Assembly: GCA_012517605.1 (NCBI GenBank)
Contig: JAAYUS010000150.1
Coordinates: 1 to 60,019 of the forward strand
DNA from: Bacteroidales bacterium
GTDB lineage: Bacteria; Bacteroidota; Bacteroidia; Bacteroidales; VadinHA17
DNA: 60,019 bases
Direction of reading: 5' to 3'
Positions 1-60,019 of the stretch are shown here, one piece after another. Position numbers and translations under genes: made by a program. The notes beneath the pieces were generated by a model. It had not been told where the DNA came from and did no database searches. It worked only from the letters and a program-made list of their open reading frames with translations. Each line of letters opens with the position of its first letter. Position 1 is the first letter of the stretch.

Positions 1-506
1 CCCTTGTAGTTGAATTCATCAGACTGGTGCTGGCCGAGGCCGTAAAAGCCTTCGTCGGCCGGTGATTCAAAGACCTGACGAAATGAATAGCCATCGGCAC
101 CTTCAACAGTGACCGGAGAAAATGACCTGCCTCCCTTCCTTTCCTGAAGGATCATCCTGCCTGCATTATTTGTGAAGATCACCTGGCCTGTTGTAAGATT
201 TACCTTTGCCTTTAATTCAGATGTAGACAGAATCAGTGTGTCTATTGACTGACGGACATCAAATGGGGGAACAGGTTTACTTTGTTCTATTACACACAGA
301 CTTTTGTCACTGGAAAGTTCCTTACCCGGGGATGCAATCACATGAATGATCTTTTCATTTATTACCTCAAGCTTAATAACAGACGTCATGCCGGGACCTA
401 AGGATCCCAGTTTTATAATTACACCGTCATCCGTAAGTTTCCATACTGATCTGGAACACATTGAAAAAAGGATGACAGCTGAAAAAAACACCAGCAGCTT
501 TTTCAT
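1..506 (-). CDS. GH31 family glycosidase, N-terminal part (cut by window edge)
   Basis: The start codon at 506 overlaps the stop of the upstream gene in an ATGA arrangement and the frame stays open to base 1, giving about 168 residues. The N-terminus is a lipoprotein signal (hydrophobic stretch ending LFSMC), so the enzyme is probably anchored facing the periplasm or cell surface. The motif GFYGLGQHQSDEFNYKG near the visible end is typical of the N-terminal beta-sandwich of Bacteroidota GH31 alpha-xylosidases and alpha-glucosidases; the catalytic barrel lies beyond the window. With GH9, GH51 and GH127 in the same run, alpha-xylosidase action on a xyloglucan-like side chain is a reasonable guess, but specificity cannot be read here. 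Confidence 0.8.
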   Translation of the reverse strand, partial: MKKLLVFFSAVILFSMCSRSVWKLTDDGVIIKLGSLGPGMTSVIKLEVINEKIIHVIASPGKELSSDKSLCVIEQSKPVPPFDVRQSIDTLILSTSELKAKVNLTTGQVIFTNNAGRMILQERKGGRSFSPVTVEGADGYSFRQVFESPADEGFYGLGQHQSDEFNYK

Positions 507-1969
507 CTCGCTTTTATTTCAAAATTAACATCTTTTGCCTTAGAAGCAATCGCTTTTAACAGCGACCGCGTATCTTTGCTTATCTCACCTGTGACAAACT
601 CCGGGACATTGTAAGAAAAAAGTGACTCGCTGTACAATCCCGGATCTTTCAATGGCAGCATGAATGGTTTGGAAAATGTTCCGTCACTACTGCAATATGC
701 AATAAAAGGCCGTGTGTAAAGTCCATCTGTTCTCCTGCTGCTGAATATCATCCACCTGGAATTTGAGGACCACGAATGGTAACTGTCACTCTCCAGACTG
801 TTTATCTCTTCAATATTTCTGAATCTGTTGGTGCTCAGGTCGAGGCTGTACAAATCAGCATCACTGTGCCATATCGGGAAATTGCCATAGTCAGAAAGGG
901 TAAATACTAGTTGTTTCCCGTCAGGAGAAATTCTTGGGAAGGATATGCTTCTGCCTGTTTCGCCGGAACTTACCAATGTATCTATCCTGTCGCCTAACCT
1001 GCCCGATGCTGCATCGAACGATATAAGGCAGAGACTGTATTTTGCCTTATCATATCCGGTGGGCTGATCCACCTTTCGGGCCGAGCAAAATACAAGCGAT
1101 TTGCCATCGGGAGAAAATGCCGGAAAAGTTTCAAAACTGTCTTCGGATGATAAAAGACTGGAAGTGAATAGTTTATTATTCCTGACATCATAAATAACTA
1201 TGTCGGACCTTGAGTCAAAAACCTCAATTCTCTTGTCTCTGACTGAATGGAATACCTGGGAGATATTGTTTACGGAAAAAGCGATATAGTCCCCTGATGG
1301 ATGCCAGAAAGGATATATGCAATTTGAGATTGTCGAACTGGTTTTTGTGTTGAGCTTTGTTATTTTTCCCTCATTCAGCAGTATGGTCCCGGAAACATCT
1401 CCCCTGAGATGGAACAGCATTCTGCCCGGGTTTCCCGAACTGAAGGAATGGCAGTTCATGCAGGTACCCCTTACAAGCCTGTTGGTAATAACAGGTTTCT
1501 GCCTGAATGATGAAAGTTCCCTCTGATAGATCCCCATGCTGCTGTATGCCTCATATCCCGGTGCAATAAGCCTGTAGGCGACATAAGGATCGATAGGATC
1601 GCTTTTTACACTTATTTTAAAGGACCTGTACCGCGTCCACTTTTTATCTGTTAGCGCTGTAACAGTCACGGTAAGGTCTTCTCCAATATTGTTTTCAAGC
1701 AGTCTGCGCCATTTCCCCTGCGGAATTCTGACATTCTTCCCTGATCTTATTATTATACTGCCAGTTCTTCCTTTAATAATGACTTCCGACTTTTCACTGT
1801 TGCTGACAATGAAATTAAGCGGGGCGATACCGGCTGGAATAGTAACATCGCAGTAATCCGGGAAGACAGGTGGAAGCATATCGTTAAAAACAACATCATT
1901 GCCAGGTTTGCCGCATGAAGCCGCAGCAATTGCATAAACCACCAGTATTTTAGTACTCCATTTCCACAT
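503..1969 (-). CDS. TolB-like/PD40 beta-propeller lipoprotein with CXXCH motif
   Basis: 488 residues. The N-terminus is hydrophobic and ends in a lipobox-like AAASC, so a periplasm-facing lipoprotein is predicted. Residues about 210-470 hold repeated propeller signatures of the PD40/TolB type (PFWHPSGDYIAF, PAFSPDGKSLVF, PRISPDGKQLVF). At Cys170-Met-Asn-Cys173-His174 there is an exact CXXCH motif, the usual covalent attachment site of c-type heme; a heme has not been shown and the motif could be structural. The start overlaps the stop of the DUF6057 gene by one base (TGATG), and its stop overlaps the GH31 start, so the three are probably translationally coupled. Role within the glycan operon is unknown. 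Confidence 0.8.
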   Translation of the reverse strand: MWKWSTKILVVYAIAAASCGKPGNDVVFNDMLPPVFPDYCDVTIPAGIAPLNFIVSNSEKSEVIIKGRTGSIIIRSGKNVRIPQGKWRRLLENNIGEDLTVTVTALTDKKWTRYRSFKISVKSDPIDPYVAYRLIAPGYEAYSSMGIYQRELSSFRQKPVITNRLVRGTCMNCHSFSSGNPGRMLFHLRGDVSGTILLNEGKITKLNTKTSSTISNCIYPFWHPSGDYIAFSVNNISQVFHSVRDKRIEVFDSRSDIVIYDVRNNKLFTSSLLSSEDSFETFPAFSPDGKSLVFCSARKVDQPTGYDKAKYSLCLISFDAASGRLGDRIDTLVSSGETGRSISFPRISPDGKQLVFTLSDYGNFPIWHSDADLYSLDLSTNRFRNIEEINSLESDSYHSWSSNSRWMIFSSRRTDGLYTRPFIAYCSSDGTFSKPFMLPLKDPGLYSESLFSYNVPEFVTGEISKDTRSLLKAIASKAKDVNFEIKAR

Positions 1970-3807
1970 CAGTATAGGTTCTTCTGTATTATTTCCTCGG
2001 GATTATACTGGTAATCATTAAAATGCAAATAATACCAATATGTCCCTGAAAATCTTTGCCTTAACCTTTGCTCCGCATCAGGATAATTATTGTATATGTC
2101 AGCGTATGCTTTCAGATTCTGCTTTGTATCATGGCTTATATATGGCGGGGAAGCTTCAATAGGGTCTTTATTGCCGGAGGCCAGAATAAAGGTAATTGCC
2201 TCCTGATATGACGACGGAATTCTTTTGTATTGCATAAGCTCCATTGCAGGGATAAGCTCCGAGAAATGTCTGAGATCCTTGGTTATTAAATAAAAAGCCA
2301 TCAGGTATTCAAATGCAGGCTTATTATCAGGATGTTCCCTTATCATCCTTTTCAGGACAGCCTCAATATCCTGAACATGAAAGAAATAATCGTTAACGAC
2401 CAAATACCGCCTTTTTTCACCCCATTCAGCATTATTATTTATTTTCTCCTCATCGTAAAGGTATGCAAGAGTGGTTTTAGCCCATTGCCTGTAAAAAAGT
2501 GTATGCTCAAGGATATGAAGATATTTTTCCGAGACCTGATATTGCCCGTTTATAAGATTGGTTTCAGCCAGTCTTTTAAGAACCCTGGCGGATTTCCCCA
2601 TATCAGGGATGGTTTCCATGCTTTCAAATGCATATTGCTGTGAAGCATTAATAAGTCCCAGGTGGTAAAAGATCTCATTTCCCAGAAGCGGGGCAACATA
2701 CTCCTTGTTGAACGAAAGGAAAAGGCCGTTTATTCCATGCTGGTCATACCTGAACAAATTATTCCCCATCTGACCGGTCTTTGAAAGTGAAAGGTTAAGC
2801 ATCGAAAGCGAGAGATAATTCCTTGGCGGGTGTTTCTCCGAATATTTCAGAACATCGTCCCACCTGCCTTCCCTTACCAGATAATCGTATGTCATCGTTT
2901 CCTCTGCCTCGAAATTTGAAAAACTCCTGAATCCGGCAAAACAGAAAAGAGCGATGATCAGAATTTCTGCCGAAAGGGCTTTAAGAGAATGCTTTTCTCT
3001 GATCCTGAAAATTCCGGTTATCAGCATTAAAAGAGAAGGAAGGAGAAATAAGATCACAATTGTGTGCGGGATAACTCCCGGAATATTGTAATAAAATCTC
3101 CCAAACAGCACTGCAGCGCCAGTCTCCGTTATATAAAACTGTTGAACGATCAGGGGAAAGGCAGCTGCAACTAAAAGGCAGGACATCGTTTTCCATCTGC
3201 CGGCATATTCCAAAGAGCCTTCCGGCCCGCTTTTGCCAGATCTTCTTCCTTTTAATAGTTCGAAAACGAGCATAACAAGAAGCAGGCTTAAGAATGAACC
3301 TCCGGCAAGCCAGTAAACAGCGGGGATAAGCATAATTCCTGTGATAAACCTTTTCCTGTAATGCGTTATGCTGACATAAAACATTGCGGCTGTCATTGCA
3401 AGCAGGAATCCCGTTACAACCGACAGGGGATAAAATTCATTGCAAAGAATCATTTCTGCGAAAAGTGCAGGTATGGAGCTTAAAATGAGCAAGATCCTGT
3501 CTGAGCTGATTGCGATTAAAATCCGCCTCATGATCAGCATAAGTAAAAATAATAACAATGCAATAACCAATGGCCCGATCAATGAGATGTAATAGAACTG
3601 TGTAAAAAACTCACCGAGATATCCTGCAAAACCTCCTGGCAATATCAATTTTTCAATAAGATAATTACAGGAGAAAAGGAAAAGCCTGAACTGTTCTTCA
3701 AAATGCAGATGGCTGTTGTAGAAAAAAGCAAAGAATACAAATATCCAGGCCGGTATTAAAGCCGTTACAACGGATCCTGCAGTTCTTACAACTTTTGTTT
3801 TTTCCAT
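1969..3807 (-). CDS. DUF6057 family multi-pass membrane protein
   Basis: 612 residues. The first ~310 residues contain about eight hydrophobic segments (for example LIGPLVIALLLFLLMLI and VVTGFLLAMTAAMFYVSI), followed by a soluble C-terminal half rich in short helices that looks like a TPR-type solenoid (NLINGQYQVSEKYLHILE). The layout resembles the family called DUF6057 in Bacteroidota; no catalytic motif is recognisable. It is coupled to the CXXCH propeller lipoprotein by a one-base overlap, so the two may form a membrane/periplasm pair. Function unknown. Confidence 0.7.
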   Translation of the reverse strand: MEKTKVVRTAGSVVTALIPAWIFVFFAFFYNSHLHFEEQFRLFLFSCNYLIEKLILPGGFAGYLGEFFTQFYYISLIGPLVIALLLFLLMLIMRRILIAISSDRILLILSSIPALFAEMILCNEFYPLSVVTGFLLAMTAAMFYVSITHYRKRFITGIMLIPAVYWLAGGSFLSLLLVMLVFELLKGRRSGKSGPEGSLEYAGRWKTMSCLLVAAAFPLIVQQFYITETGAAVLFGRFYYNIPGVIPHTIVILFLLPSLLMLITGIFRIREKHSLKALSAEILIIALFCFAGFRSFSNFEAEETMTYDYLVREGRWDDVLKYSEKHPPRNYLSLSMLNLSLSKTGQMGNNLFRYDQHGINGLFLSFNKEYVAPLLGNEIFYHLGLINASQQYAFESMETIPDMGKSARVLKRLAETNLINGQYQVSEKYLHILEHTLFYRQWAKTTLAYLYDEEKINNNAEWGEKRRYLVVNDYFFHVQDIEAVLKRMIREHPDNKPAFEYLMAFYLITKDLRHFSELIPAMELMQYKRIPSSYQEAITFILASGNKDPIEASPPYISHDTKQNLKAYADIYNNYPDAEQRLRQRFSGTYWYYLHFNDYQYNPEEIIQKNLY

Positions 3808-3834
3808 AAGTGACAGTCAGGCACCTGACTCAGA

Positions 3835-6321
3835 TTATTTTTCACCAAGGAGCTGATCTGCAGCCAGTACAAGAAACATAAAATTTGTTGCCCCTCCACC
3901 CATTACATATTCCTGCTGCTGCCACAGGTATGGCCAGTCGAGGAGTTCGGGAAAATCGGGACGTATCAATGCCGTTCCGGATGAAACTCCGCCGGGAATA
4001 TATGACCAGTCTGCCCTGTTGACGCCGTAAGCCACAATTGTCGATTTTGCACCAACACCTGATGCAAATGATGCGGTGTTCTCCCCAGGATGTACCCCAA
4101 GGATGAAGTTAAGGGCGTTAAAAACAGGTGCAGCCTGGAAGATATCAGGAAATGCCTTGTAAAGATAATACTGCCGGACGCCAAATGCCTGAATATCCCA
4201 GCCCGCGCCCCATATATAAGGTCTGTAAGGAACGCCGAAAGGTGTTTCAGCCGACTGCCTGACAATCTCCTCAGAAAGACCTGATGCTGCCTTTCGGACT
4301 TCAGCCGTGAATGCGGGATCGTTGATTTTCGGCAGTGTGCGGCCAATGAGCCAGGCGATGTCGCGGATGCCTTTTACCACTGATTCCTTATTCGCCAGGA
4401 TAAAGTTCCTGTATTGCTCCTCTCCTGTTGTCATGAAGAGCTCCGAAGCTGCATGGATCTTTGAATTTAATGTTCTTCCTGTCATCTGGTAATCATGTGA
4501 AAAAATGACTTTGGCGACTTCAAGGCACTGACTGCTGAGCGTATCGTTGAAGCCTTTCAGAACCCTGGAAGCGGCAGCAAGATGTGCTGCTGTAGTCAGT
4601 TCCCTTGATGGATTCTCCTCAGTAAATACCAGCCTGTCGTCGGGAATTGCAGAGGAAGTACCGGTGCGTTCGCCCGGCAACAGCTGTTTGTAATATATCA
4701 GACCGTCGGTCATCGTTGATCCGTCTCCAAGAAGGACATATTGTCTTTTTTCAGGGCAGATTATTCCCCTGTAAAGCCGTCCAAGATTCCTGTAACCCCC
4801 AACCACCGACAGAGCCCCATGCTCGATCTGCTGCAGTATATCCGGTTTACCGTCGGGCTGGTGTATCTCGACCACGCGAGTAAGCTGATCTATCGTAGTC
4901 TCGTCATAGTTGATCCCGAATGCCTCGTAAGCATTGACAAGTATATATACTTCGCCACTTTGTGATTCGACGCGAAGGTCGTAATCGCCAGCATCGTGCC
5001 ATCCTCCAATATTTAGTCCCGGGACATGGTCGCCCGGTTCGTATTTTGTAAGTGTTGAAGGACCCTGGATATACCCGTCAAAATGGTTATAACTGACAGG
5101 CGCCATCCTTGCATCATCCATGTGGCACAACCCATGCCATACACGGTACTTCTCGTTCACCCGCATGTGACACATCTGGACAGGCAGGAAATATTCAAGC
5201 GTCGGCTGCCATACATTGCGTTTGAATACATCCTCTGATATCCTGAATGGCTGTGATTTAATACCGGCGAGTTCAATGAAATAAATGCCATCCTGCTTTA
5301 CTGATGAAAAGTCGAATTTATAATAATTATATCTCAGGAATGAGCCCCATAGTACCGGCAAGCCGGCAACAGGTACTTTAACGCTCCCGTTCCCGCCAAT
5401 CCTGTAAAGAAGAGGCGCTACGGCACCTTTAACACCTTTGTCTGTTTCAATAAGGGCAACCTTTTCCTGGTCAGGATGATATCCTATCTGGGAAACATGG
5501 ATGACAGGATCGCTTTTCCATCCTGTTACAACATTCGGAGTGATTATCCATTCAACTGCATTTTTAGCAGCGCCACGGGCAACAAGCGATCTGATTACAA
5601 ACCATCCGTTGTTGTGCAGATACCTGCCGTCGAGAAGCTGAAGGTTACCTGTAAGGGATTCCACAGACATCCTGAGCAGGTCATCCTCCGGGGCCACAAC
5701 TAACTTCCGGCCCTGGGCCATTGGCATTGCTGCCACAATTTCACCATTTTTATCTTTCATGGCAGGCCCGTTGGCCTGTCTGGGAAAAAGGCCCGTACTT
5801 TCGTCCATAAGCCATGTTTTGCCAAACAATATGCCGGGAAACAGCTCCATGTTGAATCCAACCTTACCTATGAACTTGTCAGGTACCGGGTTATCAAGAT
5901 CAACAGTCACAACTATTGATCCACCCTGAGGTTTAACTTTAACTGTATAATTAAGATCAAGATCGGGGTATTCAATGGGATTGAAACCTTTCCTGTTTAT
6001 CGCCGGATCGGGATAGGCGAGGGTGACTGTTATTGTACTGCCGGCATCATCAACCTTACGTTCAATCTGTTTTGGGATTGGCTGCCACTGGCCAGGTGTT
6101 TCGTCGAGCCTCAGATCGCCGTTTGTGGCCAGACGTTTCCCATGCATGATTACTGCTACTCCTCCCTGATGGCCTTCCGGATAAATATCCTGATATGCCA
6201 TAACATTCACTCCGCCTCGTTCAAAATATCCGAGCTTATTCAGTACAAAAGATGATTGCTGGCCAAAACAGGCCAGCGATACGAGTAAGATCGACGTGGA
6301 TGCAATAATTAATCTTCTCAT
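3835..6321 (-). CDS. GH9 family endoglucanase-like glycoside hydrolase
   Basis: 828 residues, exported by a Sec signal peptide (cleavage near ACFGQ). Residues 1-270 form an extra N-terminal region, about 272-360 is the Ig-like domain common in GH9 (begins HVSQIGYHPDQ), and about 366-825 is the catalytic (alpha/alpha)6 barrel. GGWHDAGDY at 439-447 carries the expected base-type Asp443 and Asp446; Glu804 in QQQEYVMGGGATNF is the likely acid. The C-terminal region GVHPGENTASFASG departs from the usual cellulase GxNP/HHR pattern, so substrate may not be cellulose; xyloglucan or another mixed beta-glucan fits the GH31/GH51/GH127 neighbours. Lies 27 bases from DUF6057 and 29 from the beta-helix gene. 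Confidence 0.85.
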   Translation of the reverse strand: MRRLIIASTSILLVSLACFGQQSSFVLNKLGYFERGGVNVMAYQDIYPEGHQGGVAVIMHGKRLATNGDLRLDETPGQWQPIPKQIERKVDDAGSTITVTLAYPDPAINRKGFNPIEYPDLDLNYTVKVKPQGGSIVVTVDLDNPVPDKFIGKVGFNMELFPGILFGKTWLMDESTGLFPRQANGPAMKDKNGEIVAAMPMAQGRKLVVAPEDDLLRMSVESLTGNLQLLDGRYLHNNGWFVIRSLVARGAAKNAVEWIITPNVVTGWKSDPVIHVSQIGYHPDQEKVALIETDKGVKGAVAPLLYRIGGNGSVKVPVAGLPVLWGSFLRYNYYKFDFSSVKQDGIYFIELAGIKSQPFRISEDVFKRNVWQPTLEYFLPVQMCHMRVNEKYRVWHGLCHMDDARMAPVSYNHFDGYIQGPSTLTKYEPGDHVPGLNIGGWHDAGDYDLRVESQSGEVYILVNAYEAFGINYDETTIDQLTRVVEIHQPDGKPDILQQIEHGALSVVGGYRNLGRLYRGIICPEKRQYVLLGDGSTMTDGLIYYKQLLPGERTGTSSAIPDDRLVFTEENPSRELTTAAHLAAASRVLKGFNDTLSSQCLEVAKVIFSHDYQMTGRTLNSKIHAASELFMTTGEEQYRNFILANKESVVKGIRDIAWLIGRTLPKINDPAFTAEVRKAASGLSEEIVRQSAETPFGVPYRPYIWGAGWDIQAFGVRQYYLYKAFPDIFQAAPVFNALNFILGVHPGENTASFASGVGAKSTIVAYGVNRADWSYIPGGVSSGTALIRPDFPELLDWPYLWQQQEYVMGGGATNFMFLVLAADQLLGEK

Positions 6322-6350
6322 TTGTCTTATTTTATTTATCGATTCAGCAA

Positions 6351-7916
6351 TTATTCAGTCATCTCATTGATTCCCGGTTCCGGCAGTTCACCCTTCGGAA
6401 CGACATTTCCGAAAAAATCATGGTCCGGAAGACCTGTTCCAAACATGGATTTAACTTCCTTACCCCTGTCAAGCAAAGGCGAATCAGGTTTAAGTGAGTA
6501 TCCGGTAAGCGTATTTAGTTGATAAGGATCTGTCAATTCTGTTATAAAGGGTCCTTTCAGGCGGGGATCAGCCTGAATACCGGCAAGTGTTCCGTTTTCC
6601 ATTTCCTGTCCCGTTGCCATTGCCCATGTTTTCAATGATGCGTAATCTCCAAACCTTGTTTTTCCTCCCGTGCCCCACCATACATTGCCAATGAACCTGC
6701 TTCCTGTTTTGTTTTTCCCTGCAAGCTGATCGTTCCCTATAAAAATGTTGTTTGTAAAAAGAAAGTTCCGGTGTTCCGACGCATTTTCAAAGCTGATAAC
6801 CGGAGCCAGCTCATTATAAACCACATTGTTATAAATATAACAATCACTTAGCTGAGTGCTCTCACCCGAACCGTTCCAGATAAAAAAGCTGCCTGAGCCT
6901 TCTGTTGTATGAGCATCATTTATGCTTACACAGTAGCGGATAATATTTCCTGACCAGCCGGAGGCCCCGGGATACTGGAAAAGGCCATATCCTGCGCCTT
7001 CGTTTTCGTACGACAAACAATACTGGATCAATGAATTTGTAACGCCTCCGTCAAGATCGAATCCTCCCCCGTCCTTGCCGCCTTTTGAGGTCCTGTTTCT
7101 GTAGCTTATGCAATACTGGATAGTAACATGATCGCTCATCCATGTCCATATTCCAACCGGTCCGTTACCCTGGCGCGGCATATCCCAGCCATTGTTTGTC
7201 GCAGTGCAGTGATCAATTGTAACATTGCGGGATACACCTACAAGTATTCCGTTCCCGCTGTGATTACCAAGATTTGTCGGATCCCCGGGGTTGTTTTCTG
7301 CATTGCAGTCTTTTATAAGAATGCCCTTTGATGAATCCTGGGAAGAACCCATAATGTTGATCCCGCAAAAACCATTTCCGGTGGCAGTCACGTTCTTTAC
7401 CTCTGCATTGGTACAGTTATAAAGATCAACTCCTGATTTCTGAAATCCTTCAGAATGAATGCTGTCAATTTTAATATCCGCACATCTGGTCATCATCAGA
7501 CCGTTGGCAGTATTCCCATCCTTCCGGCCGCTGCCCCTTAGGATAAGATTTGCAATCCTGATGTTTTTGCAGTTTTTAATATAAACTGCTTCATTGTTTC
7601 CGCCGTTGATCTCTGCCCTGCCTTTCCCATAGGAGCTAATAGTGAAAGGAACGGAATCAGCTCCGTTTATTCCGGTCAAGACAAGGGTGCCCGGGTAGGA
7701 TTGTCCGCCTGCAAAGAAGATGTTACCTGGTTTTGCTTCGATCAGCTTATTGATCGAAGTTATTGTTTTAAGAGGCTTTTTCAGCGTACCTGGATTACTG
7801 TCTTTGCCCTTCTCATTGTTAAGATAATAACAGACTGGACCCTGATGATTGCTTTTAATGCATGATGTGAAGCCAATCAATATCAAGGTCAGTAAAATGG
7901 ATTGCAGCTTTTTCAT
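6351..7916 (-). CDS. Right-handed parallel beta-helix lipoprotein (possible pectin/polysaccharide-acting)
   Basis: 521 residues. Lipoprotein signal ending in LIGFTSC. The segment YYLNNEKGKDSNPGTLKKPL followed by a run of Asn-rich coils (VYIKNCKNIRIANLIL, NVTIDHCTATNNGW, VTIQYCISYRNRTS) is characteristic of DUF1565/NosD-type beta-helix proteins, a fold used by polysaccharide lyases of families such as PL1/PL9 and by GH28-like enzymes. No unambiguous catalytic set could be assigned, so lyase activity is inference from fold and from the arabinan/glycan operon around it. The 237-base gap upstream is the largest inside this operon. Confidence 0.7.
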   Translation of the reverse strand: MKKLQSILLTLILIGFTSCIKSNHQGPVCYYLNNEKGKDSNPGTLKKPLKTITSINKLIEAKPGNIFFAGGQSYPGTLVLTGINGADSVPFTISSYGKGRAEINGGNNEAVYIKNCKNIRIANLILRGSGRKDGNTANGLMMTRCADIKIDSIHSEGFQKSGVDLYNCTNAEVKNVTATGNGFCGINIMGSSQDSSKGILIKDCNAENNPGDPTNLGNHSGNGILVGVSRNVTIDHCTATNNGWDMPRQGNGPVGIWTWMSDHVTIQYCISYRNRTSKGGKDGGGFDLDGGVTNSLIQYCLSYENEGAGYGLFQYPGASGWSGNIIRYCVSINDAHTTEGSGSFFIWNGSGESTQLSDCYIYNNVVYNELAPVISFENASEHRNFLFTNNIFIGNDQLAGKNKTGSRFIGNVWWGTGGKTRFGDYASLKTWAMATGQEMENGTLAGIQADPRLKGPFITELTDPYQLNTLTGYSLKPDSPLLDRGKEVKSMFGTGLPDHDFFGNVVPKGELPEPGINEMTE

Positions 7917-8153
7917 TACTATTGTTTTACAGGACTAAAGTCCGGAAAAGGATCAAGGCCAGAACACGGATTAAAAGCCGTGGTCGGAGCATCACAGGTT
8001 TGACGACCACTTTTTCTCAATCACATCAGAGATCCTGTTTGACCATAATACATGGCAGAATCACTTTGTTCACGAATAAAAATCATCGTTCAGGCATGGA
8101 TAAAATCCATTTGTCAAGTCAACAGTCGGGTATTAATAAGCCCGAATTTATTC
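7917..8153 (-). other. Intra-operon spacer with several short hairpins
   Basis: 237 bases between the GH127 and beta-helix genes, much longer than other gaps in this run. It contains GGACTAAAGTCC (7932-7943), a GTGGTCG/CGACCAC pair (7980-7986 with 8004-8010, followed by T5 on the plus strand), and ATGGAT/ATCCAT (about 8096-8111). No clear promoter was found. It could be a processing or attenuation region, or the remains of a lost gene. Confidence 0.35.
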
Positions 8154-10562
8154 TTATTCAATTACCCATTCATAAACTCCGGATGAGAATTCCTTATTTA
8201 ACTTAACCATCAGCCTGACTGCTGAAGTCTTAACCGGTTCAAATTCAATTGAGTCATAACTGTTTTTAGTTACTTTATAGGGTGAACCGGCTTGTACTGA
8301 TTTCCAGGCATTTCCTGATTTGTATTGTATTTCCCATTCATCCGGGATCCTGCAACCCCCATCGGGTCCGTCATCAAACCAATAAACCTTTGACTTTGAA
8401 ATCGTTTCAGGTTTATCAAGGTCATATTGAAGGTAAACCCACTGATTTTTATCAGGCCACCAGTGATAATATGATACTGAATGGTCGTTCGAATCAGATG
8501 GTCCTATCTGGTCCTTTACAGCAATAATATCTCTTGTTACCTTATTACCCGACACCTTGCTCCGATATGCAAATGTTGGAGCCGGCAGAGGCTTGGAGCT
8601 TTCAGGTTTAACAGGAAGCCAGACCCTCATCTGACCCGGTCCCCTGTTGTTCCATAATGCATAGGGGATCAGTGTTACATCCTTCTCATCTGATACCTCT
8701 ATTTTTCCGTCAAGTGTACGTCTTGTGAGCTTTCCTTTTGTTTTGATAATCTGGGTTCCGTTGAGCAACGACGGAATGTATTCAGTCGTAAAAGAAGGTT
8801 CACTTCCAACAACCAGATTCAGCACCTGACCTTCGTAATTGTCGGGCCATTCAGCACAATAAATTACCGGTCCCCTCTGAACTGCCATTTTGTCTACATC
8901 GTCCTTTATCCGCGTATCCGCAACAACTTTCCTGACCGGCATCGGAATAAAAAGTGAGATCCTGTCTCCTTTTTTCCACTTCCGGTCAATGACTGCATAG
9001 CCGTCTGCAATCTCCGGATTTATGTTTTCCCCATTTACTACAATCATAACAGATTCATTGTTATGATCGCTGAATTTATAAAGGCCTCCTGGCAAAGCTT
9101 CATTCCTCGCCCATCCGGGAATCCTGAGACGCAAAGTGAATCTTCCTTCTTCTGAAGGATCAAGTGATATTTCCACACTGCCGCTCCACGGGAAATCAGC
9201 CTTCTGTGAAATTTTCACATTCCCACCTCCGGCCTCAATCTGCGCATCATTTGAAATATAAAGGTTGACATAAATATCCTTCCCTTTTACAGCATAGACA
9301 TATCCCGGTATTGCAGGCACAAACCTTGCAACATTTGAAGGACAGCAGGCACATCCGAACCAGGCCTGACGCTGGTGACGCCCGTCCGATTCCAGAGGAT
9401 TGGGATAGAAAAACCTGTCAGCCGAAAGGGATACTCCCGACAGCATTGAGTTATAAAGCGTCTTTTCAAGCACATCTATATACTTACCGTCGCCATGAAG
9501 CAGGAAAAGCCTGTGGTTGAAAAAGATATCCCCTATTGAAGCGCACGTCTCGCAATAAGCGGTGGCATTAGGGAGAACAAAAGGGTCTGCAAAACCTTCA
9601 TTTCCACCTGTGGCGCCTATGCCTCCCGTGACATATATCTTGCCATAGACGATATCTTCCCAGATCCTCGTTATTGCATTGAGATAGGCGGCATTGTTTT
9701 CAATTGCTGCTATATCGGCCATCCCCGAGTACATATATGTTGCCCTGACTGCATGACCTACAGCCTTATTCTGATCAGTAACTTTCTGATGAGCCTGATT
9801 GTATTGTTCGCCATGAGGCCCTCTGATATCGAGAAAGAATTTCGCAAGATCGAGATATTTTTTGTCGCCGGTGGTCCTGTAAAGTTTGACAAGTCCCATT
9901 TCAATGACCTGGTGGCCGGGGTAGACAGTGACTTTACCAGGCCCGAAATCCTTGCTGACCAGGTCAGCCGATTTGATTGCGATATTCAGGAGAGACCTCT
10001 TTCCTGTCGCCTGGTAATGAGCTACTGCAGCTTCATAGAGATGACCGAGGTTATAAAGTTCATGACTCAAAACGGTATCGAGGAGCCATCTTTCGGGGCT
10101 TGCCCATTCATGAAGCCCCTTCCCTCCATGCTTTTCAGCAATGGTTCTGTTCGTATAAAGGTATCCGTCATCTTCCTGTGCCAGTCCTATTTTCCAAATG
10201 AGTGTATCGAGATATCCTTCAAGCCTGGGATCAGGATATGTCTGAAGTGAATAGCTTGCTCCTTCAATTATCTTGAAAACATCCGAATCATCAAACGGAT
10301 AAAGTGTCCTGAAAGCCCCGGTATCAAGACCCCCGGCTATTTCAAAGTTCTTCACCCTGCCCGAAGACTCGCAGTAAGAAAAAGCAATAGGAATTGTCAC
10401 TTCGGCATTTTTCCTGATCCTGGGTGCCCAGAAGTTATCAGTCAGCTTTACTGAAGTAAATGGAACCGGACGTATGGGATAGTCAGCCGATGGCGGTTTT
10501 GAACACTCTGCCAGTAAAAGACAGAAGAAAATCAATAAAGAAAGAGGCAATAATCTTCTCAT
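8154..10562 (-). CDS. GH127 beta-L-arabinofuranosidase (DUF1680)
   Basis: 802 residues, lipoprotein signal (LLLAEC). It would release beta-L-arabinofuranose from arabinan or hydroxyproline-linked oligosaccharides. The zinc/cysteine active site of the HypBA1-type family is present: Glu338 and Cys340 in AYCETCASIG, and Cys406/Cys407 in GCACCPSN, where the first of the adjacent cysteines is the family nucleophile. The catalytic (alpha/alpha)6 barrel spans about 35-430, beta-sandwich domains follow, and residues about 665-802 form an additional discoidin-like C-terminal domain, possibly glycan-binding. Only six bases separate it from the GH51 gene upstream, so co-transcription with the arabinose genes is likely. 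Confidence 0.92.
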   Translation of the reverse strand: MRRLLPLSLLIFFCLLLAECSKPPSADYPIRPVPFTSVKLTDNFWAPRIRKNAEVTIPIAFSYCESSGRVKNFEIAGGLDTGAFRTLYPFDDSDVFKIIEGASYSLQTYPDPRLEGYLDTLIWKIGLAQEDDGYLYTNRTIAEKHGGKGLHEWASPERWLLDTVLSHELYNLGHLYEAAVAHYQATGKRSLLNIAIKSADLVSKDFGPGKVTVYPGHQVIEMGLVKLYRTTGDKKYLDLAKFFLDIRGPHGEQYNQAHQKVTDQNKAVGHAVRATYMYSGMADIAAIENNAAYLNAITRIWEDIVYGKIYVTGGIGATGGNEGFADPFVLPNATAYCETCASIGDIFFNHRLFLLHGDGKYIDVLEKTLYNSMLSGVSLSADRFFYPNPLESDGRHQRQAWFGCACCPSNVARFVPAIPGYVYAVKGKDIYVNLYISNDAQIEAGGGNVKISQKADFPWSGSVEISLDPSEEGRFTLRLRIPGWARNEALPGGLYKFSDHNNESVMIVVNGENINPEIADGYAVIDRKWKKGDRISLFIPMPVRKVVADTRIKDDVDKMAVQRGPVIYCAEWPDNYEGQVLNLVVGSEPSFTTEYIPSLLNGTQIIKTKGKLTRRTLDGKIEVSDEKDVTLIPYALWNNRGPGQMRVWLPVKPESSKPLPAPTFAYRSKVSGNKVTRDIIAVKDQIGPSDSNDHSVSYYHWWPDKNQWVYLQYDLDKPETISKSKVYWFDDGPDGGCRIPDEWEIQYKSGNAWKSVQAGSPYKVTKNSYDSIEFEPVKTSAVRLMVKLNKEFSSGVYEWVIE

Positions 10563-10568
10563 CGGAAT

Positions 10569-12137
10569 TTATTTTGACAGCTCAAGGACAATCACAGATT
10601 TTGAAGGCATGTTTACAGTAAGGATACCATCCTTGTATGTAAATCCGTTAAAAGGTGCAGGTTTTATGTTGTCTGCGGCTTCAAACGTGTTCATTGCATT
10701 CATTGAGCCCGCGGTAAGAACTTCACCGCTCACTTTCTTATACGTTTCTCCGATCACGGGACAGGTGAGTGTTATCGCTTTGCCCGGATTGAGGTTTGCA
10801 AGGGAAATATGCACCTTTCCGGCATCGTCGACTGATGCTGATGCCGACACCGACTGGATTTTCCTGTCACCATTTACATAATCTTCGCATTTAAGGTCGG
10901 TTTTCAGCAGGCGCGCATTCTGATGAACCCTGAACATCCTGAATACATGATAGGTAGGGGTAAGCACCATTTTATCGTCTTTTGTCAGTATGACCGACTG
11001 AAGGACATTGACAGTCTGAGCCAGGTTGGCAACTTTGACCCTTTCTGCATGCTGGTTGAAGATATTAAGATGTATTGCTGCTGTTAGGGCATCCCTCAGG
11101 GTGTTCTGCTGATACAGGAAACCCGGATTTGTGCCAGGCTCCACGTTGAACCAGTTGCCCCATTCATCAACAACCAGTCCTTTGGTATGCTGAGGGTCAT
11201 AGCGGTCCATAATTGCCTCATGCCCTTTTATAACCTGTTCCATCTGCAGGTTTGCCCTCATTGTCTGAAACCATTGTCTTTCATCAAAATCAGTGGCTGA
11301 TCCCTTATTGTTCCATCCATCGACAAGTGAATAATAGTGAATTGACAATCCCTGGAACCTTCCCCTTGTTGCAGGATCCTTCATAAGGGTTTCGGTCCAG
11401 GCAACATTGAAGTCGGAAGGGCCGCATGCAACCCTGTAAAGCCTGTTATCCCCATAATTGTTCAGATATGTCGAGAACTGCCTCATGACATCTGAATAGT
11501 ATTCAGCTGTCATGTTGCCACCGCAACCCCAGTTTTCGTTGCCTATGGCAAAATACTTTACCTTCCACGGTTGCTCCTGGCCGTTTTCCTTGCGGAGCCG
11601 CGTCATCGGGCTGTCGGCGTCGGAGGTCAGGTATTCGACCCATTCCGCCATCTCCCTGACTGTTCCGGAGCCAACATTCCCGTTTATATAGGCATCACAG
11701 CCAAGCAGTTCGGTAAGTTTCATGAACTCATGAGTTCCAAATGAATTATCCTCAGTAACACCGCCCCAGTGAGTGTTTACTATTGAAGCCCTTTTTGACT
11801 GCGGACCTATGCCGTCTTTCCAGTGGTAAGTATCGGCAAAGCAGCCTCCAGGCCAGCGGAGGTTGGGTATTTTTATTTCACGGAGAGCAAAAAGAACATC
11901 ATTCCTTATTCCATATGTATTGGGGATCTTTGAATCCATTCCAACCCATATTCCTTCATAGATGCACCTTCCCAGGTGCTCTGAAAAATGGCCATAGATG
12001 TCTTTGCTGATAACAGGACCTGGATTATTGGCAATCACTACAAGCTGGTTGACAGCTGCAGTATTTTCCTTCTGTCCGTTTGCATAGAACGGGGAAAGCA
12101 GGAAAATAGCTGAGATTAAGAGCAGAGATTTTCTCAT
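10569..12137 (-). CDS. GH51 alpha-L-arabinofuranosidase
   Basis: 522 residues with a Sec signal peptide (cleavage after FYANG), so periplasmic or surface-exposed rather than cytosolic as in many GH51 enzymes. It removes alpha-L-arabinofuranosyl side chains. Catalytic residues of the family are visible: acid/base Glu201 in [11 protein letters not shown] and nucleophile Glu325 in [24 protein letters not shown] around 92-106 is the conserved substrate-binding loop, and the C-terminal ~120 residues form the usual beta-sandwich. It lies nine bases downstream of araB, placing extracellular arabinose release and intracellular arabinose use on one transcript. Confidence 0.93.
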
Positions 12138-12145
12138 TTTATCCG

Positions 12146-13816
12146 TTATTTGGTTTCAAGTTCAATAAATGATCCAAGCTTTTTATACTTTCTGAAAAGC
12201 AAATCATATTTTTCAGCCCTGACGGGATCAGGTTCATAAACCTTTTCGAAACCTCCTCCCATGGCTTTCTGTGCCGATTCAAAATCGCTGTGAATCCCTG
12301 ACATTACAGATGCAGCCATTGCCGAACCGAGAGCGCATGTCTGGTCGTGACCTGCAACTTTTATCGGCATATTAAGGATGTCTGCCACGATCTGCATAAC
12401 ATAAGGATTCTTTTTAGCAACGCCGCCAATGGCTATTACACCGTCGATACGGATCCCTTCCTCTTTAAACCTTTCGTTTATCATTCTCGAACCGAAAGCT
12501 GTTGCCTCAACAAGAGCCCTGAAAATCCTTGGGGCATCCGATCCGAGGGAGAGTCCCGTTATTGCACCTTTGAGTTCCTGGTTTGCATAAGGAGTACGTC
12601 TGCCGTTCAGCCAGTCGAGAGCAACAATGGCTGTCTCATCATCGGGAAGGGATTCAGCATGACGGCTCAGTTCCGGTATTATGCTTCCTGATGCCTCCTG
12701 AATTATCCTTTCCCTTGTGGTTTTGTCGAGCCACGACATTTTGCCGGTTATTTCATTTAATGGCCATAAAAGCAGTTTCCCGAACCAGGCATAAACATCT
12801 CCGAATGCTGACTGTCCGGCTTCCAGACCAAGCATTCCCGGTATTATGGATCCGTCAACCTGACCGCATATACCGGCTACAAGTTTATTTCCAACCTCTT
12901 CCATCGGTGAGACCAGCATGTCGCATGTCGATGTCCCCATTACTTTCACCAGCTGATAAGGCCTGATCTCCCCTCCAATTGCACCAAGGTGTGCATCAAA
13001 AGCTCCTGCTCCAACCTTTACGCCCTGTCTGAGGCCAAGTTTTTCGGCCCACTCATCAGAAAGTGTTCCCACACATACATCGCAGGTATATGTATCACGG
13101 TAAAGGCGATCTCTCAGTCCTGCAAGGACTGGATCGAGGCTTACCAGGAATTTTTCATCCGGAAGCCCGTTGAATTCTTCATGCCACATCGCCTTATGAC
13201 CTGCTGCACACCTGCTTCTTCTGATTTTCAGCGGGTCGGTCATTCCGGTGAGCAAGGCCGGGATCCAGTCGCAATGTTCAACCCATGAAAAGGCATTTTC
13301 ACTTACCTTCCTGTTTGACCGCATAACATGCAGAATCTTAGCCCAGAACCATTCAGATGAATATACTCCGCCCTCATATTTTGTATAATCGGTGCCCCAT
13401 TTTCCTGAAAGATCATTAATCTCCGCGGCTTCCTTTACAGCAGTATGGTCTTTCCAGAGGACGAACATGGCATCCGGGTCATCGCTGAATTCAGGCTTCA
13501 TCGACAAAGGAACGCCTTCCCTGTCGACAGCAACAGGAGTCGATCCTGTGGTATCAACCGTTATTCCTTCAATATTGTTGATGATCTCAGGGCTGAGATC
13601 CTTTAAGGCCCCCTTTATCGATTGCTCAAGGCCTTCAATATAATCGAGAGGATGCTGACGGAACCTGTTTTCCGCAGGATCGCAAAACAATCCCATTTTC
13701 CATCTCGGGTATTCAAAAACTGAAGTACCGGCGGCTTCCCCGGTGGCTGCATCCACTACCAGCGCTCGAACAGAATCAGTGCCATAATCAAGCCCGATAA
13801 CATATTTCCCTGACAT
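12146..13816 (-). CDS. araB: L-ribulokinase
   Basis: 556 residues, close to the usual ~560. FGGY-family kinase that phosphorylates L-ribulose to L-ribulose 5-phosphate with ATP in the cytosol. The N-terminal phosphate-binding segment [15 protein letters not shown] and the C-terminal nucleotide-binding segment [13 protein letters not shown] followed by [14 protein letters not shown] are characteristic of AraB; the TDSVR form separates it from xylulokinase, which is encoded at 32168-33646. It sits between araD (10-base gap) and the GH51 gene (8-base gap). Confidence 0.95.
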
Positions 13817-13826
13817 AATATTTTAT

Positions 13827-14528
13827 TTATTTATTTTTCTTTCCCTCTTGTCCGTAATAAGCATCTTTCCCGTGTTTACGATTAAAATGCTTGTTCAGGA
13901 GATAGCTTTCAACAGGTTCACTTTTTTTAAGAAGCACCGTATAAAAGGCAATCCTTGCTATCTCTTCCAGAGCAACAGCGTTGTAAACGGCCTCACCTGC
14001 GTCGAGGCCCCAGCAAAACGGCCCGTGGCAGTTAACCAGGGCTGAAGGTAAAGCAAGAGGATCAAGCCCTTTAAGCCGCTCAACGATCACCCTGCCTGTA
14101 TTAAGTTCATAATCTGTCTCAACCTCATCAGCCGTAAGCTCCCTGGTACATGGAACCACGCCATAGTAGTGGTCGGCATGTGTTGTTCCGAGAGGAGGGA
14201 TGTCCTTACCTGCCTGAGCCCAGGCAGTGGCATAAGCTGAATGAGTGTGAACTATGCCTCCGAGTGATGGCCAGGCTTTATATAAATAAAGGTGAGTAGG
14301 AGCATCCGTTGATGGTTTGTATTTACCTTCAACCTTATTCCCCCCACCGTCGAGCACCACCATATCCTCCTCTTTCATTGATGAGTAGCTGACACCTGAA
14401 GGTTTGATGACTATCAGTCCGCTTTCCTGGTCCTTTCCGCTCACATTGCCCCAGGTGTGTATCACCAGGCCATGCTTTACGAGGTCGATATTTGCCTGGA
14501 AAACCTCTCTCTTCAACTTTTCCAGCAT
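13827..14528 (-). CDS. araD: L-ribulose-5-phosphate 4-epimerase
   Basis: 233 residues, the normal length. Class II aldolase/epimerase that converts L-ribulose 5-phosphate to D-xylulose 5-phosphate. The zinc-binding HTHSAYATAWAQAGK motif and the downstream TTHADHYYG segment are diagnostic, as is the N-terminal HTWGNVSGKD. The product joins the pentose phosphate pathway at the same metabolite made by xylB in this window. The gene lies between the Nudix regulator (38-base gap) and araB. Confidence 0.95.
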   Translation of the reverse strand: MLEKLKREVFQANIDLVKHGLVIHTWGNVSGKDQESGLIVIKPSGVSYSSMKEEDMVVLDGGGNKVEGKYKPSTDAPTHLYLYKAWPSLGGIVHTHSAYATAWAQAGKDIPPLGTTHADHYYGVVPCTRELTADEVETDYELNTGRVIVERLKGLDPLALPSALVNCHGPFCWGLDAGEAVYNAVALEEIARIAFYTVLLKKSEPVESYLLNKHFNRKHGKDAYYGQEGKKNK

Positions 14529-14566
14529 AGTATAATGTATTTAATTATTATTAAATCCGGGAGCTT

Positions 14567-15268
14567 CTAATTAACATCAAGGTTAAAATAGAAGCCCTGT
14601 TTCCTGTGGAGTTCATAACTCTCCCTGTTGAACCTGTAATACCAGGCGCCTTTCTTTGATGTCTCCTTTTCCTTTTCATCAAGTTTCTCAAGAATGTTCA
14701 TTGAAAGGATTTTCTTCCTGAAATTCCTCTTGTCAATCTTTCTCTGGTAAATGGCTTCATATAAATCCTGTAGCTGGACAAGGGTGAACTTCTCAGGCAG
14801 AAGAGCAAAGCCGACGGGTTTTACCTTTATAGTCATCTGGAGGTCACCCAGAGCCTTTTTTACCATCTCCTGGTGATCGAAGATAAGATGAGGGAGCCGC
14901 GAAAGGGATTGCCAATGTGCTCCGTGCAGTTCCTTCAATTCCCTGTCGAGATCTTTGATCTTGATAAGCGCGCTGTAGGAAGTTGATATAACACGGGCAC
15001 CAGGATCCCTGTCAATGCGGCCATACGTGTATGATTGTTCAAGATATAAATCACTCAGCCCGGTAAGACTGAAAAGTATTCGGTTTGCAGCATCATCCAG
15101 GCTCTCATCTTTTCTAACAAAACCTCCAGCCAGTGACCATTTTCCCTTTGCAGGCTCAAAATCCCTCTTAATCAGAAGAAGTTTTATCTCCTTTTCGAGA
15201 ATGTCATAGCCAAAAATGATACAATCAACTGCAACAAGATGTTTTGTATGTTCCGAATAAAGTTTCAT
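14567..15268 (-). CDS. araR: Nudix-related transcriptional regulator of arabinose use (AraR-type)
   Basis: 233 residues. The N-terminal ~150 residues have a Nudix fold (LLLIKRDFEPAKGKWSLAGG), but the Nudix box is degenerate: after GGFVRKDESLDDAANRIL there is no REXXEE core, which argues against hydrolase activity. The C-terminal ~75 residues (FTLVQLQDLYEAIYQRK onward) match the winged-helix DNA-binding part of NrtR/AraR proteins. In Bacteroides thetaiotaomicron a protein of this type binds L-arabinose and represses arabinose genes. Placement between araD and araA supports the same role. The likely target is the palindrome at 18602-18624. Confidence 0.88.
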   Translation of the reverse strand: MKLYSEHTKHLVAVDCIIFGYDILEKEIKLLLIKRDFEPAKGKWSLAGGFVRKDESLDDAANRILFSLTGLSDLYLEQSYTYGRIDRDPGARVISTSYSALIKIKDLDRELKELHGAHWQSLSRLPHLIFDHQEMVKKALGDLQMTIKVKPVGFALLPEKFTLVQLQDLYEAIYQRKIDKRNFRKKILSMNILEKLDEKEKETSKKGAWYYRFNRESYELHRKQGFYFNLDVN

Positions 15269-15314
15269 CAGAATCGATTACAAAGATCCTATTATATCCT
15301 GTTTACCTTCCCGA

Positions 15315-16808
15315 TCAGATAATTCCCCCTGCCATATGATAATAGATCTCATTCAGCCTCAAATCCTTTTTAAAGGCAGACAGTTCACATTTCTCATCAA
15401 TGAGAAGATATTCCATTCCCATCATTGTTGTCAGGTCTTCAATATATTCGGAAGTTATTGCCGTACTGAAGCCTGTATGATGTGCCCCTCCGGCAAGGAT
15501 CCAGGCGGCTGCTGATGTCTTCAGATCGGGTAACGGTTTCCACAGCACACTTGCAACAGGAAGGTTTGGCATATCGGGACAATCAACGACTTCTATCTCA
15601 TTTACTATCATCCTGAACCGGTTTCCAAGGTCTATAAGTGAAGCGCATATTGCCTTTCCGGTGGCTGATTTGAATACCAGACGGGCAGGGTCATCCTTTC
15701 CTCCTATCGACAGAGGGTGAATTTCAAGATATGGCTTATCGGACGCTATCGAAGGGCACACTTCCAGCATATGGGCACCGAGGACCCGCATCCCTGAAGG
15801 ATCGAGATGATAGGTATAGTCCTCCATAAATGATGTTCCTCCAGGAAGCCTGTATGCCATCACCTTCATTGACCTAACGAGTGCTGCAGTTTTCCAGTCA
15901 CCTTCAGCGCCGAATCCGTATCCCTTTTGCATCAGTCTCTGAACTGCCAGGCCCGGTAATTGCTTAAGTCCGTGCAGATCTTCAAAAGTTGTGGTAAATG
16001 CCTTAAAATCACCAGCTTTCAGGAATTTCTCCATGCCGGCTTCGATCCTGGCTGCTTCCTTAAGCGTTTGCGATTCCCCGACGTCGCGGGTAATATTATA
16101 AAGCGATTTATACTCATCAATAAGCAGACTGATCTCACGATCAGATACTTCATTCACAGCAGCTACAAGATCTCCAACACCATAACCGCTCACTGAATAA
16201 CCCATCTTCATCTGGGCGCTGACCTTATTACCCTCGGTTACTGCAACATCTCTCATATTATCGCCAAATCGTGCGACCTTCATATTGAAAGAGTCATTGA
16301 AAGCTGCTGCTGCTCTTGACCATACGGCTATGCTGTGGATAATATCCGGATCTTCCCAGTGACCTACAACAACCTTTCTGTTCAGTCTCATCCTTGTTCC
16401 TATAAAGCCAAACTCACGGTCTCCATGAGCTGACTGGTTCAGGTTCATGAAATCCATGTCGATAGTATCCCATGGTATATCGCGGTTGAGCTGTGTGTGC
16501 AAATGCAGGAATGGCTTGTTAAGCACTGAAAGACCCCTTATCCACATTTTTGCGGGAGAGAAAGTATGCATCCAAGTTATCAGGCCGATGCAGTTTTTGT
16601 TATTGTTTGCCTCGGAACACAAATCAAATATTGAATCAGCCGTAGTCAGCACAGGTTTAAACAATATCCTTACGGGGATCTTCAGCGAATTGTCGAGGGC
16701 TTCTGCTATCGCTCTTGAATCTGCTGCCACCTGGAGCAGCGTATCCGGTCCGTACAGATGCTGACTACCGGTAACAAACCAGATCTCTTTATTGTTAAAG
16801 TTATACAT
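15315..16808 (-). CDS. araA: L-arabinose isomerase
   Basis: 497 residues, the normal length. Interconverts L-arabinose and L-ribulose in the cytosol using Mn2+. Conserved family segments are visible: [10 protein letters not shown] near the N-terminus and, further on, the metal/catalytic motifs [35 protein letters not shown] and GAHHTGFS, which correspond to the two Glu and two His ligands of the E. coli enzyme. It follows the symporter gene with a 33-base gap. Confidence 0.96.
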
Positions 16809-16841
16809 GCTCTATATTTTTTGACATTGATCACTAATGAC

Positions 16842-18494
16842 TTACCAGAAATATGCATAAAATGCAATTATCACCACTATGATTATGCCTGAGAAGAAGA
16901 GATCCCAGTTATTCCAGCTTGCCCTTGTCAGAGCTTTCTGCTCAGCCGAAGCCGAACCGACGTACAGGCCTTTTATGGCAACAGGATCGGCTTTTGGTGT
17001 GAAGTAGCTTACTACGATCATAAGTACTATTACCAGGAAGAACAGGATAACCTCATAGTTGTATCCGTTCATTTTCAGGAAAATTGAATAAAGTATTCCG
17101 TCCTGGCCCATACCGGTTCCAAATACCTTGAATCCAAGGCGTGTCATGCCCAGGACAAAACCTGTCAGAAGGCCTATAAATCCGGCTTTCGGAGTTATCC
17201 TTTTCGAGAGAATTCCCAGAAGGAACACTGCAGCGATGCCGGGAGCCAGCATAGACTGGACATCCTGCAGGTAGGCATACAGGAACTTACCAAGGCCTTT
17301 CATGACTGGTATCCAGAGCACTCCAAGAACAACAACTACAACAGTTGCTATCCTGCCTACCCGTACAAGTTCCTTTTCTGTGGCCTGCGGCCTGAATTTT
17401 TCATAGAAGTCGACAGTGAAAAGTGTGGCCGATGAATTAAAGAGAGAGGCAAGCGAACTCATCAGAGCTGCAAGGATTCCTCCGACCACAAGACCTTTAA
17501 AGCCCATCGGCAGAAGTTCTTTTACAAGAACCGAGAATGCCGCATCGGAATTCGGAAGGGTAATAACTCCCTTTGTATTTAAGGCATAGGCGATCATCCC
17601 GGGGATCAGAAAGATGAAAACCGGAAGCAGCTTAAACCCGGCACCCAGAATGGCTCCTCTTCTCGATTCAGTCTGATTCCTTCCTGAAAGAACCCTTTGT
17701 ACTATAAACTGGTCGGTACACCAGTACCAAAAGCCGATTATTGCCGAGCCGAGGATAACTCCGGTCCATGGAAATTCAGGATCATTTGCCGACCTCATGA
17801 GATGAGTCATCGTATCCCCTTCCGCATTCACGGGAACTGCACGGCATATTTCCATCATTTCGGACCATCCTCCAAGTTTCACAAGGCCAATAATGAGTAT
17901 GGCTATCGAACCAAGAAGCAGTATAGGGGTTTGCAGAACAGACGTCCAAAGCACTGCCCTCATACCCCCGAGTGTAGTATAAATACCTGTCAGGACAACA
18001 AGACCGACGGCGCTGATCCAGAAGAAATCGATCCCGAACATCGACTCGATCCCAAAAACCTGTTTGAACACTATTCCGCCGGCATAAACCGTCACAGCTA
18101 CCTTTGTAAAGACATAACTGACAAGAGATATTATTGAAAGTACACTTCTGGCGCCTTTGTTATACCTTTTCTCAAGAAACTCCGGCATGGTGAATACACC
18201 GCTCCTGGCATAGAACGGAACGAAAAACCACCCAAGTATCAATATCAGCCATCCGTGCATCTCCCAGTGGGCCATCGCCATTCCGCTTGAGGCTCCTGCC
18301 CCTGCCAGACCTACAAGATGCTCCGAACCTATGTTGGAAGCAAAGATCGAGGATCCGATGGCTAACCATGTAGCATCACGTCCCGCAAGGAAATAATCTG
18401 TTGTTGTCTCCGATTTCTTCTTTGCAACCCAGATTATAATGCCAATTAGTCCAAGGCAGAACAGACCAAGGACAATCCAGTCTAATATTCCCAT
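16842..18494 (-). CDS. Sodium:solute symporter, probable L-arabinose transporter
   Basis: 550 residues with about 14 hydrophobic segments, an SSS-family protein of the SGLT type. The first helix DWIVLGLFCLGLIGIIIWV, then ATWLAIGSSIFASNIGSEHLVG and its unwound-helix glycines, match the sugar-binding core of vSGLT-like transporters. As first gene of the araA-araR-araD-araB run it is best read as the Na+/L-arabinose symporter (AraT-type) seen beside AraR in Bacteroides; substrate is inferred from context. The 260 bases upstream carry the candidate promoter and operator. Confidence 0.85.
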   Translation of the reverse strand: MGILDWIVLGLFCLGLIGIIIWVAKKKSETTTDYFLAGRDATWLAIGSSIFASNIGSEHLVGLAGAGASSGMAMAHWEMHGWLILILGWFFVPFYARSGVFTMPEFLEKRYNKGARSVLSIISLVSYVFTKVAVTVYAGGIVFKQVFGIESMFGIDFFWISAVGLVVLTGIYTTLGGMRAVLWTSVLQTPILLLGSIAILIIGLVKLGGWSEMMEICRAVPVNAEGDTMTHLMRSANDPEFPWTGVILGSAIIGFWYWCTDQFIVQRVLSGRNQTESRRGAILGAGFKLLPVFIFLIPGMIAYALNTKGVITLPNSDAAFSVLVKELLPMGFKGLVVGGILAALMSSLASLFNSSATLFTVDFYEKFRPQATEKELVRVGRIATVVVVVLGVLWIPVMKGLGKFLYAYLQDVQSMLAPGIAAVFLLGILSKRITPKAGFIGLLTGFVLGMTRLGFKVFGTGMGQDGILYSIFLKMNGYNYEVILFFLVIVLMIVVSYFTPKADPVAIKGLYVGSASAEQKALTRASWNNWDLFFSGIIIVVIIAFYAYFW

Positions 18495-18577
18495 AATCAG
18501 CTTTTTAAGTTAGTATTTTACGGTTATTTGATATTATTGAGGTTCAGATCCGGATAAAAGTATTACAACCTTTTCAT

Positions 18578-18585
18578 CAAATTTA
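18578..18585 (-). promoter_or_regulatory. Candidate -7 element (TAAATTTG) for the arabinose operon
   Basis: On the minus strand TAAATTTG matches the Bacteroidota -7 consensus TAnnTTTG exactly, 84 bases from the symporter start codon. No good TTTG lies 19-21 bases further upstream; that position is covered by the palindrome 18602-18624, as would fit a regulated promoter. Confidence 0.5.
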
Positions 18586-18601
18586 GATAAAAAAAATTTA
18601 A

Positions 18602-18624
18602 TTAAATGTATGATTTACACTTAA
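18602..18624. promoter_or_regulatory. 23-bp palindrome, candidate AraR operator
   Basis: TTAAATGTA-TGATT-TACACTTAA on the plus strand: two 9-base arms with eight of nine positions complementary around a 5-base centre. It sits 16 bases upstream of the candidate -7 element, over the -33 region, and is the most symmetric sequence in the intergenic stretch. Assignment to AraR is inferred from position and from the regulator being encoded in the operon. Confidence 0.5.
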
Positions 18625-18684
18625 AATAAAATATAAAAAATGTAAGGACTTGAGCGGGGAGATTCCTTATAAAGAAATCCAAAA

Positions 18685-18781
18685 ACCGCAAAATTCGCAG
18701 ACTTTATTAGCTCAGGGTGCAAAGTGATAAAAATCAATTATTAACTCTTTTGCTTTGCGCAGACCTTGCGACCTTAGCGGT
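18685..18781. repeat. CGCAAAG-type imperfect inverted repeat, copy 1
   Basis: About 97 bases bounded by ACCGC and GCGGT and holding CGCAAA, GCAAAGT and TTTGCTTTGCG in opposing orientation. A related element lies at 52004-52094. It lies between the divergently oriented ends of no genes: the PlsC stop is at 18809 and the arabinose promoter at about 18585. Confidence 0.5.
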
Positions 18782-18808
18782 AAAAAGGATTTCTGTCAAT
18801 ATCTGATT

Positions 18809-19603
18809 TTACTGCCTTTTATTTTCCCATTCTGCCAGGGAAGACCGGATAAAATCGATTATCCTTTGATTTTCGGATTTTCCGCTTCCGGTTACAGGGA
18901 AGGGCTCACCGAACCTGAAATGAATTATTTTCTTGCTGTCGAGCGGTCCGAGTTCCTTAATCAGCTTTCCCTGTCCCCAGAAGTCAGTTTTAAGCGCCAC
19001 TGGTATCACTCTTACTCCTGCCTTTTTTGCCAGTTTAACCCCCAGCGAATTGAACTCCTCCGGATTAAAGACCAGGCTCCGGGTGCTCTGGGGGAATATT
19101 ACAATGGAGGTTCCTTTTGCAAGAAGTTCAGGGCCTTTGGTCATAACTTCCTCAAGATCCTTCCTGGGATCGGTCCGGCCCACAACTATAGGATCCCTGG
19201 AACGCATTACATGACCAAAAAGCGGATGACTGACGAGGCTGTCCTTTACGACAAAAGTCACTTCCCTGTGCGGGGCAATAAGCCCCGGAAGTATCATGGT
19301 CTCGAGGGTGCTCATATGATTGGCTATGAATACAACAGGCCCGGGATCCTTTCCGATGTTCTCCATCCCGGAAATACTGAATTTTCCACCGGCTTTTTCA
19401 ATGAACCTGAAGATAAAAAAAGAGGAGTCAGCCCAGGCTTTTGTATCATATACACCCTTTATTGCCTGCCTGCGAGTCCTGAATACAATAACAGCGTATT
19501 TCAGAGTGAAATACAACCTGTTGCAATGGATAATCCTGTCGAACAGATTTCGTTTCCCTTTAACGGGGCTTTCATAAGATCCTGATTCAAAATAACCTTT
19601 CAT
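18809..19603 (-). CDS. 1-acylglycerol-3-phosphate acyltransferase family protein with altered motifs
   Basis: 264 residues, PlsC-like membrane acyltransferase of phospholipid synthesis or a related lipid pathway. Motif I reads NHMSTLE rather than NHxSxxD (catalytic His kept, Asp replaced by Glu), and motif III reads FPQSTRS instead of FPEGTRS. The rest of the fold (VIFIANH, PVALKTDFWGQGK) is well preserved, so it may still be active on an unusual acyl acceptor. It is monocistronic, with a candidate -7 element upstream. A canonical PlsC is present at 41726-42475. A 276-codon open frame on the opposite strand is a shadow. Confidence 0.85.
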   Translation of the reverse strand: MKGYFESGSYESPVKGKRNLFDRIIHCNRLYFTLKYAVIVFRTRRQAIKGVYDTKAWADSSFFIFRFIEKAGGKFSISGMENIGKDPGPVVFIANHMSTLETMILPGLIAPHREVTFVVKDSLVSHPLFGHVMRSRDPIVVGRTDPRKDLEEVMTKGPELLAKGTSIVIFPQSTRSLVFNPEEFNSLGVKLAKKAGVRVIPVALKTDFWGQGKLIKELGPLDSKKIIHFRFGEPFPVTGSGKSENQRIIDFIRSSLAEWENKRQ

Positions 19604-19658
19604 GAAGATTGTTTTACAGGTAATGCAATTCCGGCCTGTGATGGCTGCCGGAATAATA

Positions 19659-19666
19659 CAAATCTA
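19659..19666 (-). promoter_or_regulatory. Candidate -7 element (TAGATTTG) for the PlsC-like gene
   Basis: Exact TAnnTTTG match on the minus strand, 55 bases from the start codon. Next to it is a 7-3-7 inverted repeat TTAAATT/AATTTAA at 19670-19686, lying between the two divergent genes and possibly a regulator site. No clear -33 element. Confidence 0.4.
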
Positions 19667-19725
19667 ATATTAAATTGTAAATTTAACGGCTCAACCTAAG
19701 CCAATTTGATTTCAAAAATTTCCTG

Positions 19726-21213
19726 ATGAAGCTCTCTTTAATTGACGCAATAGTACTTTTTGTTCTGATTGCAGGCAATGTCATTCTGGGTGCAAGTTTT
19801 TTCAAAAGAAATAAAACAATCTCCCAGTTCACAACGGGTGGAGGAAAGATCCCTGCATGGGTAATAGGGATGTCGATCTTTGCCACATTTGTCAGCAGCA
19901 TCAGCTTTCTGGGTCTTCCGGGGAAAGCTTATTCCACCAACTGGAACGCTTATGTATTCAGCCTTTCAATACCTTTTGCAGCATATGCCGCTGTAAGGTT
20001 TTTTGTACCCCTTTACAGGGAAGTAGGGAATGTTTCGGCTTATTATTATCTCGAACTGCGTTTTGGTGCCTGGGCGAGGATTTATGCCTCAATGTGCTAC
20101 ATACTGACCCAGCTGATGCGTACCGGAGCAATACTTCTCCTCCTTGCCCTTCCCGTAAATGCGCTTTTCGGATGGGATGTCAGAACCGTTATTGTGATCA
20201 CGGGAGTAGCAGTTATTCTCTATTCAATGCTCGGAGGAATACAGGCTGTAATATGGACCGACACCATTCAGGGAATAATACTTATCGCCGGGGCAATAGT
20301 ATGTGCCTTATTTCTTACGTTTTCGATGCCTGAAGGTGCAGGACAGCTATTCAGGATCGCTGCGCTGAACCATAAATTCAGTCTGGGCAGCTTTGGTACC
20401 AGCCTCAGGGATTCAACTTTCTGGGTTGTACTTGTGTATGGTCTTTTCATAAATCTTCAGAATTACGGTATCGACCAGAATTATATTCAACGTTATATGG
20501 CCTCAGGATCTGAAAAAGGAGCCAAGTTCTCAGCACTGTTCGGATCATTGTTGTATATACCTGTTTCAGCAATCTTTTTTTATATCGGGACAGCCTTGTT
20601 TTCATACTATACGGCTCGGCCTGACCTTTTGCCTGAAGCACTGCGCCAACCGGGATCCGGAGACAGAGTGTTTCCATATTTCATAGCTACCGGATTGCCG
20701 GCAGGGATGACAGGTCTCCTTATTGCAGCAATATTCTCTGCCGGGATGAGCACAGTATCAACAAGTCTGAACAGTACTGCAACGATCTTCCTGACAGACT
20801 ACTATAAGAGATATTTCAGAAAAAATGCGGATGAAAGGTCTTCAATGATGGTACTTCACGTTTCTTCGATGATAACAGGGATTATGGGTATTCTTATTGC
20901 TCTTGCACTTGTTGGAGTCGAAAGCGTTCTCGATGCCTGGTGGGCCCTGGCTTCGATCTTCAGCGGAGGTATGCTCGGACTTTTCCTTCTGGGCTATATC
21001 TCGAAAAAAGCAACCCGTTTCAATGCAGTTATCGCAGTGATTGCAGGCGTTCTGATGATAACCTGGATGAGCCTGTCGCCCATCTGTTTTACCGGTGAAA
21101 AACTATTATCTTTCAGAAGCCAGTTCCATGCGAACCTTACTATTGTTTTCGGGACTGTCATTATCTTTCTGACAGGATTTATTTTAAGCAATATAATCAG
21201 GAGAAAAAAATGA
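19726..21213 (+). CDS. Sodium:solute symporter family transporter
   Basis: 495 residues with about 13 hydrophobic helices, SSS family. FTTGGGKIPAWVIGMSIFAT and the following SSISFLGLPGKAY correspond to the family's first core helix, and NSTATIFLTDYYKRYF to the Na+-binding helix. Its stop overlaps the next start (ATGA), so it is cotranscribed and coupled with the sialidase-like protein; this suggests uptake of the sugar released by that protein, possibly a sialic acid or another sugar acid. The start at 19726 gives a normal N-terminus. Confidence 0.85.
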   Translation: MKLSLIDAIVLFVLIAGNVILGASFFKRNKTISQFTTGGGKIPAWVIGMSIFATFVSSISFLGLPGKAYSTNWNAYVFSLSIPFAAYAAVRFFVPLYREVGNVSAYYYLELRFGAWARIYASMCYILTQLMRTGAILLLLALPVNALFGWDVRTVIVITGVAVILYSMLGGIQAVIWTDTIQGIILIAGAIVCALFLTFSMPEGAGQLFRIAALNHKFSLGSFGTSLRDSTFWVVLVYGLFINLQNYGIDQNYIQRYMASGSEKGAKFSALFGSLLYIPVSAIFFYIGTALFSYYTARPDLLPEALRQPGSGDRVFPYFIATGLPAGMTGLLIAAIFSAGMSTVSTSLNSTATIFLTDYYKRYFRKNADERSSMMVLHVSSMITGIMGILIALALVGVESVLDAWWALASIFSGGMLGLFLLGYISKKATRFNAVIAVIAGVLMITWMSLSPICFTGEKLLSFRSQFHANLTIVFGTVIIFLTGFILSNIIRRKK

Positions 21214-22277
21214 AAAAGAGCAATGCATTGATATTCCTTCTTTTAATTAATGCCGTCCTTTCAGCCCAGGATCTGTATCAAGGTGAAGGATGCATTCTTA
21301 AATCCGAATTCATCTATCAGCCCGGGGATGTCAGGTTCCCAAGCTGCCACGCCTCAACAATAGCTCAGATTGACGGAGGCTATATTTCCGCATGGTTTGG
21401 CGGGACAGCAGAGAAAAATCCTGATGTAGGGATCTGGATCAGCAGATATTCGGATGGCAAGTGGAGCAAGCCGGAAGAAGCAGCAAACGGTGTCAGGCAG
21501 GACAAACGTTATCCTTGCTGGAATCCTGTACTTTATAACAGCGGAGATGAGATAATTCTTTTCTACAAGGTTGGGCCAAGTCCATCAACATGGTGGGGAG
21601 AACTTATCACATCAGGCGATAAAGGGTTGTCGTGGTCGGCTTCCAGAAGACTGCCTGAAGGGATAATCGGGCCTGTCAAAAACAAGCCTGTTTTGCTGAA
21701 TAACGGAATTCTCCTCTGTCCTTCAAGCACTGAGGATCAGGGGTGGAGGATACATATGGAGATGACTCCTGACAACGGGATTTCGTGGGAAAGGACGGAA
21801 GCGCTTAATGACAGTAGCATCTCGGCAATACAGCCTTCGGTTCTGATGCATCCGCATGGGAAGATACAATTGCTATGCCGTACCAGACAGGGAAAGATTT
21901 TCACCTCATGGTCGGAAGATAACGGCGCCCACTGGACCGGGCTGAAACCTGCAGAACTTCCAAATCCAAATTCAGGTATTGATGCAGTCACGCTTAAGGA
22001 CGGCAGGCATATAATTGTATATAACCATCTCACGGCTGGCCGTTACATGCTGAATGTTGCAGTTTCGGATGATGGTATAGACTGGGAAGCCGCAGCACTT
22101 CTTGAAAATGATGAGAAGGGATCTGAATACTCATATCCCGCCGTTATACAATCATCAGACGGCATGGTACATATTACCTATACCTGGAACAGAAAGCTTA
22201 TTAAGCACATTATCCTTGATCCGAACCTGATTAAAGCTGTCAGATTCGAAAACGGAGCCTGGCCTACAGTGAAATAA
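21210..22277 (+). CDS. Exported sialidase-like BNR/Asp-box propeller protein
   Basis: 355 residues with a Sec signal peptide (LLINAVLSAQ). Six-bladed propeller of the sialidase superfamily: Asp-box-like repeats SGDKGLSW, TPDNGISW, SEDNGAHW and SDDGIDW are spaced along the chain, and DVRFPSCHAST near residue 45 has an Arg in the place of the sialidase RIP motif. The start SYAWFGGT-type segment (ISAWFGGTAEKNPDVGIW) is typical of PF13088 proteins, most of which have no proven sialidase activity. Coupled to the symporter by a four-base overlap; ends six bases from the convergent Nramp gene. Confidence 0.75.
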   Translation: MKKSNALIFLLLINAVLSAQDLYQGEGCILKSEFIYQPGDVRFPSCHASTIAQIDGGYISAWFGGTAEKNPDVGIWISRYSDGKWSKPEEAANGVRQDKRYPCWNPVLYNSGDEIILFYKVGPSPSTWWGELITSGDKGLSWSASRRLPEGIIGPVKNKPVLLNNGILLCPSSTEDQGWRIHMEMTPDNGISWERTEALNDSSISAIQPSVLMHPHGKIQLLCRTRQGKIFTSWSEDNGAHWTGLKPAELPNPNSGIDAVTLKDGRHIIVYNHLTAGRYMLNVAVSDDGIDWEAAALLENDEKGSEYSYPAVIQSSDGMVHITYTWNRKLIKHIILDPNLIKAVRFENGAWPTVK

Positions 22278-22283
22278 TGGGGA

Positions 22284-23537
22284 TCACTTTCCTGCAAGAG
22301 GCAGAATCAGGAGAACAATTGAGAGTATTACCAATGCTCCTACTGCTCCCCAGCCTATAATATTCTGGTACAGTTTGTTCGTATAATCGCCCATTATTTT
22401 CTTATTATTAATAAGGAATATCATGCTGACAAGAACAACAGGAAGCAATATGCCGTTCAGTACCTGCGACCAGATTGATATATCTATCAGAGGGGCATTG
22501 GGTATCAGAATTATGATCGCCGAAAGGACGACGATGCCGGTGTAAAGCACATAGAATTCTCTTGCTTCGTCCCAGCTCTTATCTATCCCCGCTTCAAAAC
22601 CAAAAGCTTCACAGACATAAAATGCAGTGGCAAGAGGAAGTATGGTGGCAGAAAAGATTGAAGCCACAAAAAGACCGAAAGCGAAAACATGGGATGCCAG
22701 CCTGCCTGCAAGAGGCTCCAGCGACAGTGCTGCGTCCTTGGCTTCAGAAATCTCTATACCGTTAGGATAAAGTGTAGAGCCGCAGGCCACCATGATAAAA
22801 AATGCAACCACAACAGTAACAATACACCCTATTATTATATCGAGAACAGTGAATTTGTAGCTTTTCATTTCCAGTCCTTTTTCAATAACAGACGACTGCA
22901 TGTAGAACTGCATCCATGGTGCTATTGTAGTACCGACGAGTGCTATAATGACTGTGAGGCTTTGAGTATTTAGTTCAATACCGGGGCGGATGATTGCCGT
23001 TCCGATCTCTCCCCAGTCAGGTTTGGCCATTAAAGCCGATATGACATATGTTAGAAGGGAAGCGCTGAAAATAAGAAAAATCCGTTCTGCTATCTGGTAG
23101 GTTCCCTTAACTACAAGGAACCAGACAATGAAAGCGGCGAGAGGTACTGAAATATATTTGCTTACACCGAAGATTTCCATGCTTCCTGCAACTCCCGCAA
23201 ATTCAGTTGTTGTATTCCCTATATTTGAAAGAAGAAGGCCGATAAAAATAAAGAAGGTAACTTTTACCCCGGCATTTTCCCTTATCAGATCAGAAAGTCC
23301 TTTTCCTGTTACTATTCCCATCCTTGCATTCATCTCCTGGATGACAAGAAGAACAAGCAATGATGGTATCAGGGTCCAGATCATCCCGTAGCCGTACATG
23401 GCTCCGGCAACGGAATAAGTCGTAATTCCTCCTGCATCATTGTCAACACTTCCGGTTATTATTCCGGGTCCCAGGAGAGCAAAAAATATTGCTAAGTTCT
23501 TATAAAATCTTGTTTTTGAAAACCTGGTCATTGGCAA
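22284..23537 (-). CDS. Nramp-related divalent metal transporter, probable Mg2+-type (NRMT-like)
   Basis: 417 residues, 11 predicted helices, SLC11/Nramp fold. Helix 1 aligns without gaps to MntH between GPG and GYG, but the metal-binding DPGN motif is DAGG (within SVDNDAGGITT): Asp kept, Asn changed to Gly. Helix 6, normally with MPH, reads TTIAPWMQF: the metal-binding Met is Ala and His is Trp. These are the kinds of changes reported for Nramp-related magnesium transporters, where loss of the soft Met ligand permits hydrated Mg2+. The upstream gene 11 bases away encodes a MgtE-like Mg2+ sensor without a channel, which supports magnesium as substrate. Transport of Mn2+/Fe2+ is less likely. 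Confidence 0.85.
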   Translation of the reverse strand: MPMTRFSKTRFYKNLAIFFALLGPGIITGSVDNDAGGITTYSVAGAMYGYGMIWTLIPSLLVLLVIQEMNARMGIVTGKGLSDLIRENAGVKVTFFIFIGLLLSNIGNTTTEFAGVAGSMEIFGVSKYISVPLAAFIVWFLVVKGTYQIAERIFLIFSASLLTYVISALMAKPDWGEIGTAIIRPGIELNTQSLTVIIALVGTTIAPWMQFYMQSSVIEKGLEMKSYKFTVLDIIIGCIVTVVVAFFIMVACGSTLYPNGIEISEAKDAALSLEPLAGRLASHVFAFGLFVASIFSATILPLATAFYVCEAFGFEAGIDKSWDEAREFYVLYTGIVVLSAIIILIPNAPLIDISIWSQVLNGILLPVVLVSMIFLINNKKIMGDYTNKLYQNIIGWGAVGALVILSIVLLILPLAGK

Positions 23538-23548
23538 CTATTCTGAAA

Positions 23549-24823
23549 TTATCGCTTATTAGTTCTTCTTTTGTTTATAAGGTCTTCGATAACATCGTCA
23601 ACCACAACCATTCCCTGCAGGAGTTTTTCCTGGTCGACAACGGGTACCGCCAGAAGGTTATATTTTGAAATGGTTTCTGCAATATCATCGATCCTCTGAT
23701 CATCGTAAAGGTATACGGGATCAGATCTCATTATGGTTTTTACAGTCGTTTCCGGTTCTGCAACAACAAGATCGCGTAGGTCGAATGTACCGACCAGTTT
23801 ATCATTCTCCTCGGTAACAAACAGGGTATACAGTTCTGCAGGTTCGGGCTTTTTGTTTCTCAGTTCCTTAATAATGTAATCCACAGTAACTTCAGGTCTG
23901 AAGGATATCACATCAGTTGTCATCAGTCCGCCGGCAGAATTGTCGGGATATTCAAGAAGTTCCCTTACCTCCTGCGATGACTCGCTGTCCATTTCCTTAA
24001 GCAGCATTTCAGCTTTTTCATCTTCTATTTCATCGAGTATGTCGGCCACCTCATCAGCAGGCATTTTTTCAAGCACATCAGCTACTTTGTTTACAGGCAG
24101 GCTTTCGATTATATGGATCTGTCTCTGGGTTTCCATTTCCTCAAGTACGTCGGCAGCCTTTTCTTCATCAAGAGCAGAGAAAACCGAGGTGCTTGTTTTT
24201 TTCCCAAGGTCCTCGAGGATGTCGGCGATATCGGAAGGGTGGAGAGTATGAAGCTTTGAGTAACTTTTCGACAGTTTGATATTGCGATTTGAAAAATCTA
24301 TTGCCTCCATATCGTCCCACAAAATGAATTTTGAAGGAATTTTTACTCCTGCAAGATCGAGGATCCTTTTTATCGGAGCAAGAATGCCGATCCTCCTGAG
24401 AAGGCCCTCAATGCCAATATCAACAGCCACGGCAAATGTACCTGTAGGGAGGGTAGCAAGTCTTACATCATTCACCCTGACAAGTTTTCTGCCGTTCAGG
24501 TCAACAATCTGCTTGTCGAGCATATTTTCCACAAGCAATAAACCGTTTGCAACATCATCAGGATTCATTTCAATAAGTTCAGTGCAGTTTACATTCAGCA
24601 TTTCGCGGGCTTTTACAACCCTGAAGGTTGAAAATGAATAGAATCCGGTAAGCTTTCCGATCTTCAGCTTTACCCCTGTTACAAGCTGCTGGCTTGGATC
24701 ATTGAGTCCCGAAGGAGCATTGTTTATGAGCAGATCCTTTATGAATCCAATTGCATCACCGTCGGCACCGAATACCTCCTTGCCGATTATTCCGCTTAAA
24801 TAAAATGTTGTGAGTGATGTCAT
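23549..24823 (-). CDS. PRC-barrel/MgtE N-domain/CBS protein without channel domain
   Basis: 424 residues from the ATG at 24823, chosen over an in-frame start 30 bases upstream because a perfect AAGGAGGTGA lies just in front of it. Order: two PRC-barrel-like segments (about 1-160; GKEVFGADGDAIGFI), the superhelical MgtE N domain with its repeated DxADxLE units (about 195-295; HPSDIADILEDL), the YPDNSAGGLMT linker typical of MgtE, and two CBS motifs (about 300-420). The transmembrane channel of MgtE is absent and the chain ends in KRRTNKR. In MgtE these domains sense cytosolic Mg2+ and gate the pore; here they probably regulate the adjacent Nramp-related transporter in trans. Confidence 0.88.
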   Translation of the reverse strand: MTSLTTFYLSGIIGKEVFGADGDAIGFIKDLLINNAPSGLNDPSQQLVTGVKLKIGKLTGFYSFSTFRVVKAREMLNVNCTELIEMNPDDVANGLLLVENMLDKQIVDLNGRKLVRVNDVRLATLPTGTFAVAVDIGIEGLLRRIGILAPIKRILDLAGVKIPSKFILWDDMEAIDFSNRNIKLSKSYSKLHTLHPSDIADILEDLGKKTSTSVFSALDEEKAADVLEEMETQRQIHIIESLPVNKVADVLEKMPADEVADILDEIEDEKAEMLLKEMDSESSQEVRELLEYPDNSAGGLMTTDVISFRPEVTVDYIIKELRNKKPEPAELYTLFVTEENDKLVGTFDLRDLVVAEPETTVKTIMRSDPVYLYDDQRIDDIAETISKYNLLAVPVVDQEKLLQGMVVVDDVIEDLINKRRTNKR

Positions 24824-24882
24824 AGTCACCTCCTTCCAGTTTCTGATATTCAAGGAAGCGACCGGATGAACAGGCTGCTTCC
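24824..24882 (-). promoter_or_regulatory. Leader with perfect RBS and mutually exclusive hairpins
   Basis: On the minus strand the RBS GGAAGGAGGTGA (24837-24826) stands five bases from ATG, far stronger than elsewhere in the window. A hairpin GGAAGC/GCTTCC pairs 24882-24877 with 24859-24854, extendable by two pairs. The same GCTTCC strand can instead pair its CTTCC with GGAAG of the RBS (24837-24833). The two pairings exclude one another, as in translation-controlling leaders. Confidence 0.45.
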
Positions 24883-24955
24883 CTTAAACCAGGTTATTAA
24901 TTAATAAACTCGCAGGGCCGTCGTCCATATCGAATGAAAAATTGATTTTGCGGCG

Positions 24956-24987
24956 TAAAAGTAAATTTCGCGGCAATAAAATCCAAA
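24956..24987 (-). promoter_or_regulatory. Candidate promoter of the MgtE-like/Nramp operon
   Basis: On the minus strand TTTG (24987-24984), 20-base spacer, then TACTTTTA (24963-24956), seven of eight with TAnnTTTG. This predicts a leader of roughly 125 bases before the ATG at 24823. Confidence 0.5.
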
Positions 24988-25238
24988 TAAAAAATGATTA
25001 AAGTGATGTTGAAAACTTACCATTTTTAAATGTTTATAATCCCTCAATAAAATAAGTACTTAATGTACCCGGAGGACTTAGATCACCTGGATTAACCTGA
25101 GTGAGTTTAATGAAAAGAAGGATGGCATTTAATGTTCACTGTCGGCAGGGTTATGTGCAATGCTTAAAGGAGGCTGAAGGTAATAAGCAAATATTTGATA
25201 ATTTTACGCTCAGCATTTTACGCTAAAAAATTATCCTG
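24988..25238. other. Intergenic region upstream of the aminotransferase gene
   Basis: No recognised RNA or repeat. A 38-codon open frame on the plus strand (25110-25226, begins MKRRMAFNVH) lacks supporting signals and is probably chance. A short direct repeat TTTTACGCT occurs at 25203 and 25217, near the end of this stretch. Confidence 0.3.
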
Positions 25239-26747
25239 ATGCAGGATCTAGAGAGATATTTCGAAAAATTCCGGAAGAACATAGTCGGCATTGATGCTGA
25301 AATTACCACTCCGTATGGAAAGAAGAAACTTGTGTATGCCGACTGGATTGCAAGCGGAAGGTTATACAGGACAATTGAAAAAAGGATTTCAGACGACATA
25401 GGTCCTCTTGTTGGCAACACTCATTCCGAATCGTCGGCTACCGGAAAGGCGATGACAGCAGCATATCATCTGGCCCAGAAGGCCGTCAAGAGGCATATCA
25501 ACGCAAATAAGGATGATGTTCTGATATTTACAGGTGCCGGGATGACGTCTGCTATTGCCAAGCTTCAGAGGATACTGGGGTTGAAGGTACCTGAGCAGGC
25601 AGTTAACTATTGCGTTTTCAGTCATGGCGAATACAACGCCTGCAGGGAGATCCCGAATGAGAATCGTCCAGTGGTTTTTTTGACACATGCCGAGCATCAT
25701 TCAAATCATACAAGCTGGTTTGAGACGCTTGCTGAGGTGGTTGTTCTTGAACCTGGTGCTGATCTTAAGGTTGATCCTGATGCACTCAGACGGCAGATAA
25801 CCAATTTCAGGGGTCGTCCGCTTCTGTTAGGCTCCTTTACAGCGTGTTCCAATGTAACTGGTTACATGCCTCCGTATTATGAGCTTGCCAGGATCATGCA
25901 TGAGAACAATGGTTATTGTTTTGTCGATTTTGCAGCTTCGGCTCCTTATGTTGATATTGATATGCATCCGGCTGATCCGATGGAACAGCTTGATGCCGTA
26001 TTTTTCTCTCCGCATAAATTTCTTGGAGGTCCCGGAAGCGCGGGAGTACTTGTTTTCAACAGGCAGCTTTACAAGAATGAAACTCCTGATACGCCCGGCG
26101 GAGGAACAGTTAAGTGGACAAACAGGTGGGGAGGGTACAGTTATTTTTCAGATATTGAAGTCAAGGAAGATGGCGGTACTCCGGGATTTCTTCAGGGCAT
26201 CAGGGCGGCGCTGGCTGTAAGGCTAAAGGAGGAGATGGGGACTGAGAATATCCAGAGGAGGGAAAAGGAGCTTATAGATATTGTTTTCCGTGAACTTTCG
26301 AAAGTCAGGGGTCTCCATATTCTTGCTGACAATATAAATGAGCGGCTTGGTGTATTTTCCTTTTACGTTGATAAAATACACCATAATCTGGTCACGAAGC
26401 TGCTCAATGACAGGTTTGGAATTCAGGTCAGGGGCGGATGTTCTTGTGCCGGTACCTACGGGCATTTTCTGCTGAATGTAGATTTCCGTCTGTCGAAGGA
26501 GATCACCGACAGGATAGAAGCCGGCGACCTTTCGATGAAGCCCGGATGGATCCGGTTATCGCTGCATCCCACGATGACGGTTGATGAACTTCATTTTATC
26601 ATTGAATCGATAAAGGAGGTTGTGGAAAACGCTGAAGAATGGAGCAGGGATTACATTTACAACAAGCATACAAATGAATTTCATCACCTCAGCGAAGGGG
26701 AAGAGGGGTTTCTGGATGTTTCGGACTGGTTCAGTGTTGGTGAATAA
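25239..26747 (+). CDS. Class V aminotransferase / cysteine desulfurase-like PLP enzyme
   Basis: 502 residues, cytosolic. PLP-dependent fold type I: FTGAGMTSAIAKLQ binds the cofactor phosphate, VDFAASAPY gives the PLP-binding Asp, and FSPHKFLGGPGSAG holds the Schiff-base Lys. RGGCSCAGTYGHFL near residue 400 places cysteines where SufS-type desulfurases have their reactive loop, but the length (about 90 residues more than SufS) and absence of suf neighbours leave the reaction open. It stands alone between the Mg2+ locus and the tRNA gene. Confidence 0.75.
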   Translation: MQDLERYFEKFRKNIVGIDAEITTPYGKKKLVYADWIASGRLYRTIEKRISDDIGPLVGNTHSESSATGKAMTAAYHLAQKAVKRHINANKDDVLIFTGAGMTSAIAKLQRILGLKVPEQAVNYCVFSHGEYNACREIPNENRPVVFLTHAEHHSNHTSWFETLAEVVVLEPGADLKVDPDALRRQITNFRGRPLLLGSFTACSNVTGYMPPYYELARIMHENNGYCFVDFAASAPYVDIDMHPADPMEQLDAVFFSPHKFLGGPGSAGVLVFNRQLYKNETPDTPGGGTVKWTNRWGGYSYFSDIEVKEDGGTPGFLQGIRAALAVRLKEEMGTENIQRREKELIDIVFRELSKVRGLHILADNINERLGVFSFYVDKIHHNLVTKLLNDRFGIQVRGGCSCAGTYGHFLLNVDFRLSKEITDRIEAGDLSMKPGWIRLSLHPTMTVDELHFIIESIKEVVENAEEWSRDYIYNKHTNEFHHLSEGEEGFLDVSDWFSVGE

Positions 26748-26771
26748 AATCAAGGAAGAATAATGTTATAT

Positions 26772-26804
26772 TTTGAACATCATAAAACAATATTTGTAAT
26801 TTTG
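26772..26804 (+). promoter_or_regulatory. Promoter of the tRNA-Lys gene
   Basis: TTTG (26772-26775), a 21-base spacer and TAATTTTG (26797-26804) match the Bacteroidota consensus TTTG-N19-21-TAnnTTTG exactly. The tRNA begins 15 bases further on. Confidence 0.75.
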
Positions 26805-26818
26805 GGGGCGAAAATTAC

Positions 26819-26891
26819 CGGCCCGTAGCTCAGCTGGCAGAGCACGTGACTCTTAATCATGGGGTCGAGGGTTCGATTCCCTCCGGGCCGA
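26819..26891 (+). tRNA. tRNA-Lys (anticodon CTT)
   Basis: 73 bases folding as a complete cloverleaf: acceptor CGGCCCG (26819-26825) with CGGGCCG (26884-26890), D stem GCTC/GAGC, anticodon stem CGTGA/TCATG around loop CTCTTAA with anticodon CTT at 26852-26854, T stem GAGGG/CCCTC around TTCGATT, discriminator A at 26891. CCA is not encoded. Confidence 0.97.
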
Positions 26892-26907
26892 CTTAGGAAA
26901 GAGTGAG

Positions 26908-26935
26908 AGTGAGAGTGGTCATCTCACTTTTTTTT
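26908..26935 (+). terminator. Intrinsic terminator after tRNA-Lys
   Basis: Stem AGTGAGA (26908-26914) with TCTCACT (26922-26928), loop GTGGTCA, followed by a run of eight T. It is preceded by a short GAGAGT direct repeat. Confidence 0.85.
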
Positions 26936-27266
26936 ATTGATAAGTTTTTATCTCATGGTTGAATCGTTGACCAGATTGATTATTCAGGAACAAGCCCGGA
27001 AGAACACATTTAATTTTCAGGAATTTAAAATAGTTAATTTTCAGTCATTTTGCTGCCATCCAGTTTAAGAATAGATTATTTCTGTCAGATCAACTGGTTT
27101 TTGGGACCGAGGTCCGGCTCCGGAACAGTTGTGGACCGTGATGCAATTACCAGTTCATTTACACAAAGCTAATGACACTCTATCAGTTTGTGGTTTGTTA
27201 ATGGGGTTTCATTTTCTGTTAAGACGCGTTTGTAATTTATACTCTTTCTTAATAGATATTTATTCT

Positions 27267-27351
27267 CTTCTAATTTATTTTATCTTTTAATATAATTTTT
27301 CTTTTAATATACTTTATCTTTTAATTTAATTTATCTTTTACGCTTTTATCT
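27267..27351 (+). repeat. 17-bp tandem repeat, five units
   Basis: CTTYTA starts recur at exactly 27267, 27284, 27301, 27318 and 27335. Consensus is about CTTTTAATATAATTTAT; the first and last units are degenerate. Looser CTTTTAAT copies continue to about 27440. Confidence 0.7.
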
Positions 27352-27702
27352 CTTCTGCAGTGTAATATTATTTATATTATAATATTATATTGTAATTATT
27401 CTCTTTTAATAATATATCTCCCTTAATATTTTATTGCTTTTAAATATTATTCTTAAATAATATTTTCTATCTTTACACTTCATTTCATTTATAATAGTTG
27501 ATATAATATAATTTATTATTCCTTTCAATATATGGTAGCATTTGATAAATATATTCTTCTGCTAATTAGTCATATATAAAATTTATTCACCTAAACTAAC
27601 AATACTCCTTTAATCATTAAACTCTTCAAAATACACTTCTTTTCTGATCCATATTGATTCCTCAAACTTCATATCATATGAAACCCATTCTCTTTTCAGT
27701 AA

Positions 27703-27717
27703 TATTATCCGATAATA
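27703..27717. promoter_or_regulatory. 7-1-7 inverted repeat, candidate PerR/Fur box
   Basis: TATTATC-C-GATAATA is a perfect inverted repeat with a single central base, the architecture of Fur and PerR boxes (TTATAATnATTATAA type). It lies 126 bases before the start codon of the PerR-like gene, suggesting autoregulation of the peroxide cluster. Confidence 0.6.
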
Positions 27718-27843
27718 ATTAATGCCTGGAAATCCGAAAAATCATCCAACATTTACTTTCCAATGTCAGGATCTTTTATTACCTTTTATCTCCTGGTTTC
27801 TGATCTGTTCCTAATATTTTAATTACCACTTAATCACAACAAT

Positions 27844-28302
27844 ATGGTAAACAAAACCGCTATCAGGATCCTCACCGAAAAAGGACTCAGAATAACCCCA
27901 CAGCGCATAGCAGTCCTCGATATTATCCTTAACCTTAACAACCACCCAGCCGCCGAGGAAATCTCGGAATATATGAGAATCAGCTACCCCCACGTTCCTA
28001 TAGGAACTGTTTATAAAATACTAGATGCTTTTATCGAAAAGGGTATCGTCACAAGAGTTAAAACCGAAAACGACGTCATTCGTTATGACCCCGTACCTGA
28101 AAAACACCATCACCTGTATTGCACTGACTCTGAATTGATTGAAGACTATTTCGACAATGATCTCAATAAACTGCTCGAGGATTATTTCAAAAAGAAACAA
28201 ATACCTGACTTCCAGATCCAGGATGTCAGACTCCAGATAATCGGAAAATACATAAAAGAACCTTCAGAAGTAAAAACCGTGAAACCAACCAATGACTGCT
28301 GA
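27844..28302 (+). CDS. Fur-family peroxide-type regulator (PerR-like) lacking the structural zinc cysteines
   Basis: 152 residues. Winged-helix DNA-binding domain (RITPQRIAVLDIILNL, PIGTVYKILDAF) and Fur-type dimerisation domain. The five ligands of the B. subtilis PerR regulatory metal site align at a constant offset: His34 in NHPAAEEI, Asp82 in IRYDP, His88 and His90 in KHHHLYC, and Asp101. The two CxxC pairs of the structural zinc site are missing; only Cys93 and the terminal Cys152 remain. Downstream genes are all peroxide or iron protection proteins, so it most likely represses them until peroxide oxidises it. Confidence 0.85.
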   Translation: MVNKTAIRILTEKGLRITPQRIAVLDIILNLNNHPAAEEISEYMRISYPHVPIGTVYKILDAFIEKGIVTRVKTENDVIRYDPVPEKHHHLYCTDSELIEDYFDNDLNKLLEDYFKKKQIPDFQIQDVRLQIIGKYIKEPSEVKTVKPTNDC

Positions 28303-28348
28303 AAAGACATATTCACTTACATCATATTAACCTTAATAACTAAAAACT

Positions 28349-28849
28349 ATGGGACAAAAAGGAAGAGAAATCGTCAAAATGAACGTCGACGAACTTATTG
28401 ACCTTCTAAACAAAGCACTGGCCGACGAGTGGCTTGCATATTATCAATACTGGATTGGGGCAAAAGTCGTAAAAGGCCCTATGAAAGATGCGGTTATTGC
28501 CGAACTTACCCTCCATGCCACCGAAGAGCTAAGCCATGCCGAACTTATTGCAACCAGAATAATCCAACTCGGGGGAACTCCCGTTCTGTCGCCGGCAGAA
28601 TGGCTAAGAATCACCGGATGTGGATATGACGCCCCCACAGATCATTATGTTGAGGAAATCCTGAACCAGAATATTAAGGGTGAACAATGCGCTATCCGCG
28701 TTTATAATTCGCTTCTTGACCTGACACGCGAAGGAGATCCTGTATCCTATAATATGATCCTCACAATCCTTTCACAGGAAGTGGAACATGAAGAGGATCT
28801 TCAGGCCCTTAAGGAAGACATCGATCTGATGCTGATGAAAAGACAATAA
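28349..28849 (+). CDS. DPSL (thioferritin-type) ferritin-like protein
   Basis: 166 residues, four-helix ferritin-like protein. Di-iron ligands are visible as Glu27, Glu60, His63, Glu112 and a C-terminal ExxH (Glu144/His147 in SQEVEHEED). Cys91 in TGCGYDAP and Cys114 in GEQCAIRVY correspond to the cysteine pair that defines DPS-like 'thioferritins' of Bacteroides fragilis and Sulfolobus. Such proteins form 12-mers that oxidise ferrous iron with hydrogen peroxide, limiting Fenton chemistry. Located 46 bases after the PerR-like gene. Confidence 0.9.
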   Translation: MGQKGREIVKMNVDELIDLLNKALADEWLAYYQYWIGAKVVKGPMKDAVIAELTLHATEELSHAELIATRIIQLGGTPVLSPAEWLRITGCGYDAPTDHYVEEILNQNIKGEQCAIRVYNSLLDLTREGDPVSYNMILTILSQEVEHEEDLQALKEDIDLMLMKRQ

Positions 28850-28883
28850 AACACTCATTTCAAACAATCTAATAAACACTATC

Positions 28884-29588
28884 ATGGAAGAAAAAACTTA
28901 CTCAATGCCGCGTATCGGCGACAAAGCACCTGAATTCAAAGCTGTAACAACACAGGGAAACATAAACTTCCCTGCTGATTATTCCGGATCATGGGTTATC
29001 CTGTTCAGCCATCCCGCCGATTTTACACCGGTGTGCACATCGGAATTCATAACATTCGCAAGCCTGGAAAAGAAATTCAACGAAGCCAACTGCAAACTGG
29101 TAGGACTTTCCGTTGACGGCCTCTACAGCCATATCGCATGGCTGAGGACAATCAAGGAGAAAATTGAATATAAAGGCATGAAAAATGTCGAGGTCAACTT
29201 CCCTCTTATAGAGGATATCACAATGGAAGTAGCCAAAACATACGGTATGCTCCAACCAGGTGAAAGCTCCACAAAAGCTGTAAGAGCAGTGTTCTTCATC
29301 GATCCGAAAGGGATCATCCGTACGATTATTTACTATCCTCTCAGCCTCGGCCGTAATTTCGACGAACTTTACAGGGTGCTGATTGGCCTCCAGACCGCTG
29401 ATGCATTTTCAGTGGCCCTCCCTGCCGACTGGCGCCCGGGTGACGACGTTATAGTCCCGACTGCAGGCTCATGCGGTGTGGCAAAGGAAAGAATGGAAAA
29501 CAAGACCGAAATGAAATGTTACGACTGGTTCTTCTGCACTAAAAAACTGGATAAGGAGGATGTATTTAAAACAGTACTGAAGAAATAA
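28884..29588 (+). CDS. Peroxiredoxin, Prx6/archaeal type with C-terminal Cys pair
   Basis: 234 residues, AhpC/TSA superfamily, cytosolic. Peroxidatic Cys51 lies in HPADFTPVCTSEF. The long C-terminal domain (YYPLSLGRNFDELYRVL) marks the Prx6 group. Cys212 and Cys218 in KCYDWFFCTKK keep the C-x5-C spacing of archaeal thioredoxin peroxidase, where they act as resolving and exchange cysteines; Cys199 is a further candidate. It reduces hydrogen or organic peroxides. Positioned 34 bases after the ferritin-like gene. Confidence 0.92.
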   Translation: MEEKTYSMPRIGDKAPEFKAVTTQGNINFPADYSGSWVILFSHPADFTPVCTSEFITFASLEKKFNEANCKLVGLSVDGLYSHIAWLRTIKEKIEYKGMKNVEVNFPLIEDITMEVAKTYGMLQPGESSTKAVRAVFFIDPKGIIRTIIYYPLSLGRNFDELYRVLIGLQTADAFSVALPADWRPGDDVIVPTAGSCGVAKERMENKTEMKCYDWFFCTKKLDKEDVFKTVLKK

Positions 29589-29623
29589 ACAATTTCTTAA
29601 CCAATTTATCTGTAATCCTGTAT

Positions 29624-29679
29624 TTTACCTGATATGCCGGATGCGAAAGCATTAATTCCCCATCCGGCATTCCGGTAAA
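29624..29679 (+). other. Long hairpin between peroxiredoxin and methyltransferase genes
   Basis: ATGCCGGATG (29634-29643) pairs perfectly with CATCCGGCAT (29661-29670); TTTACC (29624-29629) with GGTAAA (29674-29679) can extend it across a small internal loop. No T-run follows, so an RNA-processing or stability element is more likely than a terminator. Confidence 0.5.
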
Positions 29680-29702
29680 TACAGAAAAACAGATTTGTAA
29701 TT

Positions 29703-30320
29703 ATGAATGAATTTGACATCAAAGCAGCAGGATGGGATCTTAATCCCATGCATATAGAGCGTTCAGCAGCTGTAGCAGAACTGATAAGGAAAAGGATACC
29801 CCTTAACAGGTCAATGAGAGCACTGGAATTTGGAGCCGGAACTGGCCTGACCAGCTTCCTGCTTCAGAATGACCTGGGAGAAATTATAATGATGGACAGC
29901 TCCACCGAAATGGTAAGAATAATGACCGAAAAGACAAAAGGAGCTGATGCAAAAAATCTTAAACCTCTGTTTTTCAATCTGGAGAAAAATGACTGGGAAG
30001 ACGAGAAATTTGATCTGATAATGACACAGATGGTTCTTCATCATGTCGATGACATAGAGGGTATTATACTAAAATTCCATAAAATGCTTTCTCCTCATGG
30101 ACATCTGGCTGTTGCTGATCTGTATCCTGAAGACGGATCCTTCCATGGCATGGATTTTTCAGGTCACAGGGGATTTGATCCCGGACAACTTTCAGGCCTT
30201 CTTAAACAACATGGCTACACGAACATTTCACATGAGAAATGCTATGTGATCACCAGGGAAATAACCCAAACCTCAATTAAACAATTTGATATATTTCTGC
30301 TTGTTGCAGAAAGGAATTAA
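29703..30320 (+). CDS. Class I SAM-dependent methyltransferase
   Basis: 205 residues, cytosolic. The SAM-binding motif I is LEFGAGTGLTSFLL (about 41-54), the acidic end of strand 2 is MMDSS, and motif IV is FDLIMTQMVLHHV. It resembles UbiE/Methyltransf_11 type enzymes acting on small molecules, with the substrate unknown. Its position between the peroxiredoxin and OsmC genes (same strand, gaps 114 and 39 bases) ties it loosely to the peroxide response. Confidence 0.8.
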   Translation: MNEFDIKAAGWDLNPMHIERSAAVAELIRKRIPLNRSMRALEFGAGTGLTSFLLQNDLGEIIMMDSSTEMVRIMTEKTKGADAKNLKPLFFNLEKNDWEDEKFDLIMTQMVLHHVDDIEGIILKFHKMLSPHGHLAVADLYPEDGSFHGMDFSGHRGFDPGQLSGLLKQHGYTNISHEKCYVITREITQTSIKQFDIFLLVAERN

Positions 30321-30359
30321 AACTTTTTTTTCGACAATAGTAAAATTACCTTTATAAAG

Positions 30360-30752
30360 ATGATGGAAATTACCTTCGAAGGCGGCAAAGTGGTTACCGC
30401 TCATTCCCACGGACATATAATCAGAACCGATCAGCCTCTCGACAATGGCGGCGGAGATACTGCGCCCTCCCCTTTTGAACTTTATCTTGCATCCATAGGC
30501 ACATGTGCAGGCATATATGTAAAATCATTCTGTGATAACCGGCAAATACCAACCGACAACATTAAAATCATTCAAAAGACCGTCTTCAGTGAAGAAACCG
30601 GACTTCCCACCTCAATAGTAATAGATATCAAGCTTCCTCCTGATTTTCCCGAGAAATATATTGCATCAGTACTGCACGTTGCAGGCTTGTGCAAAGTGAA
30701 GAAATCTATCGCAAATCCTCCGGAATTTGAGATTACTACTTCTTCACTCTGA
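30360..30752 (+). CDS. OsmC/Ohr family protein
   Basis: 130 residues. OsmC-like fold with the two family cysteines: one in GTCAGIYVKSFCDNR on the central helix, the other in HVAGLCKVKKS. The pattern GGGDTAPSPFELYLASIG is typical. Members reduce organic hydroperoxides with a dithiol. A second in-frame ATG follows directly (MM), so the start may be three bases later. It ends 19 bases from the convergent xylA stop. Confidence 0.85.
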   Translation: MMEITFEGGKVVTAHSHGHIIRTDQPLDNGGGDTAPSPFELYLASIGTCAGIYVKSFCDNRQIPTDNIKIIQKTVFSEETGLPTSIVIDIKLPPDFPEKYIASVLHVAGLCKVKKSIANPPEFEITTSSL

Positions 30753-30771
30753 AACTGAAAAGGCTAAATAA

Positions 30772-32094
30772 TTAAATATACATATTGATAAGCTGTTCAA
30801 GGAGTTCCTGCTTGCCGCTCCTTACCGCAGGTTCTCCGGCTTTCATTGCTATTTCCCTGAGATCTTCCATTTTCAGCCTGCCTGCCTCAAAGTCTTTTCC
30901 GGCACCTTTGTCAAAAGACTCATATCTCTTTTCTTTCATCTTAAGATAATCACTCTCTTTTAATACTTTGTCAGCAATAATAAGAGCCCTTGCAAACGTA
31001 TCCATGCCGCTGATATGGGCAATGAACAGATCTTCAGGATCTGTCGAATTCCTCCTTATATGCGCATCAAAATTTATTCCTCCCGTACTGAACCCTCCTG
31101 CCTGGAGAATTACCATCATTGCTTCAGTAACTTCATAAATATTAGTCGGAAATTCGTCTGTGTCCCAACCGTTCTGATAGTCCCCCTTGTTGGCATCTAT
31201 GCTTCCCAGCAATCCGGCATCAGCAGCCACCTGAAGGTCATGTGCAAATGTATGACCGGCAAGAATTGCATGATTGACCTCGATATTAAGCTTGAAATCC
31301 TTTTCAAGGCCATATTTGTTCAGGAAACCTATCACTGTGGCAGTATCATAATCATATTGATGTTTCATTGGCTCCATGGGTTTGGGCTCAATAAGGAAAG
31401 TGCCTTTGAAACCTTTTTTCCTCCCGTAATCACGGGCTATAGTCAGCATCATACCCATATGTTCGAGCTCCCTTTTCATGTTCGTGTTATGGAGGCTCAT
31501 ATATCCTTCCCGTCCACCCCAGAAAACATAATTCTCGCCTCCCAGAGCGATCGTTGCATCGATGGCATTTTTTAATTGAACTGCAGCATTAGTCACAACT
31601 GCAAAGTCAGGATTTGTTGCAGCTCCGTTCATATACCTTGGATTTGAAAAGAGGTTGGCGGTTCCCCAGAGAAGTTTCACACCTGTTTGTTCCTGTAATT
31701 TCTTCATAACGGGGACAAACTTTTCAAGACGTTTCTCGATATCAAAAACCGATCCGTCACCTCCTACGACATCCACATCATGAAAACAATAGTAGGGAGC
31801 GCCGATCTTTGTTATAAATTCAAAAGCAGCTTCCAGCCTCTGCTGAATCCGGTCATTCTCCGGCAAATCCTTCCATGGGTAAAGATGTGTGGCATTTCCG
31901 AACTGATCGGTTCCGTCACCGCAGAATGAATGCCAGTAAGCCACCGCAAACCGAAGATGTTCTTTCATGGTTTTCCCGGAAACTACCTGATCGGGATTAT
32001 ACCATCTGAATGCAAGAGGATTCTTTGATTCCTTTCCTTCGTAGCTGATCTTCCCTATGCCGGGATATGCTTCTTTTGTACCTTTGTAAATCAT
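30772..32094 (-). CDS. xylA: Xylose isomerase
   Basis: 440 residues, class II length. TIM-barrel isomerase converting D-xylose to D-xylulose in the cytosol. The catalytic His lies in [12 protein letters not shown], and the metal-binding carboxylates are seen in [33 protein letters not shown] and [14 protein letters not shown]. It follows xylB after 73 bases on the same strand and is probably cotranscribed. Confidence 0.96.
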
Positions 32095-32167
32095 ATCAGT
32101 AATTTTTTAAGTTATGTGATGTCTCAAAATCAGGAAATATTTTTTGAAGTAATATGGTTTTAAAGTC

Positions 32168-33646
32168 TCATACAGATTTCAGAAGCTCTACCCATCTAAG
32201 AAATGCTTCTTCATATGCTCCAGCTTTTGATTTGTCGGGATCTGTCTCACCAACTGCCGTAAGTCCGGCAAATGCTTCCTTTTCCGATTTATAATAATTG
32301 CAGCCAATTCCTGCACCCCTGGCTGCACCCACTGATCCGTCAGTGTTATAAAGATGGATGGAAACTCCTGTAATGCATGATAAAGCCTCCCTGAATACAG
32401 GACTGAGAAACATGTTTGCCCTGCCGGCCCTGATCACTTTCGGGTTTATACCTGTTCCCCTCATAATATCGAGGCCATACCTGAATGAAAAAGCAATGCC
32501 CTCCTGTGCAGCTCTGTAGAGATGGGCATCTGATGTAATATTGAAGCTGATACCTTTTATCATACATCCTACATCCCTATTCAGAAGCATCCTTTCTGCT
32601 CCGTTCCCGAAAGGAAGAACCGACAACCCGTCAGATCCTGGCTTAACATCAGAGGCAACAGTGTTCATATCATCATATGACAAACGGCTGCCTGTGTTCT
32701 TTTTCAGCCATGAATTCAAAATGCCGGTGCCGTTAATGCAAAGAAGGACACCAAGCCGCTGCTTCTCCTGCGAATGATTCACGTGAAGGAAGGTATTTAC
32801 TCGTGATTCGGGATCGTATTTCCGCTGATCGGTAACACCATAAATAACTCCCGATGTTCCTGCCGTTGCAGCAACTTCACCGGGATCAAGCACATTGAGT
32901 GAAAGTGCATTGTTAGGCTGATCTCCTGCCCTGTATGAAACCGGAATCCCGGCAGGTAGCCCAAGTTCTGATGCAACTTCTTTCAACAGGATTCCCTGTA
33001 CCGAGAATGACGGTTCCGGTTCAGGTATCTTATCCCTTTCAATGGAGAAGAAATCAAGTACCCTCTCCGACAGCCTGTTATCAGCGAAATCCCAGAAAAT
33101 CCCCTCCGAAAGTCCTGTGAAAGATGTAACAATTCTGCCAGTCATCTTCATGGCAATAAAATCTCCAGGCAACATGATCTTATGGATCCTGTTGTATATT
33201 TCAGGCTCATTTTCTTTAATCCAGGCAAGCTTGGAGGCAGTAAAGTTGCCAGGCGAATTAAGAAGGCGGGAGAGGCAGAAATCAACTCCCATTCCCCGGA
33301 ATGCCGATTCACCAATACCTACAGCCCTGCTGTCGCACCAGATTATTGATGGCCGCAGTATATTATGCCCTTTATCAACTGCAACAAGTCCGTGCATCTG
33401 ATAAGAGATGCCGATGGCACCAATATCTGACTTTTTTGCCCCCAGTTGAAGGTTGCATTCTGAAATTGCAGCCTTCAGGTTCAGCCACCATGCATCCGGA
33501 TCCTGTTCGGCCCAGCCGGGCTTCACTGCAATAATCGGCATTTCTTCCTTTGGATGAAATGCCGATGCCACCAGGTTTCCGGTATCGCTGTCTATTACGG
33601 ATACTTTTACTGAAGAACTGCCCAGATCTATTCCGAGAAGATACAT
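32168..33646 (-). CDS. xylB: Xylulokinase
   Basis: 492 residues, FGGY-family kinase phosphorylating D-xylulose. GIDLGSSSVKVSVID at the N-terminus is the phosphate loop; SYQMHGLVAVD and IIWCDSRA are xylulokinase signatures, with the catalytic Asp in SYRAGDQPNNA. First gene of the xyl operon; the 245 bases upstream are A+T-rich with a possible but imperfect promoter (TTTG, 21 bases, TAATTATA). No dedicated xylose transporter is adjacent. Confidence 0.93.
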   Translation of the reverse strand: MYLLGIDLGSSSVKVSVIDSDTGNLVASAFHPKEEMPIIAVKPGWAEQDPDAWWLNLKAAISECNLQLGAKKSDIGAIGISYQMHGLVAVDKGHNILRPSIIWCDSRAVGIGESAFRGMGVDFCLSRLLNSPGNFTASKLAWIKENEPEIYNRIHKIMLPGDFIAMKMTGRIVTSFTGLSEGIFWDFADNRLSERVLDFFSIERDKIPEPEPSFSVQGILLKEVASELGLPAGIPVSYRAGDQPNNALSLNVLDPGEVAATAGTSGVIYGVTDQRKYDPESRVNTFLHVNHSQEKQRLGVLLCINGTGILNSWLKKNTGSRLSYDDMNTVASDVKPGSDGLSVLPFGNGAERMLLNRDVGCMIKGISFNITSDAHLYRAAQEGIAFSFRYGLDIMRGTGINPKVIRAGRANMFLSPVFREALSCITGVSIHLYNTDGSVGAARGAGIGCNYYKSEKEAFAGLTAVGETDPDKSKAGAYEEAFLRWVELLKSV

Positions 33647-33903
33647 AAATCCTGTTTTTATCCGGTTATTATAGAAATCTGAATCATTAACTCTGCATAA
33701 AATCCGAGAATCTTAAATTTCCTGATCCTCCATAAATTATAATTACAGGCACATTGTATAATTAAACAAATATAAAATAAAATACCGCAATCCGGAACGA
33801 TCAGTATCTATAGAACTGTTGTCTGAATGAATAACAATAAAAACAGGAAGGCAATGCAAATTTTTATTAATTTAACATCGCTTCAAAAGAAATGCATTAT
33901 AAA

Positions 33904-35283
33904 ATGAAAAGAAGAAAGTTCATAAAGGACACAGTTACTGCTGCTGCAGGCAGTATAATAGTTCCGACAATAATCCCTGCATCAGTAATCGGGAAAAATC
34001 CTCCAAGTGATAAAATAAATATCGGACAGATCGGATTCGGGAGAATTGCGATGACCCACGACCTTCAGGATACATTGCCATTTGATGTGGCGAGAGTTGT
34101 TGCAGTTGCTGATTTTGACTCAAAAAGACTTGCTTCAGGGAAAAAGTTTATAGAGGGATTTTACGCTAAAAAAAACGGGAAGGCTGATTATGTCAATGTT
34201 AAAACATATGGAGACTATCGGGCGATAATCGCCGACAAAGGCATTGATGCAGTGATAATTTCAACACCCGACCACTGGCACGCCCAGCCCGCGATTGAGG
34301 CTGCGCTTGCAGGAAAGGCAATTTATCTTCAGAAACCTACATCGCTTACTATCGCTGAAGGCAGACTGCTGAGTGATGTTGTCAGGAAGAAAGGCGTAAT
34401 CCTTCAGGTAGGTACCCAGCAGAGATCATCGCCACAGTTCAGGATCGCTGCAGAACTAGTACGCAATGGCAGGATAGGAAAACTTGAAACTGTCAAGATT
34501 GGCCTTCCCGGCGATCCTTCAGGACCGGAGGCTCCAAGACAGCCTGTACCACCTAACCTGAATTACGATGCATGGCTGGGCTCGACACCCGAAGTATATT
34601 ATACGGAAATGCGCGTTCATCCTCAGAACAGCCTCACCGACCGTCCGGGATGGCTCAGATGTGAACAGTTCGGAGCAGGGATGATAACCGGGTGGGGCCA
34701 GCATCATTTCGATTCGGCAGCCTGGGGCATGGATACTGAACTTACAGGCCCTGTATCGGTGGAGGCTGTTGCCCAGTTCCCGAAATCAGGACTGTGGGAT
34801 GTACATGGAGATTTTATGTCAAAAGCAGAATATAGAAATGGAGTTACCATGTTAACAAGTGGCGGTTATCCCAACGGCATACGTTATGAAGGCACCGATG
34901 GCTGGATCTTTGTTACCAGGGGAGATTACAGGGCTTCACCAAGTGATCCCCTGCCTGCAGGCCAGGCATCAAAAGCCCTTGAAGCAAGCGATCCGAAGAT
35001 ACTGACATCAGTTATCGGACCCAATGAGATACATCTCTATGAAAGCACGGATCAGCATGGCAACTGGCTCGATTGCATAAAGTCGGGAAAAGAACCTGTC
35101 TCGCCTGTTGAAATTGGTCACAGGGCATGTACTGTTTGTCTCATCACCCACATTGCAATGAAACTCGGAAGAAGGCTCGAATGGGATCCTGACACAGAAA
35201 AGTTCATTAACGATCCTGAAGCCAATAGCATGCTTTCAAGACCACAAAGAGCACCTTACGGAACAAATTTTATCAAATTCTGA
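33904..35283 (+). CDS. Tat-exported Gfo/Idh/MocA family oxidoreductase
   Basis: 459 residues from the ATG at 33904; an in-frame ATG 12 bases earlier is possible. The N-terminus KRRKFIKDTVTAAAGSIIV is a twin-arginine signal, implying export folded with its cofactor. Rossmann motif GQIGFGRIAM (about 40-50), then the IIStPDHW segment and LQKPTSLT, where Gln replaces the Glu of the usual EKP motif. A likely role is oxidation of a sugar or glycoside in the periplasm with bound NAD(P). It is followed 11 bases later by the DUF6807 protein. Confidence 0.85.
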   Translation: MKRRKFIKDTVTAAAGSIIVPTIIPASVIGKNPPSDKINIGQIGFGRIAMTHDLQDTLPFDVARVVAVADFDSKRLASGKKFIEGFYAKKNGKADYVNVKTYGDYRAIIADKGIDAVIISTPDHWHAQPAIEAALAGKAIYLQKPTSLTIAEGRLLSDVVRKKGVILQVGTQQRSSPQFRIAAELVRNGRIGKLETVKIGLPGDPSGPEAPRQPVPPNLNYDAWLGSTPEVYYTEMRVHPQNSLTDRPGWLRCEQFGAGMITGWGQHHFDSAAWGMDTELTGPVSVEAVAQFPKSGLWDVHGDFMSKAEYRNGVTMLTSGGYPNGIRYEGTDGWIFVTRGDYRASPSDPLPAGQASKALEASDPKILTSVIGPNEIHLYESTDQHGNWLDCIKSGKEPVSPVEIGHRACTVCLITHIAMKLGRRLEWDPDTEKFINDPEANSMLSRPQRAPYGTNFIKF

Positions 35284-35294
35284 CAGGTCAGAAA

Positions 35295-36197
35295 ATGAAA
35301 ACAAGTCTGAGATTCACTTTACTGGCCCTTGCAGGTTTGCTGGCCCCCTATTCCTTGTACAGTGCAAAGATAATCGCCGAAAAAAACGGGTCCAGAATCA
35401 ACATTACCATCGATGGTAAATTTTTCACGAGTTATGTTTTTTCGCAGGATGAGAAATATCCTTTCTTCTTCCCGGTAAATGGACCTGCATCCGGAGGGTC
35501 TGTAACTTCAATGCGAAATGCCGAATATCCTCACCATAGTTCCCTCTTCTTTGGGTGCGATATGGTAAATGGCGGCAATTACTGGCAGGAAGGCCTTGAA
35601 AGGGGAAGGATAATTTCTGTAAATGCCTGTATAGAAAAACAGGGAGGAGATTCGGCAGTGATCACGGATGAATGCATCTGGAGCCGTCCCGGAGCATTAT
35701 CGCCTGTAAAGGATACCCGTATATTTACAATTACCGCACCTTCGAATGTTGTTTATCAGATCGATGTGGACATAACTCTTGAAATGCTTGCTGATGTCCA
35801 TATTAAAAAGACAAATCATTCTCTTTTCAGCGCAAGACTGGCTGCCGATCTGTCAGTAAATAACGGGGGGACCATGATAAATGCCGAAAACATGAAAGGA
35901 GAAAAGGATACCTTCGGCAAAAAATCTTCGTGGATAGATTATTACGGTAAAAGAGGTCCTGTAACTGAAGGCCTTGCGATAATGGAGCATCCTTCCAACC
36001 CCTGGTATCCTTCACCATGGTTTACAAGGGACTATGGCTTCATCTCGCCTACGCCCATGTACTGGCCTGAGAACAGCGATGAGATCTTTATAAAGGAAGG
36101 TACAAAGCTGAGACTGAGGTACAGGGTTCTGGTTCATTCAGGCAGCCATGTTGAGGCCGGGATAGCAGAAGCTTTCGAAAAGTACAGGTCAGAATAA
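35295..36197 (+). CDS. DUF6807 (PmoA-like) exported protein
   Basis: 300 residues with a Sec signal peptide (LLAPYSLYSA). YPHHSSLFFGCDMVNG and a C-terminal region of paired strands are typical of the DUF6807 family, which often accompanies Gfo/Idh/MocA oxidoreductases in Bacteroidota and Planctomycetota. Enzymatic role unproven; a beta-sandwich binding sugars is plausible. Ends 19 bases from a convergent gene. Confidence 0.75.
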   Translation: MKTSLRFTLLALAGLLAPYSLYSAKIIAEKNGSRINITIDGKFFTSYVFSQDEKYPFFFPVNGPASGGSVTSMRNAEYPHHSSLFFGCDMVNGGNYWQEGLERGRIISVNACIEKQGGDSAVITDECIWSRPGALSPVKDTRIFTITAPSNVVYQIDVDITLEMLADVHIKKTNHSLFSARLAADLSVNNGGTMINAENMKGEKDTFGKKSSWIDYYGKRGPVTEGLAIMEHPSNPWYPSPWFTRDYGFISPTPMYWPENSDEIFIKEGTKLRLRYRVLVHSGSHVEAGIAEAFEKYRSE

Positions 36198-36216
36198 AAA
36201 GTACCAGCCTGCCATC

Positions 36217-36909
36217 TTACCTGATTTTTCTGTAAATGCAGTCTTTCATATCGCAAAGTCCGCATGTATATTTGTTGAATCTGACCTCCCTGCCAATTCC
36301 GATGAAGCCGCTTACAGATTTTTCGGGACTCATAAGGGCGGAGGAATTAACCGTAATGCCGCAGAAATTGTCTTTCATCAGGTGAAACAACTTATGCTGT
36401 TCATCCACATTCCAGTCGCAATATCCGGGACTGTACCGGTTTGTTATCCTAAGCCCTTCCATTTCAGCAGCCATCTTCAGCTTTTCCTGCATCAGGGCTG
36501 AAGCGCCGTCAGCTGCTTCACTTCCTATGACATCATAGATATATCCCTGAAGCAGATCTCCGTCTTTCATGGCTTTGCGGCTCATCTCGCCAATCTTCTC
36601 ACCGGCAGTTGATAGAAATACAGCCATGGATTCAGATTTCCGCAGCTGGCCGAAAACTATTTTCTTCAGACTGAACTCCAGTCCGGCTATTTTCACTGAT
36701 TTTTCTGAAGGATTGAACTCAATGCCTGAAAAGATCCTGTATTCTGCCTTCAGTTCACAAAATGATTCTGCATCAATAAGTGCTCCGGCAATAAGATCAG
36801 AGATTGCCTCATGCGATTCTCCTTCCCTGTACCCCATTACCATTTCTATCTGGCGTACATCCAGATTAAGATCCGAAAATTCGAATTTAAATGTTGAATC
36901 ATTCATCAA
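36217..36909 (-). CDS. Stand-alone MetH-type reactivation domain protein
   Basis: 230 residues. The C-terminal half matches the SAM-binding activation domain of cobalamin-dependent methionine synthase: NRYSPGYCDWNVDEQHKLF, then SALMSPEKSVSGFIGIG. The end carries a Cys cluster (YTCGLCDMKDCIYRK). In MetH this domain reductively remethylates inactive cob(II)alamin using SAM; here it is a separate protein encoded last in the corrinoid operon, so it probably reactivates the corrinoid protein at 39245-39913. Confidence 0.85.
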   Translation of the reverse strand: MMNDSTFKFEFSDLNLDVRQIEMVMGYREGESHEAISDLIAGALIDAESFCELKAEYRIFSGIEFNPSEKSVKIAGLEFSLKKIVFGQLRKSESMAVFLSTAGEKIGEMSRKAMKDGDLLQGYIYDVIGSEAADGASALMQEKLKMAAEMEGLRITNRYSPGYCDWNVDEQHKLFHLMKDNFCGITVNSSALMSPEKSVSGFIGIGREVRFNKYTCGLCDMKDCIYRKIR

Positions 36910-36942
36910 TGTCCTTTTAGATTTCCATGTACACCTGTTTCC

Positions 36943-38397
36943 TTAAAAAACAGATTGGGGATCAAGTCCCGATTCTTTTATTATTCTCCCGACGACAGTC
37001 TCCCACCCAAGAGTCATAAGGTGAATGCCATTTATACCCTTCTTATGCCTTATGGATTCAATTGTTTCCAGAGTTATCTGAATCCCTTCCTCTTCAGCCC
37101 TGTCCCCGGCATTTTCCATTCTTTCGAGAATTTTCGGAGGCAAGTAAACTCCGGGTACTTTCTGATGAAGGTGCAAGGCAGCTTTATAACTTCTCAAAGG
37201 GACCATGCCAATCAGAATGTATACATTTTCAAGGACTCCTCTTTTTTCGAGTTGTTCAAGCCATGGATCGAGCCGTTCAGGCTCAAACACAATGTTGGTC
37301 TGGAAAAACTGGGCCCCTGCATTCACTTTTTTCTGGTCCTTTATTGCCTGAAGTTCAGGTTTCATGGCGAATGGCGTAGTAGCTGCCCCCAGGAAAAATT
37401 TCGGAGGTGATTTGATCTTACGCCCGTCGAGGTAGATCCCCTCATCCCTCATTCTCCTGAGGATCCACAGCATCTGAACCGAATCGAGATCAAGAATGTT
37501 CATGTTGCTTGTCGGAAGCGGTCCTGCCATTGAGCTGTCTCCTGACACGCACAGGATGTTCCTGATGCCCAGCTGCCCGGCCCCGATAACAACCGATTGA
37601 AGTCCGGTCCGAGTTGTATCCCTTGCGGCAATCTGGAATACAGCTTCAGCATCCAGTTCGGCAGCAACCTTGCAGCATGCTGAAGCTGACATCCGCGGTA
37701 TCCCCGAGGCTGCATCAGTAAAGTTAATAGCAGTTACATAAGGTTTTACAAGTTCAATATCCCTTCTGAGTTTCTGGGAATCAGCTCCAACAGGAGGCGT
37801 CACTTCGGTTGCCACAACGAACCTGCCATTTTTTAATCTGCGTTCAAGTTCTGAAGCCGGGTCGGAATATGATGGAGGATGATATTCAGGATCTCCCATC
37901 CACCATTCCGGCTGACGGATAGTTTTGAACACAGAATCCCATATCTCCTGTTTTTTGGTGGTATCCTTCAAAAAAAACGAGCCGAGGAATCTTCCTGTTC
38001 CTGTTTTACGGACCTGCGACACAACGCCTGCCCATGTCTCGGTTCCTGCTTTGCTCCAGTCGACAGGAGGAAGCACCTCGAGAAGTGTCTTTTCCCTTCC
38101 TGTTCTCACTGCTCTTTCGTAAATAGCATTCCAGATGCATTTTCTTGACTCATCCACATAACATCTCTTGTCAGGCGTAACACTTCCGCACGGGCCATTG
38201 CGCATCCCCTTCGGGCATTCCATGGGGCAGATAAAAGCTGTCTCCTGAAGAAGACAGTTACCGCACATCCGGCATCCGAACAACGGACCCTTGATCATGA
38301 TTTCAATACCCGCAAGGAGACGTCTCCCGAAGGATTCCCTTCTGAAAGGATAAAAGGCTGGCTGCCATCGGCGGGCAGGTTTTAGACCAAATGCCAT
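36943..38397 (-). CDS. MetV-MetF fusion (methylenetetrahydrofolate reductase with Cys-rich N-domain)
   Basis: 484 residues from the ATG at 38397, four bases after the preceding stop; an in-frame TTG at 38427 would overlap that gene by 26 bases. Residues about 1-110 are a MetV/MTHFR C-terminal-type domain with clustered cysteines (CRMCGNCL, CPMECPKGMRNGPCGS) likely to hold iron-sulfur clusters. Residues about 185-484 are the MetF barrel (VATEVTPPVGAD, CVSGD, FFQTNIVFEPERL). It interconverts methylene- and methyl-tetrahydrofolate. In acetogens MetV and MetF are separate subunits; here they are fused and sit downstream of the methyltransferase. Confidence 0.9.
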   Translation of the reverse strand: MAFGLKPARRWQPAFYPFRRESFGRRLLAGIEIMIKGPLFGCRMCGNCLLQETAFICPMECPKGMRNGPCGSVTPDKRCYVDESRKCIWNAIYERAVRTGREKTLLEVLPPVDWSKAGTETWAGVVSQVRKTGTGRFLGSFFLKDTTKKQEIWDSVFKTIRQPEWWMGDPEYHPPSYSDPASELERRLKNGRFVVATEVTPPVGADSQKLRRDIELVKPYVTAINFTDAASGIPRMSASACCKVAAELDAEAVFQIAARDTTRTGLQSVVIGAGQLGIRNILCVSGDSSMAGPLPTSNMNILDLDSVQMLWILRRMRDEGIYLDGRKIKSPPKFFLGAATTPFAMKPELQAIKDQKKVNAGAQFFQTNIVFEPERLDPWLEQLEKRGVLENVYILIGMVPLRSYKAALHLHQKVPGVYLPPKILERMENAGDRAEEEGIQITLETIESIRHKKGINGIHLMTLGWETVVGRIIKESGLDPQSVF

Positions 38398-38401
38398 CCG
38401 G

Positions 38402-39241
38402 CTAAGTCCTGCTTTGAAAATATTCAACGAATCTTACTGCATAATCATCACGCCCGAGAACCAGATCAGTTGCACGGACGGCAGCTGTAATTTTCTCAGG
38501 ATTGGCGATGGGACATGTAAGGCCGCAATAAACTGCCAGTGTGAGGAAAGCAGCATTAAGCGACTCCCTGTCGGGCAGTCCGAAAGAAATGTTACTGGAT
38601 CCCATTGTAATATTATGGCCAAGATCCGACCTGATAAGCCTGATCGTATCAAGTGTCACCAGGCAGGCACGCGGGTCAGCAGAAACAGCCATTGCTACCG
38701 GATCAACAATTATATCCTCCGGTTTAATTCCCGACTTCAGGGCTCTTCCTATAATAGTTGCGGCGATGTTCTTCCTTTTGACCGGATCATCTGAAATACC
38801 ATTTTCGTCAATGCACAATGCTATTATTGCTGCTCCGTATTCCGAGGCAACAGGAAGAAGCGAGTTAAAAGATGATTCATTGCCGTTAACCGAGTTGATA
38901 AGGCATTTGCCTTTTGCGGTTTTAAGGGCAGCTTTGATGGCTGCCGGATTGGGCGAATCGAGGCACAACGGAACGTCAAAACAGTCCTGTACTGCCTTTA
39001 CAACTTCCGGGAGCAGCTTTTCATCATCAACGCCTGGAAAACCGACGTTAATATCCAGTATATCGGCACCTGCTGCGATCTGGCTGCGTGCAAGTTCAAG
39101 AACGGGGTTGAAGTCGTTCTCCTGAAGTGCAGATGCAAGCTTTTTTCTTCTTGTGGGATTTATCGATTCACCAATAATCACTACCGGCCCTTCAGTATCG
39201 ATCACCACTTCTTTTGCCGTTCCGGAGAGAATTGTCCTCAT
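38402..39241 (-). CDS. Methyltetrahydrofolate:corrinoid methyltransferase (AcsE/MtvA-like)
   Basis: 279 residues, the usual size of stand-alone MeTr enzymes. TIM barrel of the pterin-binding family: GESINPTRRKK, ADILDINVGFPG, and MGSSNISFGLPDRESL are the pterin-binding segments of AcsE and of the second domain of MetH. It moves a methyl group between methyltetrahydrofolate and the corrinoid protein encoded three bases upstream. Confidence 0.92.
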   Translation of the reverse strand: MRTILSGTAKEVVIDTEGPVVIIGESINPTRRKKLASALQENDFNPVLELARSQIAAGADILDINVGFPGVDDEKLLPEVVKAVQDCFDVPLCLDSPNPAAIKAALKTAKGKCLINSVNGNESSFNSLLPVASEYGAAIIALCIDENGISDDPVKRKNIAATIIGRALKSGIKPEDIIVDPVAMAVSADPRACLVTLDTIRLIRSDLGHNITMGSSNISFGLPDRESLNAAFLTLAVYCGLTCPIANPEKITAAVRATDLVLGRDDYAVRFVEYFQSRT

Positions 39242-39244
39242 CTT

Positions 39245-39913
39245 CTATTCAGCAAACTGTTTCAGATAGTTTACGGCACCCTGGGGATCAGGTGAATAAA
39301 AATCGGCTCCGATCCTTTCACAATATTCCTTTGTAACAGGAGCGCCTCCGACAAGTATTTTCAGACCTGAATGTTTTTCCCTTATCGCGGCGACAGTTTT
39401 CTTCATGTTTTCCATGGTAGTGGTGAGAAGTGCAGACAGGCCTATAAATGCACCTGGGTTTTCATCAATTGTCTTGAGGAACTTTTCAGAGCTTACGTCA
39501 ACACCCAGATCGATAACTTCCCAGCCGCCTCCTTCTATCATCATGGCAACCAGATTCTTACCAATGTCGTGAAGATCGCCGGCCACGGTGCCTATTATGA
39601 CTTTCCCTTTTCTTTTTGTCTCGCCTGTGCTGAAATACGGCTTAAGATGTTTCATTGCCCCATTCATGGCCTTTGCCGACATCAGCATCTGAGGAACATA
39701 TATCTCTTTTCTCGAGAATTTGTCACCGACGACAGCCATCGCAGGGACAAGAGCCCCGTCAAGAATTTGTTCAGGTTTTATTCCGCTGTCAAGGGCAAGA
39801 CGTGTAAGCTCATCAGCTCCGTCCTGGCCTTTCATGCCCGGAGGATAAGGCGTGTTCCTGTCTATTTTTCCATTTTCAACGCAGTTGGCAATAAGTTTTA
39901 GAATATCATTCAT
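39245..39913 (-). CDS. Corrinoid protein (MtbC/MtvC-like B12-binding protein)
   Basis: 222 residues. N-terminal helical cap (about 1-90) followed by a Rossmann-like B12-binding domain with the base-off/His-on motif DLHDIGKNLV and the GLSALLTTTM and GGAPVT loops. It carries the methyl group as methylcobalamin between partner methyltransferases. First gene of the four-gene operon; no cobalamin riboswitch was recognised in the 200 bases upstream. Confidence 0.93.
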   Translation of the reverse strand: MNDILKLIANCVENGKIDRNTPYPPGMKGQDGADELTRLALDSGIKPEQILDGALVPAMAVVGDKFSRKEIYVPQMLMSAKAMNGAMKHLKPYFSTGETKRKGKVIIGTVAGDLHDIGKNLVAMMIEGGGWEVIDLGVDVSSEKFLKTIDENPGAFIGLSALLTTTMENMKKTVAAIREKHSGLKILVGGAPVTKEYCERIGADFYSPDPQGAVNYLKQFAE

Positions 39914-40114
39914 TGCTTCTGATATTTAACAACGTTTTTAAGTTTCCCGTCTTAAAAATAACAAAGATTTAAATCCTCTCCTATTAAAATTCTGAAATAA
40001 ATTGATAATGAGAGCTAAAGTTAAAAACCCTTAAAAGTTAAACTTATAAATATCACAAAGCAATATACTTGGTTCAAATTAATTAACTTTAATGGACTAA
40101 AAAATAAACGGAAT

Positions 40115-41641
40115 ATGAAGTACTTGAACCTTCTACTCAGCTTTCTTCTTGTGAACTCTGCGATTGCCCAGACCGGTTCAATCGGCATTTTTGAAAAAAA
40201 CGGCGATATCGGCAATCCAAAAAATGCAGGGTCAGCAGTTTACAACATCAATGATCAGTCTTACACTTTGAAAGGATCAGGTTATAACATCTGGTTTGCA
40301 AGGGATGAGTTTCAGTATCTCTACAAAAAGATAAAGGGAAATTTCATACTTACAGCGAATTTCAGGTTTGAAGGCAAAGGTACGGAAGCGCACCGTAAAA
40401 CCGGATGGATGATTAGAGCATCCGCCGACGAGAATTCCCAGCATATCTCTGCCACACTTCATGGTGATGGCCTTACTGTTATGCAATGGAGGGATTTTAA
40501 AGGAGCAGAAATGAAAGATCCTGAAGATGAGATTTTTGCAAGAGACTCATCTTATGATGTGATCCAGCTCGAAAGGATGGGAAAACTTATATTCATGAGG
40601 GGAGCTCATATGGGTAAACCTCTCGAGATGATCGGATCATATGAAATGGAAAATCTTCCGGATGAGGTTCTGGCCGGATTGTTTGTCTGTTCGCATAATC
40701 CTGATATAACCGAAGAGGTCACTGTATGGAATGTCAGGATCGACAAGCCCGTTGGAGATGATTATAATCAAAGCAGGGACGGCGTTGTAGGATGCCGGCT
40801 TGAAACAATGAATGTGTTTGACGGAAAAAGGAAGGTTATCTGGGAAAAGCAGGGAAGGTTTGAGGCTCCAAACTGGATGCCTGACGGCAGGCAACTTCTG
40901 TTCAACATGGACGGACTGCTATATAAAATACCTGTGACAGGAGGAGAACTGACCCAGCTCAATACGGGTTCGGTAAAAAGGAACAATAACGACCACGGGA
41001 TTTCATTCAATGGGAAACTGCTGGCAATAAGCAGCTCAAAGGAAGGAGTGGGAAGCGGAGGAGGTTCTGCAGTGTGGGTTCTGCCGCTAAAGGGAGGCGA
41101 ACCAAAACTTATTACTCCTGAGACTCCTTCGTATTTCCATGGATGGGCCCCGAACAATAAAGAATTGGTTTATGTCGCACAGAGGGGAGGCAAAAACATT
41201 TATAATATTTACCGGAATTCAATAAAGGGAGGAAAGGAAGTTGCACTCACCGATATCGGACAGGGTGAACATGTCGACGGATGTGAATATTCACCTGACG
41301 GTAAATATATTTACTATAACGGAAGCCATACCGGCAATATGCAGTTGTGGAGGATAAAAGCCGACGGAACAGGAAGAGAGCAGCTCACATTTGATGAATA
41401 CAAAAACTGGTTCCCTCATATTTCTCCCGACGGGAAATGGATTGCCTTTATTTCATTTCCGCCCGATATCGAAAAGAACAGTCATCCATCGTATAAGAGA
41501 GTGATGTTAAGGCTTATGCCAGCAACGGGAGGGGAACCAAAAGTCATAGCATACCTTTACGGCGGACAGGGAACCATCAATGTTCCTTCATGGTCTCCCG
41601 ACAGCAGGCAAATTGCATTTGTAAGCAATTCAGGAAATTGA
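40115..41641 (+). CDS. Exported DUF1349-like/PD40 propeller protein
   Basis: 508 residues with a Sec signal peptide ending AIAQ. Residues about 30-210 form a concanavalin-like jelly roll (RKTGWMIRASADENSQHIS, LHGDGLTVMQWR), and about 225-508 a TolB/PD40 propeller (NWMPDGRQLLF, CEYSPDGKYIYY, PHISPDGKWIAFIS, PSWSPDSRQIAF). No catalytic triad follows, so it is a binding or scaffold protein rather than a peptidase. Monocistronic. Confidence 0.8.
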   Translation: MKYLNLLLSFLLVNSAIAQTGSIGIFEKNGDIGNPKNAGSAVYNINDQSYTLKGSGYNIWFARDEFQYLYKKIKGNFILTANFRFEGKGTEAHRKTGWMIRASADENSQHISATLHGDGLTVMQWRDFKGAEMKDPEDEIFARDSSYDVIQLERMGKLIFMRGAHMGKPLEMIGSYEMENLPDEVLAGLFVCSHNPDITEEVTVWNVRIDKPVGDDYNQSRDGVVGCRLETMNVFDGKRKVIWEKQGRFEAPNWMPDGRQLLFNMDGLLYKIPVTGGELTQLNTGSVKRNNNDHGISFNGKLLAISSSKEGVGSGGGSAVWVLPLKGGEPKLITPETPSYFHGWAPNNKELVYVAQRGGKNIYNIYRNSIKGGKEVALTDIGQGEHVDGCEYSPDGKYIYYNGSHTGNMQLWRIKADGTGREQLTFDEYKNWFPHISPDGKWIAFISFPPDIEKNSHPSYKRVMLRLMPATGGEPKVIAYLYGGQGTINVPSWSPDSRQIAFVSNSGN

Positions 41642-41725
41642 ACAACATTCCCATAATGATCACAGTTTTAAATTTCATATTTAAAAATAACATACATTGC
41701 CGGACTTAAACAGTTTTTTCATTGC

Positions 41726-42475
41726 ATGGGATCCGGTATAAATAAAATCCTGTCTGTCCCGGTTTTTGCATTCCTGTACTGTTACACCGCCGCGGGCGTA
41801 TTGATTGTAGTTGTCCTGTCGTGGTTCAAGGCAAAAAAGAGTGTCCGCTTCCTTTGCAAAGTATGGGCGAAATCCGTTTTTCTTATAATGGGTAAGAAAC
41901 TGCCCGTCATAGGAAAAGACAATATCGACAAAAATGAGAAATACATACTTGTGGCAAATCATGCCAGCCTTTTTGACATTGTAGCCATTACCTCCTTTTA
42001 TCCGGAAGTATCATGGTTCGGACATGAACGGCTTCTGAAAATACCGGTTTTCGGCAGGTTCCTCAGGCTTACAGATTATGTTCCCTTTAAAGAACCTACG
42101 GTAAGCAATACAAGACACATGCTTGAACAACTGATGGAAAAAGCAAGGGATCAGTCAGTTGCTTTATTTCCTGAAGGAACAAGGACTCTAAACGGTGAGA
42201 TCAATCCGTTCTACAGGGGATTTATTTATCTTTTCAGAACCAGGGAAATAGATATCCTTCCGGTTACATTGAATGGTTTTTATGATCTGAAACCTAAAAA
42301 CCGTTCTTATATTGATTTTGGATCCAGACTCGAGGTCATTGTTCATAAACCCATTTCAAGGGAAGAACTTATGGGTTTAACTGACAGTGAAATAATCAAG
42401 AAGGTCAGAACTGTGATTGAATCAGCTCACAGAGGGATAAAAGAAAAAGAAAATACAAGGGAAAATCATGGATAA
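41726..42475 (+). CDS. 1-acyl-sn-glycerol-3-phosphate acyltransferase (PlsC family)
   Basis: 249 residues with an N-terminal membrane helix. Motif I NHASLFD has the catalytic His and Asp, and motif III is FPEGTRTLNG, both canonical, unlike the paralogue at 18809-19603. It makes phosphatidic acid, or acylates a related lipid. It overlaps the following lipid kinase gene by eight bases. Confidence 0.9.
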   Translation: MGSGINKILSVPVFAFLYCYTAAGVLIVVVLSWFKAKKSVRFLCKVWAKSVFLIMGKKLPVIGKDNIDKNEKYILVANHASLFDIVAITSFYPEVSWFGHERLLKIPVFGRFLRLTDYVPFKEPTVSNTRHMLEQLMEKARDQSVALFPEGTRTLNGEINPFYRGFIYLFRTREIDILPVTLNGFYDLKPKNRSYIDFGSRLEVIVHKPISREELMGLTDSEIIKKVRTVIESAHRGIKEKENTRENHG

Positions 42476-43382
42476 ATGGATCTTCATTGTAAATCCGGTC
42501 GCGGGCAATGGCCATGCAAAGACTCTTATACCGGTAATAAAGGAAAAAATAAAGATTTTCAATATTGACGGAGAGATAGTCCAGACCGAAAGGCCCGGAC
42601 ACGCTGCAGAGATCTCAGAGCTGTACTGCTCAAAAGGGTACCGTTATATTGTGGGTGTCGGAGGAGACGGTACAATTAATGAAATTGCCAGACCATTGAT
42701 TAACAGGGAGGATGTTGTAATTGGCGTTATCCCGGGCGGAACCGGGAATGATTTCGTTCAGATTACCGGCTTTCCTGACAGGTTCAATAACAATGACTGG
42801 AAGATATTCTTTTCGGGGAACATAATTAAGACCGACGCAGGAAAAGTTAATGGCATGATTTTCCTTAATGGGATGGGACTTGGATTTGATGCCCAGGTTG
42901 CATCAGAGAATTATGCCGGATCAGGAGAAGTAAAAAAGGGAGGGAAGCACAAATATCTGTGGCACATTATTAAAACCATTCTGTTCTTCAAAGAAAAAAG
43001 GATGATTGTAAGGGATGGCAAAAGTTTCTCTGAAACAGACTGTTTTATAAATACAATTGCTATCGGGAGAAGGTTCGCTGGAGGATTTCTGCTTACACCC
43101 GAAGCTGTTGCCAACGACGGACTCCTTGATGTATGCTCAATAAAAAGGCTTAACCTCTTGCAGAGATTCAGACTATTTCTGAAAGTACCGGGAGGGAAAC
43201 ATATAAATGATAAGAAAGTAAATTATTATCATACCCAAGGACTGGAAATTGAATTTCCTGTAAAGGTACCTTTCCATGTTGACGGAGAACTGCATTTTTC
43301 AAAAGAATTCAATGTAAGTATTATGCCTTCAGTAATTAATGTTATCTATAACCCTGATGGGAAACACTTTTTCAGAAAATAA
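42468..43382 (+). CDS. Diacylglycerol kinase-like lipid kinase (YegS/DagK family)
   Basis: 304 residues, cytosolic face. IVNPVAGNGHAK, the nucleotide-binding VGGDGTINEIARPL and the GVIPGGTGNDF motif define the DAGK catalytic domain; the C-terminal beta-sandwich follows (EAVANDGLLDVC). It phosphorylates diacylglycerol or another lipid such as a ceramide or undecaprenol analogue; the substrate is not evident. Coupled to the PlsC gene before and the HAD phosphatase after. Confidence 0.9.
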   Translation: MDKWIFIVNPVAGNGHAKTLIPVIKEKIKIFNIDGEIVQTERPGHAAEISELYCSKGYRYIVGVGGDGTINEIARPLINREDVVIGVIPGGTGNDFVQITGFPDRFNNNDWKIFFSGNIIKTDAGKVNGMIFLNGMGLGFDAQVASENYAGSGEVKKGGKHKYLWHIIKTILFFKEKRMIVRDGKSFSETDCFINTIAIGRRFAGGFLLTPEAVANDGLLDVCSIKRLNLLQRFRLFLKVPGGKHINDKKVNYYHTQGLEIEFPVKVPFHVDGELHFSKEFNVSIMPSVINVIYNPDGKHFFRK

Positions 43383-44043
43383 ATACCAGGATAAAAGTTA
43401 CATCGCTTTCTTTGACCTCGACAAAACCCTTGTCAGGGCAAACAGCAGTGTTATACTTCTCCGTGTTGCTTACAGTAAAAATTTGATTTCCGTTAAAGAT
43501 GTTCTGAAAGCGCTGTGGCTTTCCCTTCTTTTCAGGCTTAACCTCAGAGATACGGAGAAAATAATCAGCAATATGGTCAGATGGCTTTCGGGAGTTGATG
43601 AAAACAGCCTCAGGGAGCTCGTATCAGATGCATTTGAAGAGAAAATGAAGAACTTGATACCCGAGTCGGCAAAATCAGAAATAAGATCACATAAGAATAA
43701 AAATGCACATGTGGTTATTCTTTCTTCTGCTTTATGCCCGGTTTGCCGCATCATAGCAGACTACCTCAATATGGATGATATTATCTGTACCGGACTGGAA
43801 TCATCAGGAGGAATATACTCAGGGAAACCGGCAGGCAGATTGTGTTTTGGAAAAGAAAAAAGATCAAGGCTCATAGACTATTGTGAAAAAAATAACAAAC
43901 GAATGGAAGATGCCTGGTTTTACAGCGACTCAACAGATGATCTGCCATCTCTTGAGATAGTCGGTCATCCTGTTTGTGTCAATCCCGACAGGAAATTAAA
44001 GACTAGAGCCGCAGAAAAAAAATGGCCTGTTTACATCTGGTAA
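43339..44043 (+). CDS. HAD-IB family phosphatase
   Basis: 234 residues. Motif I FFDLDKTLV with nucleophile Asp, motif II ILSS, Lys in the GKPAGRLCFGKEK region and motif III YSDSTDDLP give a complete subfamily IB HAD phosphatase, related to SerB and to phosphatases of lipid headgroups. The start overlaps the kinase gene by 44 bases; an ATG at 43357 is an alternative. The neighbours suggest a phospholipid or glycerophosphate substrate. Confidence 0.85.
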   Translation: MLSITLMGNTFSENKYQDKSYIAFFDLDKTLVRANSSVILLRVAYSKNLISVKDVLKALWLSLLFRLNLRDTEKIISNMVRWLSGVDENSLRELVSDAFEEKMKNLIPESAKSEIRSHKNKNAHVVILSSALCPVCRIIADYLNMDDIICTGLESSGGIYSGKPAGRLCFGKEKRSRLIDYCEKNNKRMEDAWFYSDSTDDLPSLEIVGHPVCVNPDRKLKTRAAEKKWPVYIW

Positions 44044-44096
44044 GCAAAATTAATTGACAATTGCCAGGCAATTTCATGAATACCTTTCGGGGAGGT

Positions 44097-44113
44097 CTTA
44101 TTCACAGAATAAG
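44097..44113 (-). terminator. Short hairpin between convergent genes
   Basis: CTTATTC/GAATAAG stem with an ACA loop between the HAD gene and the GH116 gene. There is no good T-run on either side, so termination function is uncertain. Confidence 0.3.
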
Positions 44114-44150
44114 GATCTGCTGGAATTTTATCCCCTTTCAGCGTAAAACT

Positions 44151-46673
44151 TCAATTCACCTTAAAATCTTTGACTGTAATTTCTCCGCAGGCGACTTCCA
44201 GGAATGGCTTACCGTTTTTCAACCCGACATTCCCGAATCCTGTCTCCGTGGAAATAAAACTCCTGAAATCTCCGGCACGTGAATCGATGAACATGGTCTG
44301 GGTCAGTGCATCATACCTTGCTCCCGTGAGTCCCTGCAACAATGCATAGCTTGAGAGGGCCCTTGCATACCAGTGGCCACATTCGTACTCATCGAAAGGA
44401 TTTCTTATTCTGCCGTCATATCGTTTTCTTGCAGTTCTTACAATATCAAGGCCTTTTTCAGTCTCACCGGCCATAATCAGGTGTGATGCAACCTGATATT
44501 CTATGCCTGTCCATACCTCATTGCTGTAAACAAATGGCAGTGAAAGCATTCCGCCTTTCGGCCAGGTACAGATCAGAAGTCCGCCCTCATTCCCAAGTGC
44601 ATATGATGGCCTCTGCGGATTGGAATGATTTGAAAGGTCTCTTCTGAAGTTATATTTATAAACCGAATTAAGATGACTTTTCACTTTGGATGAATCGACG
44701 ATATCTGTAATTCCGCATACCTCTCCGATCCATACGCCGAGTACTCCGTCGGAAAGGCAACCGGAGCCGTACTGGTATTTAGGGCCTTCCTTCTGAAGCA
44801 GAACCTTTGCCTCATCAGAATAATCCGAACTCCATGACCCTTCTGATGCCTTAACAGGGTCGGGTGAATCAAGTCCCTGCCATTTTATCTTCTGAATAAA
44901 ATATTCACCGTTATACAGATCATTCTCAAGTGCTTTTCTCCCCTTTTCATAAAGTGCCTCATACTCTGAAATATCCTTCCCGAGCTGCTTTCCCATTTCG
45001 GTCATCGCCTTCAGGGCTCCCAGGTAAAAGCTTGTACACATGCCATCAGGGCCCCAGAACTCAATATCGTACGTATTGTGATGAGGTTCCTCAAGAGTTC
45101 CTGTTTTGCGCGGATCCCATGTCTTAATACAATAATTCATGCTTTTTTCTACCTGGGGATATATGTTTTTCAGCCATTCAGTATTGCCGCTGATATGCCA
45201 GTCGCGGTAAACCTTCATTATGCCACCCAGCTGACCATCAGCAGCGGCATAGAATGTAGTCGCGACGGGCCTGATGGGAAGAGCTGACCTGAAAGTCTGA
45301 TGGCCCTCAGCATCCTGGCTTTGGAAGAATTCCGTCTCGCGTAGTGTCCGTTCAAGGGCAGGGAACAGATGCGGAATCGCCTGTGCATAATTCCAGACGT
45401 GCGTGCATGATCCGGCGCAACATCCTCCATTATCGCTGCATCCCTCCCAGTTCCAAAGTTTACCATCGGGCTGTCTGAGAATCGTAGGTGACTTAAGTAT
45501 AGTCAGATTCGCAGCAACAGCTTCAGTTACCTCAGGAGGAAGCGTGTTTGAATAAAAGACTTTGCTGAAAAGTGAAGATTTCCTGTTCAGATCGTCATAA
45601 TTGGCTTTCCAGTAACTGACTACATCCTCTATACTGCCGAACTTTCCCGAATACCAGGGTTTGTAAAAAGGATCCTTGCATGAGCATGAAGGATCGGTGC
45701 AGGTTTTGCTTCCGGTTTTTTCGGGATCCTGTCCGTATTTAAGATTTGTTTCAGGCACATACCATGCCATCATTAATCTGATCACTTTCGTTTCACCAGC
45801 GCCGACTGAGAAGGGAATATAAAGTGAAGTTCCCGGAGATGGCCCTTCAACCGGAGGGGTATTGCGTGTTTCAGACTTAAGTATTGTTTCCCATGTAATT
45901 GTAAGCGGATCCCACCAGCCTCCCCTGAACCAGCAGTGATCGACTATTGTGCCTGGTTCATTTGTAAAAACTGCGAAATCTCCCCTGGTCTCAGGTTTAC
46001 CTTTTATACCATTTTCAGTCAGAATAAAACCGTTTGTCAGAGGCCTTATTACGGCATTTCCGCCGCTGACTGCCATGAAGTTTACAGAGTTGTACGAGAA
46101 TACTGCCTCAATGCCTGCTCTGCCGGTATTTGTGAAGGAATATTCGAAGCCGGCCACAGGAAGGCTCGAGTTATCGGCATCTGCGGGAATAAAGGGGCTC
46201 CATGCTTTTATTTTTACATCCAGGGGAACATCAGGATCGGCTAGATCGATTTCAGCATAAGGGAACCTTGCAAGAAAGCCTGACTTTTCAAACCGGGGTA
46301 GACCGAATGATGTACCGCCGGAACCATTCCCGGTGTTTGGTGATCCGAATTTTTTCCATTCAGGAACCTCTCCTTCCGCAACAAGGGTTCCGTTTTCAAC
46401 TCCCTTTACAGAAATTGCGGCAAACATGCAGGGCTCGTTGAAAACTTCCGGTCGATTGCGGACAGACATATGGGACAATGCTCCCGTTCCTTCGATGCAG
46501 AACATTCCCGCCCCGATTCCTCCAAGAGGATAGGCGATCCTGTTCAGATACTCTCCGGTGTACGGGCCGTTGAATTCATGGCCGCTTTTGGCAGCCGGTT
46601 CTTTTCTTCCATTGCACCCGTTAATGAATACAATAATGATCAAAAGGAATCCGGACAAAAGGAACCTTCTCAT
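44151..46673 (-). CDS. GH116-like glycosidase (GBA2/DUF608 type), lipoprotein
   Basis: 840 residues, lipoprotein signal ending FINGC. N-terminal beta-sandwich (LGGIGAGMFCIEGTGALS at about 50-67) and C-terminal (alpha/alpha)6 barrel. HHNTYDIEFWG puts Asp536 at the place of the family acid/base. The usual Asn-Glu nucleophile motif is not seen; the aligned stretch reads AVAANLTILKSPT (Asn389-Leu390), and Glu410 in WNWEGC is an alternative candidate. Beta-glucosidase or beta-xylosidase action is possible but unproven. Last gene of a run with GH172, a Gfo/Idh/MocA and a TIM-barrel isomerase. Confidence 0.8.
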   Translation of the reverse strand: MRRFLLSGFLLIIIVFINGCNGRKEPAAKSGHEFNGPYTGEYLNRIAYPLGGIGAGMFCIEGTGALSHMSVRNRPEVFNEPCMFAAISVKGVENGTLVAEGEVPEWKKFGSPNTGNGSGGTSFGLPRFEKSGFLARFPYAEIDLADPDVPLDVKIKAWSPFIPADADNSSLPVAGFEYSFTNTGRAGIEAVFSYNSVNFMAVSGGNAVIRPLTNGFILTENGIKGKPETRGDFAVFTNEPGTIVDHCWFRGGWWDPLTITWETILKSETRNTPPVEGPSPGTSLYIPFSVGAGETKVIRLMMAWYVPETNLKYGQDPEKTGSKTCTDPSCSCKDPFYKPWYSGKFGSIEDVVSYWKANYDDLNRKSSLFSKVFYSNTLPPEVTEAVAANLTILKSPTILRQPDGKLWNWEGCSDNGGCCAGSCTHVWNYAQAIPHLFPALERTLRETEFFQSQDAEGHQTFRSALPIRPVATTFYAAADGQLGGIMKVYRDWHISGNTEWLKNIYPQVEKSMNYCIKTWDPRKTGTLEEPHHNTYDIEFWGPDGMCTSFYLGALKAMTEMGKQLGKDISEYEALYEKGRKALENDLYNGEYFIQKIKWQGLDSPDPVKASEGSWSSDYSDEAKVLLQKEGPKYQYGSGCLSDGVLGVWIGEVCGITDIVDSSKVKSHLNSVYKYNFRRDLSNHSNPQRPSYALGNEGGLLICTWPKGGMLSLPFVYSNEVWTGIEYQVASHLIMAGETEKGLDIVRTARKRYDGRIRNPFDEYECGHWYARALSSYALLQGLTGARYDALTQTMFIDSRAGDFRSFISTETGFGNVGLKNGKPFLEVACGEITVKDFKVN

Positions 46674-46710
46674 TTTGATAGTTATTAGGAAAGTTTAAAA
46701 GATTCTTACC

Positions 46711-47607
46711 TCAGGTTTCGATAATAAGTCTCGTCCTGTCGCACAGGTCTTTAAGCCCCTCCGGAGTATCTCCTCCGGGCATTTCAACACTTACCCAGCC
46801 ATTGTAGCCGCAATTATCAAGGGCGGCCATAACGGCAGGCCAGTTAACATCACCCTCCCTCAGCTTTACATTGAATCCGGCCGATCTGCCCTGCGAATCA
46901 GCTATTTTACGACTGTACTCCTTAATATGTATTTTTGCTATCCTTTTGCCAAGTATCCTTATCCACTGTTCCGGCCAGCCGTAAGCAAGAATGTTGCCGC
47001 AATCAAAATATGCACCGACAAAAGGAGAATTAAACTGGTCGATAAAACGGGCTGCTTCGAGCGGACTGAGAAGGAAGTTGTTCCAGACATTTTCTATTGC
47101 AATCTTCACATTCAGCTTTTCAGCGACAGGAACCGCCTTTTTTATTTCTTCTGTGGAACGGTTCCAGCATTCATCATAACCTACTGAATCATTTACCCGA
47201 CCTGGTACGAGAAGAACGGCATCGGCTCCATAGGCCTTTGCATCTTCAAGAGCGACTATAAGAGCTGCAACTCCTTCTTCCCTCACTGCCGGATCGGGGC
47301 TTGACAGAAGCAGGCGCCAGTGTTTCGAATCGCAGACGCTGTGGACTTTAAGGCCCGTTGCTTTACTTGCCCCGATTACCTCGTTTCTGTCGAGATGGCT
47401 GTCGGCTTCAACACCATCATAACCTGCTGCCTTGGCAGCCTGGAATTTCTCGGCGATCGTTTTCCCAACGCCAATGCTTCCCCACATTATACCTATTTTC
47501 AGATTTCTTTTTGCAGGCACCGTGGAAAAATTAAAGCCGGAGAATGGAACCGCTGAAAGAAAAGCTGATGCCATTGCTGTTTTCCTTGTAAATTGTCTTC
47601 TGTTCAT
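46711..47607 (-). CDS. Tat-exported sugar phosphate isomerase/epimerase-like TIM barrel
   Basis: 298 residues. The N-terminus NRRQFTRKTAMASAFL is a twin-arginine signal. The remainder is an AP-endonuclease-2/xylose-isomerase-like barrel: GYDGVEADSHL, IAIENVWNNFL and GAYFDCGNI carry the Glu, Asp and His metal ligands, and WVSVEMPGGDT closes the barrel. Export of such a fold suggests a periplasmic sugar or ketosugar isomerase/lyase working with the neighbouring oxidoreductase. Lies 56 bases downstream of that gene. Confidence 0.82.
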   Translation of the reverse strand: MNRRQFTRKTAMASAFLSAVPFSGFNFSTVPAKRNLKIGIMWGSIGVGKTIAEKFQAAKAAGYDGVEADSHLDRNEVIGASKATGLKVHSVCDSKHWRLLLSSPDPAVREEGVAALIVALEDAKAYGADAVLLVPGRVNDSVGYDECWNRSTEEIKKAVPVAEKLNVKIAIENVWNNFLLSPLEAARFIDQFNSPFVGAYFDCGNILAYGWPEQWIRILGKRIAKIHIKEYSRKIADSQGRSAGFNVKLREGDVNWPAVMAALDNCGYNGWVSVEMPGGDTPEGLKDLCDRTRLIIET

Positions 47608-47663
47608 ATTCTAAAATTTCATTTTATTTGAAAACAATCCTGATAAAATCATGAGATATTGGA

Positions 47664-49022
47664 TTAGACCCCGATGACTGGAGGAACCTCGGGTATACCC
47701 GGAACAGGACCGAATTCATAGACCTTTGGCCCGAGTGAAAGGTCAGAATTCATAACTTCATCCCATGTCACATCTTTTCCAGTATAGGCTGACATACGTC
47801 CCATAATCGTAATTAGGGTGGAGTTCACCTGGGCTTCTCCGTCGTTGACTGTGTTGCCGGTCCGGATGCCTGTGACCAGGTTGATATGTTCCTGGACATA
47901 GGGATCTGTCACTTTCCAGGTCTCGTCTGTCGATCCTTCCTCAGGATAAGGATATTTCCATATTTCTTCACCCTTAAGGTTATAAAGGGTACCCTTTGCA
48001 TTTGCGAAACCTTTGGTACCGACAATGAACTGCTCTGTAATGTTGCTGCAGCCATTTATCTGCCTTGCTGCACAATGCGTATGCATGCCGTTGTCGTATA
48101 GATATTCAATGCTGAAGAAATCGTACTGGTCGCCGGTAATCCTTCGTTGACGACCGCCCCACCCTATCGCCTTTACAGGTGTTTTGCCCACATACCAGTT
48201 CATGACATCAATTTCATGAATAAACTGTTCCACGATATGGTCGCCTGATGTCCAGCAGAAATTGGCCCAGTTTCGAAGCATGTATTCCATATCGGTCCAG
48301 CCCGGCTGGCGTTTTATCACCCAGAGGGCTCCGCCGTTCCTTGTGATGTGTGCGCTTACAATGTCACCAATCTCGCCGTTTGCAACCCTTCTCCATGTCT
48401 CCATAAAATCCTTCTGAACTCTCCGGATTGTGCCGCTTATCATGCAAAGACCCTTTTCCTGGGCTCTTTTAACTGCCACCATAACCTTACGGGCGCCGAC
48501 AGGGTCGACAGCAATAGGTTTTTCCATGAAGACATGCTTTCCTGCATTTATGGCTGCCTCGACATGTATAGGACGGAAAACCGGAGGAGTGCAAAGAAGC
48601 ACAACATCAACCCCGGAGTCTATTACTTTTTCATAGCTGTCAAACCCGATGAAACATTTTTCCTCAGGTATTTCAACATTTCTCTCGGTTTTAAGCTGTT
48701 TACGGCACTGGTCGAGCTTATCCCTGAAAACATCCCCAAGGGCAGTTATCTGAAGATTCGGGCCGGCATCAAGGAAGTTAACTGCAGCACCTGTTCCCCT
48801 GCCTCCGCATCCTATAAGTCCGGCCTTAAGAGGCTTCCCATCCGGAGCTTTTGTCAGAAGTACCGGAAGTTCAATTTTCTTCTTCGCGGTTCCCCGTGAA
48901 CATGATGAGATTATGCCGGCGGCTCCCATGGTTCCAATGGCAGCCATGGATGTTTTTGCAATGAAACTGCGACGGTCAAGACCTCCTTTGATGTTTCCCT
49001 GATTTTTGTTTTCTTTTTCCAT
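47664..49022 (-). CDS. Tat-exported Gfo/Idh/MocA oxidoreductase, probable lipoprotein
   Basis: 452 residues from the ATG at 49022, thirteen bases after the GH172 stop; a longer frame would overlap that gene. LDRRSFIAKTSMAAIG is a twin-arginine signal, followed by a lipobox (IISSC), so a Tat-exported lipoprotein is predicted. Rossmann motif LIGCGGRGTGAAV, FMEKPIAVDP (the family EKP motif) and the catalytic-region HEIDVMNW are seen. It probably oxidises a sugar or glycoside in the periplasm with tightly bound NAD(P). Confidence 0.87.
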   Translation of the reverse strand: MEKENKNQGNIKGGLDRRSFIAKTSMAAIGTMGAAGIISSCSRGTAKKKIELPVLLTKAPDGKPLKAGLIGCGGRGTGAAVNFLDAGPNLQITALGDVFRDKLDQCRKQLKTERNVEIPEEKCFIGFDSYEKVIDSGVDVVLLCTPPVFRPIHVEAAINAGKHVFMEKPIAVDPVGARKVMVAVKRAQEKGLCMISGTIRRVQKDFMETWRRVANGEIGDIVSAHITRNGGALWVIKRQPGWTDMEYMLRNWANFCWTSGDHIVEQFIHEIDVMNWYVGKTPVKAIGWGGRQRRITGDQYDFFSIEYLYDNGMHTHCAARQINGCSNITEQFIVGTKGFANAKGTLYNLKGEEIWKYPYPEEGSTDETWKVTDPYVQEHINLVTGIRTGNTVNDGEAQVNSTLITIMGRMSAYTGKDVTWDEVMNSDLSLGPKVYEFGPVPGIPEVPPVIGV

Positions 49023-49035
49023 ATATGATAATTTA

Positions 49036-50223
49036 TTAATAAACTTCAAGTTCTTTCCATCCTGGTATTCTGGGATATTTAGCATGCGGTTCTGTCTGAT
49101 ACCAGTAGCAAACTGAAGCTATATCTGATTTCTGCGCCAGATATCTGCCGCCCTGCCTCCATCCAAGATCCTGTATTGTAACCTTAAGATCTTTTTCGAA
49201 CCTGATAGGGTCCATAATATGCCACCGGTACATCCCGAAACGTTGCATTACGTTGTAATGACCGTCGCCCCTGATAACCTGGTGAAGGCCCGAGTATGGG
49301 GTACAGAATTCGGTATAGTTGACTTCCTCAACGCCATAGGCATTTTTCTTCCGTGTGTCGAAATCGTATGACCCGCAGATATAATCTTCAGTCCCGGTAC
49401 CGCATATTGTCGGGAATTTAGTATCTCCGTCGATGAAGAATTTGATCTCACCTTCTCCCCACCAGCCGTTATTGTTTACACCCCAGGCCAGATAAACCCC
49501 TACATAATGTCCTTTTCCCTTAATACCATCAACAATTGTATAATCTGATGTCGTATTCGGGTTCTGCCTTCTGAACTGGGCATGAAAATAAGCAGCATCA
49601 TCCGGTACATCGGTAAGTGTATAGTCGATCTGGTAATACAGTGTCATGACATCCTGATCTCCTGTGTTTTCCATTGTGATCCTGCATTTTTTCCTGAAAG
49701 GCATCATCCAGTAACTGTTGAAGGCGCTGCCCGGATTTACGCATATTGCAGATGAGACCAGGGGTGCATATTGCCCCCACCCCATTCCAAAGAAATCTCC
49801 AACAGGACATTCAACGGATGGTTCCTGTTCATCGTCCCAGTAAATGCGAAGAATTGAATATCGCCATTTCCCCGCCGGAGTCATCCAGATATGCTGAATG
49901 GCACCTGGACCTGTTATATCTGCCAGAGTAAAAGTTTCACCGGGCTGGATACGTATAAATGGATTTACTTTCCATCCCTGTCCCAAATCGCGTGCCGCAT
50001 TGGAAGCGTTTGCGACATTTGGTTTATCCTTGTCAGCAGGATTCGCCATCCCGCCTTTGCCTTTTTCACCTGTGAAATTCTCAGGGCTTATGGATCTTGT
50101 TTTTGCATCGGATAATCTGTAAAGATTCCCAATATTCATGTCAAGACCATTGAATCGTGACTGGGATAGCAGAATTAACGGGAATGCAAGAAACACAACA
50201 AGGAGAGCTGAATATTTTTTCAT
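49036..50223 (-). CDS. DUF2961 / GH172-family protein
   Basis: 395 residues with a Sec signal (LVVFLAFPLILLSQ). LADITGPGAIQHIWM, WDDEQEPSVECPVGDFFG and CGTGTEDYICGSYDF are the conserved double-jelly-roll segments of DUF2961, now GH172. Characterised members act on alpha-D-fructofuranoside or D-arabinofuranoside linkages through two carboxylates; the acidic residues in these motifs are the candidates. First gene of the minus-strand run ending in GH116; divergent from the YfcC transporter. Confidence 0.87.
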   Translation of the reverse strand: MKKYSALLVVFLAFPLILLSQSRFNGLDMNIGNLYRLSDAKTRSISPENFTGEKGKGGMANPADKDKPNVANASNAARDLGQGWKVNPFIRIQPGETFTLADITGPGAIQHIWMTPAGKWRYSILRIYWDDEQEPSVECPVGDFFGMGWGQYAPLVSSAICVNPGSAFNSYWMMPFRKKCRITMENTGDQDVMTLYYQIDYTLTDVPDDAAYFHAQFRRQNPNTTSDYTIVDGIKGKGHYVGVYLAWGVNNNGWWGEGEIKFFIDGDTKFPTICGTGTEDYICGSYDFDTRKKNAYGVEEVNYTEFCTPYSGLHQVIRGDGHYNVMQRFGMYRWHIMDPIRFEKDLKVTIQDLGWRQGGRYLAQKSDIASVCYWYQTEPHAKYPRIPGWKELEVY

Positions 50224-50386
50224 ATGTTCCGGATTAAGAGTTAAACGATGACTTTTGGTAATCTGTAATTGAAAGGTTAAAGGTTATTGCTTAAATTTAT
50301 TAAAATATCTCCATCCGGGATTAAAAAAACCTGATATATTTAATTTTATTTAAGGCATAGCTGCGACCCACAAAAAAAATGAAATA

Positions 50387-51988
50387 ATGAAGCTCAGACT
50401 CGCTGTCCCCCATAACCTTGTCATAGTTTTCAGCATAATCATCCTGTCGGCCATTCTGACCTGGATCATTCCGGGAGGAAGGTACGAACGCCAGACTGTC
50501 GAGGTAAACGGCATTGAAAGAAGCGTAATTGTCAACGGTTCATTTCACTATGTAGACAGCCAGCCCCAGACATGGCAGATCTTTTCGGCATTTTACAAAG
50601 GTTTCATAAACATGTCGCACATAATTGTCTTTGTCCTTATGATCGGAGGAGCCTTCTGGATTATGAACGATACAAAGGCAATAGATGTCGGAATATTTTC
50701 ATTCCTGGGATTCACAAAACGGATGGAGAGATTTCAGCCTGTAAGATTTTTAGGTGTGAATAATATTATTATAACTCTCATAATGATAATTTTCAGCCTG
50801 TTTGGGGCCATATTCGGCATGAGTGAGGAGACAATTGCATTCTCGGTGATCTTTGTCCCGCTTGCTATTTCCATGGGTTATGATTCAATTGTCGGTATCG
50901 GACTATGCTATTTTGCTGCACATATCGGCTTTGCAGGCGCTATATTGAATCCGTTCACTGTCGGAATAGCCCAGGGGCTTGCAAGCGTTCCTCTTTTCAC
51001 CGGCATTGAATACCGTACATTCTGCTGGGTGGTCATCACAGTTGCAGGTATATTATGCATACTCTGGTATGCTGCACGGATAAGGAAGGATCCCTCTAAA
51101 AGTCCTATGTTTGAAGCAGATGAATACTGGAGAAAGAAGGGAAATTCGCATATTGAGGAAATAGTTTATCACACTCCTGTTTCAGCATGGGTTACTGCAC
51201 TGCTTACTTGCATTGTCCTCGTATTATTTGCAGTGAAATTTCCTGTCACTCATCTGAGTGTGGGATTGTCAAAAGTATCATTCCCCGTCCTTCCGGTCAT
51301 GGCTGTCCTGTTCTCTATCTTCAGCTTCATAACGCTGAGAAAGTCAATACATTTCTATGTACTTAACATCCTCGCTTTTACAATGATCTATCTTGTAATC
51401 GGAGTTCTTGGCTATGAATGGTACATTATGGAAATCGCAGCTTTATTCCTTGCGATGGGCCTTGTAACAGGATTTGCTGCCGGCAGGAAACCAGGAGAGA
51501 CGGCAAAATTGTTCGTTGAAGGAGTAAAGGACATTGTTTCAGCATCACTCGTGGTGGGATTTGCCGGCGGCATTATTGCAATTCTTACCGACGGTCAGAT
51601 AATTGATACAGTACTTTACAGCCTTTCAGGGGCACTGAAGGGAACAGGCCGGATAACAGCAATCTCAATAATGTATGTATTCCAGTCCCTCCTTAATCTT
51701 GTCATAACATCAGGTTCTGCAAAGGCAGCACTGACGATCCCGATCATGGCAGAGTTTTCTGACATTGCAGGCCTGACGAGACAGGCTACAATAATGGCGT
51801 TCCAGTTCGGTGCCGGATTTACTGATATGATAGCTCCCACTTCCGGGGTCCTTATGGGTGTCCTTGGAATGGCAAGGATACCTTATACGAAATGGCTGAA
51901 ATGGATTATGCCAATCCTCCTCATTCTGGTATTGATCGGTTTCCTTCTCCTGATACCAACTGTAACGATGAAGATGAACGGATTTTGA
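50387..51988 (+). CDS. YfcC/DcuC family membrane transporter
   Basis: 533 residues with about 12 hydrophobic helices. The start PHNLVIVFSIIILSAILTWI followed by PGGRYERQ, and the later pair GMSEETIAFSVIFVPL and GFTDMIAPTSGVLMG, are typical of PF03606 (C4-dicarboxylate, arginine/ornithine or related anion transporters). Substrate cannot be chosen from sequence; divergence from the GH172 operon with 163 bases between may mean a sugar-acid product. Confidence 0.82.
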   Translation: MKLRLAVPHNLVIVFSIIILSAILTWIIPGGRYERQTVEVNGIERSVIVNGSFHYVDSQPQTWQIFSAFYKGFINMSHIIVFVLMIGGAFWIMNDTKAIDVGIFSFLGFTKRMERFQPVRFLGVNNIIITLIMIIFSLFGAIFGMSEETIAFSVIFVPLAISMGYDSIVGIGLCYFAAHIGFAGAILNPFTVGIAQGLASVPLFTGIEYRTFCWVVITVAGILCILWYAARIRKDPSKSPMFEADEYWRKKGNSHIEEIVYHTPVSAWVTALLTCIVLVLFAVKFPVTHLSVGLSKVSFPVLPVMAVLFSIFSFITLRKSIHFYVLNILAFTMIYLVIGVLGYEWYIMEIAALFLAMGLVTGFAAGRKPGETAKLFVEGVKDIVSASLVVGFAGGIIAILTDGQIIDTVLYSLSGALKGTGRITAISIMYVFQSLLNLVITSGSAKAALTIPIMAEFSDIAGLTRQATIMAFQFGAGFTDMIAPTSGVLMGVLGMARIPYTKWLKWIMPILLILVLIGFLLLIPTVTMKMNGF

Positions 51989-52003
51989 AAGGAGGAAAAG
52001 AAT

Positions 52004-52094
52004 AACCGCAAAGGTAACAAAGATTACGGGCGCAAAGTAAAATCACTATTAATCAACACTTTGCGTTGCGTAAGCCTCGTCGCTCTTTGCGGTT
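52004..52094. repeat. CGCAAAG-type inverted repeat, copy 2
   Basis: AACCGCAAAG (52004-52013) and CTTTGCGGTT (52085-52094) are perfect 10-base arms; inside, GCGCAAAGT (52030-52038) opposes ACTTTGCG (52058-52065). It follows the transporter gene by 15 bases and may help end its transcript. Related to 18685-18781. Confidence 0.65.
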
Positions 52095-52118
52095 TAAGTT
52101 TATAAACTCTTAAGCTCC

Positions 52119-52595
52119 TTAGAAAATATACCTGATTGACAATGCTCCTCCGTCACCCCAGAAACCGGAATAACCAGTCAGGTTGAAAGCCGGTTTCCAG
52201 TCAAGACTTATATTTATCGGGAACTCGCTGAAGTTGTATTCTATTCCAAGTATCCCGTCAACTCCGATTACAGTATAGTTATGGGCTTCATCTCCCCAGT
52301 GCTTATATGTATAGTCTCCGTTCCAGAATCCTATGTGAGCGCCGCCGCCGAAATACCAGTTAAGCCTGCTGACATCAAAAGCATTGTCATGGACTTCATA
52401 AAGTCCGGTAAGCTCGAATCCGTGCCATCTTGTCGAGAGCATACCTTCAACAGCTGATCTCTGGCTGAGAAAATGCTTTACGGTGAGTCCGTTTGAAAAT
52501 CCGAGTCTAAGACCTACACCTGTGTTATAATCCTGTGCAGAAGCAAATGCAGTAAAAAATATAACCAGGGTAAATGTCAGGATAATTTTTCTCAT
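52119..52595 (-). CDS. Small outer-membrane beta-barrel-like protein
   Basis: 158 residues from the ATG at 52595, with a Sec signal ending FASAQ. A longer frame beginning at a TTG (52622) is rejected because that TTG is part of the predicted -7 element. Alternating aromatic strands (YNTGVGLRLGF, INISLDWKPAFNL, final SIRYIF ending in Phe) fit an eight-stranded barrel of the OmpW/OmpA-like kind. Function unknown. Confidence 0.8.
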   Translation of the reverse strand: MRKIILTFTLVIFFTAFASAQDYNTGVGLRLGFSNGLTVKHFLSQRSAVEGMLSTRWHGFELTGLYEVHDNAFDVSRLNWYFGGGAHIGFWNGDYTYKHWGDEAHNYTVIGVDGILGIEYNFSEFPINISLDWKPAFNLTGYSGFWGDGGALSIRYIF

Positions 52596-52619
52596 GTCTG
52601 TAGTTTTAAATTTCACAGG

Positions 52620-52627
52620 CAAATTTA
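52620..52627 (-). promoter_or_regulatory. Candidate -7 element for the small barrel gene
   Basis: TAAATTTG on the minus strand, an exact TAnnTTTG, 25 bases from the ATG at 52595; supports that start. The -33 region is only T-rich. Confidence 0.45.
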
Positions 52628-52756
52628 ATAATATCTTATTTCTTAAAAAAATTACATTCCGCCGCCTGTAAAGTCGAATTCCGGTTCATCGTTGTAAAAG
52701 ATCAATAGCCGTATTGAATTTTGTCTAAATTTGTCATCTTTAAAAAGCAATCTGAA

Positions 52757-55324
52757 TTGAAGACGAAATTTCAGGGAAGTATTTTTCATATTTTTTTACT
52801 GTCTGTTTTGTTATTTGGGGCCAGCCCTGATTGTTATTCACTTACACAGGAAAAGACGATAATCAAAGGTGTGGTTACCGACGCCTCCACCGGCGAACCC
52901 GTGCCATACGCGTCAGTGCTTCTGAAAGGAACCTCAGTCGGAACTCTGACAGATGCCACAGGTAAATATCTGATAGAAACAACAATCAGGGCATCGGAAA
53001 TTAGATTTTCCTTCATCGGATATGATCCCGAAACAAGGCCTATTCGCCAGGGAGTAGCCCAGACTATAGACATAAAGTTAAAGGTTACCTCAATAACCCT
53101 CAATGAAGTCACAGTAAAGCCCGGAAAGAGAGAGTACAGGAACAGGAACAATCCTGCTGTTGAGCTGATAGAGAATGTCATCAGGCATAAAAGTCTGAAC
53201 AGGCCGGAATCATTCGATTTTCTGCAATATGAGAAATATGAGAAGATACAGCTTGCGTTGAGCAATATAACCGAAGATTTCAAAAGGGCTCCGATATTCA
53301 GGAAATACAGTTTTATCTTCGATAATACGGATACAACAAAAAGGATTGGCAATGAGATACTTCCAATCTACTTAAAGGAAAGTATTTCTGATAATTTTTA
53401 CAGGAAAGTGCCTGAAACCAGGAAGGAAATCATAAGGGCTCAGAAAGCCATAAATCTTGAAGAATACCTCGACAATAAAGGCGTAACTGCAAACCTTAAC
53501 TATATTTTCCAGAATATAAACATCTACGATAATGAAATCCTTTTTCTTACAAATAAATTCCTGAGCCCGATAGCCGGCACTGCACCAGCTTTTTACAGAT
53601 ATTACATAACCGACACCATCACCTTAAAAGACACAAGGTGCATAAGATTGTTCTTCGAGCCTCGGAATCCATCTGATTTTCTTTTCCATGGCGATCTGTA
53701 TGTTACCCTCGACAGCACCTTTGCAGTAAGAAGCATTGACATCGGGATCAATAAAAATATTAATATCGACTGGGTCCAGGGCATAAGTGTAAAGCAGGAT
53801 TTTGACAATTTCGGCAAAAACTTCTGGCTTCTGTCAAAAGAAGATATTTCAATTGATGTGGGTCTGGTTAAAAATTCTCCCGGACTTTACGTGCAGAGGA
53901 CTGTTTCATATAAAGACTACATTGTTAATGTACCTGTTGCTGACAGCGTTTTCACAGGTCCGATTGTTAGCGAAATAACAGATCCCTCGGAAAGCAGTCC
54001 TGAATTCTGGGAAGCGCGAAGACAAATCCCGCTTAATAGTACAGAAAGGAACCTTTATTCAGCCGTTGACAGTCTCAAAAAAGTATCATCATTCAGAAAT
54101 CAGATGGGTTTTGTGATGCTCGCCACAACCGATTTCCTTGAACTTGGAAGGATTGAGATTGGCCCTGTCGGAAGTTTTTACAGCTTCAACAGCATTGAAG
54201 GCTCAAGGCTCAGGTTCGGTGGAAGGACTACTCCGGCATTCAGTAAAAAGATAACATTTGAAGGATACGGAGCTTATGGTTTTGAAGACAGAACATTCAA
54301 GTACAACTCAGGAGTTACTTTATCGCTTACCCCACGGACCATATATCAGTTTCCTGTAAAATCGCTTAAACTGAGTTATACGAAAGACACAAGAATCCCG
54401 GGACAGGAACTGCAGTTCAACCAGGGTGATAATTTCTTCCTGTCGTTCAAGAGAGGTGAAAATGACAAGCTTCTAATGAATAACACTCTCAGGTTTGAAT
54501 ATCTGAATGAATTTGAGAATCACTTTTCATACCTGCTTGGATATAACTTCACAAGGCAATATCCTCTCGGTAACCTGTACTATTATAAAGCCGGGGAGAC
54601 TCCTGATGCCGACGGGAGGAGGAATATTGACATTTCCGAGATCTATCTCAACCTGAGGTTTGCCCCAAATGAATCTTTTTACCAGGGAAAACTTTACCGT
54701 GATCATTTTCCAAACAAATATCCTGTAATACAGCTCAATACTGCCGTTGGTTCAGAATTCATGAAAAGCAGCTATGATTACCTCAGATTACAGATGAACA
54801 TCAGCAGAAGGTACTATGTTTCAATTCTGGGGTATACAGATGTTGCACTGGAGGCAGGGAAGATATTTGGAACAGTCTCGTTTCCGATGCTTTTCGTACA
54901 CGCTGCAAACCAGACATATGCATATCAGCGAAATGCATATAACCTGATGAATTTTCTGGAATTTGTAAGTGACAAGTATGTATCCCTCAACATTGACCAC
55001 TCTTTTAACGGTTTCATCCTGAATAAAATACCACTTATCAAGAAATTGAAATTCAGGGAGATTGTTACATGCAAGGTCATTTACGGCGGTATTGGAGGGA
55101 ACAATGATCCTTCCCGTAATAATGACCTTTTCAGGTTCCCCTCAGGCATTGACAATATCCCGCTTACCTATACCCTGGAGAAAAAACCTTATGTGGAAGC
55201 CGGCATCGGGCTGTCAAACATTCTGAGGATATTCAGGGTAGACCTGATAAAGCGGTTCACTTATCTTGATCATCCGGGTATTTCTGCCCTTGGGGTAAGA
55301 GTGCAGGTCAAAATGGACATTTGA
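52757..55324 (+). CDS. DUF5686 outer-membrane protein with carboxypeptidase-regulatory-like domain
   Basis: 855 residues if it starts at the TTG at 52757, which puts a proper signal peptide first (KTKFQGSIFHIFLLSVLLF); a TTG at 52721 is the alternative, and a TAAATTTG element at 52726-52733 argues for the later one. Residues about 35-120 form a CarboxypepD_reg-like domain (IKGVVTDASTGEPVPYASVL), then an N-terminal DUF5686 region, and the last ~380 residues are beta-strand-rich, ending GVRVQVKMDI as an outer-membrane barrel. Function unknown; no SusD partner. Confidence 0.85.
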   Translation: MKTKFQGSIFHIFLLSVLLFGASPDCYSLTQEKTIIKGVVTDASTGEPVPYASVLLKGTSVGTLTDATGKYLIETTIRASEIRFSFIGYDPETRPIRQGVAQTIDIKLKVTSITLNEVTVKPGKREYRNRNNPAVELIENVIRHKSLNRPESFDFLQYEKYEKIQLALSNITEDFKRAPIFRKYSFIFDNTDTTKRIGNEILPIYLKESISDNFYRKVPETRKEIIRAQKAINLEEYLDNKGVTANLNYIFQNINIYDNEILFLTNKFLSPIAGTAPAFYRYYITDTITLKDTRCIRLFFEPRNPSDFLFHGDLYVTLDSTFAVRSIDIGINKNINIDWVQGISVKQDFDNFGKNFWLLSKEDISIDVGLVKNSPGLYVQRTVSYKDYIVNVPVADSVFTGPIVSEITDPSESSPEFWEARRQIPLNSTERNLYSAVDSLKKVSSFRNQMGFVMLATTDFLELGRIEIGPVGSFYSFNSIEGSRLRFGGRTTPAFSKKITFEGYGAYGFEDRTFKYNSGVTLSLTPRTIYQFPVKSLKLSYTKDTRIPGQELQFNQGDNFFLSFKRGENDKLLMNNTLRFEYLNEFENHFSYLLGYNFTRQYPLGNLYYYKAGETPDADGRRNIDISEIYLNLRFAPNESFYQGKLYRDHFPNKYPVIQLNTAVGSEFMKSSYDYLRLQMNISRRYYVSILGYTDVALEAGKIFGTVSFPMLFVHAANQTYAYQRNAYNLMNFLEFVSDKYVSLNIDHSFNGFILNKIPLIKKLKFREIVTCKVIYGGIGGNNDPSRNNDLFRFPSGIDNIPLTYTLEKKPYVEAGIGLSNILRIFRVDLIKRFTYLDHPGISALGVRVQVKMDI

Positions 55325-55327
55325 CAC

Positions 55328-55360
55328 AAAAAGAGAAGGATCTGCCCCTGATCCTTCTCT
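55328..55360 (-). terminator. Intrinsic terminator of the 44-residue gene
   Basis: Perfect 11-bp stem AGAGAAGGATC/GATCCTTCTCT (55332-55342 and 55350-55360). On the minus strand it is followed by five T; on the plus strand no T-run follows. It lies 62 bases after the stop of the small gene on that strand. Confidence 0.7.
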
Positions 55361-55422
55361 GCCAACAAACCCGGAATCGATCCGGGAACTGATTAACAAA
55401 CCTGAAACTGGCCTTTCCTGAC

Positions 55423-55557
55423 CTAATCCACGTAAAACATATACTTGTAGACAAATCCATTCTCACGTAGCCACCAGCGGAGCGCTTTGGCTATCTTCCG
55501 TCTTCTTATCAGAACTGTTCCCAACTCATCGGATGAAATGCGGTAGAATGTTTTCAT
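55423..55557 (-). CDS. Small basic protein, 44 residues, unknown function
   Basis: ATG at 55557 to TAG at 55423. Sequence begins MKTFYRISSDELGTVLIR, includes a very basic helix (RRRKIAKALRWWLRENG) and ends YKYMFYVD, giving an aromatic and positively charged small protein without a signal peptide. A minus-strand promoter (TTG, 20 bases, TAATTTTA at 55602-55595) stands about 38 bases upstream, and a strong terminator follows. All three signals agree on strand and order, which is hard to get by chance. No family recognised. Confidence 0.6.
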   Translation of the reverse strand: MKTFYRISSDELGTVLIRRRKIAKALRWWLRENGFVYKYMFYVD

Positions 55558-55594
55558 AAGTATCTATTTTAAATATTAATAATTTTCATTGATG

Positions 55595-55625
55595 TAAAAT
55601 TAAGGTCAGCAACTACTGTTGTCAA
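55595..55625 (-). promoter_or_regulatory. Candidate promoter of the 44-residue gene
   Basis: Minus strand: TTG (55625-55623), 20-base spacer, TAATTTTA (55602-55595), seven of eight with TAnnTTTG. Predicted leader of about 30 bases. Confidence 0.45.
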
Positions 55626-56052
55626 TACGCTAATGGCCAGGCAATGGGAAAATGCAACAGTCCGTCAAGGCTTTCATCAATGAAATTCCGGTGATCGGAT
55701 AAAGGTCGGTCAACCTTGTAAACAGAATGAATGGATTCGTCAAATTCGCTGCTGAATTTATCAATAAATGCCTGCGTGAAAGGAACAGGCAACGTTAATC
55801 AGACTGTTAGTCATTGAATACCAGCATTATAATCCGAAAAAAACATTAATAATTGCCTGGGAGACCGATTTTGACTAACATTATGTTTCAGATGATAAAA
55901 TTCGCCGATTTGTCTCTGTTTTGAGGTTCGGTCAGAGGTTATTTCATAATCCGGAGGTCAATTTCACAGGTTCAGAAAAAAAATTTGCAGGTATATTGTA
56001 TCTTCGGCCTTTTTACCAGTCATTTGTCAGACATAAAAAAAGAGTTTGAATT
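55626..56052. other. Intergenic region upstream of metA
   Basis: A 56-codon minus-strand frame without ATG (55622-55792, TTG start, contains IDKFSSEFDESIHSVYKVD) looks protein-like but has no start signals. No SAM riboswitch pattern was found before metA. Confidence 0.35.
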
Positions 56053-56979
56053 ATGCCATTAAACATTTCAGATAATCTGCCGGCGGTGAAAATTCTCGAA
56101 AATGAGAATATTTTCGTCATGAAGGAGACAAGGGCCGTTCACCAGGATATCAGGCCCCTGCAGATACTGATCCTTAATCTGATGCCGGTCAAGATGACTA
56201 CGGAGACACAGATCCTCAGGCTTCTGTCAAACACACCGCTGCAGGTTGAGATAACCCTGATTTATACAAAGATGCACCTGTCAAAAAATACACCAAAGGA
56301 ACATCTCGATTCATTCTACAAGACTTTTGATGATATATCGATTCACAGGTATGACGGGATGATAATCACCGGAGCTCCAATCGAGCATCTTGAATTTGAG
56401 GAGGTTGACTACTGGGAGGAAATGGTCAGGATAATGGACTGGGCCGATACTCACGTGACATCATCGATGTATATCTGCTGGGCATCACAAGCTGGGCTCT
56501 ATCACCATTATGGTATTCCCAAGTACATGATGAAGGAAAAGATGTTTGGTGTATTTAAGCACAGGGCTTACAGCAAGACCAATCTTCTCACAAGAGGTTT
56601 TGATGATGTGTTTCTCGCCCCGCATTCCAGGTACACGGAGGTGAGAAAAGAAGATATTGAGAAGGTAAGCGATCTTGAAATACTTGCCGATTCAGAAGAA
56701 GCCGGCATTTATCTTGTTGCCTCAAAGGATCTGCGAAGGATCTTTGTAACAGGGCATTCAGAATATGATCCGCTGACTCTTAAAAATGAATATGACAGGG
56801 ATGTGGCAAAAGGTCTGGATATTAAAATCCCAAAAAACTATTTTCTCAACGACGACCCTAATCAGATGCCTGTTGTAAAATGGAGAAGCCATGCCAGCCT
56901 GTTGTTTTCCAACTGGCTCAATTACTGCGTTTACCAGATGACACCTTATGTTCTTGAGAACGGTGAAAAACAGGTTTGA
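56053..56979 (+). CDS. metA: Homoserine O-acyltransferase MetA, acetyl-CoA type
   Basis: 308 residues, the normal length. First committed step of methionine synthesis. Catalytic Cys142 lies in [13 protein letters not shown], and His235/Glu237 in VTGHSEYDP complete the catalytic set. Residue 111 is Glu ([16 protein letters not shown]), the residue associated with acetyl-CoA use; succinyl-CoA enzymes such as E. coli MetA have Gly there. The product is therefore predicted to be O-acetylhomoserine. Stands alone, convergent with the TPR gene two bases away. Confidence 0.93.
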
Positions 56980-56981
56980 CC

Positions 56982-58103
56982 TTAATCGTCGAAATTGACT
57001 TTTTTATAGCTTGTCAGGTCGAGAGCCTTCTTCCTGTATATCTTTTTGCTTGCTTTATCTCCTTCAAGTTCAGCTAATCTGCTGAGCCCGAAGTTTGCAT
57101 AGGCAGCATATTCATTACCGTAAAAGCCGAACATGGAGATCTCATTAAGCCCCTGGTTGTAAAATTGTTTTGCCCTGGCCGGATCCCTGTATTTCTTTTC
57201 CTGGATTATCGCTTTGAATATATCGGACTGGGCAGCATAAAAAAGGTTTTTCTCCTTCGCTGTTGATGATCTGATAAGATTTTCTGCCTCATCATATTTC
57301 TTCAGAAGGAGGAGATTTTTAATGTTTGAAGCAAGATACTGAGGGTTTTCAGGATACATATTATTAAGATACCTTGTATATGCGTATGCCATCTGGAAAT
57401 TACCCTCAAAATGTATATAGATATGTGAAAGGAATGTAGCCGACTCGGCTTTCAGCATAATTGAAGTCCTTGCCGCTTTTCGCATCTCAATGAGACCTTT
57501 TGCCTTGTCTCCCCTTGGGAAGAACAATGCAACCACCCTGTATACAGGACGGGCCTCAGGGTATGCTTCCCGGTAATAATTATATAATCCGGTGAAAAAA
57601 TAGAAATCATCATAAAAAGAAGTATAGTCAAAGGACTGCCTTATAAGGCGATATGTAGTCTTTGCGATTGGAAGGACTTTATCACTAAGGTTATTGTCGG
57701 CATAAAACTGAAGCAGCATCCCGCGGGCGCCAAGATTAGAGAGGAGGATCTCAGGATAATCATCAGAGATCTTTCTCTCCTCACAGATCCTTATGCAGTC
57801 AGTCATATATTTCTCATAGTCCTTCTGTGCCTGAGATCCGGGCTCAAGCGGATAGTTTTGCCAGTATAATATCATCCCGTTAAGAAATTGATTAACGGGA
57901 TGACCCGGGAAAGAGATACTTAATTTATCTGCTTCATTGCGTGCACTTTCAAATTCAAAATTGTAAATATCATTTACACATCTCTTAAGAATATTCATTG
58001 ATGTGGAATCCTTAAGTATCTGTCCCTCCAGAACGCCTAAATTGACTGAAATCAAAACAGTCAACAATACAGCCAGTCGTTTTTCAATCGTGGGTTTCAT
58101 CAC
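56982..58103 (-). CDS. Exported TPR-like repeat protein
   Basis: 373 residues with an N-terminal signal peptide or anchor (RLAVLLTVLISVNLGVL). The rest is helical with TPR-like units (FEFESARNEADKLSISFPGHP, YDEAENLIRSSTAKEKNLFYA, ARAKQFYNQGLNEISMFG). Function unknown. It follows the VIT-family transporter by 15 bases on the same strand. Confidence 0.75.
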   Translation of the reverse strand: MMKPTIEKRLAVLLTVLISVNLGVLEGQILKDSTSMNILKRCVNDIYNFEFESARNEADKLSISFPGHPVNQFLNGMILYWQNYPLEPGSQAQKDYEKYMTDCIRICEERKISDDYPEILLSNLGARGMLLQFYADNNLSDKVLPIAKTTYRLIRQSFDYTSFYDDFYFFTGLYNYYREAYPEARPVYRVVALFFPRGDKAKGLIEMRKAARTSIMLKAESATFLSHIYIHFEGNFQMAYAYTRYLNNMYPENPQYLASNIKNLLLLKKYDEAENLIRSSTAKEKNLFYAAQSDIFKAIIQEKKYRDPARAKQFYNQGLNEISMFGFYGNEYAAYANFGLSRLAELEGDKASKKIYRKKALDLTSYKKVNFDD

Positions 58104-58118
58104 AAATTTTTCAAAAAT

Positions 58119-58802
58119 TCAGGAGATAAGTCTGGCGATAAGGAAGGCTGCTCCTGCAGCCAGCACACCGGTAATTGCTGTCTTTACCGCTCCCAGCAAT
58201 GGTTTGTTGCCGGTCATCTTAGTTTTAAAGTATCCAAAACCGAAAAGGAATAAAACAGTAATGATTGTTGACAGCACAAGTCCTTTCTGTGGTGAATTCA
58301 TTATCAGGTAACCTGTAAGCGGCACAAAGCCTCCCAGAATATATGACAGTCCTATGTTTAATGCGCTTCGGGCAGCTCTGTTGACGTCGGGTTTTTCAAG
58401 CCCTAATTCAAATTTCATCATGAAATCCACCCATTTCATCTTATTGTTGCTCAATTCAAGCGCTATGGCTTCCTGCAAATGGTTGCTTATCCCATATTCC
58501 TTAAAAATATCCCTGACTTCCTGCATTTCCTTTTCAGGAACATCAGCAACCTCATCATTTTCCCTTTTGAGCTCCGTATAATAATGATCGGCATCTGTCT
58601 TACCTGCCAGATACCCGCCGAGGCCCATTGCAATTGACCCTGCAACGATTTCAGCCACTCCGGCTGTAATTATGATGCTGTTGCTTGCGACCGCACCGCT
58701 CAGCCCGGCGGCAAGAGCAAACGGAACCGTCAGGCCGTCTGACATTCCTATTACTATATCGCGGATCAGATCCGAAGATTTGAAGTGTTTTTCATTGTGC
58801 AT
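58119..58802 (-). CDS. VIT1/CCC1-family iron/manganese transporter
   Basis: 227 residues, five predicted helices. The first helix DIVIGMSDGLTVPFALAAGL with its Asp, and the amphipathic cytosolic segment ELKRENDEVADVPEKEMQEV rich in Glu (metal-binding in plant VIT1), are typical. Members export ferrous iron or manganese from the cytosol, exchanging with protons. No obvious regulator site upstream. First gene of a two-gene unit with the TPR protein. Confidence 0.88.
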   Translation of the reverse strand: MHNEKHFKSSDLIRDIVIGMSDGLTVPFALAAGLSGAVASNSIIITAGVAEIVAGSIAMGLGGYLAGKTDADHYYTELKRENDEVADVPEKEMQEVRDIFKEYGISNHLQEAIALELSNNKMKWVDFMMKFELGLEKPDVNRAARSALNIGLSYILGGFVPLTGYLIMNSPQKGLVLSTIITVLFLFGFGYFKTKMTGNKPLLGAVKTAITGVLAAGAAFLIARLIS

Positions 58803-59119
58803 CCTTATTACTCTTAATTGTTTTTCAAGATCTCAACATGTCAAATTATTATTCCGGCATTAATTGTCGGGAGTACCAAATTTAACCGGTTACAAAACAT
58901 AAACAGATAATAATTACTAAATAAAAGGTTCGTCAATGCCAAAATTAAGTAATAAATACTGACAGGTACAAGTTTTTTATTATGCCACATAATAGCAGAA
59001 GCTTCTTCACAGGCATCATGGATCGACAGCTTTTAAAAAACCTTTCTGATTCTTATTTATTAAAATCTTCCCAAAGCAATTTGTTGTATTTTTAGTTTCA
59101 GTAAACTCGTTAGAAATAG
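58803..59119. other. Intergenic region between divergent genes
   Basis: 317 A+T-rich bases. No gene, hairpin terminator or exact promoter match was found; the two flanking promoters must lie here. Confidence 0.5.
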
Positions 59120-59932
59120 ATGAAAAGTATATCTGTTTTTGTCTCTGCCTTCTTTGCAGTGATTACATTATCTGCTCAGCATCCTTCGCACAAAGCGACA
59201 GAAATGAAGCAATTCACGGTTAAGGAGGCAAAGCAGGGTGTGGCTGTTGACAGGCATCACTTTTATGTGATCAATAGCAGTACAATCACAAAGCATGATA
59301 AGGAAAGCGGAGAACTGATAACCTTATGGGATGGCAGCGCCGCCGGGGTGAAACATCTTAACAGCGGCGTTGTGATAAAAGGAAAGCTCTACTGTGCCAC
59401 CTCAAATTACCCCGATTCACCGATGGCCGGCTCGATAGAGATTTTTGATGCCAGGACACTGGAGCATATCGGATGCCACAGCTTCGGAATTTTAAGAGGT
59501 TCCGCAACATGGATCGATAAGTATAAAGGTTCCTGGTACGTTGGTTTTGCACACTACTCTGGCAACGGGTCAAGTGAAGGCAAAGACACAAGATGGACAA
59601 CAGTTGCGAGGTTCGACAGGAAATGACGTGAAACCGGGTCGTGGATATTCCCTGAAAATATCATAAAACTTTTCACGCCCATGAGCAATTCAGGCGCAAC
59701 AAGGGGAAGTGACGGCAGATTGTATTGTACCGGGCACGATGAGCCAGAAATATATGTAATGGAAATCCCCGGAACAGGTTACACCCTGAGTCATGTTGAA
59801 ACCATTACCACTCCTGTTCACGGACAGGGAATTGCGATTGACCGCACTGTAAACAAAAAACTGATAATGTACGGAATTCGCCGGGATAAGAACCTCGTAA
59901 TTGCGTTTGAAATAAAACAGGAACATGACTGA
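59120..59932 (+). pseudogene. Exported propeller-type protein gene interrupted by one in-frame TGA
   Basis: A signal peptide (ending LSAQ) and propeller-like repeats run from 59120 to a TGA at 59624-59626, then the same frame stays open to the stop at 59932, giving 270 codons in all. The interrupted segment would read FDRK-[stop]-RETGSWIFPEN; a Trp fits that position (TGG to TGA). The second half (RGSDGRLYCTGHDEPEIYV, HGQGIAIDRTVNKKLI) continues the same repeat style. Other genes here end in TGA, so the codon is a normal stop. Nonsense mutation, sequencing error, or readthrough remain possible. Confidence 0.75.
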
Positions 59933-60019
59933 AGAAGCGGATTTATCTCACCCAGCAATATCCTGTGAAACAACACTTCCTTTTTTTGAACACCAGGACA
60001 GGCGCATTGTTAAAAAGAA
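59925..60019 (+). CDS. Possible next gene, N-terminus only
   Basis: An ATG overlapping the preceding stop by eight bases opens a frame of 31 codons that leaves the window (begins MTEEADLSHPAISCETT). The overlap style resembles other coupled genes here, but the piece is too short to identify. Confidence 0.35.
   Translation, partial: MTEEADLSHPAISCETTLPFFEHQDRRIVKK

Follow-up and report, generated by a model that had tools for sequence, protein, structure and literature searches.

Locus organisation

The window, the whole stretch of Bacteroidales DNA analysed here, has a length of 60,019 nucleotides. On its minus strand, between 24928 and 22284, a leader region is followed by a gene for a protein with PRC, MgtE_N and CBS domains (the sensor) and then by the gene of an Nramp transporter (Table 1). 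The original prediction had described a channel-less MgtE N/CBS protein beside an Nramp protein, and both genes were confirmed, with the sensor first. The leader lies within the interval of that prediction (22284-24987) and was unmentioned there.

The sensor ORF was read from ATG 24823 to its end at 23549. This start was preferred to a TTG start ten codons upstream (434 aa), since a conserved Shine-Dalgarno site precedes it and most relatives listed have 424 aa. The transporter ORF (415 aa) begins at ATG 23531. The gap between the two genes is 11 bases for the ORFs as listed and 17 with the ATG start. A sigma-70 promoter search yielded 2 sites against 1.9 in shuffled sequences and was set aside.

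Table 1. Features of the leader, sensor and transporter region (window coordinates).
Feature	Position	Strand	Basis
Leader region	24928-24821	-	within interval 22284-24987
Leader ORF, 14 codons + stop, MDDGPASLLINNLV	24884..24928	-	conservation, third-codon variation
Hairpin A 5' arm, overlapping leader ORF end and stop codon	24877..24892	-	helix A covariation, model R1
Anti-Shine-Dalgarno, partner in hairpin B, GGTCGCTTCCTT	24852..24863	-	helix B counts, flank-swap test
Hairpin A 3' arm, overlapping anti-Shine-Dalgarno	24843..24859	-	helix A covariation
Sensor Shine-Dalgarno site, AAGGAGGTGACT	24824..24835	-	9-base match to AAGGAGGTGA
Channel-less MgtE-like sensor, 424 aa	23549..24823	-	Pfam, PDB matches, AlphaFold and Foldseek
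First PRC-barrel region, residues 1-80	24584..24823	-	Pfam PRC; beta strands in model
Second beta-rich segment, residues 94-175, possibly a second PRC barrel	24299..24544	-	predicted strands only
MgtE_N domain	23939..24244	-	Pfam
NRMT-clade Nramp transporter, 415 aa	22284..23531	-	PF01566, PDB matches, tree

The transporter

The transporter matched PF01566 with 319 bits. EleNRMT (7qia) scored 382 bits, at 44% identity, and other Nramps in the PDB at most 86 bits. DAGG was found at the DPGN position of MntH and TIAPW where MntH reads VVMPH, as the original prediction had it (DPGN to DAGG, helix-6 Met to Ala). DxxG in TM1 and TxxA/T in TM6 are the NRMT signature (PMC8806188), and the window protein carries DNDAGG and GTTIAPW. 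NRMTs are defined, besides, by Mg2+ transport that is uncoupled from protons. The 80 relatives have DAGG (78) or DVGG (2), and GTT[IV]APW in all except one (79/80), locus L076, which reads GTTICPW. The TM6b histidines of MntH are replaced in the window protein by Trp208 and Met213 (417-aa numbering). A 62-row Nramp tree (quick search, no bootstrap, long-branch warnings) grouped the transporter with the NRMTs and outside MntH, whereas placement inside MntH would have refuted the prediction; the split of the MntH group had support 99 and the fork joining the NRMTs 85. Three loci in this tree (L017, L043 and L080) are labelled sensor_first though no sensor was observed there. The clade of the window transporter also includes M-box-controlled Bacillota proteins. 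The same genome separately carries a classical MntH, a full MgtE and CorA. From its sequence, the window transporter is likely a magnesium importer, with Mg2+ as presumed preferred substrate.

The sensor

Pfam matches of the sensor were MgtE_N (96.6 bits), CBS (64.3 bits), a PRC barrel (24.1 bits against a cut-off of 21.2, with no single stretch passing alone) and an overlapping FliG_M match (25.9 bits). No MgtE channel domain was found by Pfam, and the protein ends right after the CBS pair. Of the parts of an MgtE channel, the N domain and CBS pair are present, and the plug helix, including residues E258/D259, and the transmembrane pore are absent. PRC-barrel domains had been predicted in the plural; one was recovered by Pfam, the second being only the beta-rich segment of the predicted structure. 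The sensor matched cytosolic domains of MgtE in the PDB, and its AlphaFold model matched MgtE 2zy9 and 2yvy in Foldseek. With pLDDT 81 and pTM 0.48, the model was used for domain folds and not for their arrangement.

In an alignment of 74 sensors, the Mg2+-site acids D91, D95 and D247 of TtMgtE are Asp in 67, 73 and 73 sequences, respectively. Five of the six Mg2+-site positions examined are acidic in 82-99% of the sensors, whereas 43 other acidic columns average 51%. D226 is replaced by Asn in 53/74 and F227 by Leu in 60/74; F227 is required for ATP binding in TtMgtE (PMC5529423). Because five of the six acids are mostly kept, a Mg2+-sensing role is credible, and the MgtE-like protein is likely a Mg2+ sensor. 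In a tree of PRC-type sensors the deep forks had support 48, and a single origin was not resolved by the tree.

Pairing of sensor and transporter

The pair recurs in 77/80 related loci, as the neighbourhood check of the prediction required, and is therefore not a chance arrangement. Across 148 Bacteroidota genomes, a sensor stood beside 16/16 Nramp loci of at least 224 bits, with the gene order reversed in 13. An MgtE-like gene beside that of NrmT was reported, and feedback control proposed, by Shin et al. (2014; PMC4072509). Of the earlier reading, the NRMT-type transporter, the recurrent pairing and a credible Mg2+ sensor stand, but the putative control in trans of a non-MgtE transporter by the sensor had already been proposed in 2014. 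The pairing itself is not new; the leader is the new part. The pairing survives reversal of the gene order, which strengthens the 2014 proposal. Co-expression of the MgtE-like gene of Acidobacterium capsulatum, the single species tested, is reported to give no better rescue; the A. capsulatum NrmT (Acp2977) rescued a Mn2+ defect fully, while its rescue of a Mg2+ defect was confined to low millimolar Mg2+ (PMC4072509).

Natural fusions of sensor and transporter were considered as proof of contact and rejected. Of two candidates, P0246 is one sequence, in frame, that begins inside the N domain, and the downstream part of P0337 reads as frameshift-damaged; a single sequence was judged insufficient. 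In two alignments intended for a structure of the fusion, sensor rows fell on transporter columns.

The leader ORF

An M[DE][DE]xP leader ORF was found in 38/46 Bacteroidota loci, against an expectation of 0.03; none of 200 simulated sets had more than 1. Two acids at positions 2 and 3 and a Pro at position 5 are kept while third codon positions vary. The leader is the sole match to ATGGAYGANNNNCCNGCN in its own genome. Leader model R1, whose 38 training rows include the window, scored 82.7 bits at 24821-24928. A short, acidic, Pro-containing ORF stands ahead of a predicted Mg2+ transporter gene, as in leaders of the mgtL/mgtQ type. No report of this leader was found in Rfam or in searches of open-access papers.

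Leader and sensor are co-present in the same 33/60 relatives, and the transporter is found in 32 of these. Because 36 of the 60 relatives belong to one genus, co-occurrence was counted per genus, giving 4/25 for leader and sensor and 3/25 for the transporter. At locus L043 the leader lies directly before the transporter start, with no sensor. Four Bacteroidota loci (L028, L030, L041 and L044) have no leader by motif or model, the strict motif was found in 0/28 non-Bacteroidota loci, and no leader was found in 11 loci examined of the reversed-order clade. The 400 bases upstream of the genome's own full MgtE and CorA contain no M[DE][DE]xP ORF. A second R1 match in genome G172 (32 bits, no long ORF downstream) and a match at locus L082 (E 0.53) were taken as chance. 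Separately, an ORF MDIHPTTVTLMNI was noted at -366 of the genome's own MgtE.

Two alternative hairpins and the Shine-Dalgarno site

Helix A forms between the end of the leader ORF and the anti-Shine-Dalgarno; in helix B the partner of the anti-Shine-Dalgarno is the sensor Shine-Dalgarno site. The two have columns 97, 98 and 101 of the alignment, within the anti-Shine-Dalgarno, in common and are mutually exclusive. The covariation score was 0.42 for helix A (at most 0.20 when slid) and 0.27 for helix B (against at most 0.15). Double-change cells in helix A numbered 50 against 20.5 in shuffles. In a flank-swap test, the flanks of the Shine-Dalgarno sites fitted the anti-Shine-Dalgarno of the same leader more closely than a swapped one (0/1000). 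Pairs changed on both sides were near the shuffled level, both for helix A (8 against 7.2; 185/500 as high) and for helix B (5 against 3.3; 43/500 as high), as were further pair types in helix B (17 against 15.3; 111/500 as high). The RNAalifold consensus was weak (-1.53 kcal/mol). Scored by duplex energy, each helix outperformed shuffles in 24/38 leaders (at most 5 of 100 shuffles as good) and did not in 14.

In equilibrium folding the Shine-Dalgarno site was unpaired with probability 0.20 when the leader was free and 0.09 when a ribosome occupied the stop codon; with the ribosome in place, unpairing was lower in 15/38 leaders and higher in 1. Since equilibrium folding gives only a modest switch, the switch model needs ordered folding. 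At the RNA level helices A and B pair as described, and translation of the leader would drive the choice between them.

The sensor Shine-Dalgarno site has a 9-base match to AAGGAGGTGA, and the other 32 window ORFs of at least 250 aa reach at most 5. Bacteroidia ribosomes reportedly do not recognise Shine-Dalgarno sites, their anti-Shine-Dalgarno being hidden, and ribosomes without bS21 favour strong sites (PMC9976891). No 16S was found in the window's own genome, hence no 16S tail of its own. A 16S-tail duplex of -16.4 kcal/mol was computed with a tail sequence not taken from this genome and was not counted as evidence.

Riboswitches and leaders in other phyla

Upstream of the sensor, neither an M-box nor another Rfam family was found at gathering score (window-wide, one tRNA was found elsewhere), and a further search gave two weak matches (E 2.1 and 3.3). 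An upstream M-box marks a subset of the NRMT family. It was found in 0/13 Bacteroidota loci examined and precedes the gene pair in 7/9 Bacillota loci of the window clade; the M-box figures come from 41 of the 80 loci, among them L059 with its truncated upstream part. Similar leaders lie behind the Mg2+ riboswitch in 4/8 Bacillota loci, and one was found in a Kapabacteria locus. At L079 an MDAGP ORF is present and helix A was no better than shuffles (190/300 as good); at L062 an MDPYP ORF is present and the helix A shuffle test was degenerate. Neither L048 nor L078 showed a plus-strand terminator in consensus terminator scans.

Proposed mechanism and alternatives

On balance, and with middling confidence, the leader and its two hairpins are predicted to switch Mg2+ uptake on at low Mg2+, with the MgtE-like protein likely restraining the transporter at high Mg2+. 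At low Mg2+, ribosomes would abort at M-D-D-x-P of the acidic leader, as they drop off at EPDP of mgtL (PMC11282234). The leader end would then stay free, hairpin A could form and the sensor start site would open; the acidic uORF mgtQ likewise unmasks the start site of mgtB (PMC8092293). At high Mg2+, ribosomes would reach the leader stop codon and so occupy hairpin A's 5' arm, hairpin B would form and the sensor start site would be masked. As a second layer, the Mg2+-loaded MgtE-like protein may contact the transporter and lower its activity. For the leader, Mg2+ sensing is proposed by analogy, and sensor feedback on transport is likewise a presumed step.

A short ORF with two alternative hairpins is the general architecture of an attenuator. 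The leader might read another translation cue (Pro or Asp tRNA charging, EF-P or ABC-F supply), with low Mg2+ acting only indirectly; pausing at acidic residues early in a peptide is relieved by EttA, an ABC-F protein (PMC11282234). We regard this as the less probable reading, given that the kept acids and Pro (positions 2, 3 and 5) are of the same class as MgtL EPDP, that the leader precedes genes of a predicted Mg2+ importer system and that a similar leader lies behind a Mg2+ riboswitch in four Bacillota loci.

It is rather unlikely that the transporter mainly imports Mn2+, or divalent metals broadly, with Mn2+ as the signal of the MgtE-like protein, as suggested for A. capsulatum. The rescue pattern of Acp2977 (PMC4072509) would fit such a role, and P0264, from a source named Acidobacteriia bacterium, branches beside the window clade. 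However, M-box Mg2+ riboswitches stand before the same pair in Bacillota loci of that clade, the genome already has a classical MntH, and the soft Met ligand is gone from the window transporter. Equally doubtful is a role of the MgtE-like protein as metallochaperone or assembly partner of the transporter in place of a feedback gate: Shin et al. mention a chaperone function as another option (PMC4072509) and the plug-helix residues are missing, whereas the N-CBS Mg2+-site acids lie above background at five of six sites. Translation of the sensor by bS21-less ribosomes through an extended Shine-Dalgarno, as for Flavobacterium rpsU, with the hairpins only tuning and Mg2+ secondary, is improbable; it would suit the hidden anti-Shine-Dalgarno of Bacteroidia, the preference of such ribosomes for strong sites (PMC9976891) and the sole strong site among 33 window ORFs of at least 250 aa, but leaves the kept acidic leader ORF and the similar Bacillota leader unexplained.

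If low Mg2+ is indeed read by the leader, a wider proposal can tentatively be made. A leader that uses the ribosome as Mg2+ sensor might govern NRMT importers across phyla. In Bacillota it may form one of three stacked Mg2+ controls (riboswitch, leader and protein), and in Bacteroidota it may gate a rare strong Shine-Dalgarno site, tying import to Mg2+ and to ribosomes with exposed anti-Shine-Dalgarno. To our knowledge, leader peptides in which ribosome stability reports Mg2+ are known from enterobacteria only. The ribosome as Mg2+ gauge would then look widespread and extend to another importer family. The leader also offers a testable answer to the control of NRMT genes that have no M-box. 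It is, moreover, a rare case in which Shine-Dalgarno use may be regulated in the Bacteroidota, where ribosomes reportedly hide the anti-Shine-Dalgarno.

Comparison with known systems

The transporter resembles EleNRMT (7qia; PMC8806188) in sequence, in the DxxG-TxxA metal site and in the loss of the TM6b histidines. The sensor shares the fold and most Mg2+-site acids of TtMgtE N-CBS (2yvy, 2zy9; PMC5882242, PMC5529423) and differs from it by the missing pore and plug-helix acids and the added PRC region; in sensors of the window type, D226 is mostly Asn and the ATP-site Phe227 mostly Leu. Transporter family, upstream partner gene and the feedback idea are common to the system of Shin et al. 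(PMC4072509). Unlike that system, the window has no M-box, and part of the Bacteroidota have the reversed order; 'PRC' is absent from the main text of that paper, and no leader ORF or hairpins are described in the text available for it.

In Mycobacterium tuberculosis a conserved small ORF (uORF2) lies between an M-box and Mg2+-related genes, like the leader in four Bacillota loci (PMC12810186). Its peptide is described as mycobacteria-specific and of unclear role, and no acidic leader switch is proposed in the text available for that paper. The leader is like mgtL and mgtQ in architecture (PMC11282234, PMC8092293), in which a short acidic, Pro-containing ORF and alternative hairpins precede a Mg2+ importer gene; the peptides are very short, and the likeness rests on architecture. 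The window leader belongs to a different phylum and a different importer family, and the first gene it serves is the sensor. Transcription termination, as in mgtL (PMC11282234), was not seen in the window system, and the freeing of a masked start site, as in mgtQ (PMC8092293), is what is proposed here.

Transporter class and gene pairing

The Nramp protein of the window (the transporter; Table) was matched best in the PDB by EleNRMT at 382 bits, other PDB Nramps reaching 86 bits at most. The alignment with EleNRMT gave 44% identity, with DNDAGG in TM1 and GTTIAPW in TM6. The DAGG in place of DPGN and the Ala in place of the helix-6 Met in the original prediction were thus both present, and the two motifs fit the NRMT signature DxxG-TxxA/T given in the available text of PMC8806188. 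Among the best 80 of at least 569 confirmed relatives, obtained by scanning genome contigs, TM1 read DAGG in 78 and DVGG in 2, and TM6 read GTT[IV]APW in 79 and GTTICPW in the remaining one. In a tree of 62 rows, built by quick search without bootstrap and subject to long-branch warnings, and including the loci L017, L043 and L080 with no sensor seen alongside, the window transporter grouped with the NRMTs (uniting fork, support 85). It shares its clade with Bacillota proteins under M-box control and stands apart from MntH and from DDPSG/ISPY and VVPYN Nramps. Besides this transporter, the window's own genome (94.6% complete) encodes a CorA, a full MgtE that includes the channel, and an MntH of the classical DPGN/MPHN type. 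A small ORF, MDIHPTTVTLMNI, lies at -366 of this full MgtE (G000:C121, within 400 bases upstream).

Features of the window
Feature	Position	Strand	Basis or remark
Transporter, 415 aa, Nramp protein	22284-23531	minus	domain search
Sensor, 424 aa	23549-24823	minus	PRC barrel, MgtE_N and CBS pair
Leader	24928-24821	minus	first of three elements in a row
tRNA gene	26819-26891		RNA family search
Proteins in a row, presumably Fur-family-like regulator, ferritin-like and peroxiredoxin-like	27844-29588		by eye, ORF translations

Pairing with a putative sensor, the MgtE-like protein, recurred as predicted. In 77 of the best 80 of at least 569 relatives, a sensor gene, in some cases incomplete or split, immediately precedes the transporter in the same orientation, at a distance of 6-175 bases. 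Of the other three, L043 is a genuine miss; in L017 the available sequence does not extend upstream of the transporter, and in L080 it extends for just 430 bases. In 148 Bacteroidota genomes, all 16 Nramp loci of at least 224 bits (15 genomes) adjoined a PRC-type sensor. Among the sensor matches listed, which reach down to about E 3e-19, the 16 starting at query residue 102 or earlier were those same loci (coordinates compared by eye); the match in genome G047 contains a stop codon. Three of the 16 loci were sensor-first and 13 transporter-first. Eleven of the latter were examined, and DNDAGG was found in all, with TIAPW in ten and TITPW in one (G047). Seven weaker Nramps with other motifs had no sensor in the stretch examined. 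Most reversed-order loci examined (L086, L087, L089, L093-L098) carry a conserved element of their own, approximately ATGCCGGGTTTCGTCAACGTCCAAC, just before the transporter start; it differs from the window leader. One sequence, P0246 (605 aa), is a natural in-frame fusion of MgtE_N-CBS and NRMT; if found again, such a fusion would support physical contact of sensor and transporter.

A gene resembling the MgtE N-terminal cytoplasmic domain near most NrmT group members was reported, in the sections available, by Shin et al. 2014 (PMC4072509), who proposed feedback control or chaperone activity for it. The idea of a sensor controlling a non-MgtE transporter in trans had thus already been proposed in the literature. 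In the same text, the A. capsulatum transporter fully rescued a Mn2+ defect; rescue of a Mg2+ defect required low millimolar Mg2+, and co-expression of the partner did not help.

Putative sensor protein

The MgtE N-domain and CBS pair without a channel, as first read, were confirmed; a domain search of the 424-residue protein found no MgtE channel domain. Its best PDB relatives were MgtE cytosolic domains, and its AlphaFold model (pLDDT 81, pTM 0.48, 67 sequences) matched MgtE N-CBS structures in Foldseek. Residues were counted, in TtMgtE numbering, in 74 sensors of more than 330 aa from the 77 paired loci (best 80 of at least 569 relatives), using the Mg2+ sites named in the available part of PMC5882242. 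D91 was Asp in 67, D95 was retained in 73 and D247 in 73; the E59 position was Asp in 64 and the D226 position Asn in 53. Five of six Mg2+ sites stayed acidic in 82-99% of sensors and D226 in 8%, the average for 43 further acidic columns being 51%. The window protein stops short of the plug-helix residues E258/D259 and so lacks them. At the ATP site (Arg187 and Phe227 in the PMC5529423 excerpt), Arg187 was retained in 67/74 and Phe227 was Leu in 60/74. With most Mg2+-site acids kept and Phe227 mostly replaced, the residue pattern suggests that the protein may sense Mg2+, with ATP control altered or lost.

Leader ORF and its distribution

Conserved sequence was seen in the regions upstream of Bacteroidota loci. 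Seven of the 80 loci were excluded (no sensor or less than 150 bases upstream), leaving 45 from Bacteroidota, to which the window was added. An ATG ORF beginning M[DE][DE]xP, a motif picked after the sequences had been viewed, was present in 38 of these 46 (best 80 of at least 569 relatives, plus window); Markov-simulated upstream regions gave a mean of 0.03 and a maximum of 1 (200 sets). Since the motif itself served to select the 38 rows, it dictates the first two bases at codons 2, 3 and 5. Third bases were free and varied (Gly4 as GGC, GGG, GGA, GGT; Pro5 as CCT, CCG, CCC), as would be expected if the sequence is coding. A covariance model from the 38 leaders recovered four of the eight misses (L026, L035, L037 and, weakly, L032), and detected leaders in L043 and L046, both excluded from the motif count; by motif and model the leader was absent from L028, L030, L041 and L044.

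The sensor was present in 25/25 loci retrieved around leader matches, the window included. In further regions the ORF starting at the leader end was the sensor in 8/9, the ninth being a weak second match in genome G172. Of 60 relatives, 33 carry the leader; exactly these 33 also carry the sensor, and 32 of them the transporter. The genus of the window accounts for 36 of the 60, and with each genus counted once the figures are 4/25, 4/25 and 3/25. The relatives are partly the same records as earlier loci (L136 repeats the leader of L022, and L139 that of L014). In G202 (L133), leader and sensor were present and no NRMT-like gene was found at E 1e-60 or better. In the sensor-less L043 the leader runs up to the ATG of the transporter gene, so its association seems to be with the importer operon rather than with the sensor gene alone.

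Probable RNA switch

Two helices were evaluated on the alignment of 38 leaders. Helix A, in which the leader ORF end pairs with the anti-Shine-Dalgarno region, was paired in 84.9% of cells, with 50 cells altered on both sides (20.5 in shuffles) and covariation of 0.42 (0.20 or less in slid versions); pairs with a double change (8 vs 7.2) were not above shuffles. Helix B, of anti-Shine-Dalgarno and Shine-Dalgarno, was paired in 79.9% of cells with covariation of 0.27 (0.15 or less slid), two of five measures not clearly exceeding shuffles. Sharing the anti-Shine-Dalgarno, the helices are mutually exclusive. Exchange of the bases after GGAG between loci lowered pairing from 20.0 to 17.9 (0/1000 swaps as high; 0/2000 with 23 distinct flanks). 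Body folding energies had a mean z of -2.85, 29/38 leaders lying below -2. Against a switch count the weak RNAalifold consensus energy (only -1.53 kcal/mol) and the duplex energies, unusual for A and for B in 24/38 leaders each. Equilibrium Shine-Dalgarno accessibility changed only from 0.20 to 0.09. Of the 33 window ORFs of at least 250 aa, some perhaps not genes, only the sensor has a strong Shine-Dalgarno; Bacteroidia ribosomes ignore such sites except without bS21, according to the available text of PMC9976891. A conserved RNA/leader switch very probably exists.

Other phyla

An M-box preceded the gene pair in 7/9 Bacillota loci and was found in 0/13 Bacteroidota loci and 0/14 further loci of other phyla examined; L057, L060, L064, L067 and L074 had none. 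Strict M[DE][DE]xP occurred in 0/28 non-Bacteroidota loci (best 80 of at least 569 relatives). A looser MD.(.)P, chosen after inspection of the sequences, occurred within 200 bases in 6/28, against 0.2 expected and at most 2 in 300 sets. MD.DP ORFs lie between M-box and sensor in L045, L048, L050 and L078, four of eight Bacillota loci with sufficient upstream sequence. In these four the ORF end can pair with the anti-Shine-Dalgarno (equalled by 0-1 of 300 shuffles), which in turn can pair with the sensor Shine-Dalgarno (1, 2, 2 and, for L045, 27 of 300). Kapabacteria L076 (MDPDS) was similar (0 and 13 of 300), L079 differed in the shuffle test, and for L062 the test was degenerate. By our own fold, a hairpin and T-run follow the M-box in the four Bacillota loci, before the leader-ORF-based switch; a consensus terminator scan of L048 and L078 did not flag this hairpin. 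The mRNA of these four loci possibly carries two Mg2+ controls in series.

Proposed mechanism

If translation of the leader aborts, arm A should be left free and the sensor start site become accessible; if it runs to completion, arm A would be covered and the start site shut. By analogy with known leaders, the signal is probably Mg2+, acting through ribosome drop-off. Feedback by the sensor protein is likewise predicted as the likelier case. The combined reading, a Mg2+-read leader switch with sensor feedback on the importer, is slightly favoured, the leader part weighing most. Searches of the open-access literature, judged by the papers listed, turned up none describing a leader of this kind in Bacteroidota or ahead of NRMT genes. 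When Mg2+ is scarce, ribosomes translating mgtL dissociate at EPDP, and transcription of mgtA follows (PMC11282234, in part); in mgtQ, the acidic codons 2 and 5 help to unmask the start site of mgtB (PMC8092293, in part). As far as these texts describe the two systems, the window leader combines the same elements, and its predicted response runs in the right direction.
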